This document shows positions 1 to 42,824 of a stretch of DNA of 42,824 nt, in pieces (position 1 is the stretch's first letter; each line of letters begins with the position of its first letter). Made by a program: the position numbers and the translations under genes. The DNA is from an uncultured Oscillospiraceae bacterium (GTDB lineage: Bacteria; Bacillota; Clostridia; Oscillospirales; Oscillospiraceae), in assembly GCA_947627735.1 (NCBI GenBank), contig CANQXG010000019.1, forward strand, positions 1 to 42,824. Direction: 5' to 3'. A model generated the notes under the pieces. It searched no databases and was not told where the DNA came from. It saw only the letters and a program-made list of their open reading frames with translations.

Positions 1-81
1 GACTACGGCATCTGCGGCGACCTGTTCAAGGTCACCCCCATGCTGACCGAGGCCATCCGCGCCGCCAAGGCCGCCAAATAA
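1..81 (+). CDS. etfA: Electron transfer flavoprotein alpha subunit, C-terminal end (partial)
   Basis: The first 26 codons in frame 1 read DYGICGDLFKVTPMLTEAIR followed by an Ala/Lys tail and TAA. The DYGI-GDLF stretch is the conserved C-terminal signature of the FAD-binding domain of EtfA. With EtfB, EtfA carries electrons between acyl-CoA dehydrogenases and their partners, and in anaerobic Firmicutes often takes part in flavin-based electron bifurcation. Only the tail is in the window, so partner genes (etfB, bcd) cannot be seen. The gene runs toward the mobile element that begins about 65 bases after its stop. The family call rests on this short motif, but the motif is distinctive. Confidence 0.8.
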   Translation, partial: DYGICGDLFKVTPMLTEAIRAAKAAK

Positions 82-103
82 CACCTTACACAACAAAAAA
101 ACA

Positions 104-148
104 CCGCCTTGGGACACCCTCCGTAAGGAAGGTGTCCCAAGCAGGCGG
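104..148. terminator. Terminator hairpin after etfA, at the left edge of the mobile element
   Basis: Arms TTGGGACACC (109-118) and GGTGTCCCAA (131-140) pair perfectly, and CCGCC (104-108) with GGCGG (144-148) extends the stem. The longer T run lies on the minus strand (a run of seven A at 95-101 on the plus strand), so it should work best on minus-strand transcripts and only weakly on etfA. Confidence 0.65.
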
Positions 149-176
149 CCTTTGTAACGTCATAATTTGATTTTGG

Positions 177-1918
<1,742 letters not shown>

Positions 1919-1958
1919 TCATATCACACCCGCGAGAGAGCTTCAACGCTTTAAATCG

Positions 1959-2258
1959 TTATTCTTTCTGCTGGCTGGCAATAAATCTCTCCGCTTTTTC
2001 CTGCATAGTCACATCCGACCGATCATTGAAGACGGCGTTGACGGCATAGGTCGTGCCGTCGATCTCTTCCGTGAAGTCCAGAGGCACGGGATACATCGTC
2101 CGGCGCAGATAAGCGGCGCGCTCTTCATCCGGCATGGCCGCAAGCCAGGCAAGTCGGGAGTCGATCCTTTGGCGGATATTCTCCGGTGTATAGCCGAGCG
2201 TCTGATCTAACGCTTCCATGAGGTGCTCGTCAAACTCATAATGTGCTTTCTGGCTCAT
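1959..2258 (-). CDS. TnpW-like small transposon-encoded protein
   Basis: This is a 99-residue protein. Its C-terminal half reads PLDFTEEIDGTTYAVNAVF followed by T-M-x-x-K-x-x-R-x-I. That matches the G-TTY-V...F...T-M--K--R-I pattern of the small TnpW proteins found in Tn4451-like elements. The molecular role of that family is not established. Its ATG overlaps the relaxase TGA (ATGA), so the two are translationally coupled, and the recombinase follows after an 88-base gap. I recognise the family by pattern only. Confidence 0.6.
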   Translation of the reverse strand: MSQKAHYEFDEHLMEALDQTLGYTPENIRQRIDSRLAWLAAMPDEERAAYLRRTMYPVPLDFTEEIDGTTYAVNAVFNDRSDVTMQEKAERFIASQQKE

Positions 2259-3604
2259 CGTTCACGCCCTGTCCTTTGCTTTTGCTTGGCGGCTTCTCTC
2301 GCGCGGTTCTCGTTGGCGTAGAAAAGGTCGATGTCTTTCTGCATTTTCACAGAACGGGTCTCAATGCCCTCGTTCCATTTCAGGCGCTTTCTTATATCCG
2401 TGATCTGCGCGGTGATGTCGGCCTTCTCTTTTCGCAGGGGTTCCTTCTTTTCTGCTGGCGCCCGCCTGATTTTATTCTGTAGTTTCGTTCTGGCTGCGAT
2501 CAGTTCAGAAAGCTGACCCTGCAGGTTTTCCCGATCAGCATATAGTTCTTCCAGCGTTTGGATGCTATACTTCGCCATATATCTGGCCTCGTCCGAGATC
2601 TGCTCCATCTTTCGGATATCCGCTTTTAAATAGGGACTTACTGTCTGCGGCACTTTCTTGTCCGGGAGGATACCCAGAAGATAACAATAGTGCAGATATA
2701 GGCGGTAGAAATTGCTGTTCTTTTCCTTTGGCTTATAGGGAGTTCGATATTCTTCCGGGATATCCTGCGGGACAAATACTATGGGACGCCGGTTTCCATA
2801 GTAAGCACCCCGGCCCATGGTACGCCGTATTTCCTGCGGCGTCCAATGCTCGTCCAGCGTATCCAGCCGGGTAAAGTGTTCATATTGGGGCAGACGTATC
2901 TTCCAATGCTCACCGGTAAAATCCGTGATATATCCCCGGCGATTTAAATACCGTTCCATATATTCCGGCGTTCGGCTGCCATTGATGGCGTCGCGTACAT
3001 CCTCGCGGTAAATATTATACCGTGTCGGCTTGCCATTTTTCTCATCAATCCAGACCGGACGCGAGGGAGCTTTATGGGGCTTCTCTATGATAGATAAGCC
3101 ATATTCCCGGCAAATACGGTCAGACACGTCCATGAACCGCTGGCGCTCGGATTTGGAATAGTTATATTTCTTTCCGTCCCGAAAGGATACGGAGTTAAAG
3201 CAAAAATGATTGTGTAAATGGTCTTTGTCCAGATGCGTGGTAACGATGATCTGAAACCTGTCGCCCCACATTTCCTTGGCTGTCTCTATGCCGATCTTAT
3301 GACATATCTCCGGCGTGACCTCGTTTGGCTTGAAACTCTGATACCCATGCCAGGCTATATATTTATCCTCTTTTCCATACTGTTTCTTAGTGAGTATCAT
3401 CTGCTGCAAAGCCGTTTCCCGCAGACAGTTTATGGCGGTCACATACTCTCCGTCCCGCGTGGCCTCCGGGCGTTGTACATAGGAAAACACGTCAAAGAAA
3501 TCACGCATTTCTTTTGTCGCGGGAGTTGTCTTTTCCGGGTTCTCCACATATTCCACAAGCTCTTTGAGGCTCCCTTTGATATGCCATAAACTTGTGACCG
3601 CCAT
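2255..3604 (-). CDS. mobA: Relaxase / mobilization nuclease (MobA-type, PF03432-like)
   Basis: This 449-residue protein nicks oriT and pilots the transferred strand. Numbered from MAVTSLWHIKG, the metal-binding histidine motif is HLDKDHLHNHF (His124, His129, His131, His133), the hallmark of the relaxase family. The N-terminal GEYVTAINC (about 52-60) probably supplies the nicking tyrosine (Tyr54). The C-terminal third is highly charged and likely coiled coil, as in relaxases that bind coupling proteins. An upstream in-frame ATG exists, but the chosen ATG at 3604 overlaps the mobC stop (TAATG) and has GCAGGAG seven bases upstream. The gene forms an operon with mobC before it and the TnpW-like gene after it. 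Confidence 0.9.
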   Translation of the reverse strand: MAVTSLWHIKGSLKELVEYVENPEKTTPATKEMRDFFDVFSYVQRPEATRDGEYVTAINCLRETALQQMILTKKQYGKEDKYIAWHGYQSFKPNEVTPEICHKIGIETAKEMWGDRFQIIVTTHLDKDHLHNHFCFNSVSFRDGKKYNYSKSERQRFMDVSDRICREYGLSIIEKPHKAPSRPVWIDEKNGKPTRYNIYREDVRDAINGSRTPEYMERYLNRRGYITDFTGEHWKIRLPQYEHFTRLDTLDEHWTPQEIRRTMGRGAYYGNRRPIVFVPQDIPEEYRTPYKPKEKNSNFYRLYLHYCYLLGILPDKKVPQTVSPYLKADIRKMEQISDEARYMAKYSIQTLEELYADRENLQGQLSELIAARTKLQNKIRRAPAEKKEPLRKEKADITAQITDIRKRLKWNEGIETRSVKMQKDIDLFYANENRAREAAKQKQRTGRER

Positions 3605-3891
3605 TATATATTCTCCTGCAGCACAAGAACCAACCGCTCTATCTTTTCGCATAATGCTAAGACATCTGGATCGTTCTTGCCGTTTTCCCGGAGCTTATTG
3701 TGGATGTCATACAAAACCTCCATGAAAGCCCAGAACTCTTCCGGCTGCTTTGGGCGCGGCGTTTTTCCCAGGATCAGTTGGCGGATGAATTCGTTGCGGG
3801 ACAGACCGCAACACTTGGCATACCGATCCAGGTCAGCCTTTTCTTTTTCGGTCAGTGAAAGGGACAGACGTATGTACTCCGTGTCAGTCAT
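3604..3891 (-). CDS. mobC: MobC-like relaxosome accessory protein
   Basis: This is a 95-residue protein. Its N-terminal half (YIRLSLSLTEKEKADLDRYA, then GLSRNEFIRQLILG) has the beta-strand/helix/helix pattern of ribbon-helix-helix MobC proteins. These bind near oriT and help the relaxase open the nic site. It lies directly between the candidate oriT and the relaxase, with GGAGG six bases before the ATG and TAATG coupling to the relaxase. Length and context fit the family well. No catalytic residues are expected. Confidence 0.85.
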   Translation of the reverse strand: MTDTEYIRLSLSLTEKEKADLDRYAKCCGLSRNEFIRQLILGKTPRPKQPEEFWAFMEVLYDIHNKLRENGKNDPDVLALCEKIERLVLVLQENI

Positions 3892-3904
3892 GACGGCCTC
3901 CAGG

Positions 3905-4013
3905 CGGGGGTATTCAGGGGACTTGCCCCCTGGGGTTATGGATCGTGGCGTGCCACGATCCGATGCTCGCTAAACCCGTGGACGCACGTTCCTAAACCCG
4001 TGGACGCACGTTC
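3905..4013. other. Candidate origin of transfer (oriT) with iterons
   Basis: Just upstream of mobC lie three structured motifs. First is GGGGACTTGCCCCCTGGGG near 3917-3935. Second is a perfect 10-bp inverted repeat, GGATCGTGGC / GCCACGATCC, at 3940-3961 with a 2-base gap. Third are two perfect 22-bp tandem repeats at 3970-3991 and 3992-4013 (unit begins CTAAACCCGTGGACG). An inverted repeat plus iterons next to mobC-mobA is the usual organisation of an oriT. The nic site itself cannot be assigned by eye. Confidence 0.6.
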
Positions 4014-4242
4014 TCAGTGTCATTGTGGATAGAAAGCAAATCGCCGCCCTATACCAACGCGAAAGAAGCGGTTTGTCCGCTTCAGGATTCGCAGTGATAT
4101 AAAACGGCGTTGGTCTCTGTGTCTGCCATCTTCGATTGTGCGCCCTGTGGGTATGTCCACCTTAGCACACAGGCCGTGTCGAAGTCTGTCGGAACAGAGA
4201 AACCGGGGAAAAGTTTTTCTATACTGGTGAAAAGAGAAATTA
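4014..4242. other. Non-coding junction between oriT and the restriction-modification cargo
   Basis: No supported gene lies here; minus-strand frames lack a ribosome binding site. On the plus strand, about 4026-4099 translates to a short stretch containing KQIAALYQR...GLSAS, which loosely resembles the first residues of serine recombinases (K-ITALYCR...GLSGS) before it stops. It may be a recombinase remnant left when the cargo was acquired. GC drops sharply at about 4240, where the cargo begins. Confidence 0.3.
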
Positions 4243-6192
4243 TCACATCGATAATTGTTTAGGGGTTTGCAATGCTTTTTCAACTAAACTCTTATCGCCA
4301 ATCTCATCATAATGCTCTTTAAGTTGCTCTCTTAGCCGAAAGAGTTTTACGTTTGCAGTTTCTACTAGATGCCCATAAGTAACGACATGAATGATCCCGC
4401 TGTCGGTTCTTTTGTTACAATCAACATCCCCGATAGTAGCTCCCACAACAAAAGCGGTTATTTCAGATGAAGAGTGGAGAACGGCAGATTTTTTAATCTG
4501 TCTAACATAGTATTCTGCTTGAGCTACTTCTTGGGCCTCGATAGTAAATCCTCCACGCTTTAGTTCAATGATTAATACTTGGTCCGGCTTCATCAATCCG
4601 TCTGCTAGGGTGTCCGCCCTATCCGTACAAACCGCTTTCAAAGTTGATGTTTTCAAGCATACAATATCCGGACGTTTTCTTGGATTTGCGATCTCGCTTA
4701 AATCATAATCCTCCTCTTTGAATAATTTTCTGACTACCGTGGTCAATGCTGAATTGGAAACGAACATCGGAGAGTCAAACTCCGCACCAAAAAGCCATCT
4801 CGCGTTTAACACTAATGGATGTAATGTGTGTAGTTCATCCGTTTCTTTATCGTCAAAAACTCTGCTTATAGCTTCTACTACAGTTATACGCTTATCTATC
4901 TCCGAAATGACGGATAGAATGTCATCTATATCCCAATCCTTAAGCAAATCAGATAGCCTATCTATATCGTCGATAGACATCTGTGATAATTGAGACAATA
5001 ACTGTTCACCCTTTTTTGCTTCTTCAATTGTTATCATTGCTTCGACTGCTGTTTTCAGAAAATCTGAGCTGATAACTGGATTTCTTGTGGTGATATTTTC
5101 AATAAATTTTGAAACTTCACGTTGACCTGCAGTTGATAATGCTTCTAGATCGTTACGGGTATCCCGAATGACATCCATTTTAATTTCGGAAACTTGTGCG
5201 GCCATTACGGATGAAACAAACTCATCAACATATTTTTTAAACTGTGTGTATACTTCTCTTATCACGGGAGTATCAATAAAGCCCGTCCAATCTGGCAAAA
5301 CTTCCTCAATTAGGTCATCTGTTTGAACAATAAGTGTATATCTTTTGGCAACTTTGAATCGCCCATCAAGGAATTGAAAGCCACCATAAGTCCAAGAAGG
5401 CCTCCCTACGAGTCGCCCGCTTATCCAAAAAGCTATGCCATGCTGCTGTGATTTCAATGCAGTCTTTGTGGAATCAATAATTGTTAGATGCAGTTTTATG
5501 CCATTTTTAAGAACTATATCTTTTTCTTGATATATGCCTCTATGATTAATCAGCTCAATCTTATTCCCGTTTATAGTCACACTAAATCGCGGGTCATATA
5601 GAAAGCGGGCAGAAATTATATCTGTCATGTTATCAACATCTGGCAACCGACGCTGGACATACGCGCTTATTTTTGTCCCATGTCCTACTTTTGATGACTG
5701 AATATGTTTTGATATTCTAAATGGTGTCTTTCCGGTTGAGATAGTAATATCATATAGATTATAAATGCCATCTTTCCAAGTCTCAACGGTGTAGTAGTCC
5801 GCAAAGCATAACATTCCATGGCGCCCAACGCCATTCCTTCCGTAGGCTATTCGTTTATATGCGGGTACATCTTCAGGAAAGGCAACCTCGTTCCCTTGTC
5901 GTTTTTGTCTATCATAGCTTAGTGTCATCCAACGCTGTCGAAACTCCAAGTCACTCATACCTATTCCATCGTCTTCTACCGAGATAATATCTCCCGTAGA
6001 AGAAGGTATGGTTATGTTGACATTGAATGCGCCTGCATCCCAAGAATTGGCAACAAATTCAGTCAAAGCAATATCTGGCATAGACGTAATCGTTCTATTG
6101 TTCCTAAAAATATAACCGTCTTCAAACTGAACGCTTTCATCCAAAAGAGGTTCTTGTTCTAGGTTTTCAGACTCAATAATTCCTGTTGCCAT
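4243..6192 (-). CDS. GHKL (MutL/MORC-like) ATPase fused to a PD-(D/E)xK nuclease domain; probable restriction component
   Basis: This protein has 649 residues. Numbering below is from an ATG 7 codons further up at 6213; the chosen ATG at 6192 has GGGGGA eight bases upstream. Residues 45-190 carry all GHKL ATP-binding boxes: TEFVANSWDA (Glu52, Asn56), EDDGIGM (80-86), GRNGVGRHG (125-133) and GHGTK (177-181). The middle is helical. The C-terminal part holds RPDIVCL (Asp516), then VLIIELKRGG (Glu550, Lys552), which is the PD...ExK pattern of restriction-type nucleases. MutL/MORC-like ATPases in restriction-modification operons are a known class. Here ATPase and nuclease are in one chain, so it is the best candidate for the restricting enzyme. 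It is the last gene of the operon after vsr. Confidence 0.75.
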   Translation of the reverse strand: MATGIIESENLEQEPLLDESVQFEDGYIFRNNRTITSMPDIALTEFVANSWDAGAFNVNITIPSSTGDIISVEDDGIGMSDLEFRQRWMTLSYDRQKRQGNEVAFPEDVPAYKRIAYGRNGVGRHGMLCFADYYTVETWKDGIYNLYDITISTGKTPFRISKHIQSSKVGHGTKISAYVQRRLPDVDNMTDIISARFLYDPRFSVTINGNKIELINHRGIYQEKDIVLKNGIKLHLTIIDSTKTALKSQQHGIAFWISGRLVGRPSWTYGGFQFLDGRFKVAKRYTLIVQTDDLIEEVLPDWTGFIDTPVIREVYTQFKKYVDEFVSSVMAAQVSEIKMDVIRDTRNDLEALSTAGQREVSKFIENITTRNPVISSDFLKTAVEAMITIEEAKKGEQLLSQLSQMSIDDIDRLSDLLKDWDIDDILSVISEIDKRITVVEAISRVFDDKETDELHTLHPLVLNARWLFGAEFDSPMFVSNSALTTVVRKLFKEEDYDLSEIANPRKRPDIVCLKTSTLKAVCTDRADTLADGLMKPDQVLIIELKRGGFTIEAQEVAQAEYYVRQIKKSAVLHSSSEITAFVVGATIGDVDCNKRTDSGIIHVVTYGHLVETANVKLFRLREQLKEHYDEIGDKSLVEKALQTPKQLSM

Positions 6193-6213
6193 AACAAATT
6201 CCCCCAAATCCAT

Positions 6214-6630
6214 TTATCTTAACAAGTCCAATTTTTTAATCAGAATGTTGCGGTTTTGTCTCTTTAACTCACATTCCCATATCCGTAGGACAGTCCAACC
6301 CCTTGATTCAAACAATGCCGTTATTTCTTTGTCATGGTTGATGTTCCGCTCTCGCTTTTTCTGCCAGTAGTCTTTATGCTCTGCTGGTCGTGTATTTCTA
6401 CAGTCATGGCCATGCCAAAAACACCCATCAACGAAAACTGCGACTTTCTTTTTGGGAAAAACAAAATCTGGATGACCTTTTACTTGGTAATTCCTTCGCC
6501 AACCTGTAATACCATTCTGTTTAAATATTTCGATAAGCCGTAATTCGGTAGACTTGTTCTTACTGGATTTGACGCTCCGCATAATGTCAGATCGTTTTTC
6601 TGAGCCAAAGACGTCTGCCACGAGTATCAC
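6214..6630 (-). CDS. vsr: Very short patch repair endonuclease (Vsr)
   Basis: This 138-residue protein is full length for Vsr. Vsr nicks next to T:G mismatches made when 5-methylcytosine deaminates, protecting the host of a C5-methyltransferase from mutation. The core motifs are present: STELRL (Glu29), GHPDFVFP (Asp55), VDGCFWHGHDC (Asp68, His73, His75, Cys77) and WECEL near 118-122. The Asp and His correspond to the catalytic pair of E. coli Vsr (PDF and GCFWH motifs). The start is GTG, overlapping the upstream TGA by four bases (GTGA). A second GTG three codons in is possible. Its presence with a C5-methylase is the expected pairing. Confidence 0.93.
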   Translation of the reverse strand: MILVADVFGSEKRSDIMRSVKSSKNKSTELRLIEIFKQNGITGWRRNYQVKGHPDFVFPKKKVAVFVDGCFWHGHDCRNTRPAEHKDYWQKKRERNINHDKEITALFESRGWTVLRIWECELKRQNRNILIKKLDLLR

Positions 6631-7559
6631 CTTGCTTCAAATTCGATACGGAGGCTAGGATCTGTTTCTACTGTAAGGACAATATTGTTATACCGATTGA
6701 TGATCTCTGTAAGGGTAGCATTGCGCCGTGTTGTATCAAAAAGGCTATGTCCATATACGTTAGCCGATAAAAACTGTTGAACATCCCAGACCTCAACGCG
6801 TCCAGCAAGTCCTGCATCTTCTGCTAGGTTTAGAGCCGTATGCACACGATCAAAAATCGTTATAATGACAGGATGACATCCGCTACGCAGATTTGTCTTA
6901 CACTTTTCTATTAAAAGAGCGCCGGGCAACGTTGTACAATGGATGATTGTGTTATTGATAACAAAGTCTCCATTGCGATCGGTGGGCCCATCTGCTACCG
7001 AAGCGCCGTGAATTTCAAAGGAACCCTCTGGCAACACTATGCTAAGTTTAGCGGCAACAAGATGTTGTAAAATGGTTCCAAGATACTGTGTTCCTGGGTT
7101 CTGCCGCTGGCGATTTCTAGCTTGCTCAAACAATTCATCCAGATTAGCGCCAATAGTTTTGGAGGTGTCAGCAGTCAAAACAAACGGCTGATTACGAAAA
7201 TACTCTCGTACTTGTTCTGCCCAAAATTCCTCGACCTGCACAAGATCGATGGACTCTTCCTCATGCCAAGAATTTAAAAAATCTAGGTACTTGATCATTA
7301 GCCCCATGCTGCCACGGCTTGTGCGGCCACCTTCTGCGGACAACTGTTGCGTAATGCCGTGATCTTTCAAAATCTTTTTTAGATTTCCTCCGCCTAGACC
7401 AGCAACTTGGCCCTCTTTTTCTGTTTTGAAGTCATCAGCGCGGAGAGGAAACTCTTTACCTTTTACCAAACGAGTAACCTGTATTACAACAGAAAGAGAC
7501 CCTTTCGAAAAAATATTATTAGTGGTCTTAAATACGTTCAACCGTTCAATTGCGCTCAT
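6627..7559 (-). CDS. DUF4928-like protein of the restriction-modification operon
   Basis: This 310-residue protein resembles DUF4928, a family found next to DNA cytosine methyltransferases. Its function is not established, and a restriction or specificity role is inferred from neighbours only. Visible features are KGEFPLRADDF and a GGGNLKKILKDHG segment near the N-terminus, and a conserved-looking block around 180-250 (PEGSFEIHGASVADGPTDRNGDF, then IHCTTLPGALLIEKCKTNL). The E-x-x-G...DRNGDF...I-H-C-T order could hide a divergent PD-(D/E)xK core, but I cannot establish it. It overlaps the methyltransferase stop by 4 bp and the vsr start by 4 bp, so all three are translationally coupled. Confidence 0.65.
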   Translation of the reverse strand: MSAIERLNVFKTTNNIFSKGSLSVVIQVTRLVKGKEFPLRADDFKTEKEGQVAGLGGGNLKKILKDHGITQQLSAEGGRTSRGSMGLMIKYLDFLNSWHEEESIDLVQVEEFWAEQVREYFRNQPFVLTADTSKTIGANLDELFEQARNRQRQNPGTQYLGTILQHLVAAKLSIVLPEGSFEIHGASVADGPTDRNGDFVINNTIIHCTTLPGALLIEKCKTNLRSGCHPVIITIFDRVHTALNLAEDAGLAGRVEVWDVQQFLSANVYGHSLFDTTRRNATLTEIINRYNNIVLTVETDPSLRIEFEAR

Positions 7560-8833
7560 TTATATATTACCTCCGCAATTTTCGTTAAAAATCTCTCCCC
7601 AATAAACCGCGCTACTGGCATTACAACAGCATCGCCCATGGCCTTATATCCATCGTTATAACTGCCTGGAAGAACGAAACTATCAGGGGCGCCCATTAAA
7701 CGCGCCGCTTCCCGCACCGTCAGCAGTCGGGCATGAGTTTCTCCATGTTGTTTTATTACGACATACTGCTTGCTGCTTCCGCCTTCTGGCGTCCGTAAAC
7801 ATCCAGCAATCCCGTCGAATCGTAATTCAAGCTGCTGCTCTCCGTGCCGGGTCCTGCGATAACCAGTTGCACAGACAGAGTCAAACTCATCTAATTTTGC
7901 TTTATGCCTTTCAGAAATAAGACTTAATACCTTGTCCTTATCAAAAGGAGCGTCTTTCTCAATGATATCTTTTAATGACTCGCGGCGACGGGGCGGCTTA
8001 TCCGTGTTCCACCAAATCCAGTCTGGCAAAGAATGACCTAATTCAATAGTTGACTTATTATGAAGCCAGCATGGACCATCTGCAATAAGGGATGGAGGAA
8101 TATCGCAGTTTTTCTGCACTGCGATGATGAAAACGCGCGGCCGTGATTGTGGCACAAAATGCGAGGCGTTTAATACTATTGCTCCACTCTTATATCCTCG
8201 CTCTACTAATGCCATATGTAGTGCGCGATAATCCTGTCCTCCGTTAGATGTTAACAGTCCAGATACGTTCTCTAACAGCAACAGTTTAGGTTTCCGATCA
8301 ATTTCATCCAAGACACGGAGCCATTCCCAGACAAGACCGCTCCTAGCTGCATGGATACCTCCTTGCGAACCGGCCAATGACAAATCTTGGCAAGGAAAAC
8401 TGGCCCACGACAAATGAGCATATGGTAGTTCTTTACCGTGAACATCCTTAATGTCGCCAAGTTTAAAGCAGTCTCTGCCGAGATTGGCCTCATAAACAGA
8501 AGCTTTTTGTGTACTAATGTCGTTTGCCCAAACTGGCGCAAACATTCCTTTTAGCCCATATGCAACAAGACCGCTACCGGCGAAGAATTCATGCATCGTC
8601 CAGGGGGCCGAAAGTGAATTGAACTCTTCATCGAACAGTGAAGTTTGAATCATGCTTTCATCGTTTACGTTTTTGACTTTACCCGTTGGCTTTTTTGCAT
8701 CAGCGGGTATGACCCAGATACGACTCATGCGAGTCGCACCTTCAATTTTATTTGATTTACAGAGGATTTGCACCTGCCGAGGAGTAACGCCCCACTTCTC
8801 AGCAGCTTCTTGAGAAGTAATGTATCCGTTCAC
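7556..8833 (-). CDS. dcm: DNA (cytosine-5) methyltransferase with N-terminal helix-turn-helix
   Basis: This 425-residue protein methylates C5 of cytosine to protect host DNA. Catalytic motifs appear in order: I FFAGSG (83-88), IV FPCQDLS with nucleophile Cys148, VI LLLENVSG (Glu188), VIII QSRPRVFIIA (229-238), and near the end LTVREAARLMGAPDSF and MGDAVV (motif X; the usual GNxV Asn is Asp here). Residues 1-50 (YITSQEAAEKWGVTPRQVQILC, then IWVIPADA) form a MerR/excisionase-like HTH. This is not part of the core enzyme, so it may recognise the palindrome in its own promoter. The start is GTG with GAGG ten bases upstream. It is the first gene of the operon. The target sequence cannot be read from the protein. 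Confidence 0.93.
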   Translation of the reverse strand: MNGYITSQEAAEKWGVTPRQVQILCKSNKIEGATRMSRIWVIPADAKKPTGKVKNVNDESMIQTSLFDEEFNSLSAPWTMHEFFAGSGLVAYGLKGMFAPVWANDISTQKASVYEANLGRDCFKLGDIKDVHGKELPYAHLSWASFPCQDLSLAGSQGGIHAARSGLVWEWLRVLDEIDRKPKLLLLENVSGLLTSNGGQDYRALHMALVERGYKSGAIVLNASHFVPQSRPRVFIIAVQKNCDIPPSLIADGPCWLHNKSTIELGHSLPDWIWWNTDKPPRRRESLKDIIEKDAPFDKDKVLSLISERHKAKLDEFDSVCATGYRRTRHGEQQLELRFDGIAGCLRTPEGGSSKQYVVIKQHGETHARLLTVREAARLMGAPDSFVLPGSYNDGYKAMGDAVVMPVARFIGERFLTKIAEVIYK

Positions 8834-8875
8834 TCGTAATACCTCAACGAATCAGAAGTGTCTACTATACTAGTT

Positions 8876-8904
8876 ATTATATTCGTTTGAACGAAATAGG
8901 TCAA
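8876..8904 (-). promoter_or_regulatory. Promoter and palindromic operator of the restriction-modification operon
   Basis: On the minus strand TTGACC (8899-8904) and TATAAT (8876-8881) are separated by exactly 17 bases. A perfect dyad, TTCGTT-TG-AACGAA on the plus strand (8882-8895), fills most of the spacer and abuts the -10. A third AACGAA half-site lies in the leader (8846-8851). A bound protein would block RNA polymerase. The HTH of the methyltransferase is the obvious candidate, as autoregulation by methylases is common in such systems. Confidence 0.8.
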
Positions 8905-8932
8905 GACATTTCAAACCACAAGAAACTAGACT

Positions 8933-8964
8933 TTAAGCGGCAGAGACCGTTCCCTGCCGCTTAA
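8933..8964 (-). terminator. Hairpin after tnpV
   Basis: Perfect 11-bp arms, TTAAGCGGCAG (8933-8943) and CTGCCGCTTAA (8954-8964), begin nine bases after the tnpV stop. They separate tnpV transcription from the downstream restriction-modification promoter. The T run is weak. Confidence 0.6.
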
Positions 8965-8972
8965 GCCTTCTG

Positions 8973-9341
8973 TTATATGTAAATCAATTCGTTATACACG
9001 ATCTCCCGTGCGCGGGAGGCAATGTTGTTCATCAGTCCTACCCAGCGCATTTGGTCTGCGGCTTTCAATTCTTCGGTGACTCCCTCCGCCTCCTTCATCT
9101 GTTCTACCAACCGAAAGAAAAGCGCTTCTGCCTGTTCGTTCACATCTGCCAGGTGCCCGTTCAACTGGCAGTTCACAAGCAAGTGCGTGTATGTCCCCCG
9201 TCTGTGGTGCTGGAGGAATTCCAGCCGTGCATGTCCCCATTTGCCGATGGGCCTTGTTTTCTGGGGCGGGAGGACTAGGTCTGGAATAAGATAGCCATTT
9301 TCTTCGTGATACGTTCCGCCTTGCTCTGCATACGTCTTCAT
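8973..9341 (-). CDS. tnpV: TnpV-family transposon protein
   Basis: This 122-residue protein has the features of TnpV from Tn4451-like elements: a TYHEENGYLIPDLVLP start region, IGKWGHARLEFLQHHRRGTY in the middle, and a conserved C-terminal helix with VTEELKAADQMRWVGLMNN. Its biochemical role is unknown. The start is ATG with AAGGAG nine bases upstream, embedded in the end of the previous gene (3-base gap), so the pair is co-transcribed. It belongs to the element backbone, separated from the recombinase end by the cargo operon. Confidence 0.8.
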   Translation of the reverse strand: MKTYAEQGGTYHEENGYLIPDLVLPPQKTRPIGKWGHARLEFLQHHRRGTYTHLLVNCQLNGHLADVNEQAEALFFRLVEQMKEAEGVTEELKAADQMRWVGLMNNIASRAREIVYNELIYI

Positions 9342-9345
9342 GTGC

Positions 9346-9645
9346 TTACGCTCCTTTTCTGGAACCGGTCATCAGATGGTCCGCACCCACGAATGTGTCG
9401 TAGGCAAACTTTGCGCCCAGGCGGAAGCCGTTTATGAAGTTGTCCGCAGTACAGGCACCCATCACCACGCCCCAGGCATCAACGGATTCCAAAAACATCG
9501 TCTTATCCTGGCCCTGCAGATGTTCCGTGAGCCGTTCCTCATTGGTCGCCAGAAGTTTCATCACTTTTTGAATCTGGCGTTCATTTCTGCCCATTGTCTG
9601 TGGGTCGATGTTCCCGTAATAGAATTCCTCAATGAAGTTTGCCAT
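9346..9645 (-). CDS. DUF6809-like small protein of the mobile element
   Basis: This 99-residue protein starts MANFIEEFYYGNIDPQ. The F/L-YYGNI-P start and the later FINGFRLGAKFAYDTF helix resemble DUF6809 proteins, common in Firmicute integrative elements and of unknown function. In-frame ATGs exist further upstream, but the ATG at 9645 has GGAGG nine bases away and fits the family start. It is the first gene of the element on the minus strand, immediately before tnpV. Confidence 0.6.
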   Translation of the reverse strand: MANFIEEFYYGNIDPQTMGRNERQIQKVMKLLATNEERLTEHLQGQDKTMFLESVDAWGVVMGACTADNFINGFRLGAKFAYDTFVGADHLMTGSRKGA

Positions 9646-9708
9646 CGTGTAATCCTCCATAATGATTTGAATTACCCTGCAATCCAATCATTCTGGCTGA
9701 TTACAAAA

Positions 9709-9762
9709 GCCGAGGGAGACAACTTCTTTACGAAGTGTCTCCCTTTCGGCGGTGTTTTTTTT
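9709..9762. terminator. Bidirectional terminator between the mobile element and the GH3 gene
   Basis: GCCGA-GGGAGAC-ACTTC (9709-9726, one bulged A) pairs with GAAGT-GTCTCCC-TCGGC (9732-9750). Eight T follow at 9755-9762 on the plus strand, and four T on the minus side. It terminates the GH3 gene on the minus strand. Its form and its GGCGGTG-T-run tail resemble the hairpin at 104-148 in inverted orientation. Confidence 0.8.
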
Positions 9763-9779
9763 GTTGTCCGGGCCGGGCG

Positions 9780-12200
9780 TCAGCCGCCCTTTCCCCGCAG
9801 GCGCCATACCGCGTCCAGCACATGGGCCGCGCACAGCTCCGCCGTTTCCCGGCGCAGGGAGCCGGCGCGCAGGGCCTTGCGCGCGTTTTTATAGTCCCCC
9901 GGGCCGCCGGGCATGAACAGGTCGTTCCCCGCTGTCAGGGTGGGGCCGGCGGAGGCGGTGGGATACTTGCCGGTGCTGCCCATGGCCGCCACCACCCAGT
10001 CGGTCATAATGAGGCCGCCCCAGCCCCACTCCTGGCGCAGGAGCGTGACCAGCAGGTCGGGCCGCTGGGAGGTGTGCTCACCATTCAAGAGGTTGTAGCT
10101 GGTCATCAGCGCCGCCGGGTCCGCCTGCCGCAGGCATATCTCGAAGCCCCGCAGATAGATCTCCCGCAGCGCCCGCTCGCTGACCGCGCTGTTGGAGCGG
10201 AAGCGGTTGGTCTCCTGGTTGTTGCAGCAGAAGTGCTTCACCGTCACGCCCCGGCCCGGGTGGCTCTGCACCCCCCGGGTGATGGCCGCGGCGGTCAGGC
10301 CAGTGAGCAGCGGGTCCTCGGAGAAGTACTCAAAGTTCCGCCCGCACCGGGGATCGCGGTGGATGTTCATGGCCGGCGCCAGCCACAGGTGGACGCCGAA
10401 GCGCTCCATCTCCCCGCCCACGATGTCGCCCACGGCCCGGCACAGGTCTATGTCCCAGCTCTGGGCCAGGGCCGTGCCGATGGGGATAGCGGTGCAGTAC
10501 TGGTCCAGCACCTCCCCCTTGGGAGGCCGTCCGTCCACGATCCGGCGCAGCACCGGCCCCATCAGCTCCGCCATCCCGGCGGGCATGGTGGGACCCAGGG
10601 CCACGGCTCTGTCCCCCTGGCGCACAAAGTGCTGGGCCAGGCGCAGGCCCGCCGGGCCATCCGCCATCACCAGCGGCGGGATGTCCGCCACCCGGGAGCA
10701 GGTCTCCCCCGCCGCCCCGGCCACGGACTGGGCCGCCGAGACGATCACGTTGGCCAGGCCCGCGCCGTCGCTGAATTGGCCGATGCACATGTGCAGCAGC
10801 TCCTCGTCGGACAGCGCCTTCGCCCGCTCCAGGGCCTCCCGGCTGGGCTGGGCCGGCGCAGGCGCGGGGATGTCCTCCAGCGCGGCGGCGTCCATCGCCA
10901 GCACGGGCACATCCGCCGGACAGACCTCCTCCTGCCTTGCCTCCGGACGCCAGTCGTCATGATCCGGCGTGCCGCCCACGTGGGCGGTCCTGCGGACGGT
11001 GACGGTCCTGTCCAGGGTGAGCACCGCCGCTGGCGCGGTGGCCCGGCTGCCGGTCCCCACCCGGAGGATGTACCGCCCGGGTTCCAGGATATAGGCGCCC
11101 GCAGCCGCGTCATAGCCGGCCAGGTCCGCCAGGTCGAACCTGACGGTCACCTCCCGGCTCTGGCCCGGGGCCAGCTCGCCTGTCTTGGCGTAGCCCGCCA
11201 GGGCCTGATAGGGCCGGTCCAGACGGCCCCAGGGAGCGGAAACGTACACCTGCACCGTCTCCCGACCGGGCCGGGCGCCGGTGTTGGTCACCGGCACGGT
11301 CACCGCCGCCTCCCGCCCGGTCAGCGCCGTTTCCGCCCGGCCCAGGGCGAAGGTGGTATAGCCCAGGCCGTGGCCGAAGCTGAACGCCGGGGTCAGGCCG
11401 GCGCTGTCGAAGTACCGGTAGCCCACGTACACCCCCTCCCGGTAGAGGGTGTCGTCCCGCTGGCCGAAGGTGCCCACCGCCGGCATATCGTCCCAGGCGC
11501 ACCAGGTGCTTGCCAGCTTCCCGGAGGGGTATGCCCTGCCCAGCAGCAGGTCCGCCAGCACCCAGCCCGTCACCACGCCCAGCTGGCCCAGCAGCAGCAC
11601 GTTCTCCACCGCCGCCACCGGCGTCAGGTCCACCGGCCCGCCCACGTTCAGCACCAGCATGAACCGCTCGTACCGCTCGTGGGCGGCCAGGATGTCCCGG
11701 ACCTCCGTGTCCGTCAGGCGGTAATCCCCCTGCTCCCCGCCCCGGTCGCTGCCCTCGCCGGAGGACCGGGCCAGCACGTACACCGCCGTGTCCCCCGCCC
11801 CATCCAGGGGCAGGTCGTACTCCGGCTCCGCCATCACCGCGCCCATGCCCAGCATCATGGCCGGCACATGCCGCCGGCGGGCCTCCGCCCGCAGCCCGGC
11901 CAAAAACCGCTTCCGGGCCTGGGCATACACCCTGTCGTAGCCGTCCAGCCACGCGCCGGTGGTGACGGTGAAGCCCGCCTCCGTCAGCCCCCGCTCGGCG
12001 GTGACGTAGAACCGGGAGTTCACGTCCCCCGAGCCGGTGCCGCCCTTCACGGTGCGGCGGCCGCCGCTGCCGTACAGGGCGATCCGCCCCGGCCCGTCCA
12101 GGGGAAAGTCCCCCTTTGACCGCAGCAGCACCGTGCACCCCGGCGCCAGACGCCGCAGCGCCTCCAGCGTATCCCGCTCCTGATCCGGCAGCTTTTCCAT
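9780..12200 (-). CDS. Glycoside hydrolase family 3 enzyme with permuted domain order (beta-glucosidase-like)
   Basis: This 806-residue protein has no signal peptide, so is probably cytoplasmic. GH3 enzymes release terminal beta-linked sugars by a retaining mechanism. The usual order is reversed. The GH3 C-terminal alpha/beta sandwich comes first (about 35-280, with LVLNVGGPVDL and YPSGKLASTW). A fibronectin-III-like domain follows (about 300-420, ending EPGRYILRVG). The TIM barrel is last (about 480-800), with VMADGPAGLRL, RDPRCGRNFEYFSEDP, GVTVKHFCCNNQE and the nucleophile motif IMTDW (Asp734). Such permuted GH3 enzymes are known from Ruminococcus albus and Butyrivibrio. AAGGAG precedes the ATG. 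Substrate specificity cannot be read from the sequence. Confidence 0.92.
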   Translation of the reverse strand: MEKLPDQERDTLEALRRLAPGCTVLLRSKGDFPLDGPGRIALYGSGGRRTVKGGTGSGDVNSRFYVTAERGLTEAGFTVTTGAWLDGYDRVYAQARKRFLAGLRAEARRRHVPAMMLGMGAVMAEPEYDLPLDGAGDTAVYVLARSSGEGSDRGGEQGDYRLTDTEVRDILAAHERYERFMLVLNVGGPVDLTPVAAVENVLLLGQLGVVTGWVLADLLLGRAYPSGKLASTWCAWDDMPAVGTFGQRDDTLYREGVYVGYRYFDSAGLTPAFSFGHGLGYTTFALGRAETALTGREAAVTVPVTNTGARPGRETVQVYVSAPWGRLDRPYQALAGYAKTGELAPGQSREVTVRFDLADLAGYDAAAGAYILEPGRYILRVGTGSRATAPAAVLTLDRTVTVRRTAHVGGTPDHDDWRPEARQEEVCPADVPVLAMDAAALEDIPAPAPAQPSREALERAKALSDEELLHMCIGQFSDGAGLANVIVSAAQSVAGAAGETCSRVADIPPLVMADGPAGLRLAQHFVRQGDRAVALGPTMPAGMAELMGPVLRRIVDGRPPKGEVLDQYCTAIPIGTALAQSWDIDLCRAVGDIVGGEMERFGVHLWLAPAMNIHRDPRCGRNFEYFSEDPLLTGLTAAAITRGVQSHPGRGVTVKHFCCNNQETNRFRSNSAVSERALREIYLRGFEICLRQADPAALMTSYNLLNGEHTSQRPDLLVTLLRQEWGWGGLIMTDWVVAAMGSTGKYPTASAGPTLTAGNDLFMPGGPGDYKNARKALRAGSLRRETAELCAAHVLDAVWRLRGKGG

Positions 12201-12414
12201 GTTTCGCTCCTTCTCCGCCCCAGACGGCGGTCATTTTTTCGGGAACAGCAACATTTTACCATGCCCCGCCCCATGGCGCAACACGGCATGCCGCGTGTTG
12301 TGGGGACAAATATTCCAAAACACGCTCAAAACTTGCATTAAGTGGTGTAAATTCTCCGATATAACGCAAAAATCATATCAAAAGTGGGGACTATATCCCA
12401 CAACACACAAAACA
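12201..12414. other. GH3 upstream region, no gene
   Basis: No supported coding sequence lies here. The stretch is AT-richer around 12310-12410. It holds a short dyad, GTGGG...CCCAC, near 12384-12401, and a related TGTGGGGA at about 12299-12306. These could be operator half-sites for GH3 control; no regulator gene is adjacent. No clear -35/-10 pair was identified. Confidence 0.3.
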
Positions 12415-12442
12415 GGGAGGCGCCCCTTTCGGAGTGCCTCCC
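12415..12442 (-). terminator. Terminator of copA
   Basis: Arms GGGAGGC (12415-12421) and GCCTCCC (12436-12442) lie just after the copA stop, followed on the minus strand by TGTTTTG. Confidence 0.65.
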
Positions 12443-12450
12443 GCGTCATG

Positions 12451-14940
12451 TTACCGGATCTTTTTCACCTTGTAGCCCGCGCCCTCCACGGCGGCGCGCA
12501 GCGCGCTGTCGGACGCGTCGCCGGTGACCAGGGCGGTGCCCGCCTTCCAGTCCACCTTGGCGGTGACGCCGGGCAGCTTTTGCAGCGCCTCGGTGACGTG
12601 GCGCTGGCAGTTGTCGCACATCATGCCCTTGATATACACGGTCCGGCCCGCCGGGGCGGCGTCCGGGGCGGCTTCGGCCCGCTTCCCGCCGGGGCGGAAG
12701 AAGTTCAGCCGCAGGGCGTTGGTGACCACGCAAAAGCTGGAAAGGCTCATGGCCGCCGCGCCGATCATGGGGCTGAGGGTGATCCCCAGGGGGATGAACA
12801 CCCCCGCCGCCAGGGGGATGCCCAGCACGTTGTAGATGAACGCCCAGAACAGGTTCTCGTGGATGTTGCGGATGACCTGCCGGGAAAGGCGCACCGCCCC
12901 CACCACGTCCGCCAGGCTGGAGCGCATGAGCACCACGTCCGCCGCGTCCAATGCCACGTCGGACCCGGCGCCGATAGCCACGCCCACGTCCGCCTGGGTC
13001 AGGGCCGGGGCGTCGTTGATGCCGTCGCCCACCATGGCCACGCTCCCGGCGGTCGACAGGCGTTTGACCTCGTCCTGCTTGCCCTCGGGCAGTACGTCTG
13101 CGATGACAGTGCTGGCCCCCACCTGGGCGGCGATGGCGTCGGCGGTGCGCCGGTTGTCGCCGGTGAGCAGCACCACGTCCAGGCCCAGGCCCTTCATGTC
13201 CGCGATGGCGGCGGCGCTGTCCGGCTTGACCACGTCCGCCACGGCCACGCAGCCCAGCAATTTCCCGTCCGCGGCGAAGTACAGCGGCGTCTTGCCCTGG
13301 CCCGCCAGTGCCTGGCCGGCGGCGAACAGCGCCTCATCCTCCAGTCCCTGGGAGCGCATGAGCTGGGCGTTGCCGCCCAGAGCGGACGTGCCCTCCACCG
13401 TGGCCTGCACCCCGTGGCCCGGCAGGGCGGAGAACCCCTCCGCCGCCGGCACGGCCACGCCGCTTTCGGCGGCGTGTTCCATCACGGCCCGGGCCAGGGG
13501 ATGCTCGCTCTTGGCCTCCAGGGCCGCCGCCAGGCGCAGCAGCGCTCCGCCGTCCGTCCCGGCGGCGGGCACCACGTCCGTGACCCGGGGCTTGCCCTGG
13601 GTGACGGTGCCGGTCTTGTCCAGCACCACGGTCTTGACGCGCCCGGTGGCCTCCAGGGCCGCGGCGGTCTTGAAGAGGATGCCGTTTTTCGCGCCCACGC
13701 CGGAACCCACCATAATGGCCACAGGCGTGGCCAGGCCCAGGGCGCAGGGGCAGCTGATCACCAGCACGCTCACCGCCCTGGTCAGGGCAAAGCCGATAGG
13801 CCGGCCAATGGCCAGCCACACGATCAGCGTCACCACGGCGATGCCGATCACGGCGGGGACGAACACCCCGGAGACCTTGTCTGCGATCTTGGCGATGGGG
13901 GCCTTGGTGGCCGCGGCGTCCTCCACCATGCGGATGATCTGCTGGATGGTGGTGTCCTGGCCCACCCGGGTGGCCCGGCAGGTCAGCGCCCCGCTCTGGT
14001 TCAGCGTCCCGGCGGACACCGTACTGCCCCCGGCCTTGTCCACCGGCAGGCTCTCGCCGGTGAGGGCCGACTCGTCCACGGCGCTGACGCCCTCGGTGAC
14101 CACCCCGTCCACGGGGATGCTCTCCCCCGGCCGGACCAGGAAGATGTCGCCCAGGGCCACCTGCTCCACGGCCACGGTGAACTCCTGCCCGTCCCGCAGC
14201 ACCCGGGCCGTCTTGGGGGCCAGGTCCATGAGGGAGCGGATGGCGTCGGTGGTCCTGCCCTTGCTGCGGGCCTCCAGGGTCTTGCCCACGGTGATGAGGG
14301 TCAGGATGGTGGCGGCGCTCTCGAAGTAAAACTCGTCCATATACCCCATGGCTGCGTCCGCCCCGCCGCTCATCATGGCGGAGCTGGCAGCGAACAGCGC
14401 CCACAGGCTGTACAAAAAGCTGGCCGTGGCCCCCAGGGCCACCAGGGAGTCCATATTGGGCGCCCGGCGCCACAGGGCCTGGTAGCCGGATATGAAGAAC
14501 TTCTGGTTGATGACCATGACCAGGGCCGTCAGCACCAGCTCATACACGCCGATGGACACAATGTTGCCCCGCAGGAAGGCCGGCAGCGGCCAGTCCCACA
14601 GCATGTGGCCCATGGACACGTACATCAGCGGCAGCAGGATGAGCACGCTGGTCACCAGCCGCCGGATCATCTTGGGCGTTTCCTTATCCTCCAGGGCGGC
14701 GGCGGAAGGGGCGGCCGTCTTTCCCTGGGCGGCCGCGGCCCAGGGGGACGCGCCGTAGCCGGCCTTGCTCACCGCCTGGCAGATAGCGTCCGCCGTGGCG
14801 GGGGCGGCGTAATCCACGTTCATGCTGTTGGTGAGCAGGCTCACCTCCACCTTGCTCACGCCCTCCACCGCGGCCACGGCCTTCTCCACATGGGCGGAGC
14901 AGGCCGCGCAGCTCATGCCCGTAACGGAAAATTTTTCCAT
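12451..14940 (-). CDS. copA: Copper-exporting P1B-type ATPase, HMA domains at both ends
   Basis: This 829-residue membrane protein pumps Cu(I) out of the cytoplasm. It has an N-terminal HMA domain with GMSCAAC (Cys11, Cys14), eight predicted membrane helices, the actuator loop TGES (294-297), the transmembrane metal site CPC (397-399), phosphorylation motif DKTGT (Asp441), SEHP (478-481) and GDGIND (638-643). A second HMA domain with MMCDNC (Cys775, Cys778) sits at the extreme C-terminus, a less usual place. I chose the ATG before [10 protein letters not shown]; a GTG five codons upstream overlaps the csoR stop (GTGA) and is the alternative. The gene is co-transcribed with csoR. Confidence 0.96.
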
Positions 14941-14951
14941 ACTTCCGCGCC

Positions 14952-15257
14952 TCACTTCATCAGCTTCTGGAGGGTGCCCACCAGCTCGTCGATGACCTCG
15001 TCCCGGCCCTCCCGGACCCCCTGGGCCACGCAGCCCCGGATGTGGCTGGCCACCAGGTCCCGGTTGAAGGCGTTCACCGCCGCCGTCACCGCCGCCGCCT
15101 GGGTCAGGATATCCGGGCAGTAGGCGTTGCGCTCCACCATGCCCCGGATGCCCCGGATCTGGCCCTCGATGCGGTTGAGCCGGTGGATGAGCTTCTTGCG
15201 CTCCTCCTCCGTCCGGTCCGTGGTCCGGCAGCAGGAGCAGGTATCGTTCTGTTCCAT
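14952..15257 (-). CDS. csoR: CsoR copper-sensing repressor
   Basis: This 101-residue all-helical repressor releases DNA when it binds Cu(I). From MEQND, the ligand set is Cys47, His72 and Cys76. Its spacing (+25, +29) is the same as in the characterised Mycobacterium tuberculosis CsoR (Cys36, His61, Cys65). The N-terminal [18 protein letters not shown] helix is the family signature. An in-frame GTG three codons upstream exists, but GGGAGG lies eight bases from the chosen ATG. It overlaps or abuts copA downstream. Two matching operators lie upstream of copZ. Confidence 0.95.
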
Positions 15258-15280
15258 AGATCGCACCTCCCTGTGAAAAA

Positions 15281-15304
15281 GGGCGCTTCGCTTTGGAAGC
15301 GCCC
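15281..15304 (-). terminator. Strong hairpin between copZ and csoR
   Basis: Perfect 9-bp arms, GGGCGCTTC (15281-15289) and GAAGCGCCC (15296-15304), followed on the minus strand by TTTTT. It falls ten bases after the copZ stop and immediately before the csoR ribosome binding site, so csoR-copA must depend on read-through or an unseen promoter. Confidence 0.8.
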
Positions 15305-15314
15305 GGTTTTTCTC

Positions 15315-15572
15315 TTACTTCTTCCCGAAGCCGAACAGGCCCTTTTTCGCCGGCTCGGCCTGCTCCCGGACGTCGGAGGCGTCATAGCCCGTGTCGGCGA
15401 TGGCCTTCAGCAGCGCCTCGTCGCTGACCTCGGGGCCGCAGGTCACCGTCGCCTGCTTCTTGTTCCGGTCGGCCTTGGCGTTCTCCACGCCCGGCACCTT
15501 CCGCAGCGCCTCGGCCACATGGGCCTCGCACATGCCGCACATCATTCCCTCTACCGTGATGACCTTTGTCAT
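15315..15572 (-). CDS. copZ: CopZ-like copper chaperone
   Basis: This 85-residue cytoplasmic protein is a single HMA domain with GMMCGMC (Cys12, Cys15), plus a short C-terminal tail ending [10 protein letters not shown]. CopZ hands Cu(I) to CopA and can load CsoR. Upstream in-frame ATGs exist, but the chosen one has AAGGAG nine bases away and begins [12 protein letters not shown] as in the family. It is the first gene after the CsoR-controlled promoter. Confidence 0.93.
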
Positions 15573-15604
15573 GGCCGTATCTCCTTTTTGTTGTTGCATT
15601 TTTT

Positions 15605-15654
15605 ATACCCCCGTGGGGTATGTTCACTATATACCCCCCAAGGGTATTTGTCAA
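15605..15654 (-). promoter_or_regulatory. copZ promoter with two CsoR operators
   Basis: On the minus strand TTGACA (15649-15654) and TATAGT (15626-15631) are 17 bases apart. Two CsoR-type boxes of the form ATACCCC-GGGGTAT are present. ATACCCCCCAAGGGTAT (15631-15647) covers the spacer. ATACCCCCGTGGGGTAT (15605-15621) covers the start of transcription. Their starts are 26 bp apart, so they lie on nearly opposite helix faces. Confidence 0.92.
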
Positions 15655-15673
15655 GCCCCGCGAAAAAAATTTC

Positions 15674-15734
15674 TTGACAGCCGCACTATGTCGTGCTACG
15701 ATATAGTCACGATATGTCGCACCTCGACATATCG
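15674..15734 (+). promoter_or_regulatory. padR promoter with two palindromic operators
   Basis: TTGACA (15674-15679) and TACGAT (15697-15702) are 17 bases apart. A perfect dyad, CGATATGTCG / CGACATATCG with a 5-base centre, lies at 15710-15734. A second dyad with one mismatch, ACTATGTCG / CGATATAGT, lies at 15685-15707, over the -10. Their centres are 26 bp apart. Both contain ATGT...ACAT-like halves typical of PadR repressors, so autoregulation is likely. Confidence 0.85.
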
Positions 15735-15760
15735 ACAAACGACACAAGGACGGTGAGAGC

Positions 15761-16084
15761 ATGGGCAAGAGCGCGGAGCCTCTGACCGAGAGCTATTTTT
15801 ACATCCTGCTGTGCCTCTATGACGGCCCCAGCCACGGCTACGGCATCATGCGCCGGACGCTGGAGCTGTCCGACGGGCACGTGCACATCGGCTCGGGTAC
15901 CATGTACGGGGCCACGGGCAACATGATGAAAAAGGGCTGGATCGAGGAGCTGCCCACCCCCGACGCGGACCGCCGGCGGCTGTACCGGCTGACGGAGGCG
16001 GGCCGACAGGTACTTTTGGACGAGGCGGACCGGCTGCGGCACCTGGCCGCGGCGGCGGACAGTATCATAGGAGGAGAAAAATGA
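15761..16084 (+). CDS. PadR-family transcriptional repressor
   Basis: This 107-residue winged-helix protein has the PadR core: YFYILLCLYDGPSHGYGIM, then GTMYGATGNMMKKGWIEEL and RRRLYRLTEAGRQVL. The family usually represses its own operon and releases it on ligand binding. The stop overlaps the start of the DUF2812 gene by 4 bp (ATGA), which makes them a two-gene operon. This pairing is recurrent in Firmicutes. Two dyad operators sit in the promoter upstream. The inducer is unknown. Confidence 0.93.
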   Translation: MGKSAEPLTESYFYILLCLYDGPSHGYGIMRRTLELSDGHVHIGSGTMYGATGNMMKKGWIEELPTPDADRRRLYRLTEAGRQVLLDEADRLRHLAAAADSIIGGEK

Positions 16085-16989
16085 GCAAGTTGAAACGGCG
16101 CTATACCATGTACCCCGCCTGGGAGTACAAGCAGGAGGTCGCGGACCTAAATGCCCTCTCGGACAAGGGCTGGCAGCTGCAAAAGGGCGGGTGCTTTCGC
16201 AGCGTGTTCTACTGGGACGACACAGCGCGCTACCGCTACGCCCTGGACTACAACAGCAGCATCGACGACCCGTCCCGGTACCGGGACACCTTCGCCGAGC
16301 AGGGATGGGAGTTCGTCAACGACACCTTCAATGGCTGGCACTTCTTCCGCAAGCGGTACGATCCCAGTCTGCCCGCCGAGGAGTACGAGATATACACCGA
16401 CGAGCAGTCAGTGCAGGATATGGCCGGCCGCTGGAGCCGGCTGGGGTACACACTGGGCGGCATAGAGCTGGCGGTAACGGCGGCCAATGGCTTTATGGCC
16501 CTGCGCCGCCCCAGCGTCACCGGCATCCTCGTCACCCTGGCCTGCCTGGTGCTGGGCGTCATGATTCTGGTGGGCGCCTGGCGCATCCGCCACCCCCATA
16601 TGGCCGGCAAGCCCCGGAAGAGCCTGGGCTGGTGCTTCACCACGGTGTTCTCCATCCTGGCTCTGGGACTGCTGTTCGGCGTGCTGCGCTACTACCAGTC
16701 CTCCTCCTCGGAGTACGCCTACGACCCGTCGGCGCCCCCCTGGACCTGGGAGATGAGCGCGCCGCTGCCGGACTTCTACACCATGCATGTGGAGGCGGAC
16801 ACCGACGCGGTGGTCCAGATCACCGTGACCGACAAAAAGGGCGAGGTGCTGGCCACCATGGGCGGCGGCGGGGACCTGCGGGCCAAGAAGACCATGTTCC
16901 TCTGGCCGGGCAAATACGATGTCACCGTCCAGTACGACGAGGGCACTGAGCCGGGCGCCACCGGCTATTTCCGGTTCGAGGTGGACTGA
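16081..16989 (+). CDS. DUF2812 membrane protein
   Basis: This is a 302-residue protein. The N-terminal DUF2812 domain (about 1-110) has the family motif AWEYKQEVADLNALSDKGWQ, plus GWEFVND and WHFFRKRY. Two membrane helices follow at about 140-158 and 188-205, and a C-terminal beta-rich extracytoplasmic domain at about 225-302. The start has GGAGGAGAAAA before the ATG. It is translationally coupled to padR. DUF2812 genes commonly accompany PadR regulators, but their role is not known; a membrane-stress or sensing role would be speculation. Confidence 0.88.
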   Translation: MSKLKRRYTMYPAWEYKQEVADLNALSDKGWQLQKGGCFRSVFYWDDTARYRYALDYNSSIDDPSRYRDTFAEQGWEFVNDTFNGWHFFRKRYDPSLPAEEYEIYTDEQSVQDMAGRWSRLGYTLGGIELAVTAANGFMALRRPSVTGILVTLACLVLGVMILVGAWRIRHPHMAGKPRKSLGWCFTTVFSILALGLLFGVLRYYQSSSSEYAYDPSAPPWTWEMSAPLPDFYTMHVEADTDAVVQITVTDKKGEVLATMGGGGDLRAKKTMFLWPGKYDVTVQYDEGTEPGATGYFRFEVD

Positions 16990-17002
16990 CGGCACAAAAA
17001 AA

Positions 17003-17026
17003 GCCGCGGGGCGTCTGCTCCGCGGC
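17003..17026. terminator. Bidirectional terminator between the DUF2812 gene and plsC
   Basis: Arms GCCGCGG (17003-17009) and CCGCGGC (17020-17026), flanked by A7 before and T4 after, so it works for both converging genes. Confidence 0.85.
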
Positions 17027-17037
17027 TTTTCTGTGTC

Positions 17038-17844
17038 TTATTTCCCCTCCAGGGCCTGGTCCAGGATGGCCCGGACCTTCTCCCCCAGGACCTTGGTGGT
17101 GGAGGTCTTCGCCTCCTCCGCCCCGATGCAGGCGCACAGGTCGATGGTCACGTCCGTCCGGCGCCAAGGCAGGTTGTCCCAGATGTGCTCCGTGCCGCTG
17201 ATGGCGGCCACCACGATGGGCGCGCCGCCCCGCTGGGCGATCTTGAACACCGCGTCGTGGAACGGCAGCATCTGCCCCGTCTTGGAGCGGGTGCCCTCGG
17301 GATAGACCCCCACGTTCACCACGTGGTTTTTCAGCAGCTCCGCCGCCGCCCGGATGGTGACCACCGCCTTGCGGGCGTCCTCCCGGTCGATGACCAGGAA
17401 GTTGGCCAAGTGGATCACGGGCACCAGGGGGATCTTCATGTTCTCCGGCTTGGTGATGAAGGCCACGTCCACCCCTGCCCGGCGCATGGCCCACACCGTG
17501 GCGATGGGGTCATAGCCGCTGCGGTGGTTGCCCACCAGCAAAAACGGCTCCTCCGGCAGGTTGTCCAGCCCCCGCAGGCTGATGTGCAGCCGCCCCACCC
17601 GGCACAGCAGGCCGATGATGGTCACCACGATCCACCGGTACACCGGGTGGTCCTCCGGCACGGGCTTGTTCAGATCGACGGTCAGCCCCAGGACCCATAT
17701 GGCCAGGATATACACCACCGTCAGCCCCACCGTCCAGGCGGCGAACAGCCCCACGAAGGCCGCCGCCAGAGCCAGACCGTGCAGACCCGTGGCCCAGGTG
17801 CTGGGAATGGCCGCCGCCGCCCCCAGCACGCACATCCAGCCCAT
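17038..17844 (-). CDS. plsC: 1-acyl-glycerol-3-phosphate acyltransferase (PlsC-like)
   Basis: This 268-residue protein acylates lysophosphatidic acid to phosphatidic acid in membrane lipid synthesis. It has two N-terminal membrane helices (about 5-60), the catalytic motif NHRSGYD (HX4D), a FLVIDRED segment, and the substrate-binding motif VYPEGTRS. I chose the ATG at 17844 (MGWMCVLG) because GGGGAGAGG lies directly upstream; an ATG 14 codons earlier lacks a site. It is convergent with the DUF2812 gene and divergent from trmB. Confidence 0.9.
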   Translation of the reverse strand: MGWMCVLGAAAAIPSTWATGLHGLALAAAFVGLFAAWTVGLTVVYILAIWVLGLTVDLNKPVPEDHPVYRWIVVTIIGLLCRVGRLHISLRGLDNLPEEPFLLVGNHRSGYDPIATVWAMRRAGVDVAFITKPENMKIPLVPVIHLANFLVIDREDARKAVVTIRAAAELLKNHVVNVGVYPEGTRSKTGQMLPFHDAVFKIAQRGGAPIVVAAISGTEHIWDNLPWRRTDVTIDLCACIGAEEAKTSTTKVLGEKVRAILDQALEGK

Positions 17845-17940
17845 ATCCTCTCCCCGCTTCACGCGCTGCGCCTCCCCGCATTTCATCTTCCGTCATTTTA
17901 TAATAAAATCCCCGCCCTGTCAAACCCGCCAGCGCCGGTC

Positions 17941-17969
17941 TTGCAAATGGGCCGGCCGGAGGATATAAT
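17941..17969 (+). promoter_or_regulatory. trmB promoter
   Basis: TTGCAA (17941-17946) and TATAAT (17964-17969) are 17 bases apart, with GGCCGGCC in the spacer. The leader is only about 26 bases. In it CCCT (17982-17985) pairs with AGGG (17990-17993), which is part of the ribosome binding site, with A6 (17973-17978) and T6 (17996-18001) outside. Confidence 0.8.
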
Positions 17970-18001
17970 GGGAAAAAACGACCCTTCGGAGGGCATTTTT
18001 T

Positions 18002-18700
18002 ATGCGTATGCGGAACAAGAAAAACCTCATTCCCCGCATGGAGCGGTGCGCGGCGGTCCAGGTATTCGAGCCGGCGACGCTGCGGGGCCGGTGGCTGTCC
18101 CTGGTCCCGGGCTGCACCGAGGTGCGGGCGGAGATGGGCTGCGGCAAGGGCGCCTTCACCGCCGGCGTGGCCCACGCCCAGCCCCAGGCGCTGATCGTGG
18201 CCCTGGAAAAGGTGCCCAACGCCATGGTCACCGCCATGGAGCGGGCGGTGGCGGAGCAGATCGAAAACGTGCGCTTCATCGACACGGACGTGAAGAACCT
18301 CCCGGAGATCTTCGCCCCCGGGGAGGTGTCGGTGATCTACATCAACTTCCCGGACCCCTGGCCCCGGAAGAAGGAGGCCAAGCACCGGCTCACCGCCCCC
18401 AGCTTCCTGGCCATGTACTGGGACGTGCTGCCCGTGGGCGGACGGATCGAGTACAAGACCGACCAGCCCTGGCTGTTCGACTGGTCCCTGGAGCAGTTCG
18501 CCGCCCTGGGCTACGAGCTGCGGGAGGTGACACGGGACCTGCACGCCGCCGGCCCCGTGGGGATCATGACCAACTACGAGTCCAAGTTCCACGACCAGGG
18601 CGTGCCCATCCACCGGTGCGTGGCCGTGAAGACGAAAGCGGAGCATGACCCCCTGCCGGAGCCGGAGAAGAAATCCCCTCCCCCGCCGGACGGGCCGTGA
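18002..18700 (+). CDS. trmB: tRNA (guanine-N7-)-methyltransferase
   Basis: This 232-residue cytoplasmic enzyme makes m7G46 in the tRNA variable loop with S-adenosylmethionine. It shows the SAM-binding motif EMGCGKGAF (about 44-52), the TrmB signature NFPDPWPRKKEAKHRLT, and the C-terminal TNYESKF motif. The last 20 residues are proline-rich and beyond the usual end. The start has GGAGGG upstream, partly enclosed in a small hairpin. The acyltransferase follows with a 4-bp overlap (GTGA). Confidence 0.95.
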   Translation: MRMRNKKNLIPRMERCAAVQVFEPATLRGRWLSLVPGCTEVRAEMGCGKGAFTAGVAHAQPQALIVALEKVPNAMVTAMERAVAEQIENVRFIDTDVKNLPEIFAPGEVSVIYINFPDPWPRKKEAKHRLTAPSFLAMYWDVLPVGGRIEYKTDQPWLFDWSLEQFAALGYELREVTRDLHAAGPVGIMTNYESKFHDQGVPIHRCVAVKTKAEHDPLPEPEKKSPPPPDGP

Positions 18701-19866
18701 GCGCGGCGGCGGAAAAACGGCTGGCCGCGGCGGACGTGCTGCGGGTGGTCAGCATCCTTCTGGTGGCCTGGTTCCACATCTGGCAGCAGAGCTGGCTGGA
18801 CCCGGGCTTCCGGCTGTTCGGACATTATGTCAACTTGCAGCAGGTGGTCCGCCACGGCTATATGATGGTGGACGAGCTGCTGGTGCTGTCCGGCTTTCTG
18901 CTGGCGCTGCCGGCGGCGCGGCGGCACATCCGGGGCCTGCCGCCGGAGCCGGCGGGGCGGTTTTACCGCCGGCGGCTGTGGCGCATCCTGCCGGGGTACT
19001 ATCTGACCCTGGCGCTGGTGCTGGCGCTGTACGCCCTGCCCCGGGGGCTGTATCCCAGCGCCGGGGCGGCGGCGAAGGACATGCTGGCCCACATGACCTT
19101 CACCCACGTGTTCAGCTACGACACCTACATGCGCTCGCCCATGTTCGGCGGGCTGTGGACCCTGGCGGTGGAGGCGCAGTTTTATCTGCTCTGGCCGGCG
19201 CTGGTCCGGCCCTATGGCCGGCGGCCGGGGGCGGTATGCCTGCTGCTGACGGCGGGGGGCCTGGGGTTCCGGGCCTGGGCGATGACCGTGCCGGACTGCT
19301 CCATGGTCTTCAACCAGCTGCCCGCCCAGCTGGACCTGTACGCCTGCGGCCTGGCGGCGGCCATGATCTATGCCCGGCTGGAGGATGCCGGAAAGCCGAG
19401 TCCCGGCGTGCGCCGGTGGCTAGCCCCGGCGGGGATGGTCCTGGCCTTCGCCGGGATGGTGTGGCTCATGTACCGCCAGCCCGTCCCCGCCGACGGCTAT
19501 GAACCCATCCGCCACAGCCAGATGCTGGCCCGGCTGCCCATGGGGGTGCTGGGGGCCATGTTTCTGGCCTGCGGGTCCCTGGCCCCGGCGGCGGGCGATC
19601 CCCTCACTCGGTTTTTGGCGGACGTTTCCTTCAGCTTTTACATGTGGCACCAGTTCCTGGCCCTGCGGCTGAAGGACTGGCACATCCCCCCCTACGCCGC
19701 CGACGCGCCCAACCAGGCCGGCGAGCAGCCCTGGCAGACCCGCTATACCCTGGCATGCTTTCTGGGCGGCATCCTGCTGGCGGCGGCACTCACCTTCCTG
19801 TGGGAGCGGCCCCTGCGAAGATGGGGCCTGCGGGAGCGGGACAAGAGCATGTCACAGGCAAAATAA
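18697..19866 (+). CDS. Acyltransferase family 3 membrane protein (OafA/YrhL-like)
   Basis: This 389-residue integral membrane protein has about ten helices. The N-terminal motif RVVSILLVAWFHIW contains the conserved His of acyltransferase 3. It is followed by YRRRLWRILPGYYL and the LWTLAVEAQFYLLWP motif. These enzymes O-acylate cell-surface sugars or peptidoglycan from the membrane. The start is GTG, overlapping the trmB TGA. The acceptor is unknown; the polysaccharide cluster at 31280-36181 is on the same replicon but not adjacent. A perfect hairpin begins inside the stop codon. Confidence 0.9.
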   Translation: MSAAAEKRLAAADVLRVVSILLVAWFHIWQQSWLDPGFRLFGHYVNLQQVVRHGYMMVDELLVLSGFLLALPAARRHIRGLPPEPAGRFYRRRLWRILPGYYLTLALVLALYALPRGLYPSAGAAAKDMLAHMTFTHVFSYDTYMRSPMFGGLWTLAVEAQFYLLWPALVRPYGRRPGAVCLLLTAGGLGFRAWAMTVPDCSMVFNQLPAQLDLYACGLAAAMIYARLEDAGKPSPGVRRWLAPAGMVLAFAGMVWLMYRQPVPADGYEPIRHSQMLARLPMGVLGAMFLACGSLAPAAGDPLTRFLADVSFSFYMWHQFLALRLKDWHIPPYAADAPNQAGEQPWQTRYTLACFLGGILLAAALTFLWERPLRRWGLRERDKSMSQAK

Positions 19867-20206
19867 GGACGGTATGACCGAAGTCATACCGTCCTTGAGC
19901 TTGTCAAAAAACGAGTTTTTTGATCGCTCAGATTGAATCTGCACGGCGGGAGTGAATCCCGCCGGCATAATCCAAAAGCCTGTCGTACAGCGGCTTTTGG
20001 ATTTCACGCGCGGCCAGGGTTCCCAAAAGGCTCGCCAGCCTTTTGGGAAGAGGAGATGCCGCCGCTATTCGAACTTTGTCGCTTGCGGCAATGTTCGACC
20101 TAGCTGGCGCGCATCGACAACGCGGCTCGCCCTGACCGGGCTTCGCTCCCATTCATCCATTCTTTGACAGTCTGAAGGACGGTATGACCGAAGCCATACC
20201 GTCCTT
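19865..20206. repeat. Multi-hairpin intergenic element flanked by 32-base direct repeats
   Basis: There is no coding gene here. The ends are near-identical 32-base hairpins at 19865-19896 (14-bp stem, AAGGACGGTATGAC with CGAA loop) and 20175-20206 (one change). Inside lie 7-base inverted ends, TGTCAAA (19902-19908) and TTTGACA (20163-20169), and at least five more hairpins: 19905-19922, 19944-19964 (CGGCGGGA stem), 19970-20002 (ATCCAAAAGCC stem), 20021-20048 (perfect 12-bp TCCCAAAAGGCT stem) and 20068-20098. The outer hairpins act as terminators for the two converging genes. The interior looks like a structured repeat or mobile element. Confidence 0.75.
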
Positions 20207-20220
20207 TTCCTTTGCGATCT

Positions 20221-22140
20221 TTACCGGAACAGGTCCGCCAGGCGCTGCCAGAAGCCCGCGTCCTCCGCGGGGGCAGGCTCCTCCGCCGCCGGGGCGGGCT
20301 TTTCGATGGCCGGCACCCGGATGACGAACTGCACCGCGTCCACCTGGCCGTTCTTCTCCGAGGCGAAGGACACCGGCTTCTCCCCGCTGCCGGTCAGGCC
20401 CGCGAGCATCCCGTCGATGCCCTCGGCCACCTTCTGGTCCATGCCGTCGGTCTGCTCCCGGAGGGCGGCGGTGCCCTCCGCCAGCGCTCCGGTGCCGGAG
20501 CGCAGGTCGTCCATGCCGTCGGAGAGGCTCTGGGCGCCTGTCGCCAGACTGCTCGCCCCGCTCTGGAGGCTGGCCGCGCCGGCGGTGACAGTGCCGGTGC
20601 CGGCGGCCAGATCGGCTGCGCCCTGGGCGATGGTGCCGAAGCCCTCGTCCAGCAGGTCCGCCCCCGCCGTATAGGCCGCCAGGCCCGCATCCAGCTGGGT
20701 CGCCCCCTCCACCAGGGTGTCCACGGCAGCCGTCAGGCCGGACCCGGACAGGCCCTCCTGCATGGTGCCCAGACCGCCGGACAGCGTCGCCGCCTGGGCG
20801 GAGAAGGCATTGAAGCCCTCCTGCAGCTGGGCCGCCCCCGCCGCCACGGTGTCCAGCCCGGAGGCCAGGCTCATCACCGCGCTCAGGGCCGCGTTGTCCT
20901 GGCCCAGCAGGTCGATGACCTTCTGCACGTCGGCCATCATGGCCACATAGGGCGTCAGCGCCTCGATGGCCGCGTTGTTGCCGTCGATGAGGGTCTGCAG
21001 GGCCACGGTGTCCACCCCCGCCGTGCCAAGGCCCTCCTGCAGGGCCGCGACGCCCTCCGCCAGCGTGCCCACCGCCTCGCTCAGGGCCGTGGACGCCTCG
21101 CTCAGGGCCGTCAGCTGCCCCATGGCGGCCTCCGGCTGGGCCAGGGTCTGCTGCAGCTGGGTCAGCCCCGCCAGCAGCGCCGCGGAACCCTCCGTCAGGG
21201 CGGAGGACTGGCCGGTCAGGGCCGTGAGGCTCTCCTGATAGGCCGCCGCGCCGTCGTTCAGCGCCTGGATGCCGCCGGCCAGGGCGGCGGCGCCGTACTG
21301 CACCTCCGCCGCGCCGGTGCCCACGGTGCCGCTGCCGTCCTGGACGGCCCCGGCGCCGCTCTCCAGCTGGTCCACGCCGCCGGAGAGGGCCGCCGCGCCG
21401 TCATCCAGGTCCGCGGCCGCCTGCTGCAGCTCGGCCAACTTATCCACCAGCTCCCCGTCGTCCACATCCACATCCAGGGTCAGGGGCAGGCCGTTGATGG
21501 CGATGGCGTCCATGGCAAAATCCGTCACCTGGGCGCTGAGGGTGATGTCCGCGCCCTTGCCGGGCAGGACCGTATAGGTCAGCTGCCGGTCCGCGCCCAC
21601 ATTGGCCTGGGTGGCCCCCGGCGCGTCGATGGCCGCCGCCCGGTCCCCGTCCAGTGTCAGGCTGATCTGCAGGGCATAGTCGTCGAAATAGCGCCCGGCG
21701 CAGGCGGGGTTTTTCTCCGCCGTCAGATGCAGCCGGAGCGCCCCGCTGGCCCCCGCCAGGTCGGCGGCGTCCACCTCCGCCCCGTCCAGATAGTAGTGCA
21801 CGCCAATCGTCCAAGGCAGCTGGGCGTCCTCCAGCCGGCCCTCATAGTAGAGCCTGCCGGGTCCGGCCTGGCCGGTCACCCTGCCGTCCGCCAGGGTCAG
21901 CGGGTCGGTGGTGGTCATGTTCCGCACGGAGCTGTATGCCCCCCAGTCCTCGATCTGGCCGCCGTCGGGCAGATCGAAGATGTTCACCACATCCACCGTA
22001 TCGGGCGAGCCGTCGGGGTTCAGATTTATGTAAACCACTTCCTCCTTGCCCGCCGCCTCCGCGGCCTGTGCCCGGAGGGGCATGCCGGCCAGCAGCAGCG
22101 CCGCCGCGCACAGGGCGATCGCCCGTCTTTTCACAGTCAT
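20221..22140 (-). CDS. Secreted heptad-repeat protein (YhgE/Pip-like) paired with an MMPL exporter
   Basis: This 639-residue protein has a signal peptide (basic TVKRR, hydrophobic core, cut near AQA-AEA). Residues 30-260 look like an extracytoplasmic beta-rich domain. Residues 260-600 consist of many approximate repeats of the form L-x-x-G-A-x-x-L-x-x-G, as in the YhgE/Pip-type proteins that form long helical rods. The tail is proline/alanine-rich and ends without a transmembrane anchor or LPxTG. AAGGAGGA lies upstream of the ATG. It overlaps the MMPL gene by 4 bp (ATGA), a recurrent Firmicute pairing. A role in cell-envelope export or stability is inference. Confidence 0.75.
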   Translation of the reverse strand: MTVKRRAIALCAAALLLAGMPLRAQAAEAAGKEEVVYINLNPDGSPDTVDVVNIFDLPDGGQIEDWGAYSSVRNMTTTDPLTLADGRVTGQAGPGRLYYEGRLEDAQLPWTIGVHYYLDGAEVDAADLAGASGALRLHLTAEKNPACAGRYFDDYALQISLTLDGDRAAAIDAPGATQANVGADRQLTYTVLPGKGADITLSAQVTDFAMDAIAINGLPLTLDVDVDDGELVDKLAELQQAAADLDDGAAALSGGVDQLESGAGAVQDGSGTVGTGAAEVQYGAAALAGGIQALNDGAAAYQESLTALTGQSSALTEGSAALLAGLTQLQQTLAQPEAAMGQLTALSEASTALSEAVGTLAEGVAALQEGLGTAGVDTVALQTLIDGNNAAIEALTPYVAMMADVQKVIDLLGQDNAALSAVMSLASGLDTVAAGAAQLQEGFNAFSAQAATLSGGLGTMQEGLSGSGLTAAVDTLVEGATQLDAGLAAYTAGADLLDEGFGTIAQGAADLAAGTGTVTAGAASLQSGASSLATGAQSLSDGMDDLRSGTGALAEGTAALREQTDGMDQKVAEGIDGMLAGLTGSGEKPVSFASEKNGQVDAVQFVIRVPAIEKPAPAAEEPAPAEDAGFWQRLADLFR

Positions 22141-24203
22141 ATCCGTTCCTCCTTTTCGATCCCGGCGTCCCTCCGCCGGCCCATGACCAGCCTATCGGAA
22201 ACGTACAGCAGCCCCGGCAGCACCAATAGCACCGCGCCCAGGGAGAAGATGGTCCCCCGCCCCAGCAGCAGGCCCAGCTGGGCCAGGAGCTGGTTGGAGG
22301 AGATGTATCCCATCAGCAGCCCCACCACCGTCAGCACGCTTCCCGAGGTGAGGATGGACACCGCCGTGTCCGCAACGGTCTTGACCACCGCCTGATGCCG
22401 CTCTGCCGAGCGCCTGTTCTCCCGGTACCGGTCAGTGAACAGGATGGCGTAGTCCACCGTGGCCCCCAGCTGGATGGCGCTGATGATGAGGTAGGTGATA
22501 TAGAAGATGGACGAGCCGGAGAAGTAGGGCACCGACAGGTTCAGCCATATGGCCGTTTCGATGGTGAGCACCAGCACCACCGGCAGCCACAGCGACCGCA
22601 TGGTCAGCAGCAGCACCAAAAACACCGCCCCGATGGCCACCAGGTTCACCTTCACCAGGTCCGCCGTCACTGTGTCCATCAGATCATAGGTGCTCACGCC
22701 GGAGCCAGCCAGATGGTACTGCCCCGGGTAATACTTCTCCGCCACGGCGCGGATCTGCTCCACCAGCGCGAAGGTGGACGGCCCCTCGTAGGGCACATCC
22801 ACGCTGAGCACCATGCGGCTGTACTCGTCGCTCATCAGCTGGGCCAGGTCATCGCTGTCCAGGTACTCCAGGGGCACCTCCGCCCCCGCCAGATCCACAT
22901 AGGACAAAATGCCGGTGACGTGCTCCAGCTGCCCCAGCTCATGGGAAAGCTCCGCCTGGGTGGCGGTGTCCCGGCCCGGTACCAGCAGCACGTAGGTGTC
23001 GCTGCGGCCAAACACCTCCTCGATGGCGGCGGTATCCCGTCCGTAGCGGGACTCGGGGCTGAACATCTCCGACGCGCCGTAGGTGAACTGGTTGGCGTTG
23101 GACGCCAGATACGCCGGCACGATGGCGACGATAAACGCCGCCGCCAGGGGCAGGGTGATGCGCCGCACCAGCCGCCCCATGCCCCCGAACCCGGGCATCA
23201 GCGGCCGGTGGCGCAGCTTATCGCTCAGCGGCAGGGCCAGCAGCAGCATGCACGGCACGAATATCAGCGCCGTTATCAGGCTGATGGCCACGCCCTTGGC
23301 CAGCGCCAGCCCCAGGTCGGACCCCAGCCGGAACCGCATCAGCGCCAGGGCCAGAAAGCCGATCACGGTGGTCAGGCCGCTGGACAAAATGGACCCGGTG
23401 GACAGGCTCAGCGCCTTGGCCATGGCCGCGGCGTCATCCCCCTGCCCGGCGCGGCACTCGTCGAACCGGTGCAGCAGGAACACGGAGTAATCCAAACTCA
23501 CGGCCATCTGCAATATGCTGCCGCAGGCGTTGGTGACGAAGGATATCTCCCCGAAGATCAGGTTGCTGCCGGCGTTGATGAACACCGCCACGCCCAGCCC
23601 GATGAGCACCAGCACCGGCTCCAGCCAGGATGTGGTGGTCAGGGCCAGCACCACCAGCGCGAAGGACACGCCGAACACGCCGATGAGCCGCACCTCGTCC
23701 ATGGTGCCCTCGGCGGAGTCGGCCTTGGATATGCCCCCGCCGCTGGCGGCGCCGTCCTCGCCGGCGATGTCCCGGATGGCGGCCACCGCCTCCACATAGC
23801 CCTCGTCGGCCACGGTGACGGTGAACAGCGCCGTCCCGTCCCGGTAATAGCTGTCCAGCACGTCCTGATCCATGGCCGCCAGGGGCGTGGTCACGTCCAC
23901 GCTGTCGTCCAGCCACGTCACCCCCAGCACCCCGGGCACCTCGGCCAGCCGCTGCTTGATCTGCAGCGCCTCCGGCACGGTCACGTCCCGCACCATCACC
24001 CGGGCATTGGGGATGCCGCCGTCGAACTGCTCCTCCAGCACATCGATGGCCACGGTGGACGGCGAATCCGCCGGCAGATAGTCATTGATGTCGTAATTCA
24101 CCGGCACCATCGGCCGCAGCACCAGCCCGGCCGCCGCCGCCAGCAAAAACAGCGTCACCACCAGCTTCCGCCGGGCCACCACGGCCCCATAGAACCGCTC
24201 CAC
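22137..24203 (-). CDS. MMPL-family RND transporter
   Basis: This protein of about 688 residues has two RND halves, each with one helix, a large extracytoplasmic loop and five more helices. The first loop starts VNYDINDYLPADSPST. The halves share sequences such as NACGSILQMAVSLDYSVFLLHRF and SAIQLGATVDYAILFTDRY, whose charged residues in the membrane (the DYS/DYA motif) are the proton relay of MMPL proteins. These export lipids or envelope components. I chose the GTG at 24203, since GAGG is eight bases away; a GTG-ATG pair 6-9 bases earlier is too close to that site. It is the first gene of a two-gene operon with the secreted repeat protein. Confidence 0.88.
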   Translation of the reverse strand: MERFYGAVVARRKLVVTLFLLAAAAGLVLRPMVPVNYDINDYLPADSPSTVAIDVLEEQFDGGIPNARVMVRDVTVPEALQIKQRLAEVPGVLGVTWLDDSVDVTTPLAAMDQDVLDSYYRDGTALFTVTVADEGYVEAVAAIRDIAGEDGAASGGGISKADSAEGTMDEVRLIGVFGVSFALVVLALTTTSWLEPVLVLIGLGVAVFINAGSNLIFGEISFVTNACGSILQMAVSLDYSVFLLHRFDECRAGQGDDAAAMAKALSLSTGSILSSGLTTVIGFLALALMRFRLGSDLGLALAKGVAISLITALIFVPCMLLLALPLSDKLRHRPLMPGFGGMGRLVRRITLPLAAAFIVAIVPAYLASNANQFTYGASEMFSPESRYGRDTAAIEEVFGRSDTYVLLVPGRDTATQAELSHELGQLEHVTGILSYVDLAGAEVPLEYLDSDDLAQLMSDEYSRMVLSVDVPYEGPSTFALVEQIRAVAEKYYPGQYHLAGSGVSTYDLMDTVTADLVKVNLVAIGAVFLVLLLTMRSLWLPVVLVLTIETAIWLNLSVPYFSGSSIFYITYLIISAIQLGATVDYAILFTDRYRENRRSAERHQAVVKTVADTAVSILTSGSVLTVVGLLMGYISSNQLLAQLGLLLGRGTIFSLGAVLLVLPGLLYVSDRLVMGRRRDAGIEKEERI

Positions 24204-24239
24204 GCACATCACCTCGCGCCAATGTTAGTCTAGCCTTAT

Positions 24240-24267
24240 ATTATACTACGTCCGCCGCAAAATGCAA
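24240..24267 (-). promoter_or_regulatory. Promoter of the MMPL operon
   Basis: On the minus strand TTGCAT (24262-24267) and TATAAT (24240-24245) are 16 bases apart, about 35 bases before the MMPL start. Confidence 0.7.
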
Positions 24268-24298
24268 TGGACAGATTCGCCTCTCTGCACAAAGGAAA

Positions 24299-24321
24299 GC
24301 CCCCGCCGGTGAGGCGGGGGC
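24299..24321 (-). terminator. Terminator after the downstream recombinase homologue
   Basis: Perfect 9-bp arms, GCCCCCGCC (24299-24307) and GGCGGGGGC (24313-24321), lie 15 bases after the stop, followed on the minus strand by CTTTCCTTTG. Confidence 0.75.
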
Positions 24322-24336
24322 GTTCGGGGTCCTGAT

Positions 24337-25176
24337 TCAGTTTTCCCAGCCCACGGTGAGCTGTTCTTCGTCCAGCTGGCGCTCCAGGGCCTGCTCCACC
24401 AGCAGGGCGATGTTGTCCTCGATGGCTTTGCGCCCGGCAAGATACAGCCGCCGCAGGCAGCGGGGATTGCCCTTCTCCACGGGAACCTTCGCCACCATGC
24501 ACAGGCTGCGGATGGCGGTGGTCACGTACGTCCGGCTCATGGGCGTGCCGTCCTTGGTCAGGAACACCGGCCCGCGGTATATGCCCTGGCGCTCGGCGAA
24601 GGCGAGAATTTCCTTCCGCACGCAGCCGGGGAGGCGGATGTTGCGCCTCGAATTGCCCTCGCCCACGGTCACCTGCCCGGCGGATACCGCCTCCACGGTG
24701 ACCTTATCCAGCTCCTGCACCGGCATGTCCGCGCTGGCGAACAGCTTCACCAGCAGATACACCTTCTCCCGCCCCAGCAGCTTCGCCACTTGGAGCAGGT
24801 GCCGATACTCGCTGCGGCTCAGCTCCGGATGGAGCTTTTCCTCGGTCTCCAGGCTGTCGCCCAGCTGATACTCCCGGTGGCCCATGTAGGCCACATAGGT
24901 GTTCGCCACGGACAGGATCAGGTTCACCGTCCGCTTGGCGTAACCCGCCTGCAGCAGGGCCTCCCGGCACTGTTCCAGGGTCCCCCGGCGGATGCGCCGG
25001 TCCTCGGGCAACACCTCGGCCAGGTGTTCCAGGCTCCGCCGGTACCGCTCCACGGTTTCGGGCGCCCGGCCCTTGGCGGCCAGGTCGGCGAGGAACCGCT
25101 CGCCGTCGGCCTCGGTCATGGGCACGCCCGCGTCCCGCCCGCGCCGCGCGGCTGGCCGCAGTTCAAGCATATCCAT
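24337..25176 (-). CDS. Tyrosine recombinase homologue lacking the usual catalytic residues
   Basis: This is a 279-residue protein. Residues 20-100 form a SAM-like core-binding domain (RAPETVERYRRSLEHL, TVNLILSVANTYVAYMG). Residues 115-250 follow the integrase fold. Family-defining residues are missing. The first Arg (TGxR) is replaced by ASADMPVQEL (about 149-156). The HxLRH box is PRCLRRLY (238-245), with both His as Arg and only one Arg kept. No LGH motif and no C-terminal nucleophilic Tyr are visible; the tail ends EEQLTVGWEN. It may be an accessory DNA-binding or directionality factor, or a decaying recombinase. GGGGGATGA precedes the ATG. It lies downstream of the surface-protein gene. 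Confidence 0.75.
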   Translation of the reverse strand: MDMLELRPAARRGRDAGVPMTEADGERFLADLAAKGRAPETVERYRRSLEHLAEVLPEDRRIRRGTLEQCREALLQAGYAKRTVNLILSVANTYVAYMGHREYQLGDSLETEEKLHPELSRSEYRHLLQVAKLLGREKVYLLVKLFASADMPVQELDKVTVEAVSAGQVTVGEGNSRRNIRLPGCVRKEILAFAERQGIYRGPVFLTKDGTPMSRTYVTTAIRSLCMVAKVPVEKGNPRCLRRLYLAGRKAIEDNIALLVEQALERQLDEEQLTVGWEN

Positions 25177-25198
25177 GGCTCATCCCCCTTTTTGGAAA

Positions 25199-25225
25199 GG
25201 GAGCAGGGCCAGAGACCCTGCTCCC
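25199..25225 (-). terminator. Terminator of the surface-protein gene
   Basis: Perfect 10-bp arms, GGGAGCAGGG (25199-25208) and CCCTGCTCCC (25216-25225), lie between the surface-protein stop and the recombinase homologue. The T run is interrupted (TTTCC), so some read-through is possible. Confidence 0.7.
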
Positions 25226-25259
25226 AGTGCGATTGTCGGTTAGCTTTTGCGCTTGTGAA

Positions 25260-28010
25260 TTACAGGTCGGTGTAGTTCACGGCCTTGCCGTTCAGGCTGA
25301 CGCAGGCGCCATAGTGACCGTTGTGCTTGGTCTCGAACACGCCCGTGCCCTTCGCGGCGACACCGTCCACAGCGCTGGCCTCGATGGCGACCGTGCCATG
25401 ACGGGCCTGGCCGATGCAGCCGTTGTAGTTGTTGTGCCGCAGGTAGAAGTAACCAGCAGCGAAGGTACCGGCGTCCTTGCCTTCCTTATTGATGCCGCGG
25501 CAGGCGGGGACGTAGGTGAAGCCGCCGTGAGCCAGGGTGCCGTCCGGGTTCATGTAGTACCACAGAGCGCGGCCGGACTCGACCCACTGGTTCTTGACCA
25601 TCTCGCCCTTGTTGAAGTAATACCACTCGCCGCTGGCGGTCTCGACCCAGCCGGTGCCGGAGGCGGGGGCGGTGGGAACGTCTTCCTCTTCCTCATAGCC
25701 CACCAGAGCGGCCTTCAGGTCGTCGATGGACTTCTGGATGCCGGTGGCATTCTTCTGCGGAGCAATAGCCTGCTGATAGGCGTCCATCAGCTTCTGCAGA
25801 GCCTCGTCGCTGAGCTGGCCGCTGAGCTGCGCCCGCAGGGCACGGTTGATCTCGGTGTTCAGCTCGGTGATCTTCTCGCCGGTCACGTCGGTGGCCGCAG
25901 CGTCCTTGCCGCCCACGGTGACCTTGTCCATCTTCACGGAGGCGTCGCCCTGGGTGCTAACAGAGATCTTGTCGCCGATGGAGCTGAGGGTCAGAGTGCC
26001 GTTGGTGACAGTCAGGTCGCCCTTGGTGATCTGGCTCAGAGCCGCGGTGATGTCGCTGCCGACGAAGTAGTAGCCGTCGGTCTCACCCAGCGGGGACTGA
26101 TAAGTAGTAGGCTCAGTCTGGGTGTCCTCGACGCTGGCGACCACAGAACCCTCGGCAACATACGCCGCCTCGGTGAGATTGCTGGCGTTGTCAGGATTGA
26201 AAGCGCCGCCGGTGATCACGTTCTTCACTTCGCTGATGGTAACAGTGCCGGCAAAGGTGCCGCCGCTGATGGCCACGTCGGAGTGGTGCTCGGTACTGAT
26301 GGTGACGTCTTCATACTCGCCGCCGGAGATGGTCAGATCGATCTCGTCAGCGATAGTATTGCCGATCTTGGTAGTGCCGCCGACGGTGGCGTTCAGGGTG
26401 ACCTTGCCGTTGCCGGTGATGGTCAGATCGCTGCCCACCTCGCCGGTGACGCTGGCGGTCTTGCCAAGGGTGATGGTCACGCTCCCAGCGACCTCGCCGC
26501 TGATGTCGGCGTCGCCGGTCACGGTGACGTCACCGGTGACCACGCCGGCCATAGTGACGGAACCGGCGAAGCTGTCGATCACAGAAACGATGGAGTCGGC
26601 GTCCACAGAGGCGGAAACCGTGCCAGTGCCGGAGGCAGAGCCGGTCAGAGCCAGCTGGCTATAGGTGTTCACCAGGGAAACGCTGGCATTCTTGCCCGTG
26701 GCAGCCGTAACGTTGATTTTGCCGCTGCCACTGCCGATGATGTTGCCGTTATTGGTGAAGGAGACCTTCGCGTCGGTGACGGTGATGCTGTTGGCCCCCA
26801 TGTCAAGGATGTGGCCGGCCATGTCGATGGTCAGATTCTTGCCGATATTAACAGGCTCACCCGGTTTGACATCGGACAGCAGGACGATGGTGTCGCCCGC
26901 CTTGGCTTCCTTGATAGCATCGGCGAGGGTCTCATACTCCTTGTCGCCGATCTTCGCCTCGGCGCCGGTGCCCTCAGCGCTCTCGGTGACTTCCTTACCG
27001 TCCACGGTGACCGTGCCGGCTGTCGTAGCCTTGCTGACCGTCACGCCGGGATTCAGCTTGCCGAACGCGGCGTCGCCCTGCAGGACATTGGCGCTGTCGC
27101 CGGAGGTCAGCTCGTCGACCGCGCTCTCCACAGCGGCCTTGCCCACCAGGAAGTAGGGGCTACCATCTTCGGTGATCTTCGCGACGGTGGCGCCCTTCGC
27201 GGTGTCCTGGATATTAAAGCCAGCATCATCGGTAATGAACTTGCCGCCGCTGATGAAGCCGGGGACGCTGCCGCCGGCGATCTTGCCGTCGAAGGTGCCG
27301 CCGGTGACGGAGATGGTGTTGTCACGTTTGCCCTGGCCAACAGTCAGAGCGGTGTCATTGCCGGCGATATAGCCGTTGCTGATCGCGATGGTGCCGGAGC
27401 CAGCGACATTAACGCCGGTGCCCACAGCCGTGCCGGGCTTGCCTTCGGTCGTAAGCTCGCAGCCGATGTAGCCGCCGCTGACGGTCAGGCTCGCGGTGCC
27501 GCTGATCGCCACGGCATCGCCGGCGACCTCATAGACGACGTTGCCGCCGCTGATGGTCACGGAACCCTTGTTGGCGGTGATAGAGCCGGTGGTACCGCTG
27601 GCGACGGCCACCGTGCCGGTGCTGGTGATGTCGCCGTGAACAGTGCCGTTGACGGTCAGGGAGCCGCCGTCGGCGACCGTGATGTCGCCGGCCAGCACGC
27701 CCTCGCCGTTGATGGTCAGGCTGCCGCCCTTGGCGACCGTGATGCTGCCGGTCAGGGCCTTATCCTTGGCGATGGTGAGGGTCAGCGTCCAGTCCACGTC
27801 CTTGGCGGGCCAATCCAGGTCCGCGCCCACGGAAATTGCGGCGTTCTTTGCGTTCACCGCGTCATTCAGGGCCGTCTGGTTGGTATCCTGAATGTCCGCG
27901 ACAGGAGCAGGCTCATCAGCACTAACAGGCTCGTCAGCCGCGAAGGCCGGGACGCACAGAGACAGAGCCATGATCAGCGCCAAGAGCATGCTGAGTACAC
28001 GTTTTGTCAT
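25260..28010 (-). CDS. Secreted surface protein with beta-helix-like repeats and a C-terminal cell-wall-binding repeat
   Basis: This 916-residue protein has a clear signal peptide (MTKRVLSMLLALIMALSLCV, cut after AFA). Residues of about 60-650 are rich in short Gly/Thr/Ser/Val repeats of the type GGSLTVNGTVHGDIT and ISGGTFAGTVTIS, suggesting a stacked beta-solenoid as in adhesins. A charged helical region follows (about 690-760, LSDEALQKLMDAYQQAI). A choline-binding-type repeat follows (GTGWVETASGEWYYFNKGEM, then WYYMNPDGT). The end is a Cys-containing domain, HNNYNGCIGQARHG...HYGACVSL. GGAGG is nine bases from the chosen ATG; the open frame extends upstream only through the switch region. 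An adhesin or colonisation role is inference. Confidence 0.85.
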   Translation of the reverse strand: MTKRVLSMLLALIMALSLCVPAFAADEPVSADEPAPVADIQDTNQTALNDAVNAKNAAISVGADLDWPAKDVDWTLTLTIAKDKALTGSITVAKGGSLTINGEGVLAGDITVADGGSLTVNGTVHGDITSTGTVAVASGTTGSITANKGSVTISGGNVVYEVAGDAVAISGTASLTVSGGYIGCELTTEGKPGTAVGTGVNVAGSGTIAISNGYIAGNDTALTVGQGKRDNTISVTGGTFDGKIAGGSVPGFISGGKFITDDAGFNIQDTAKGATVAKITEDGSPYFLVGKAAVESAVDELTSGDSANVLQGDAAFGKLNPGVTVSKATTAGTVTVDGKEVTESAEGTGAEAKIGDKEYETLADAIKEAKAGDTIVLLSDVKPGEPVNIGKNLTIDMAGHILDMGANSITVTDAKVSFTNNGNIIGSGSGKINVTAATGKNASVSLVNTYSQLALTGSASGTGTVSASVDADSIVSVIDSFAGSVTMAGVVTGDVTVTGDADISGEVAGSVTITLGKTASVTGEVGSDLTITGNGKVTLNATVGGTTKIGNTIADEIDLTISGGEYEDVTISTEHHSDVAISGGTFAGTVTISEVKNVITGGAFNPDNASNLTEAAYVAEGSVVASVEDTQTEPTTYQSPLGETDGYYFVGSDITAALSQITKGDLTVTNGTLTLSSIGDKISVSTQGDASVKMDKVTVGGKDAAATDVTGEKITELNTEINRALRAQLSGQLSDEALQKLMDAYQQAIAPQKNATGIQKSIDDLKAALVGYEEEEDVPTAPASGTGWVETASGEWYYFNKGEMVKNQWVESGRALWYYMNPDGTLAHGGFTYVPACRGINKEGKDAGTFAAGYFYLRHNNYNGCIGQARHGTVAIEASAVDGVAAKGTGVFETKHNGHYGACVSLNGKAVNYTDL

Positions 28011-28052
28011 TGTTTGATGTCCTCCTAATAAAATAGTTTTTCGAGCCCTTCT

Positions 28053-28081
28053 CACCATAGAATTCACATTCTGTGGTATGT
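28053..28081. repeat. Inner inverted repeat of the promoter switch (IRL)
   Basis: This is a 29-base repeat matching the reverse complement of 28303-28331 at 27 of 29 positions. It is itself a dyad: arms ACCATAGA and TCTGTGGT around the 8-base centre ATTCACAT, with an asymmetric ATGT tail on the inner side. Two 8-base arms around an 8-base crossover region is the expected form of a tyrosine recombinase site. Confidence 0.88.
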
Positions 28082-28302
28082 ACACGGAATTTACTTCCTC
28101 CGAGCCCAGCTTTACGAGGATGATTATAGCCCGCTTCCCTAAAAAAAGCAAGGGGAAATTCAAAAAAAGTTTAATTTTTTACATACCAAAGGCGCTTGAG
28201 GCCCTGTCGCGCGGCCCCAAGCGGACTTGTTGTGCGCTTTTCACAGCTTTTCGGCCCGATTTTCTCCCACGCGGGAGAAAACTTGTGCCGCGCCGCGAAC
28301 GC
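28082..28302. promoter_or_regulatory. Predicted invertible promoter segment controlling the surface protein
   Basis: This 221-bp non-coding segment lies between 29-bp inverted repeats, and an intact tyrosine recombinase gene ends just outside it. It contains one strong promoter, directed at the surface-protein gene (28123-28151), and a 9-bp hairpin TTTTCTCCC / GGGAGAAAA (28260-28281) near the far end. That hairpin could block transcripts coming from the recombinase gene. In the other orientation the promoter would point into the 3' end of the recombinase gene, giving antisense RNA and leaving the surface protein silent. The assembled orientation is ON. Confidence 0.85.
28123..28151 (-). promoter_or_regulatory. 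Switch promoter, facing the surface-protein gene
   Basis: On the minus strand TTGCTT (28146-28151) and TATAAT (28123-28128) are 17 bases apart. Transcription should start near 28116 and cross the inner inverted repeat, giving a leader of about 105 bases to the ATG at 28010. Confidence 0.85.
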
Positions 28303-28331
28303 ACATACCACAGATTGTGAATTCTGTGGTG
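28303..28331. repeat. Outer inverted repeat of the promoter switch (IRR)
   Basis: Inverted copy of 28053-28081. On the minus strand its arms ACCACAGA and TCTGTGGT are a perfect 8-base inverted pair around ATTCACAA. The two sites share the central ATTCACA and differ at one arm base and the last centre base. It lies 4 bases from the recombinase stop codon (28336-28338). Confidence 0.88.
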
Positions 28332-28335
28332 TTTT

Positions 28336-29175
28336 TTATGTCAGAAAGGCCAGCTGATCCATCTGCCGGCGCTGCTCCCCCGGCGTCCGGGCGGTGTAGA
28401 TGCGCGTCGTCTCCACGCTGGAATGGCCCAGGATGTCCGCCAGGCGCACGATGTCCCGGAACTTGCTGTAATAGGTCCGGGCGAAGAGGTGGCGCAGGTT
28501 GTGGGGGAACACTTTATTTAATAGTACCCCCGCCCGGGCCGCTAAGCGCTTCATGCTCTTCCAGAGGTTGCTCCGGTCCAGGGGCTTTCCGCTGGCGGTG
28601 ATAAAGATTTGACCGCTGGTTATCCCCCTGTTACGGCAATAGGAGATAAGGAGTTTGCACAGCTTCTTCGGCAGCAGCAGCATCCGTATCTTCCCCTTGG
28701 ACCTGATCTCCACTTTTCCCGCCCTCGCGGCCTCCAATGTGATGAAATTCAGCTCGCTGACCCGGGCGCCGGTGGCCCCCAGTGTCTGCAGCGCCAGGGC
28801 CAGGCGGGCGTCGCCGGTGCGCTTCGCCGTATGCACCAGCTTTTCATACTCGGCGCGGGTCATCTCCCGCTCCGGGGCCATGAAAACTCTGCGCTGGACC
28901 TTCATCAGGCGAAGCCGCCATTCACGGTATCCGCTCATATCCAGCAGCTTATTCACCGCCGTGAGCACCCCGTTCACCGTGGCCGGGGCCATGCCCGAGG
29001 CGGCCAGGTCCTGTTTGAAGGCCACCAGCGCCGCCTTGCCGGGCACCTGGCCGCCGCAGTAGGCCGCCAGCCGCCGCGCCGCCGTCATATACTTCACCAC
29101 CGTCGCCGCCGCGCACTCGTCCTCCACGAGCCTCCGGCGGAAATTCTCCAGGGTCTGTTCGTTCAGCACCAACAT
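28336..29175 (-). CDS. Tyrosine recombinase, predicted invertase of the adjacent promoter switch
   Basis: This 279-residue protein carries a full catalytic set: Arg138 (ATGARVSEL), Lys at about 160-162 (RSKGK), His225 and Arg228 (HNLRHLF), His251 (LGHSS) and nucleophile Tyr260 (TTRIYT). The N-terminal SAM-like domain covers about 8-85. It resembles XerC/D-type site-specific recombinases. Its stop codon is 4 bases from the 29-bp inverted repeat. That placement, and the pair of dyad sites around a promoter, indicate that it flips the segment. The ATG at 29175 has GGAGG eight bases upstream; an ATG five codons earlier overlaps that site. No phage or element genes lie nearby. Confidence 0.9.
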   Translation of the reverse strand: MLVLNEQTLENFRRRLVEDECAAATVVKYMTAARRLAAYCGGQVPGKAALVAFKQDLAASGMAPATVNGVLTAVNKLLDMSGYREWRLRLMKVQRRVFMAPEREMTRAEYEKLVHTAKRTGDARLALALQTLGATGARVSELNFITLEAARAGKVEIRSKGKIRMLLLPKKLCKLLISYCRNRGITSGQIFITASGKPLDRSNLWKSMKRLAARAGVLLNKVFPHNLRHLFARTYYSKFRDIVRLADILGHSSVETTRIYTARTPGEQRRQMDQLAFLT

Positions 29176-29192
29176 CGTCCGTACCTCCATAA

Positions 29193-29235
29193 AAAATCAA
29201 TGTGCCGGTCCTATTGTTCCCGACACATTGATTTT
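29193..29235 (-). terminator. Hairpin in the leader of the recombinase gene (terminator or attenuator)
   Basis: Arms AAAATCAATGTGCCGG (29193-29208) and CCGACACATTGATTTT (29220-29235) match at 15 of 16 positions. On the minus strand the hairpin ends in six T, immediately followed by the recombinase ribosome binding site ATGGAGG. It comes after a separate strong pyk terminator, so it may control recombinase expression rather than end pyk. Confidence 0.65.
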
Positions 29236-29244
29236 ATAACAAAG

Positions 29245-29274
29245 AAAAGACCCGCGGCGGACCGCGGGTCTTTT
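29245..29274 (-). terminator. Terminator of pyk
   Basis: Perfect 13-base arms, AAAAGACCCGCGG (29245-29257) and CCGCGGGTCTTTT (29262-29274), lie 16 bases after the pyk stop. Confidence 0.9.
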
Positions 29275-29290
29275 GCTATCCGATTGTACG

Positions 29291-30724
29291 TCAGAGCAGG
29301 TCGTCGTCCTCGATGACGTGGGCCTTCAGCAGGTTCGTCTCCCCCGCCCGGCCCAGGGGCACGCCCGCGGTGATGACCACCGTGTCGCCCTTCTTCACCA
29401 GGCCCTCCTTCACCGCCACCTCGCAGGCCATGGCCATGATCCGGTCCGTGGAGGTCACCTCCCCCGTCAGCACCGGCACCACGCCCCAGCTCAGCGCCAG
29501 CTGGCGGCGGACCTTCTCATGCATGGTCAGCGCCACCACCGGACACTCCGGCCGGAACCGGGCGATCATGCGGGCCGTGTGGCCGGAGGCCGTGGCGGTG
29601 AGGATGGCCACGGCGTTCAGGTCCTTGGCCGTGAGGCAGCTGGTGTGGGTGATGGCGTCGTTGATGCTGGGCGCGGGCGCCAGGGCGAACTCCTCGAACT
29701 GCTTCCAGTGGGGCGCCGCCGCCTCCGCCTCCATGACGATGTCCCGCATGGCCGTGATGGCCTCGATGGGATACTTGCCGCTGGCCGTCTCGCCGGAGAG
29801 CATGACGCAGCTGGTGCCGTCGAACACCGCGTTGGCCACGTCCGACACCTCCGCCCGGGTGGGCCGGGGGTTGCGGATCATGGAGTCCAGCATCTGGGTG
29901 GCGGTGATCACCGTCTTGCCCTCCAAAAGGCACTTGTGGATCATCCGCTTCTGGATGATGGGCACCCGCGCCGCCGGCACCTCCACCCCCAGGTCGCCCC
30001 GGGCCACCATCACGCCGTCCGCCGCGGAGATGATCTCGTCCAGGTTGTCCACGCCCTCCTGGTTCTCGATCTTGGCGATGATCTTCACCCGATCGCCGCC
30101 GCACTCATGGAGCACCCGGCGTATCTCCTGCACGTCCGACGCCTTGCGGACGAAGGACGCGGCGATGTAGTCGAAGTCGTTCTCCACGCCGAAGCGCAGG
30201 TCCTCGATGTCCTTCTCCGTGACCGCGGGCAGCTGGATCTGGGCGCCGGGGATGTTGATGGACTTGTGGTTGGAAAGGCCGCCGCCGTTCTCCACCACAC
30301 AGTGGATGTCCCGGCCGTCGATCTTCTCCACCCGCATAGCCACCAGGCCGTCGTCGATCAGGATCTCCTGGCCCACGGCGACCTCCTTATGTAAGTTTAC
30401 ATAACTCACGGACACCCGGTGCTGGTCCCCGGGCACATCGTCCGTGGTGAGGGTGAAGCTGTCCCCGGCGGCCAGGGTGATGGGGCCGTCGGCAAAGGTG
30501 CGGATGCGGATCTCCGGCCCCTTGGTGTCCAGGATGGTGGCCACCGGGCGGCGGATGGAGTCCCGGACGGCGTTGAGCCGATGGAGCCGCTCCAGGTGCT
30601 CGGCGTGGGTGCCGTGAGAGAAATTGAACCGGGCGCCGTCCATGCCGGCGCGGATAAGCCCGCGGATCATTTCCTCGCTGTCCACCGCCGGACCAAGGGT
30701 GCAGATGATCTTCGTCTTTCTCAT
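29291..30724 (-). CDS. pyk: Pyruvate kinase
   Basis: This 477-residue cytoplasmic enzyme converts phosphoenolpyruvate and ADP to pyruvate and ATP, the last step of glycolysis. It starts MRKTKIICTLGPA and has GARFNFSHGTHAEH (substrate/K+ binding), ILDTKGPEIR, the catalytic Lys block VKIIAKIENQEGVDN, MVARGDLGVE, and ATQMLDSMIRNPRPTRAE. The C-terminal domain (about 360-477) is present, but no extra PEP-utiliser domain follows. AGGAGG lies upstream of the ATG, and a TATAAT (30764-30769) may be its -10. An AT-rich perfect palindrome, TTATGTAA-GT-TTACATAA, sits inside the gene at 30387-30404. Confidence 0.97.
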   Translation of the reverse strand: MRKTKIICTLGPAVDSEEMIRGLIRAGMDGARFNFSHGTHAEHLERLHRLNAVRDSIRRPVATILDTKGPEIRIRTFADGPITLAAGDSFTLTTDDVPGDQHRVSVSYVNLHKEVAVGQEILIDDGLVAMRVEKIDGRDIHCVVENGGGLSNHKSINIPGAQIQLPAVTEKDIEDLRFGVENDFDYIAASFVRKASDVQEIRRVLHECGGDRVKIIAKIENQEGVDNLDEIISAADGVMVARGDLGVEVPAARVPIIQKRMIHKCLLEGKTVITATQMLDSMIRNPRPTRAEVSDVANAVFDGTSCVMLSGETASGKYPIEAITAMRDIVMEAEAAAPHWKQFEEFALAPAPSINDAITHTSCLTAKDLNAVAILTATASGHTARMIARFRPECPVVALTMHEKVRRQLALSWGVVPVLTGEVTSTDRIMAMACEVAVKEGLVKKGDTVVITAGVPLGRAGETNLLKAHVIEDDDLL

Positions 30725-31006
30725 GGTAGGCCTCCTGTATGCAATAAATTGTCGTTATTTTGCATTATACAACACTTTTCCCCACATTTCCATACTCTCC
30801 GGTCCGTTTGCCGCCCTTTGGCGCAACTTTTCCGGGAAAATATGCGCGGCCCGGTCCCATTCCAGCAAAATTTGGCTTTCATAAGGCCGGGGAAAATGCA
30901 GAACATAGTGTCGGACCATTCAAAAGGGCGGCATTGCGAAATGGCGTCCCGCCGTTTCGGACAGCCGATCCTTCCGGTCCAATGCAACGGAAAGGAGTTA
31001 AGAAAA

Positions 31007-31204
31007 ATGGCGAAGAATTCCAACCAGCTCGTGAACCCCAACGCCCGCGAGGCGATGAACCGGTTCAAGATGGAAGCCGCCTCTGAGGTGGGCGTCAGCC
31101 TGAAGCAGGGCTACAACGGCGACCTGACCAGCCGTCAGGCCGGTTCCGTCGGCGGCCAGATGGTCAAGAAGATGATCGAGGCCTACGAGAACGGCATGAA
31201 GTAA
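31007..31204 (+). CDS. Small acid-soluble spore protein, alpha/beta type
   Basis: This 65-residue protein is MAKNSNQLVNPNAREAMNRF followed by KMEAASEVGVSL and LTSRQAGSVGGQMVKKMIEAYE. These are the two conserved helices of alpha/beta SASPs, which coat DNA in the spore core. The EAASEVGV segment matches the GPR protease cleavage site used at germination. AAAGGAG lies 10 bases upstream of the ATG. It stands alone with its own terminator and is probably made in the forespore under sigma G; I could not assign a clear sigma-G promoter. It shows that the organism can sporulate. Confidence 0.95.
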   Translation: MAKNSNQLVNPNAREAMNRFKMEAASEVGVSLKQGYNGDLTSRQAGSVGGQMVKKMIEAYENGMK

Positions 31205-31222
31205 GCTCCGCTGTAAAGCATG

Positions 31223-31254
31223 GCGGCGCGGCAGTTATCTGCCGCGCCGCTTTT
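31223..31254 (+). terminator. Terminator of the SASP gene
   Basis: Perfect 12-bp arms, GCGGCGCGGCAG (31223-31234) and CTGCCGCGCCGC (31239-31250), with a TTAT loop and then TTTT. Confidence 0.93.
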
Positions 31255-31279
31255 CCATATTTCCTCTGTCTGTCAGCCG

Positions 31280-32401
31280 TCAGACCTCGTCCACCAGCCG
31301 CTCCAGCTCCGCCGTCACCTGGGGCAGGACCCGCTCCAGGGCATAGGGCGCCGCGTCGGCCCGGGCGGTGCGGCCCAGACGCTCGCACAGCCCGGGGTCG
31401 TCCATCAGCCGCCTCACGGCGGCGGCGAACGCTGCCTCGTCGCCGTAGGGATAGAGCAGGCCGTTCTCCCCGTCCCGGATCAGGTCCGTGTGCCCCTTCA
31501 CCGCGCTGGCCGCCACCGGGAGGGAGGCGTGCATCGCCTCCATCACGTTGAAGGGCAGCCCCTCGCTGCGGCTGGCGGGCACGGCGGCGTCCGCCGCAGC
31601 GTACCAGCTCGCCATATCCCCCGCCTCGCCGGGGAAGAGGACCCGCCGGCCCAGCCCCAGCCGGGCGGCCTCGGCCTGGCACGCTCCCAGGGTGCCGCCC
31701 TCTCCGGGCAGGACCAGCACCGCCCGCTCCGGCAGCAGGGCCATGGCCCGGATGAGCACGGCCTGGCTCTTGCGGGCGGAGAACTCCGCCGGATAGACCA
31801 TCACGAAGTCGTCCGGCCCTATGCTCCAGGCGGCCCGCTGCCGCCGTCCGGCCTCCGGCCCCGCCGGCTCCAGGCGGGCGAAGTCCACCCCCATGCCGGG
31901 GATGACGGCCACCCGCTTGCCCAGCTTTTTGGCCCGGGCCAGGTCCAGGTCCCACCGGTTCATGGTCAGCAGCAGGTCGGTCTGGCCCGCCGTGAGCCTC
32001 TCCGCCGCCAGCAGCACCGCCCGCCGGAGGGCAGGCGTATCATCATCGAACAGATACCCATGGACGGTGTTCACCAGTCTGGGCCGGTCTTTCATGCCCA
32101 TGACCGCCAGGCGGGTGAAGAAGGCCGCCAGGGACGTGTGGGTGGAGATGAGGTCATACCCCTCCCGGCAGATCTCCCGGCGCAGCATGGCCGCGGCGCG
32201 GAAGTTGGCGGGGGCGCTCATGCGCTTTTCCAGCGGCAGGGATATGACCCGGTCCGCCTCCGGCATATCCGGCGCCGGCCCGCCGCAGGCCAAGGTCACC
32301 CGCCAGCCCCGGTCCCGGAACCAGCGCAGATAGGGCAGGTGGAACCGCCGGATATGGGAAAAGGTGGAGGCCGTGAAGAGCACGCTGCCTGCCGTCCTCA
32401 C
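31280..32401 (-). CDS. GT4-family glycosyltransferase
   Basis: This 373-residue cytoplasmic or membrane-associated enzyme adds a sugar to a lipid-linked polysaccharide intermediate. The N-terminal Rossmann domain begins VLFTASTFSHIRRFHLPYLR and contains VNTVHGYLF. The C-terminal domain shows MVYPAEFSARKSQAVLIRAM and the nucleotide-sugar motif PASRSEGLPFNVMEAMHASL (the EX7E pattern). The start is a GTG overlapping the TGA of the sugar transferase (GTGA), so it is the last gene of that operon. The long in-frame extension upstream lies inside that gene and is not real. The sugar and linkage are unknown. Confidence 0.88.
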   Translation of the reverse strand: MRTAGSVLFTASTFSHIRRFHLPYLRWFRDRGWRVTLACGGPAPDMPEADRVISLPLEKRMSAPANFRAAAMLRREICREGYDLISTHTSLAAFFTRLAVMGMKDRPRLVNTVHGYLFDDDTPALRRAVLLAAERLTAGQTDLLLTMNRWDLDLARAKKLGKRVAVIPGMGVDFARLEPAGPEAGRRQRAAWSIGPDDFVMVYPAEFSARKSQAVLIRAMALLPERAVLVLPGEGGTLGACQAEAARLGLGRRVLFPGEAGDMASWYAAADAAVPASRSEGLPFNVMEAMHASLPVAASAVKGHTDLIRDGENGLLYPYGDEAAFAAAVRRLMDDPGLCERLGRTARADAAPYALERVLPQVTAELERLVDEV

Positions 32402-33798
32402 TGCTCCACCTTCTCTCTCACGTTTTCTTCCCGGTTGATGAACTTCCCCCCGAACACGGTCATCAGGAGGATCTGCACGTCGAACCAGAAGCTCCAGTGC
32501 TCGATGTAATAGATATCGTGCTCGATCCGCCGGCGGATGGAGGTGTCCCCCCGCAGATCGTGGACCTGTGCCCAGCCGGTGATGCCCGGGCGGACCTGGT
32601 GCTTGACCATGTACATGGGCACCTCGGTCCGGAACTGTTCCACGAAATAGGGCAGCTCCGGCCTCGGCCCCACCAGGCTCATGTCCCCCTTCAGCACGTT
32701 CCACAGCTGGGGCAGCTCGTCCAGGGAGCACTTGCGCATGAACGCGCCGAAGCGGGTCCTGCGCCCGTCCTGTGCCCGGCTCCAGGCGGTGGACTCCTCA
32801 TCGTTGAGGCGCATGGAGCGGAACTTGTACATCCAAAACAGCTTCTTGTCCCGGCCCACCCGCTGCTGGCGGAAGATGACCGGTCCGGGGGAGGACAGCT
32901 TCACCCCTATGGCGCACAGGCCCATCACCGGCCACAGCACCGCCAGCAGCACCGCCGAGCCGACGATATCCACCGCCCGCTTGGCAAAGGCGTTGGCCCA
33001 GTTGTCCAGGGGGATGTGGCGGATGTTCATCAGGGGGATGCCGTTGAGGTCGTCCATCTGTGGCGCGGAGGGCGCGTACTCGGCGAAAAACGGGATGACG
33101 GACAGGCGCACCCCGGCGCTGTCGCATGCCAGGATGATGTCCGGCGTGCGCTGCACGTCCTCCGGCTCCAGGGCGGCCACCACCTCGTCCGGCCTCGTGC
33201 GCTCCAGCAGCTCGTCCAGCTCGTCGAAGGACCCCAGCCAGCGCAGCCCCTCCATCCGGGGGCCGGCTGCCACGTAGCCGATGGCGTCGTAGCCCAGGGT
33301 GCGGTCGGAGGATATCTCCCGCATGTATTTTCGGGCCAGCGGCCCAGCGCCCAGGATCAGCACACGCTTCTGGTTATAACCCGCCCGGCGGTATCTGCGC
33401 AGCGCCCTGCGCAGCACGATCCGCTCCCCGCTCAGCACGCCCACGCTCAGGAAGAACGCCACCATCAGCGCGCCCCGGGAGTAGTGCACGCCCCAGCTTA
33501 AAAACAGCAGGCTCTGCAGCGCCACGGTGTCCAGCAGCGTGGCCTGCCAAAGGCGGGCCAGCTCCACCCGCAGCCGCGTCCGGCGGTAGCTCTGATACAG
33601 GCCGAAGGCGGCGTAGGTGAACAGCTGCGCCGCCGTGTATACCGCGCCCAGGACGACGTAGTCCTTCAGCGGCACGCCGATCTCACCCTGAAACAGGTAA
33701 AACCGTATCCAGAACGCCGCGGGGAAGGACAGAAACAGCACCGCGCCGTCGATGAGCACATACAGCCGATTGAGGATTTTCTGGTTCTCTCGTATCAT
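32398..33798 (-). CDS. Polyprenyl glycosylphosphotransferase (initiating sugar transferase)
   Basis: This 466-residue membrane protein starts polysaccharide repeat-unit assembly by moving a sugar-1-phosphate from a UDP-sugar to undecaprenyl phosphate. Four N-terminal helices (about 10-130) precede a CoA-binding-like Rossmann domain (RVLILGAGPLARKYMREI). A further helix and the catalytic domain follow, with KRAVDIVGSAVLLAVLWPVM, SSPGPVIFRQQRVG, WMYKFRSMR, LDELPQLWNVLKGDMSLVGP RPE and RPGITGWAQV. Size and order match the WbaP/WcaJ class. It overlaps the glycosyltransferase by 4 bp and follows the ligase/polymerase gene by 13 bases. Confidence 0.94.
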   Translation of the reverse strand: MIRENQKILNRLYVLIDGAVLFLSFPAAFWIRFYLFQGEIGVPLKDYVVLGAVYTAAQLFTYAAFGLYQSYRRTRLRVELARLWQATLLDTVALQSLLFLSWGVHYSRGALMVAFFLSVGVLSGERIVLRRALRRYRRAGYNQKRVLILGAGPLARKYMREISSDRTLGYDAIGYVAAGPRMEGLRWLGSFDELDELLERTRPDEVVAALEPEDVQRTPDIILACDSAGVRLSVIPFFAEYAPSAPQMDDLNGIPLMNIRHIPLDNWANAFAKRAVDIVGSAVLLAVLWPVMGLCAIGVKLSSPGPVIFRQQRVGRDKKLFWMYKFRSMRLNDEESTAWSRAQDGRRTRFGAFMRKCSLDELPQLWNVLKGDMSLVGPRPELPYFVEQFRTEVPMYMVKHQVRPGITGWAQVHDLRGDTSIRRRIEHDIYYIEHWSFWFDVQILLMTVFGGKFINREENVREKVEQ

Positions 33799-33811
33799 TG
33801 GCAGACGCCTG

Positions 33812-36181
33812 TTACCCCTCGGTCATGCTGGCGATGAAAGCGGCGGTATCCTCGTCCACGCCGATCGACGCCATATTTTCCCTGTTCCAGTCCTGCAGCA
33901 TCTCCGCCAGCGTGCGCACGCCGTCGCGATAGAGCGGCTCGTCCTTGGCGTACAGCTCCAGCAGGTCGAAAGCGCTGTTCCACGCCCGCTCGTCGGCGGA
34001 CACGAACTCCACATACTTCTCCAGCATGGCGATGGCCTGCTCCGGCTGATCGGTCCGGAAGTAATACTCCGCCACATAATAGGGCGCGGTGTTGGACATC
34101 CTCGCCCCCAGCCGCTCGGCATAGCCGTCCGCCTTCTGGCGCAGGGCGGGGAGGTCGTCGATATCCGCGGCGCTGTCCAGGTAGCTCAGCACATAGTCGG
34201 GCCACTCGAACCGGTCGATGGCGATGGCCCGGTCCACCTCCTCGAAGGTCTTGTTCGGGCGGTCCGCGATGGTCCTGGCGTAGATGTTGCCGAACAGCAG
34301 CACCATGTATACGACCGTCCATCCGCTGAGCACGGCCAGGGATATGCCCCGCAGCTTCTTTCCCGGCTTAAGCTTGGGCAGCGCGCCGCTGCAGCACAGG
34401 GATATCAGCGCAAAGCAGCCGAAGGCGATGGGCAGGTAGGCCCGGAAGGAGAACACCACCTCCACCGCCGCGTGGCCCGCCATGAACACCAGCGCCGCGC
34501 CCAGGGCCGGGACCAGGGGGTGGGCGTTTTTCTTCCTGGCATACAGCACGCAGGCGGCGGAGCACACAAGCAGCCCCACGAACAGCGTAAAGCCGATGAT
34601 GCCGGTCTCCACCAGCACCTGGATGTAGTGGTTATGGGCGTAGCGGGTGTCGTACAAAAACGACTGCACGCTCCGGATATACGTTTCAAAGGCGCCGATG
34701 CCCAGGCCGATGATGGGGCTTTTGCGGAACATCTTCAGCCCGTCGGAGAAGAACACGAACCGCTGGATGGCGTTTTCGTTGGCCCACAGGCCCTGCAGCC
34801 GGTTGGCCATGAAGCCGGGCAGCAGCTTATAGCCCAGGGGCACGCTCCCGCTGCCGGACGCGCCCTCGAAGCGGACGGCGTCCACCCGCACCGCCTCCGG
34901 TGCGCGGAAGTTGAAGTAGACCACCAGGCTGTCCTCCGGCACGGTGAAGGACGCCCCGTCCGCCGCTCCGGTATAGAGCACGGAGCTGGTGTGCATCATG
35001 GTCTGCTGCCGGTCCTGGCTCTCCACCGTCACCGTCAGATCCCCGTCCGCCTCCGCCGACAGGGTATACTCCCCCGCCGCCGGATAGGCGGCCCGGCGCA
35101 GCGTGCCGCCGGCGTCCAGGGACACGCCGCCGGTGATGTTGTACGCCGCCAGGGCAAAGACGATCAGCGCCGCCAGCACCGCCGCGATGATGACCGGGAT
35201 CAGCTTTTCCCGGCCTGTGAGCTTCGCGGCTATCTTCTGCCCCACCCGCTCATCCAGCAGGCACAGCCCCGCCGACCCCAGGATGACGCACAGCAGGGGC
35301 ACGGGCTGGAACCCGCTCCAGACCTGGAAGGAGGTCAGGGATATGACGGCTGCCGCCAGCACGCCCAGCACCAGCGTCTGGAGCATCAGGGCCAGAAGGG
35401 ACATGCGCCTGTCCCGCCGCTCCAGCGCCAGCAGCACCAGGAACGCCGCCGCGATGGCGGCGGTGGCGCCCATGCTGAAAGCCAGCAGGAAGCCCAGAGC
35501 GTTTATGTACAGCAGCACGGTCTGCACGATCCGCTCCCGGCGGTCCTCCGCCGAGCAGATCAGCCCCAGGCCCAGCAGCACGGCCAGTCCCGCCATCCCC
35601 GCGTACACGTTGGCGGTGTCGAACAGGCCCGTCATGCGCACGCCCGCCTCCACGCCGGACAGGTTGGCATAGGTATACTCCGGGGAGAACTTTTCCAGCA
35701 GCCACAGCGCCGGACCGCTGATGAGGTGGGTGGACAGCATATCGATGGATATCAGGCTCACCAGGGCGCAGGCCCCGGTCAGCGCCGCGCCGATCCAGCG
35801 CTCCGGCTTCATCCCCTTCGCCGGCGCGAAGCACAGAAGCAGCATCGTCCAGCTGAAGGCGACCAGGGCGTAAAGATACTCCCGCAGGGCGAACTTCCCC
35901 GCGTCGGCGTACAGCGTAGAGATGCCCTCCATCAGCACCAGCGCCGCCAGCACCAGCATGGGCAGGCCCAGCCGGTCCCGGAGCTTTCCGAACAGCAGGC
36001 TCACGCACAGCAGCGTCAGCAGGCACATGCCCAGGGCCAGGCCCTTCAGCGGCACGGACGCGGTCAGGCACAGAACGAAAAAGCTGAGGAGCGTGACCAG
36101 CGCCAGGGCGCCGATCTGCTTCCTGTTTTGTTTCGCGGAGAGAGCCGCTGCCGCCGCCCCGCCGCCTTTTTTCTTTGCCAT
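33812..36181 (-). CDS. O-antigen ligase/polymerase-like membrane protein
   Basis: This 789-residue protein has about a dozen membrane helices in two blocks (about 25-350 and 490-610). A beta-rich extracytoplasmic insert sits between them (about 350-480, SVLYTGAADGASFTVPEDSL). The C-terminal region (about 620-789) is helical and tetratricopeptide-like. The O-antigen ligase family motif is seen as GLGIGAFETYIRSV...AHNHYIQVLVETGIIG. Such proteins polymerise or transfer polysaccharide chains on the outer face. The ATG at 36181 has GGGGAGG eight bases upstream; an earlier ATG lacks one. It is the first gene of the polysaccharide operon. Confidence 0.88.
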   Translation of the reverse strand: MAKKKGGGAAAAALSAKQNRKQIGALALVTLLSFFVLCLTASVPLKGLALGMCLLTLLCVSLLFGKLRDRLGLPMLVLAALVLMEGISTLYADAGKFALREYLYALVAFSWTMLLLCFAPAKGMKPERWIGAALTGACALVSLISIDMLSTHLISGPALWLLEKFSPEYTYANLSGVEAGVRMTGLFDTANVYAGMAGLAVLLGLGLICSAEDRRERIVQTVLLYINALGFLLAFSMGATAAIAAAFLVLLALERRDRRMSLLALMLQTLVLGVLAAAVISLTSFQVWSGFQPVPLLCVILGSAGLCLLDERVGQKIAAKLTGREKLIPVIIAAVLAALIVFALAAYNITGGVSLDAGGTLRRAAYPAAGEYTLSAEADGDLTVTVESQDRQQTMMHTSSVLYTGAADGASFTVPEDSLVVYFNFRAPEAVRVDAVRFEGASGSGSVPLGYKLLPGFMANRLQGLWANENAIQRFVFFSDGLKMFRKSPIIGLGIGAFETYIRSVQSFLYDTRYAHNHYIQVLVETGIIGFTLFVGLLVCSAACVLYARKKNAHPLVPALGAALVFMAGHAAVEVVFSFRAYLPIAFGCFALISLCCSGALPKLKPGKKLRGISLAVLSGWTVVYMVLLFGNIYARTIADRPNKTFEEVDRAIAIDRFEWPDYVLSYLDSAADIDDLPALRQKADGYAERLGARMSNTAPYYVAEYYFRTDQPEQAIAMLEKYVEFVSADERAWNSAFDLLELYAKDEPLYRDGVRTLAEMLQDWNRENMASIGVDEDTAAFIASMTEG

Positions 36182-36238
36182 AGCTTTGCCTCCCCGCTTC
36201 GCGCTCAAAGGGGTACCCCGCAGCCTTTCACCGCACAA

Positions 36239-36494
36239 GTACCCCGCTGTTGCGACACAATAATACCATGTTTGCGCCCATTACTCAACAGAAACTTCTC
36301 GCCAATTCTCCCCGCCCCCCATCCTCTGGTGGAATTGCGGCGGGGAATGTGGTAAAATAGCCGTAACACGGCTATTTTACCTCAAAATACCGGTCGCGCT
36401 CCCGGCTTGCGCCGGAACCGCGCGACATGGTATACTCATTCCATCTACCGACCATACAGGCCGCGGCACACGCGGCGCAGAAGGGGGCTGACAC
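36239..36494. promoter_or_regulatory. Divergent intergenic region with a perfect 13-bp palindrome and the kinase promoter
   Basis: Arms GGTAAAATAGCCG (36351-36363) and CGGCTATTTTACC (36369-36381) are a perfect inverted repeat with a 5-base centre and no T run, so an operator is more likely than a terminator. Downstream, TTGCGC (36407-36412) and TATACT (36431-36436), 18 bases apart, form a plausible promoter for the kinase. The polysaccharide operon starts on the other side. Confidence 0.6.
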
Positions 36495-38405
36495 ATGGGA
36501 CCGGACCGCAAAAAACAGATCGCCGCCGGCGCCTTACTGGCGACGCTGGTCACGGCGTTCATCCTCGCCGTGTTCACCATGCTCAGCCAGACGGACTGGC
36601 AGACCATCGGCCTGGGCGACGGCAGCGAGGAGCGCCACGGCTGGCGCTATGAGATCCTGACGGAGGCCGGCGCGCGGGACTATGAGCCGGCGTTCGCCCC
36701 CAACGGGTACGAGCTTCTCCTGCCGGAGGGCACCCGTGCGGTGCGCATCAGCCGCACCATGACGGAGGCCGTCACCTACCCCCAGCTGACCTGGACATAC
36801 CTGGACGCGGGGGTGGAGGTGTGCCTGGACGGGTAGACGCTGTACTCCGACATGCCCCAGTCGCCCCGGGGGGACGACGGCTTCCTGCGCCCGGATGAGG
36901 CGGACATGCCCCGCTGGCCGGAGGAAGTGCGCCAGGCGCAGGTGACCCTGCCGGAGGATTACCTGGGCAGGACTTTGACGGTGACCACCTATTTCCACGC
37001 GGACGACATCCGCCCCCGGCCCATCTATCCCTCCATCGGCAGCACCGACGCGCTCACCGCCTGGACGGTGGTGGTCTCGGTGAAGTACGACGCGATCATG
37101 ACCGTCTACGCCATCCTGGCCCTGGTCATGGCGGGCGTATATCTGCTGGACTGCCTCGGCGGCGTCCGGGGCAGCGGCACGCCCCTTTTGTGCCTGCATT
37201 ATATGCTGCTGTTCCTCGATGAGGCGTACATCACCTACGCCGGCTATTACAGCGTCATCTCCTCCAACGTCCTGGGCCAGTGCCTCAGCGGGCTGTATAT
37301 GGTACCGCTGTACCTGTATCTGGCGCTGCGGCTGAAAAGCCGCTGGCGGTGGCCGCTGTGCGCGGCCATCCTGGTCTGGGCGGTGTATGACGGCGTCCGC
37401 CGGTACATCGTCCTGCGCCAGGGCCTTGCCCTCAGCATCGGGCCGGAGGGGCTGGTGCTGCTGCTGATCCTGGCCGTGGCCTACTGCCTGGAGACCCGGC
37501 AGCAGCTGCGCCGGTCCCGGGTGGAGAAAAAGCGCCTGTCCATGTACGGCCTGGTGGCCCTGGCGGTCACGGCGGTCTACCTGGTGAGCCGGGCCCGGGC
37601 TTGGGGTAGTCTGGGCGACTATCTGTTCTACGGCGTATGGGTGGCACTGAGCATGGGCAACTTCGAATCCGTCCTGACGCCCGTCACCGACATCATCTCC
37701 TACGTGACGGTGATCCTGGTCATCACCGGCGCCGTGCGCCGTTCTGTCCGCTCCCGGGAGACCATGAGCATCCTGGCCGAGCGCAGCCGTCTGACCCTGG
37801 AGGGCTATGAGCGGGTCCTGCGCACGGAGGAGCAGACAAACGCCGCCCGCCACGAGATGCGCCACCACGTCGCGGTGCTGTCCGGCCTGCTCCAGGAGGG
37901 GGACACCCCCCGGGCACAGGACTATCTGGCCTCCCTGGCGGAGGACATGGACAAGCTGCCCCCGGTGCGCTACAGCGCCAATATCCTGGTGAACGTGATC
38001 GCCGGGACCTATCTGGACCGGGCCAAGGCCGAGGGGATACGAGTGGAGCACGCCCTGCGGGTGCCCCCGGAGCTGGCCATCCCCGACGGGGATCTGAGCG
38101 TGTTTTTGTCCAACATGCTGGAAAACGCCCTCCAGGCCTGCCGGCGGCTGGGTCCTGACCGGGACCGGTACATCCGGGTGCAGATGCACCTGCATGAAGA
38201 CGCCCTGTTCATCGGCTGCGTCAACAGCGCCGGCGATGAACAGGACGAGGGCGAGGACACGGATATGGACGGCGTCCGCCGCCACGGCTACGGCCTGGAC
38301 GTGATGCGCCGCATCGCGGAGAAGTACGACAGCATCCTGGTGATCGACCGGGGGCCGGGGGAGTTCTCGGTGAAGAGCAACCTGAGCCTGAAGGGCGCCG
38401 GTTAA
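36495..38405 (+). pseudogene. AgrC/GHKL-type sensor histidine kinase interrupted by an in-frame TAG
   Basis: One reading frame of 636 codons is broken only by TAG at 36834-36836 (codon 114). Both halves are in the same frame. The first part has one helix and most of an extracytoplasmic domain. The second completes that domain, then has about seven helices, a DHp-like segment ARHEMRHHVAVL (His at about 453 in full numbering), the N box FLSNMLENALQA and a GYGLDVM G box. Restart at the ATG at 36852 would give 517 residues lacking the first helix; no good ribosome binding site precedes it. The 3' end overlaps the response regulator by 4 bp, tail to tail. A sequencing error or natural read-through are alternatives. 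Confidence 0.8.
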
Positions 38406-39124
38406 AAGGCCACGGCCCGGCGGCCCGCCCGGTCCACGAAGGCCCGCTGCACCTGCTGGTACAGGTTCCGGCTCACCGGGATCTCGTCGCCGGAGGTGAG
38501 CCGCAGCCGGTAGCGGACGATCTTGTAGATATGATCCAGGTTGACGAGATAGCTCCTGTGGGGGCGCACGAAGGTGCCGGCGGGCAGGTGGCTCTCCAGC
38601 TCCTTCAGCGTGCCCACGCAGCTGTCGCTGGTGCCGTCGGTCTTGTGCACCACGATCTGGTGGGAGTATATCTCGAAGTAGAGGACGTCCGTCGTGGCCA
38701 CGTAGAACACCCCCCGGGCGGAGGCGAAGCGCAGCCGCACCGGCTGGTCCCGGCGCAGGAACCGGTCCAGCGCCGCGCCCAGCTTCTCATCGTCCACCGG
38801 CTTCGTCAGATAGTACAGCGCCTCCACGTCGTAGCTGGCCACGGCGAAGTCGGCGTAGGTGGACATGAACACCACCGCCGCCGGACACTGCTTTTGCCGC
38901 AGCGTCCCGGCCAGGCGGATGCCCTGCTCCGTCCGGGAGAACACCACGTCCAAAAACAGCAGCGCGTATTCCTTCCCGCTCTCCACGGCGGCCAGCAGCG
39001 CCTCCGGCTGAGAAAACACGGTGAGTCCGGCCTGGACGCCGCGCCCGTCCAGAGCGCCTGCAAGCTGCCGCTGAAAGTCCGCCGCAAAGACGGCGTCGTC
39101 GTCACAGATGGCGATATCGTACAT
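38402..39124 (-). CDS. LytTR-family response regulator
   Basis: This 240-residue protein has a receiver domain (1-120) with acidic pocket DDD (8-10), phosphoacceptor Asp59 (LLFLDVVF) and Lys108 (LTKP). A LytTR DNA-binding domain follows (about 135-235; FEIYSHQIVVHKTDG, VRPHRSYLVNLDHIYKI). Such regulators pair with AgrC-like kinases and control surface or quorum functions. It is convergent with the broken kinase and overlaps it by 4 bp, so the pair is not an operon. Targets are unknown; the neighbouring polysaccharide operon is a reasonable guess. Confidence 0.93.
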   Translation of the reverse strand: MYDIAICDDDAVFAADFQRQLAGALDGRGVQAGLTVFSQPEALLAAVESGKEYALLFLDVVFSRTEQGIRLAGTLRQKQCPAAVVFMSTYADFAVASYDVEALYYLTKPVDDEKLGAALDRFLRRDQPVRLRFASARGVFYVATTDVLYFEIYSHQIVVHKTDGTSDSCVGTLKELESHLPAGTFVRPHRSYLVNLDHIYKIVRYRLRLTSGDEIPVSRNLYQQVQRAFVDRAGRRAVAF

Positions 39125-39373
39125 ATATCCTTACCTCTCGGCAGTGAGATGATAACTCCTCACGCAGTATAGCAAAAACCCTTCGATTTTGCAATTTCCC
39201 CTCGCCCGACGGCGCCCCGCGGGCGGTCGATTCGCGCTGAGGGCGGCCCGTTCACGCAAAACCGTTGCATCCGAAAACCGATTTGTGGCAAACTGTTTTT
39301 CGCCGGAAATATTGCAGGGCACACCGCGCGTTTTTCATCCGCGGACGGACGCCGGACAGGCGGGGAGGAACAG

Positions 39374-39670
39374 TTGAACATCCATACGACCACCATCGGA
39401 CAGGCCATGGACATGGCCCTGACCGGATACATGGACTGCGAGGACGCCGCGCGTCTGGGCGAAGAGCTGAGGCGGAGCATCCCCCGCATCCGCACCCTGA
39501 CGCTGGACCTGAGCGGGCTGGAATCCCTGTCCCCCGCCGGCGTGAAGGTGCTTCTGGCCGCCCAGGGGGCGATGAACCGGCGGGGCGGCATGACCGTGCG
39601 CAACGCCGCCGGCGCCGTCCGGGACACCCTGGTGGCCACGGGCCTGGCGGACATCATCCATATCGAGTGA
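39374..39670 (+). CDS. STAS-domain protein (anti-sigma factor antagonist-like)
   Basis: This 98-residue protein is a single STAS domain. The strand LTLDLSGLESLSPAGVKVLL contains the Ser-x-Ala/Gly-G turn where SpoIIAA/RsbV-type proteins are phosphorylated. These proteins release sigma factors by binding anti-sigma kinases. The start is TTG with GGAGGAAC six bases upstream. No anti-sigma kinase or sigma gene is adjacent, so the partner is elsewhere. The 249 bases before it (39125-39373) show no gene and no convincing promoter. Confidence 0.85.
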   Translation: MNIHTTTIGQAMDMALTGYMDCEDAARLGEELRRSIPRIRTLTLDLSGLESLSPAGVKVLLAAQGAMNRRGGMTVRNAAGAVRDTLVATGLADIIHIE

Positions 39671-39674
39671 CATC

Positions 39675-39700
39675 ACCGGCGGTGCTCACCGCCGGTTTTT
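39675..39700 (+). terminator. Terminator of the STAS gene, overlapping the hxlR stop
   Basis: Perfect 10-bp arms, ACCGGCGGTG (39675-39684) and CACCGCCGGT (39687-39696), with a 2-base centre and five T. The hxlR stop codon (39686-39688) falls inside. Confidence 0.85.
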
Positions 39701-40018
39701 GTCGCCCCAGTCGCACATCTGGTCCAGGATGGGGATCAGCGACCGGCCCCGCTCCGTGAGGGAGTACTCCACCTTGGGCGGGATCTGGGGATACTCCTGC
39801 CGGTGGATCAGCCCGTCCGACTCCAGCTGCTTGAGCGTGGCGCTGAGGGTCTTGTAGGTGATGGAGCCGATGTACCGGCGCATCTCGTTGAAGCGCACGG
39901 TGCCGAACTCCATCAGCGTATAGAGGATGAACATCTTATACTTGCCCTGGATCAGGCCCATGGTGTAGTTGAAGCCAGTGTCCTCCAGCCGACAGTCGGC
40001 GATGCATTCCTTGGCCAT
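39686..40018 (-). CDS. HxlR-family transcriptional regulator
   Basis: This 110-residue winged-helix protein contains YTMGLIQGKYKMFILYTLMEF, RFNEMRRYIGSITYKTLSATLKQL and the wing GLIHRQEY...VEYSLTERG, the HxlR signature. A single Cys pair near the N-terminus (ECIADC) could sense thiol-reactive or redox signals, as in other HxlR proteins. The ATG at 40018 has GGAGG upstream; an earlier in-frame ATG lies in the promoter. It is divergent from the flavin reductase gene, which it probably controls. Confidence 0.92.
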   Translation of the reverse strand: MAKECIADCRLEDTGFNYTMGLIQGKYKMFILYTLMEFGTVRFNEMRRYIGSITYKTLSATLKQLESDGLIHRQEYPQIPPKVEYSLTERGRSLIPILDQMCDWGDKNRR

Positions 40019-40052
40019 AACGCTTTCCTCCGGGATAGTATATATCAAAAAT

Positions 40053-40098
40053 GTGCGTACTTGCTTTCACGCAGCCGTCCTGCTAGAATTATACGCAC
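40053..40098 (+). promoter_or_regulatory. Flavin reductase promoter with candidate HxlR operator
   Basis: TTGCTT (40061-40066) and TAGAAT (40084-40089) are 17 bases apart. GTGCGTA (40053-40059) and its inverted copy TACGCAC (40092-40098) bracket the promoter exactly. ACGCA (40069-40073) in the spacer adds a further half-site. This fits control by the divergent HxlR protein. Confidence 0.75.
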
Positions 40099-40139
40099 CC
40101 ACACCGGGAAAGTCAATGACAGCAAGGAGCGTTTTTGCC

Positions 40140-40712
40140 ATGATGAAGGATTTCGGGGTCAAGCCCTATCTCTATCCCATGCCCACCTATATGATCGCCA
40201 CCTACAACGACGACGGCACCGTGGACGCCATGATGATGGCCTGGGGCGGTATCTGCGCCGAGGACATGGTGGCCCTCAACCTGGAGGAGGCCCACAAGAC
40301 CGTCGCCAATCTCCGCGCCCGTGGCGCCTTCACCCTTTCCGTGCCCGGCACGGACACCCTGGCCGTGTCCGATTTTATGGGCATCGCCTCCGCCAACGAC
40401 ACCCCCGACAAGTTCGCCCGCACCGGCCTGCACGCGGTGAAGAGCACCCGCGTGGACGCCCCCGTCATCCAGGAATACCCCCTCACCCTGGAGTGCACCG
40501 TGGAGCGGTTCGAGGACGAACCCTACGGCCTGCGGGTGCTGGGCCGCATCCGGAACGTGATGGCCGACGAGAAGGTCCTGGACGAGCTGGGCCGCATCGA
40601 CGCCGCCAAGCTGAACGCCTTCGCCTTCGACCAGATGCGCAACGGCTACTATGCCTGCAATGAGAAGGTGGGCCAGGCCTGGAACTCCGGCGCGGGCCTG
40701 CTGAAAAAGTGA
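40140..40712 (+). CDS. Flavin reductase family protein
   Basis: This 190-residue FMN-binding split-barrel protein contains the PYLYPMPTYMIATYNDDGTVDAM start and the MMMAWGGICAEDMVALNL segment typical of flavin reductase-like proteins. C-terminal strands follow (LTLECTVERFEDEPYGLRVLGRI). Members use NAD(P)H-derived electrons to reduce flavins or act as flavoredoxins. AAGGAG lies ten bases from the ATG at 40140; an ATG one codon later is equally possible. It is divergent from hxlR, a very common pairing, and probably induced by electrophilic or redox stress (inference). Confidence 0.88.
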   Translation: MMKDFGVKPYLYPMPTYMIATYNDDGTVDAMMMAWGGICAEDMVALNLEEAHKTVANLRARGAFTLSVPGTDTLAVSDFMGIASANDTPDKFARTGLHAVKSTRVDAPVIQEYPLTLECTVERFEDEPYGLRVLGRIRNVMADEKVLDELGRIDAAKLNAFAFDQMRNGYYACNEKVGQAWNSGAGLLKK

Positions 40713-40729
40713 TCCTGCCCCTTATGACT

Positions 40730-40766
40730 CCGCCCCGATCCGAAAGGACCGGGGCGGTGCTTTTTT
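40730..40766 (+). terminator. Terminator after the flavin reductase gene
   Basis: Arms CCGCCCCGATCC (40730-40741) and GGACCGGGGCGG (40746-40757) match at 11 of 12 positions, with a GAAA loop, followed by T6 (40761-40766). Confidence 0.88.
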
Positions 40767-41151
40767 ATCGCTCCCCCGCCATCAGCCGCGCCAATATGCG
40801 CTCATCCGCAGGGCAAAAATCGTACTGGGGTATCTCCTCCGGGCGTATCCAGGCCATGGCCGCGTGCTCCAGCAGCTTTGGCCGATCCTCCCCCAGCGCG
40901 GCCCGGTACAGCGTCAGATGCACCGTGATGTCGGGATAGGCGTGGACCACGTCCATGAACACATCCCCCACGGTAAGCTCTACGCCCAGCTCCTCCCGGC
41001 ACTCCCGTACCAGGGCCTGGGGTCCCGTCTCCCCCGGCTCGATCTTGCCGCCCACAAACTCCCATAAAAGTCCCCTGGCCTTGTTCGCCGGCCTCCGGCA
41101 GATCAAAAACCGGTCCTCTCTCCATATGAGCGCCGCCACGACCTCCGTCAC
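40765..41151 (-). CDS. MutT-like Nudix hydrolase (8-oxo-dGTP diphosphatase-like)
   Basis: This is a 128-residue protein. The complete Nudix box GGKIEPGETGPQALVRECRE followed by ELGV is present, and the start VTEVVAALIWREDRFLICRRP is typical of MutT. The enzyme would clean oxidised nucleotides or related diphosphates; substrate is not certain. I chose the GTG at 41151, because AAGGGGGG lies before it and the only promoter places the transcript start near 41169, on top of the alternative GTG. Confidence 0.9.
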   Translation of the reverse strand: MTEVVAALIWREDRFLICRRPANKARGLLWEFVGGKIEPGETGPQALVRECREELGVELTVGDVFMDVVHAYPDITVHLTLYRAALGEDRPKLLEHAAMAWIRPEEIPQYDFCPADERILARLMAGER

Positions 41152-41175
41152 GCTCTCGCCCCCCTTCACCGGCCC

Positions 41176-41204
41176 ATTATACCCCCTCCCGGCCCCGCCG
41201 GCAA
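41176..41204 (-). promoter_or_regulatory. Nudix gene promoter
   Basis: On the minus strand TTGCCG (41199-41204) and TATAAT (41176-41181) are 17 bases apart. Confidence 0.75.
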
Positions 41205-41241
41205 GTGTCTTTTCCCGCCTTCGCCGCCGGGGCGGTTTGTT

Positions 41242-41266
41242 ATTATGTAAATTATATTATGTAAAT
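41242..41266. repeat. Tandem 11-base repeat in the MATE/Nudix intergenic region
   Basis: ATTATGTAAAT occurs twice, at 41242-41252 and 41256-41266 (14-base period), in an AT-rich patch between divergent promoters. A regulator site is possible. Confidence 0.5.
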
Positions 41267-41300
41267 CAATATTCCCCCTTCGCGGTTTTTCTCTTCCCTC

Positions 41301-41328
41301 TTGACTAACGTATAAAGTGTGATATGAT
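41301..41328 (+). promoter_or_regulatory. MATE transporter promoter
   Basis: TTGACT (41301-41306) and TATGAT (41323-41328) are 16 bases apart, about 46 bases before the ATG. Confidence 0.75.
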
Positions 41329-41374
41329 AGTGTGCCGGCGGCCGGACTGGACCGGCGCATAAGGGAGGACCGCC

Positions 41375-42730
41375 ATGGACACCGCACAGAAAAACCAGAT
41401 CGTCGAAGGGGTCATCTGGAAGCAGCTGCTGATCTTTTTCTTCCCCATCCTGATCGGCTCGTTCTTCCAGCAGCTTTATAACACCGTGGACACGGTCATC
41501 GTGGGCCAGTACGTGGGAAAGCAGGCCCTGGCGGGCGTGGGCAGCACCGGCACGGTCATCAACCTGTGGCTGGGGTTCTTCGTGGGCCTGGCCGGCGGCG
41601 CGTCGGTCATCATCTCCCAATATTACGGCGGCAGCGACGCCCAGGGCCTGTCCCGGGCGGTGCACACCTCCATCGCCCTGGCCTTGGCCGGCGGCGCGGT
41701 GCTGTCCGTCCTGGGCCTGACCACCGCCCGCCCCTCCCTGGAGCTGCTGGACGTGGCGGAGGAGGTCATGGACGAGGCCATGACCTACATCAGCGTGTTC
41801 TACTGCGGCATGATCGCCACGGTCATCTACAACGTGGGCACCGGCATCCTCCGGGCCATCGGCGACTCCAAGAGGCCGCTTTACATCCTCATCGCCTGCT
41901 GCGGCGTGAACATCGTGCTGGACCTGCTGTTCGTGGTTGTGTTCCGCTGGGCGGTGTTCGGCGTGGCCCTGGCCACGGTGATCGCCCAGGCGGTGAGCGC
42001 GGTGCTGGTGATGGCCCGGCTGATGCGGGTGAAGGAGGCCTACCAGGTGCGCCTGCGCCAGGTCCGCTTCCACGGCCCCACCCTGAAAAAGATCGTGCGC
42101 CTGGGCCTGCCCACGGGGATGCAGTCGGTGCTGTACTCCATCTCCAATCTGGTGATCCAGGCGGCGGTGAACGCCTTCGGCATCGACGCCATGGCCGGCT
42201 GGGCGGCGGTGAGCCGCATCGACGGCTTCGTGTGGATGGTCATGAGCGCCTTCGGCATCTCCGTGACCACCTTCGTGGGCCAGAACTTCGGCGCCGGCCG
42301 CTATGACCGGGTCCTCCGGGGCACCCGGGTGTGCCTGGCCATGACCGCCGGGACCACCCTGGCCCTGACGGCGCTGGAGCTGCTCTTCGCCGGGCCGATC
42401 CTGCGGGTGTTCAACAAGGACGAGGCGGTGGTGGCCATGGGCGTCACCTTCGTGCGGGTGTGGGCGCCGGCCTACATCACCTACGTGTTCATCGAGATCT
42501 TCTCCGGCGCGGCCCGGGGCGTGGGCGAGGCGCTGCAGCCCATGGTGATAACCATCTTCGGGGTGTGCGTGCTGCGGCTGCTGTGGATCTGGTGTGTGCT
42601 GCCCCTGCACCATACCCCCGCCATGGTGGCGGCCAGCTACCCCGTCACCTGGGGCATCACCGGCGTGGTGTTCATCGTCTACCACCTGCGCATGAACTGG
42701 CTGAACCGCCACATCATCCAAAAGGCATAA
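41375..42730 (+). CDS. MATE-family efflux transporter
   Basis: This 451-residue inner-membrane antiporter has twelve predicted helices in two pseudo-repeats. Family features include the start IWKQLLIFFFPILIGSFFQQ followed by LYNTVDTVIVGQYVG. GGASVIISQYYGG, GILRAIGDSKRPL, and in the second half LGLPTGMQSVLYSISNLVIQ and FVGQNFGAGRYDRV are also present. These proteins export cationic drugs or metabolites using Na+ or H+. GGGAGG lies seven bases from the ATG. It has its own promoter and no regulator next to it. The substrate is not predictable. Confidence 0.95.
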   Translation: MDTAQKNQIVEGVIWKQLLIFFFPILIGSFFQQLYNTVDTVIVGQYVGKQALAGVGSTGTVINLWLGFFVGLAGGASVIISQYYGGSDAQGLSRAVHTSIALALAGGAVLSVLGLTTARPSLELLDVAEEVMDEAMTYISVFYCGMIATVIYNVGTGILRAIGDSKRPLYILIACCGVNIVLDLLFVVVFRWAVFGVALATVIAQAVSAVLVMARLMRVKEAYQVRLRQVRFHGPTLKKIVRLGLPTGMQSVLYSISNLVIQAAVNAFGIDAMAGWAAVSRIDGFVWMVMSAFGISVTTFVGQNFGAGRYDRVLRGTRVCLAMTAGTTLALTALELLFAGPILRVFNKDEAVVAMGVTFVRVWAPAYITYVFIEIFSGAARGVGEALQPMVITIFGVCVLRLLWIWCVLPLHHTPAMVAASYPVTWGITGVVFIVYHLRMNWLNRHIIQKA

Positions 42731-42747
42731 AAGATCCCCCGCCGGTC

Positions 42748-42824
42748 TGAACTGTACCGGGAAAAACAGACAATAGGAAAAGCCACCCCCTGGTGTAAGA
42801 TAGAAAACACCAGGGGGTGGACTG
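42748..42824. mobile_element. Possible left end of an insertion sequence (cut by the window)
   Basis: TGAACTGTACCGG at 42748-42760 resembles the TG-starting ends of IS3-family elements. It is followed by a perfect 14-bp stem, CCACCCCCTGGTGT and ACACCAGGGGGTGG, at about 42783-42820. No transposase codons are inside the window, so this remains tentative. Confidence 0.35.

Follow-up and report, generated by a model that had tools for sequence, protein, structure and literature searches.

The window is a stretch of 42,824 nucleotides from an uncultured Oscillospiraceae bacterium (contig CANQXG010000019.1). It contains a unit on the minus strand in which an active-type tyrosine recombinase gene (int1) is followed, in reading order, by 4 bases, a 29-bp repeat, a 221-bp promoter segment and a second repeat. 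On the same strand then come the gene of a 916-residue surface protein, a hairpin, a second recombinase-like gene (int2) and a terminator-like hairpin. The features are the following:

29193–29235, minus strand: long dyad just upstream of int1, a possible operator or RNA control element (folding z −5.9)
28336–29190, minus strand: int1, a tyrosine recombinase (Xer-like) of the active type (Phage_integrase, 4.7e-24), with the catalytic set R, K, H, R, H, Y kept
28303–28331, plus strand: recombinase-side recombination site, a dyad followed by TTTTTT on the plus strand, terminator-like
28082–28302, no strand assigned: invertible segment with promoter, the homologous segment being present in both orientations
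28123–28151, minus strand: promoter TTGCTT–17 bases–TATAAT in the ON orientation, directed at the surface gene (consensus score 9 of 12)
28086–28098, minus strand: leader dyad GGAAGTAAATTCC, with similar dyads seen by eye in sister loci
28053–28081, plus strand: gene-side recombination site, an inverted repeat with a dyad around ATTCACA, matching the other arm at 27 of 29 positions
25260–28010, minus strand: gene of a 916-aa protein, putatively secreted, surface-located and phase-variable, with an N-terminus that by eye resembles a signal peptide
25199–25225, minus strand: conserved hairpin GGGAGCAGGG..CCCTGCTCCC followed by TTT, between the surface gene and int2
24337–25176, minus strand: int2, a catalytically dead tyrosine-recombinase homologue of 279 aa, the last gene of the switched operon
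24299–24321, minus strand: terminator-like hairpin after int2, the likely operon end

A pair of repeats matching at 27 or more of 29 positions within 600 bp occurs once in the window and in none of 30 Markov-resampled windows. A looser criterion of 22 of 29 gives many overlapping matches (37 in the window, against 0–6 in ten resampled windows), and therefore the strict match alone was used. The promoter between the repeats is absent from a stricter consensus scan, because TTGCTT matches at 3 of 6 positions and the scan requires 4. It is nevertheless credible, since the best promoters of 30 of the 31 measured spacers, that of the window included, score 9–12, the remaining one (L124) scoring 8. 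These parts agree with a preliminary description of the locus, which had reported the repeats with the 221 nucleotides between them, the promoter aimed at the surface gene, and the intact tyrosine recombinase gene 4 bases outside; the account had overlooked the recombinase-like gene int2. The dyad and T-run of the recombinase-side arm could stop an OFF-state transcript ahead of the recombinase gene. A run of at least five A between the recombinase stop codon and the arm is present in 18 of 31 loci, and such a terminator role is therefore not universal. Across the int1 loci, the arms mostly read ACCACAKAAT, a short centre and then the complement.

The true start of int1 is probably the ATG near 29175, which is preceded by GGAGG, and int1 homologues are mostly near 279 aa long. 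A search with int1 gave matches in all 35 same-genus genomes, many of them merely distant Xer-type relatives, and 54 stretches were fetched from these matches together with six from the window's own genome. The resulting set of 46 int1 homologues, all above 200 bits, includes several near-copies (for example L088/L089/L091, L095/L096 and L101/L107). Each position of the R, K, H, R, H/W, Y set is kept in 45 or 46 of these; a single row, most likely that of L093, a locus on a contig that breaks off within the gene, is gapped at the last two positions. Against the models for tyrosine-type DNA invertases, int1 scores 23.3 and 19.4 bits, below the cut-offs of 221 and 222.

The preliminary description had made its reading depend in part on conservation of the repeats beside homologous recombinases, and an inverted repeat pair starting a few bases past the recombinase stop was indeed found automatically at 33 of the 46 int1 homologues. 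Among the 13 loci missed by this search, L097, L100, L106 and L016 were read by eye, and the contigs of L090 and L093 end ahead of the switch. L099, L112, L114, L121, L123 and L018 have a forward promoter and no local repeat pair was found there, nor was one found after int1 in L125. In L123 (G026:C2) and L114 (G020:C3), a related recombinase and an adjoining promoter accompany two convergent surface genes enclosed by inverted repeats of 266 and 332 bp, which carry the same 23-bp dyad at each end; inversion would swap the expressed gene. A contig of the window's own genome (C13, L018) has the same beginning and ends at the start codon.

The long dyad upstream of int1 is near-identical in the four examined G026 copies and was not seen ahead of several other int1 homologues. 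Many switches that lack int2 have instead, as read by eye, a dyad able to base-pair with the ribosome site (CTCCTTTCG..CGAAAGGAG). The presence of dyads upstream of the recombinase suggests that the recombinase is itself controlled. At one locus (L136, G032:C23), an ON switch adjoins an int1 gene that is split and bears an internal stop codon, and this switch may be locked ON.

The cassette of tyrosine recombinase, switch and surface gene recurs in the genus, and the spacers of related loci align in either the same or the inverted sense. In the 31 measured spacers, 27 of them distinct, the best promoter is directed at the gene in 8 cases and at the recombinase in the other 23; the promoter directions of L124 are tied on score, and this locus was called ON by the homology of its spacer to that of the window. 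Seven more loci were read by eye, three as ON (L100, L128, L136) and four as OFF (L097, L106, L129, L137). In genome G025, the spacers of L087 (OFF) and L128 (ON) are identical at 229 of 229 positions once one is inverted. The two are paralogous cassettes (int2 dS 0.29), so that the inversion separates two cassettes and does not represent alternative states of a single locus. Closely similar spacers in opposite orientation were also seen by eye in two species (L130, G022:C5, and L150, G012:C43), the former with an additional direct repeat copy inside the switch.

The mismatches between the two repeats reveal where the exchange takes place. The outer mismatch, a C in the recombinase-side arm and a T in the gene-side arm, stays with the flank, whereas the inner one (A or T) moves with the spacer. 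In all seven loci of the clade to which the window belongs, the half-site letters agree with the orientation; these are the window and L128 (ON) and L087, L088, L089, L091 and L129 (OFF), the four G026 loci being near-copies. The script used for this comparison had the outer letters preset in its pattern, and the raw sequences display those letters. The same exchange, with other letters, distinguishes L100 (ON) from L106 (OFF) in G011, and in a third clade it separates L127 (ON) from L126 (OFF), which belong to two species; L092 has no ON partner for such a comparison. As the outer letters are fixed and the inner ones travel with the spacer, the crossover lies between the markers, over the shared centre. 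In addition, contig G026:C23 (L090) breaks off at precisely the position from which the ON and OFF forms diverge, a hint that both forms were among its reads.

At the level of sequence, the comparison of loci shows the segment 28082–28302 to be one that is inverted by site-specific exchange inside the flanking dyads. The invertible promoter beside a recombinase that the preliminary description had proposed is supported by the orientation differences, the exact inversion between paralogues in G025 and the half-site exchange; its assignment of the assembled orientation as ON is likewise borne out, the promoter being directed at the surface gene. From its adjacency, its co-occurrence with the switch and its intact active site, we infer that int1 is the enzyme that inverts the segment.

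The surface protein has at its C-terminus a weak match of the choline-binding type (Choline_bind_1, 5.5e-5), with two other such models below the cut-off, and its fold is predicted with a pLDDT of only 38. Among its relatives, the N-terminus is conserved and the body is variable. Between the surface gene and int2, all 25 loci examined have a GC-rich hairpin with a short T-run, recognised by its pattern in 22 of them and by eye in L092, L113 and L124. Its stem varies by paired changes, GGGAGC/GCTCCC in some loci and GGGGGC/GCCCCC in others; the folding z of the window hairpin with its flanks is only −1.9. In another family, a hairpin of other sequence was seen by eye at the same place. The gene after int2 encodes an MMPL-type transporter. 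Because this gene has its own promoter-like sequence (24240–24267) and a terminator-like hairpin follows int2, the switched unit most likely consists of the surface gene plus int2.

In all 29 int2-type sequences, the first R of the catalytic set is replaced (by P in 26), the K is absent (G in 25, a gap in 4), the first H is replaced (by R in 26) and the His...Tyr segment has been lost, while the second R is kept in 26. Both the common fold and sequence homology tie int2 to the tyrosine recombinases. The protein matches the NCBIfam XerA-type model at 7.6e-13, under the curated cut-off. Its AlphaFold model, built from an alignment of ten sequences (pLDDT 80, pTM 0.55), retrieves XerA and XerD structures with Foldseek at E-values of 7.7e-8 (5hxy) and 2.2e-5, with TM-scores of only about 0.4–0.5. 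Between the window and L087, the int2 copies are 91% identical and the int1 copies 76%. The dN/dS ratios are 0.09–0.19 for int2 as compared to 0.21–0.34 for int1, with int2 lower in 6 of 6 shared pairs, all drawn from the window, L087, L088 and L092. Purifying selection thus acts more strongly on int2 than on the active enzyme.

The 42 dead recombinases among the 97 sequences of a tree all fall on one side of a single branch with a support of 100/100; the tree is midpoint-rooted, drew a long-branch warning and was built from data that include the missing segment by which the dead type is defined. Identical rows were omitted, as were int2-like frames outside 240–340 aa, except for two pieces of a frame of 733 aa. 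A mobile-element origin of int2 was considered and set aside: one scan of viral contigs confirmed no relative, and the matches in phages (2 records, 27–29%) and plasmids (6 records, 24–31%) were only weak.

Strong int2 genes (at least 329 bits) number 26 and are found in 12 of the 35 same-genus genomes. A switch is visible at 20 of these genes (7 ON, 13 OFF), and four lie on contigs that do not reach the switch. In L131 and L132, int2 is accompanied by a forward promoter; repeats are not visible there, and the stretches did not reveal an int1 gene. In genome G016, int2 lies downstream of a forward promoter where repeats are not visible, which argues against a role of int2 solely in inversion. 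The best int1 match of this genome, which is 75% complete, is int2 itself, and neither of the two listed out of its three matches is int1-like.

We also considered a mutual exclusion of ON copies within a genome, which the orientation counts do not support. In six genomes with 18 int2-bearing loci, 5 are ON (1 of 4 in G011, 1 of 3 in G024, 1 of 2 in G025, 0 of 4 in G026, 1 of 2 in G027 and 1 of 3 in G032), and at most one ON copy per genome arises by chance with a probability of 0.15.

Dead recombinases also stand in a different kind of operon. The order of recombinase, switch and at least one dead-recombinase frame is found in clusters C5 and C1 of the window's own genome (L016, L017), in L141–L144 and in L146. 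Nine downstream proteins of L016, L017, L143, L144 and L146 were assigned by Pfam, and all nine belong to polysaccharide- or sugar-type families or are an ABC-2 membrane protein; the same holds for 10 of 10 proteins of L175 and L176, from other members of the family. Judged by eye, the promoter faces the operon in L017, L144, L146 and L155 and points away in L016 and L141–L143. Most of the polysaccharide-type operons that begin with a dead gene after an active recombinase have a visible promoter switch, none being clear in L176. Some of the dead frames consist of two to three tandem units, such as the 733-aa frame of L016.

Of 250 genomes of the family, 71 have a match to int2 at 1e-3, many of these matches being active enzymes. 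Outside the genus, 12 stretches from ten genomes were chosen among 13 dead-like matches above 170 bits (G064 was omitted). A dead-type homologue is present in all 12 and an active recombinase lies nearby in 10. In six of these ten (L175, L177, L178, L179, L182 and L186), a clear repeat pair follows the recombinase, the dead gene of L186 lying 2 kb further away; a clear pair after the recombinase was not found in L176, L180, L183 and L184. At the level of the order, 6 of 345 genomes, the window's own included, reach 1e-40 with int2, and two of them belong to another family. One of these, G532, has the layout twice: an active recombinase, repeats matching at 24 of 25 and 20 of 20 positions, a surface protein with S-layer homology, a hairpin and a dead recombinase, the last three lying on one strand.

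At yet other switches, int2 was not found adjacent, and the targets differ. Behind the switches of L095 and L117 (G032) lie genes of DEAD-type helicases with helicase-associated domains, and a DNA- or RNA-acting enzyme may be phase-variable there too. Behind the int2-less switch of L111 lies a protein of more than 2100 aa with repeated DUF7601/DUF5979 domains.

Taken together, these observations make it very likely, in our judgement, that the locus is a self-contained phase-variation cassette, in which the promoter segment inverts, int1 acts as the enzyme and int2 as a feedback regulator of the ON state. In the ON orientation, the surface gene and int2 behind it have a promoter facing them, and in the OFF orientation they have none. 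The surface gene would then be silent in the OFF state. The layout suggests that the promoter would in that state be aimed at the antisense strand of int1, with the transcript ending at the recombinase-side dyad and its T-run. int2 would be made mainly in the ON state, at a lower level owing to the preceding hairpin. The least certain step is the last one, in which int2 may bind DNA without cutting it and feed back on the inversion or on the promoter. The survival of int2 in L131 and L132 tends to favour an additional role at the promoter. A wider proposal is a tentative one, for which we put the chances slightly below even: dead tyrosine recombinases, having separated once from the active enzymes and stayed under strong selection, would be state-dependent regulators which are encoded in the switched operon, are made only in the ON state and act on their own switch or on sister switches for surface proteins and capsules.

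Among the alternatives, int2 could regulate the transcription of the surface or polysaccharide operon, as an activator, a repressor or an antiterminator at the hairpin, leaving the inversion untouched. This role would fit the retention of int2 in L131 and L132, where a promoter faces the gene and repeats are not seen, as well as the dead homologues at the head of several polysaccharide operons and the hairpin between the surface gene and int2. However, the position of these genes beside recombination switches suggests a link to the switches, and a binding site for int2 would be hypothetical; we regard this role as possible but on the unlikely side. Somewhat less probable still is that int2 associates with int1 as a structural partner, the two forming a mixed active/dead tetramer that sets the direction of inversion. 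Its relation to Xer enzymes in sequence and fold and its usual linkage to an active recombinase would agree with such a partnership. Nevertheless, related recombinases stand at switches without an adjacent int2 (L094, L095, L096, L098, L109 and L111), and the enzyme family therefore does not need int2; moreover, the incomplete genome G016 has int2 and no int1-like match among those listed.

That the switch inverts and int2 is merely a leftover or hitch-hiking recombinase without a function would be in line with its lost catalytic residues and the many recombinase genes in these genomes. This is very improbable in view of the low dN/dS over all six pairs, the single dead clade, and the retention of int2 with its hairpin behind the surface gene in every locus examined and in another family. 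Finally, although the plus strand of the recombinase-side arm has the look of a terminator and several contigs end in or near these loci, it is hardly conceivable that the repeats are a terminator pair around a static spacer, with the differences among loci arising from gene conversion or assembly choice. In three separate clades the half-site letters change places together with the spacer, as expected for strand exchange, and homologous spacers are inverted across species.

The cassette unites in one repeated unit an enzyme, its site and its target with a conserved relative of the enzyme that would not cut DNA, and members of the same dead clade stand first in several polysaccharide operons with a promoter switch. 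If the wider proposal is true, these proteins would form a class of phase-variation regulators that is new, with members in two or more families of a single bacterial order. The cassette bears on the question of how the surface is coordinated in cells with many flipping promoters. Two short genes and a 279-bp reporter allow a direct test of feedback on DNA inversion, and the half-site letters provide a simple readout of orientation from assemblies.

Flipping promoters are well known, the best-known cases being those of Bacteroides. The promoter flipping described here is a known kind of system, and the novelty lies in the conserved dead recombinase that the switched operon contains. In the phase-variable polysaccharide operons of Bacteroides, the first genes are those of the regulators UpxY and UpxZ. 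Several phase-variable polysaccharide operons likewise coexist here, but the first gene is a dead recombinase and the switches have their own tyrosine recombinase. In the part of the literature drawn on here, one serine recombinase, Mpi, serves many sites of the Bacteroides capsule switches (PMC5903667).

The preliminary description had likened the locus to cwpV of C. difficile, and this parallel is a poor one. As far as the source used for it goes, the cwpV promoter lies outside the inverted segment, the switch is based on a terminator and recV is not adjacent (PMC2784873), whereas the promoter here lies inside the segment and the locus is not a switch of the cwpV type. The same source, within the portion used, reports that fimE transcripts depend on the phase of their switch (PMC2784873). 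A further counterpart by description is the clostridial inverton group 139, which in the part of the report considered is associated with tyrosine recombinase group 35; both there and here, a clostridial inverton has a tyrosine recombinase nearby, and that part of the description does not mention a dead recombinase (PMC11892184). Group 139 may include switches of the present kind. The report also describes, in the same part, an Intestinimonas inverton near a tyrosine recombinase whose orientation shifted in culture, and states that a recombinase gene close to an inverton is as a rule not driven by the inverted promoter, group 145 being a possible exception (PMC11892184). Among the titles and abstract openings covered, with preprints and most subscription journals outside their scope, we found no catalytically inactive tyrosine recombinase in a phase-variable operon.

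With the fim switch of E. coli and with invertons, the locus shares a promoter in a short segment, inverted repeats, an adjacent tyrosine recombinase and a surface target. In contrast to fim, the recombinase here is Xer-like, with 23 bits against a DNA invertase cut-off of 221, many paralogous cassettes occur in several genomes, each with its own enzyme, and a dead recombinase lies inside the controlled operon. FimB and FimE, like int1 and int2, are two related recombinase proteins at one switch; both of them are catalytically active recombinases, whereas int2 is without the catalytic set.
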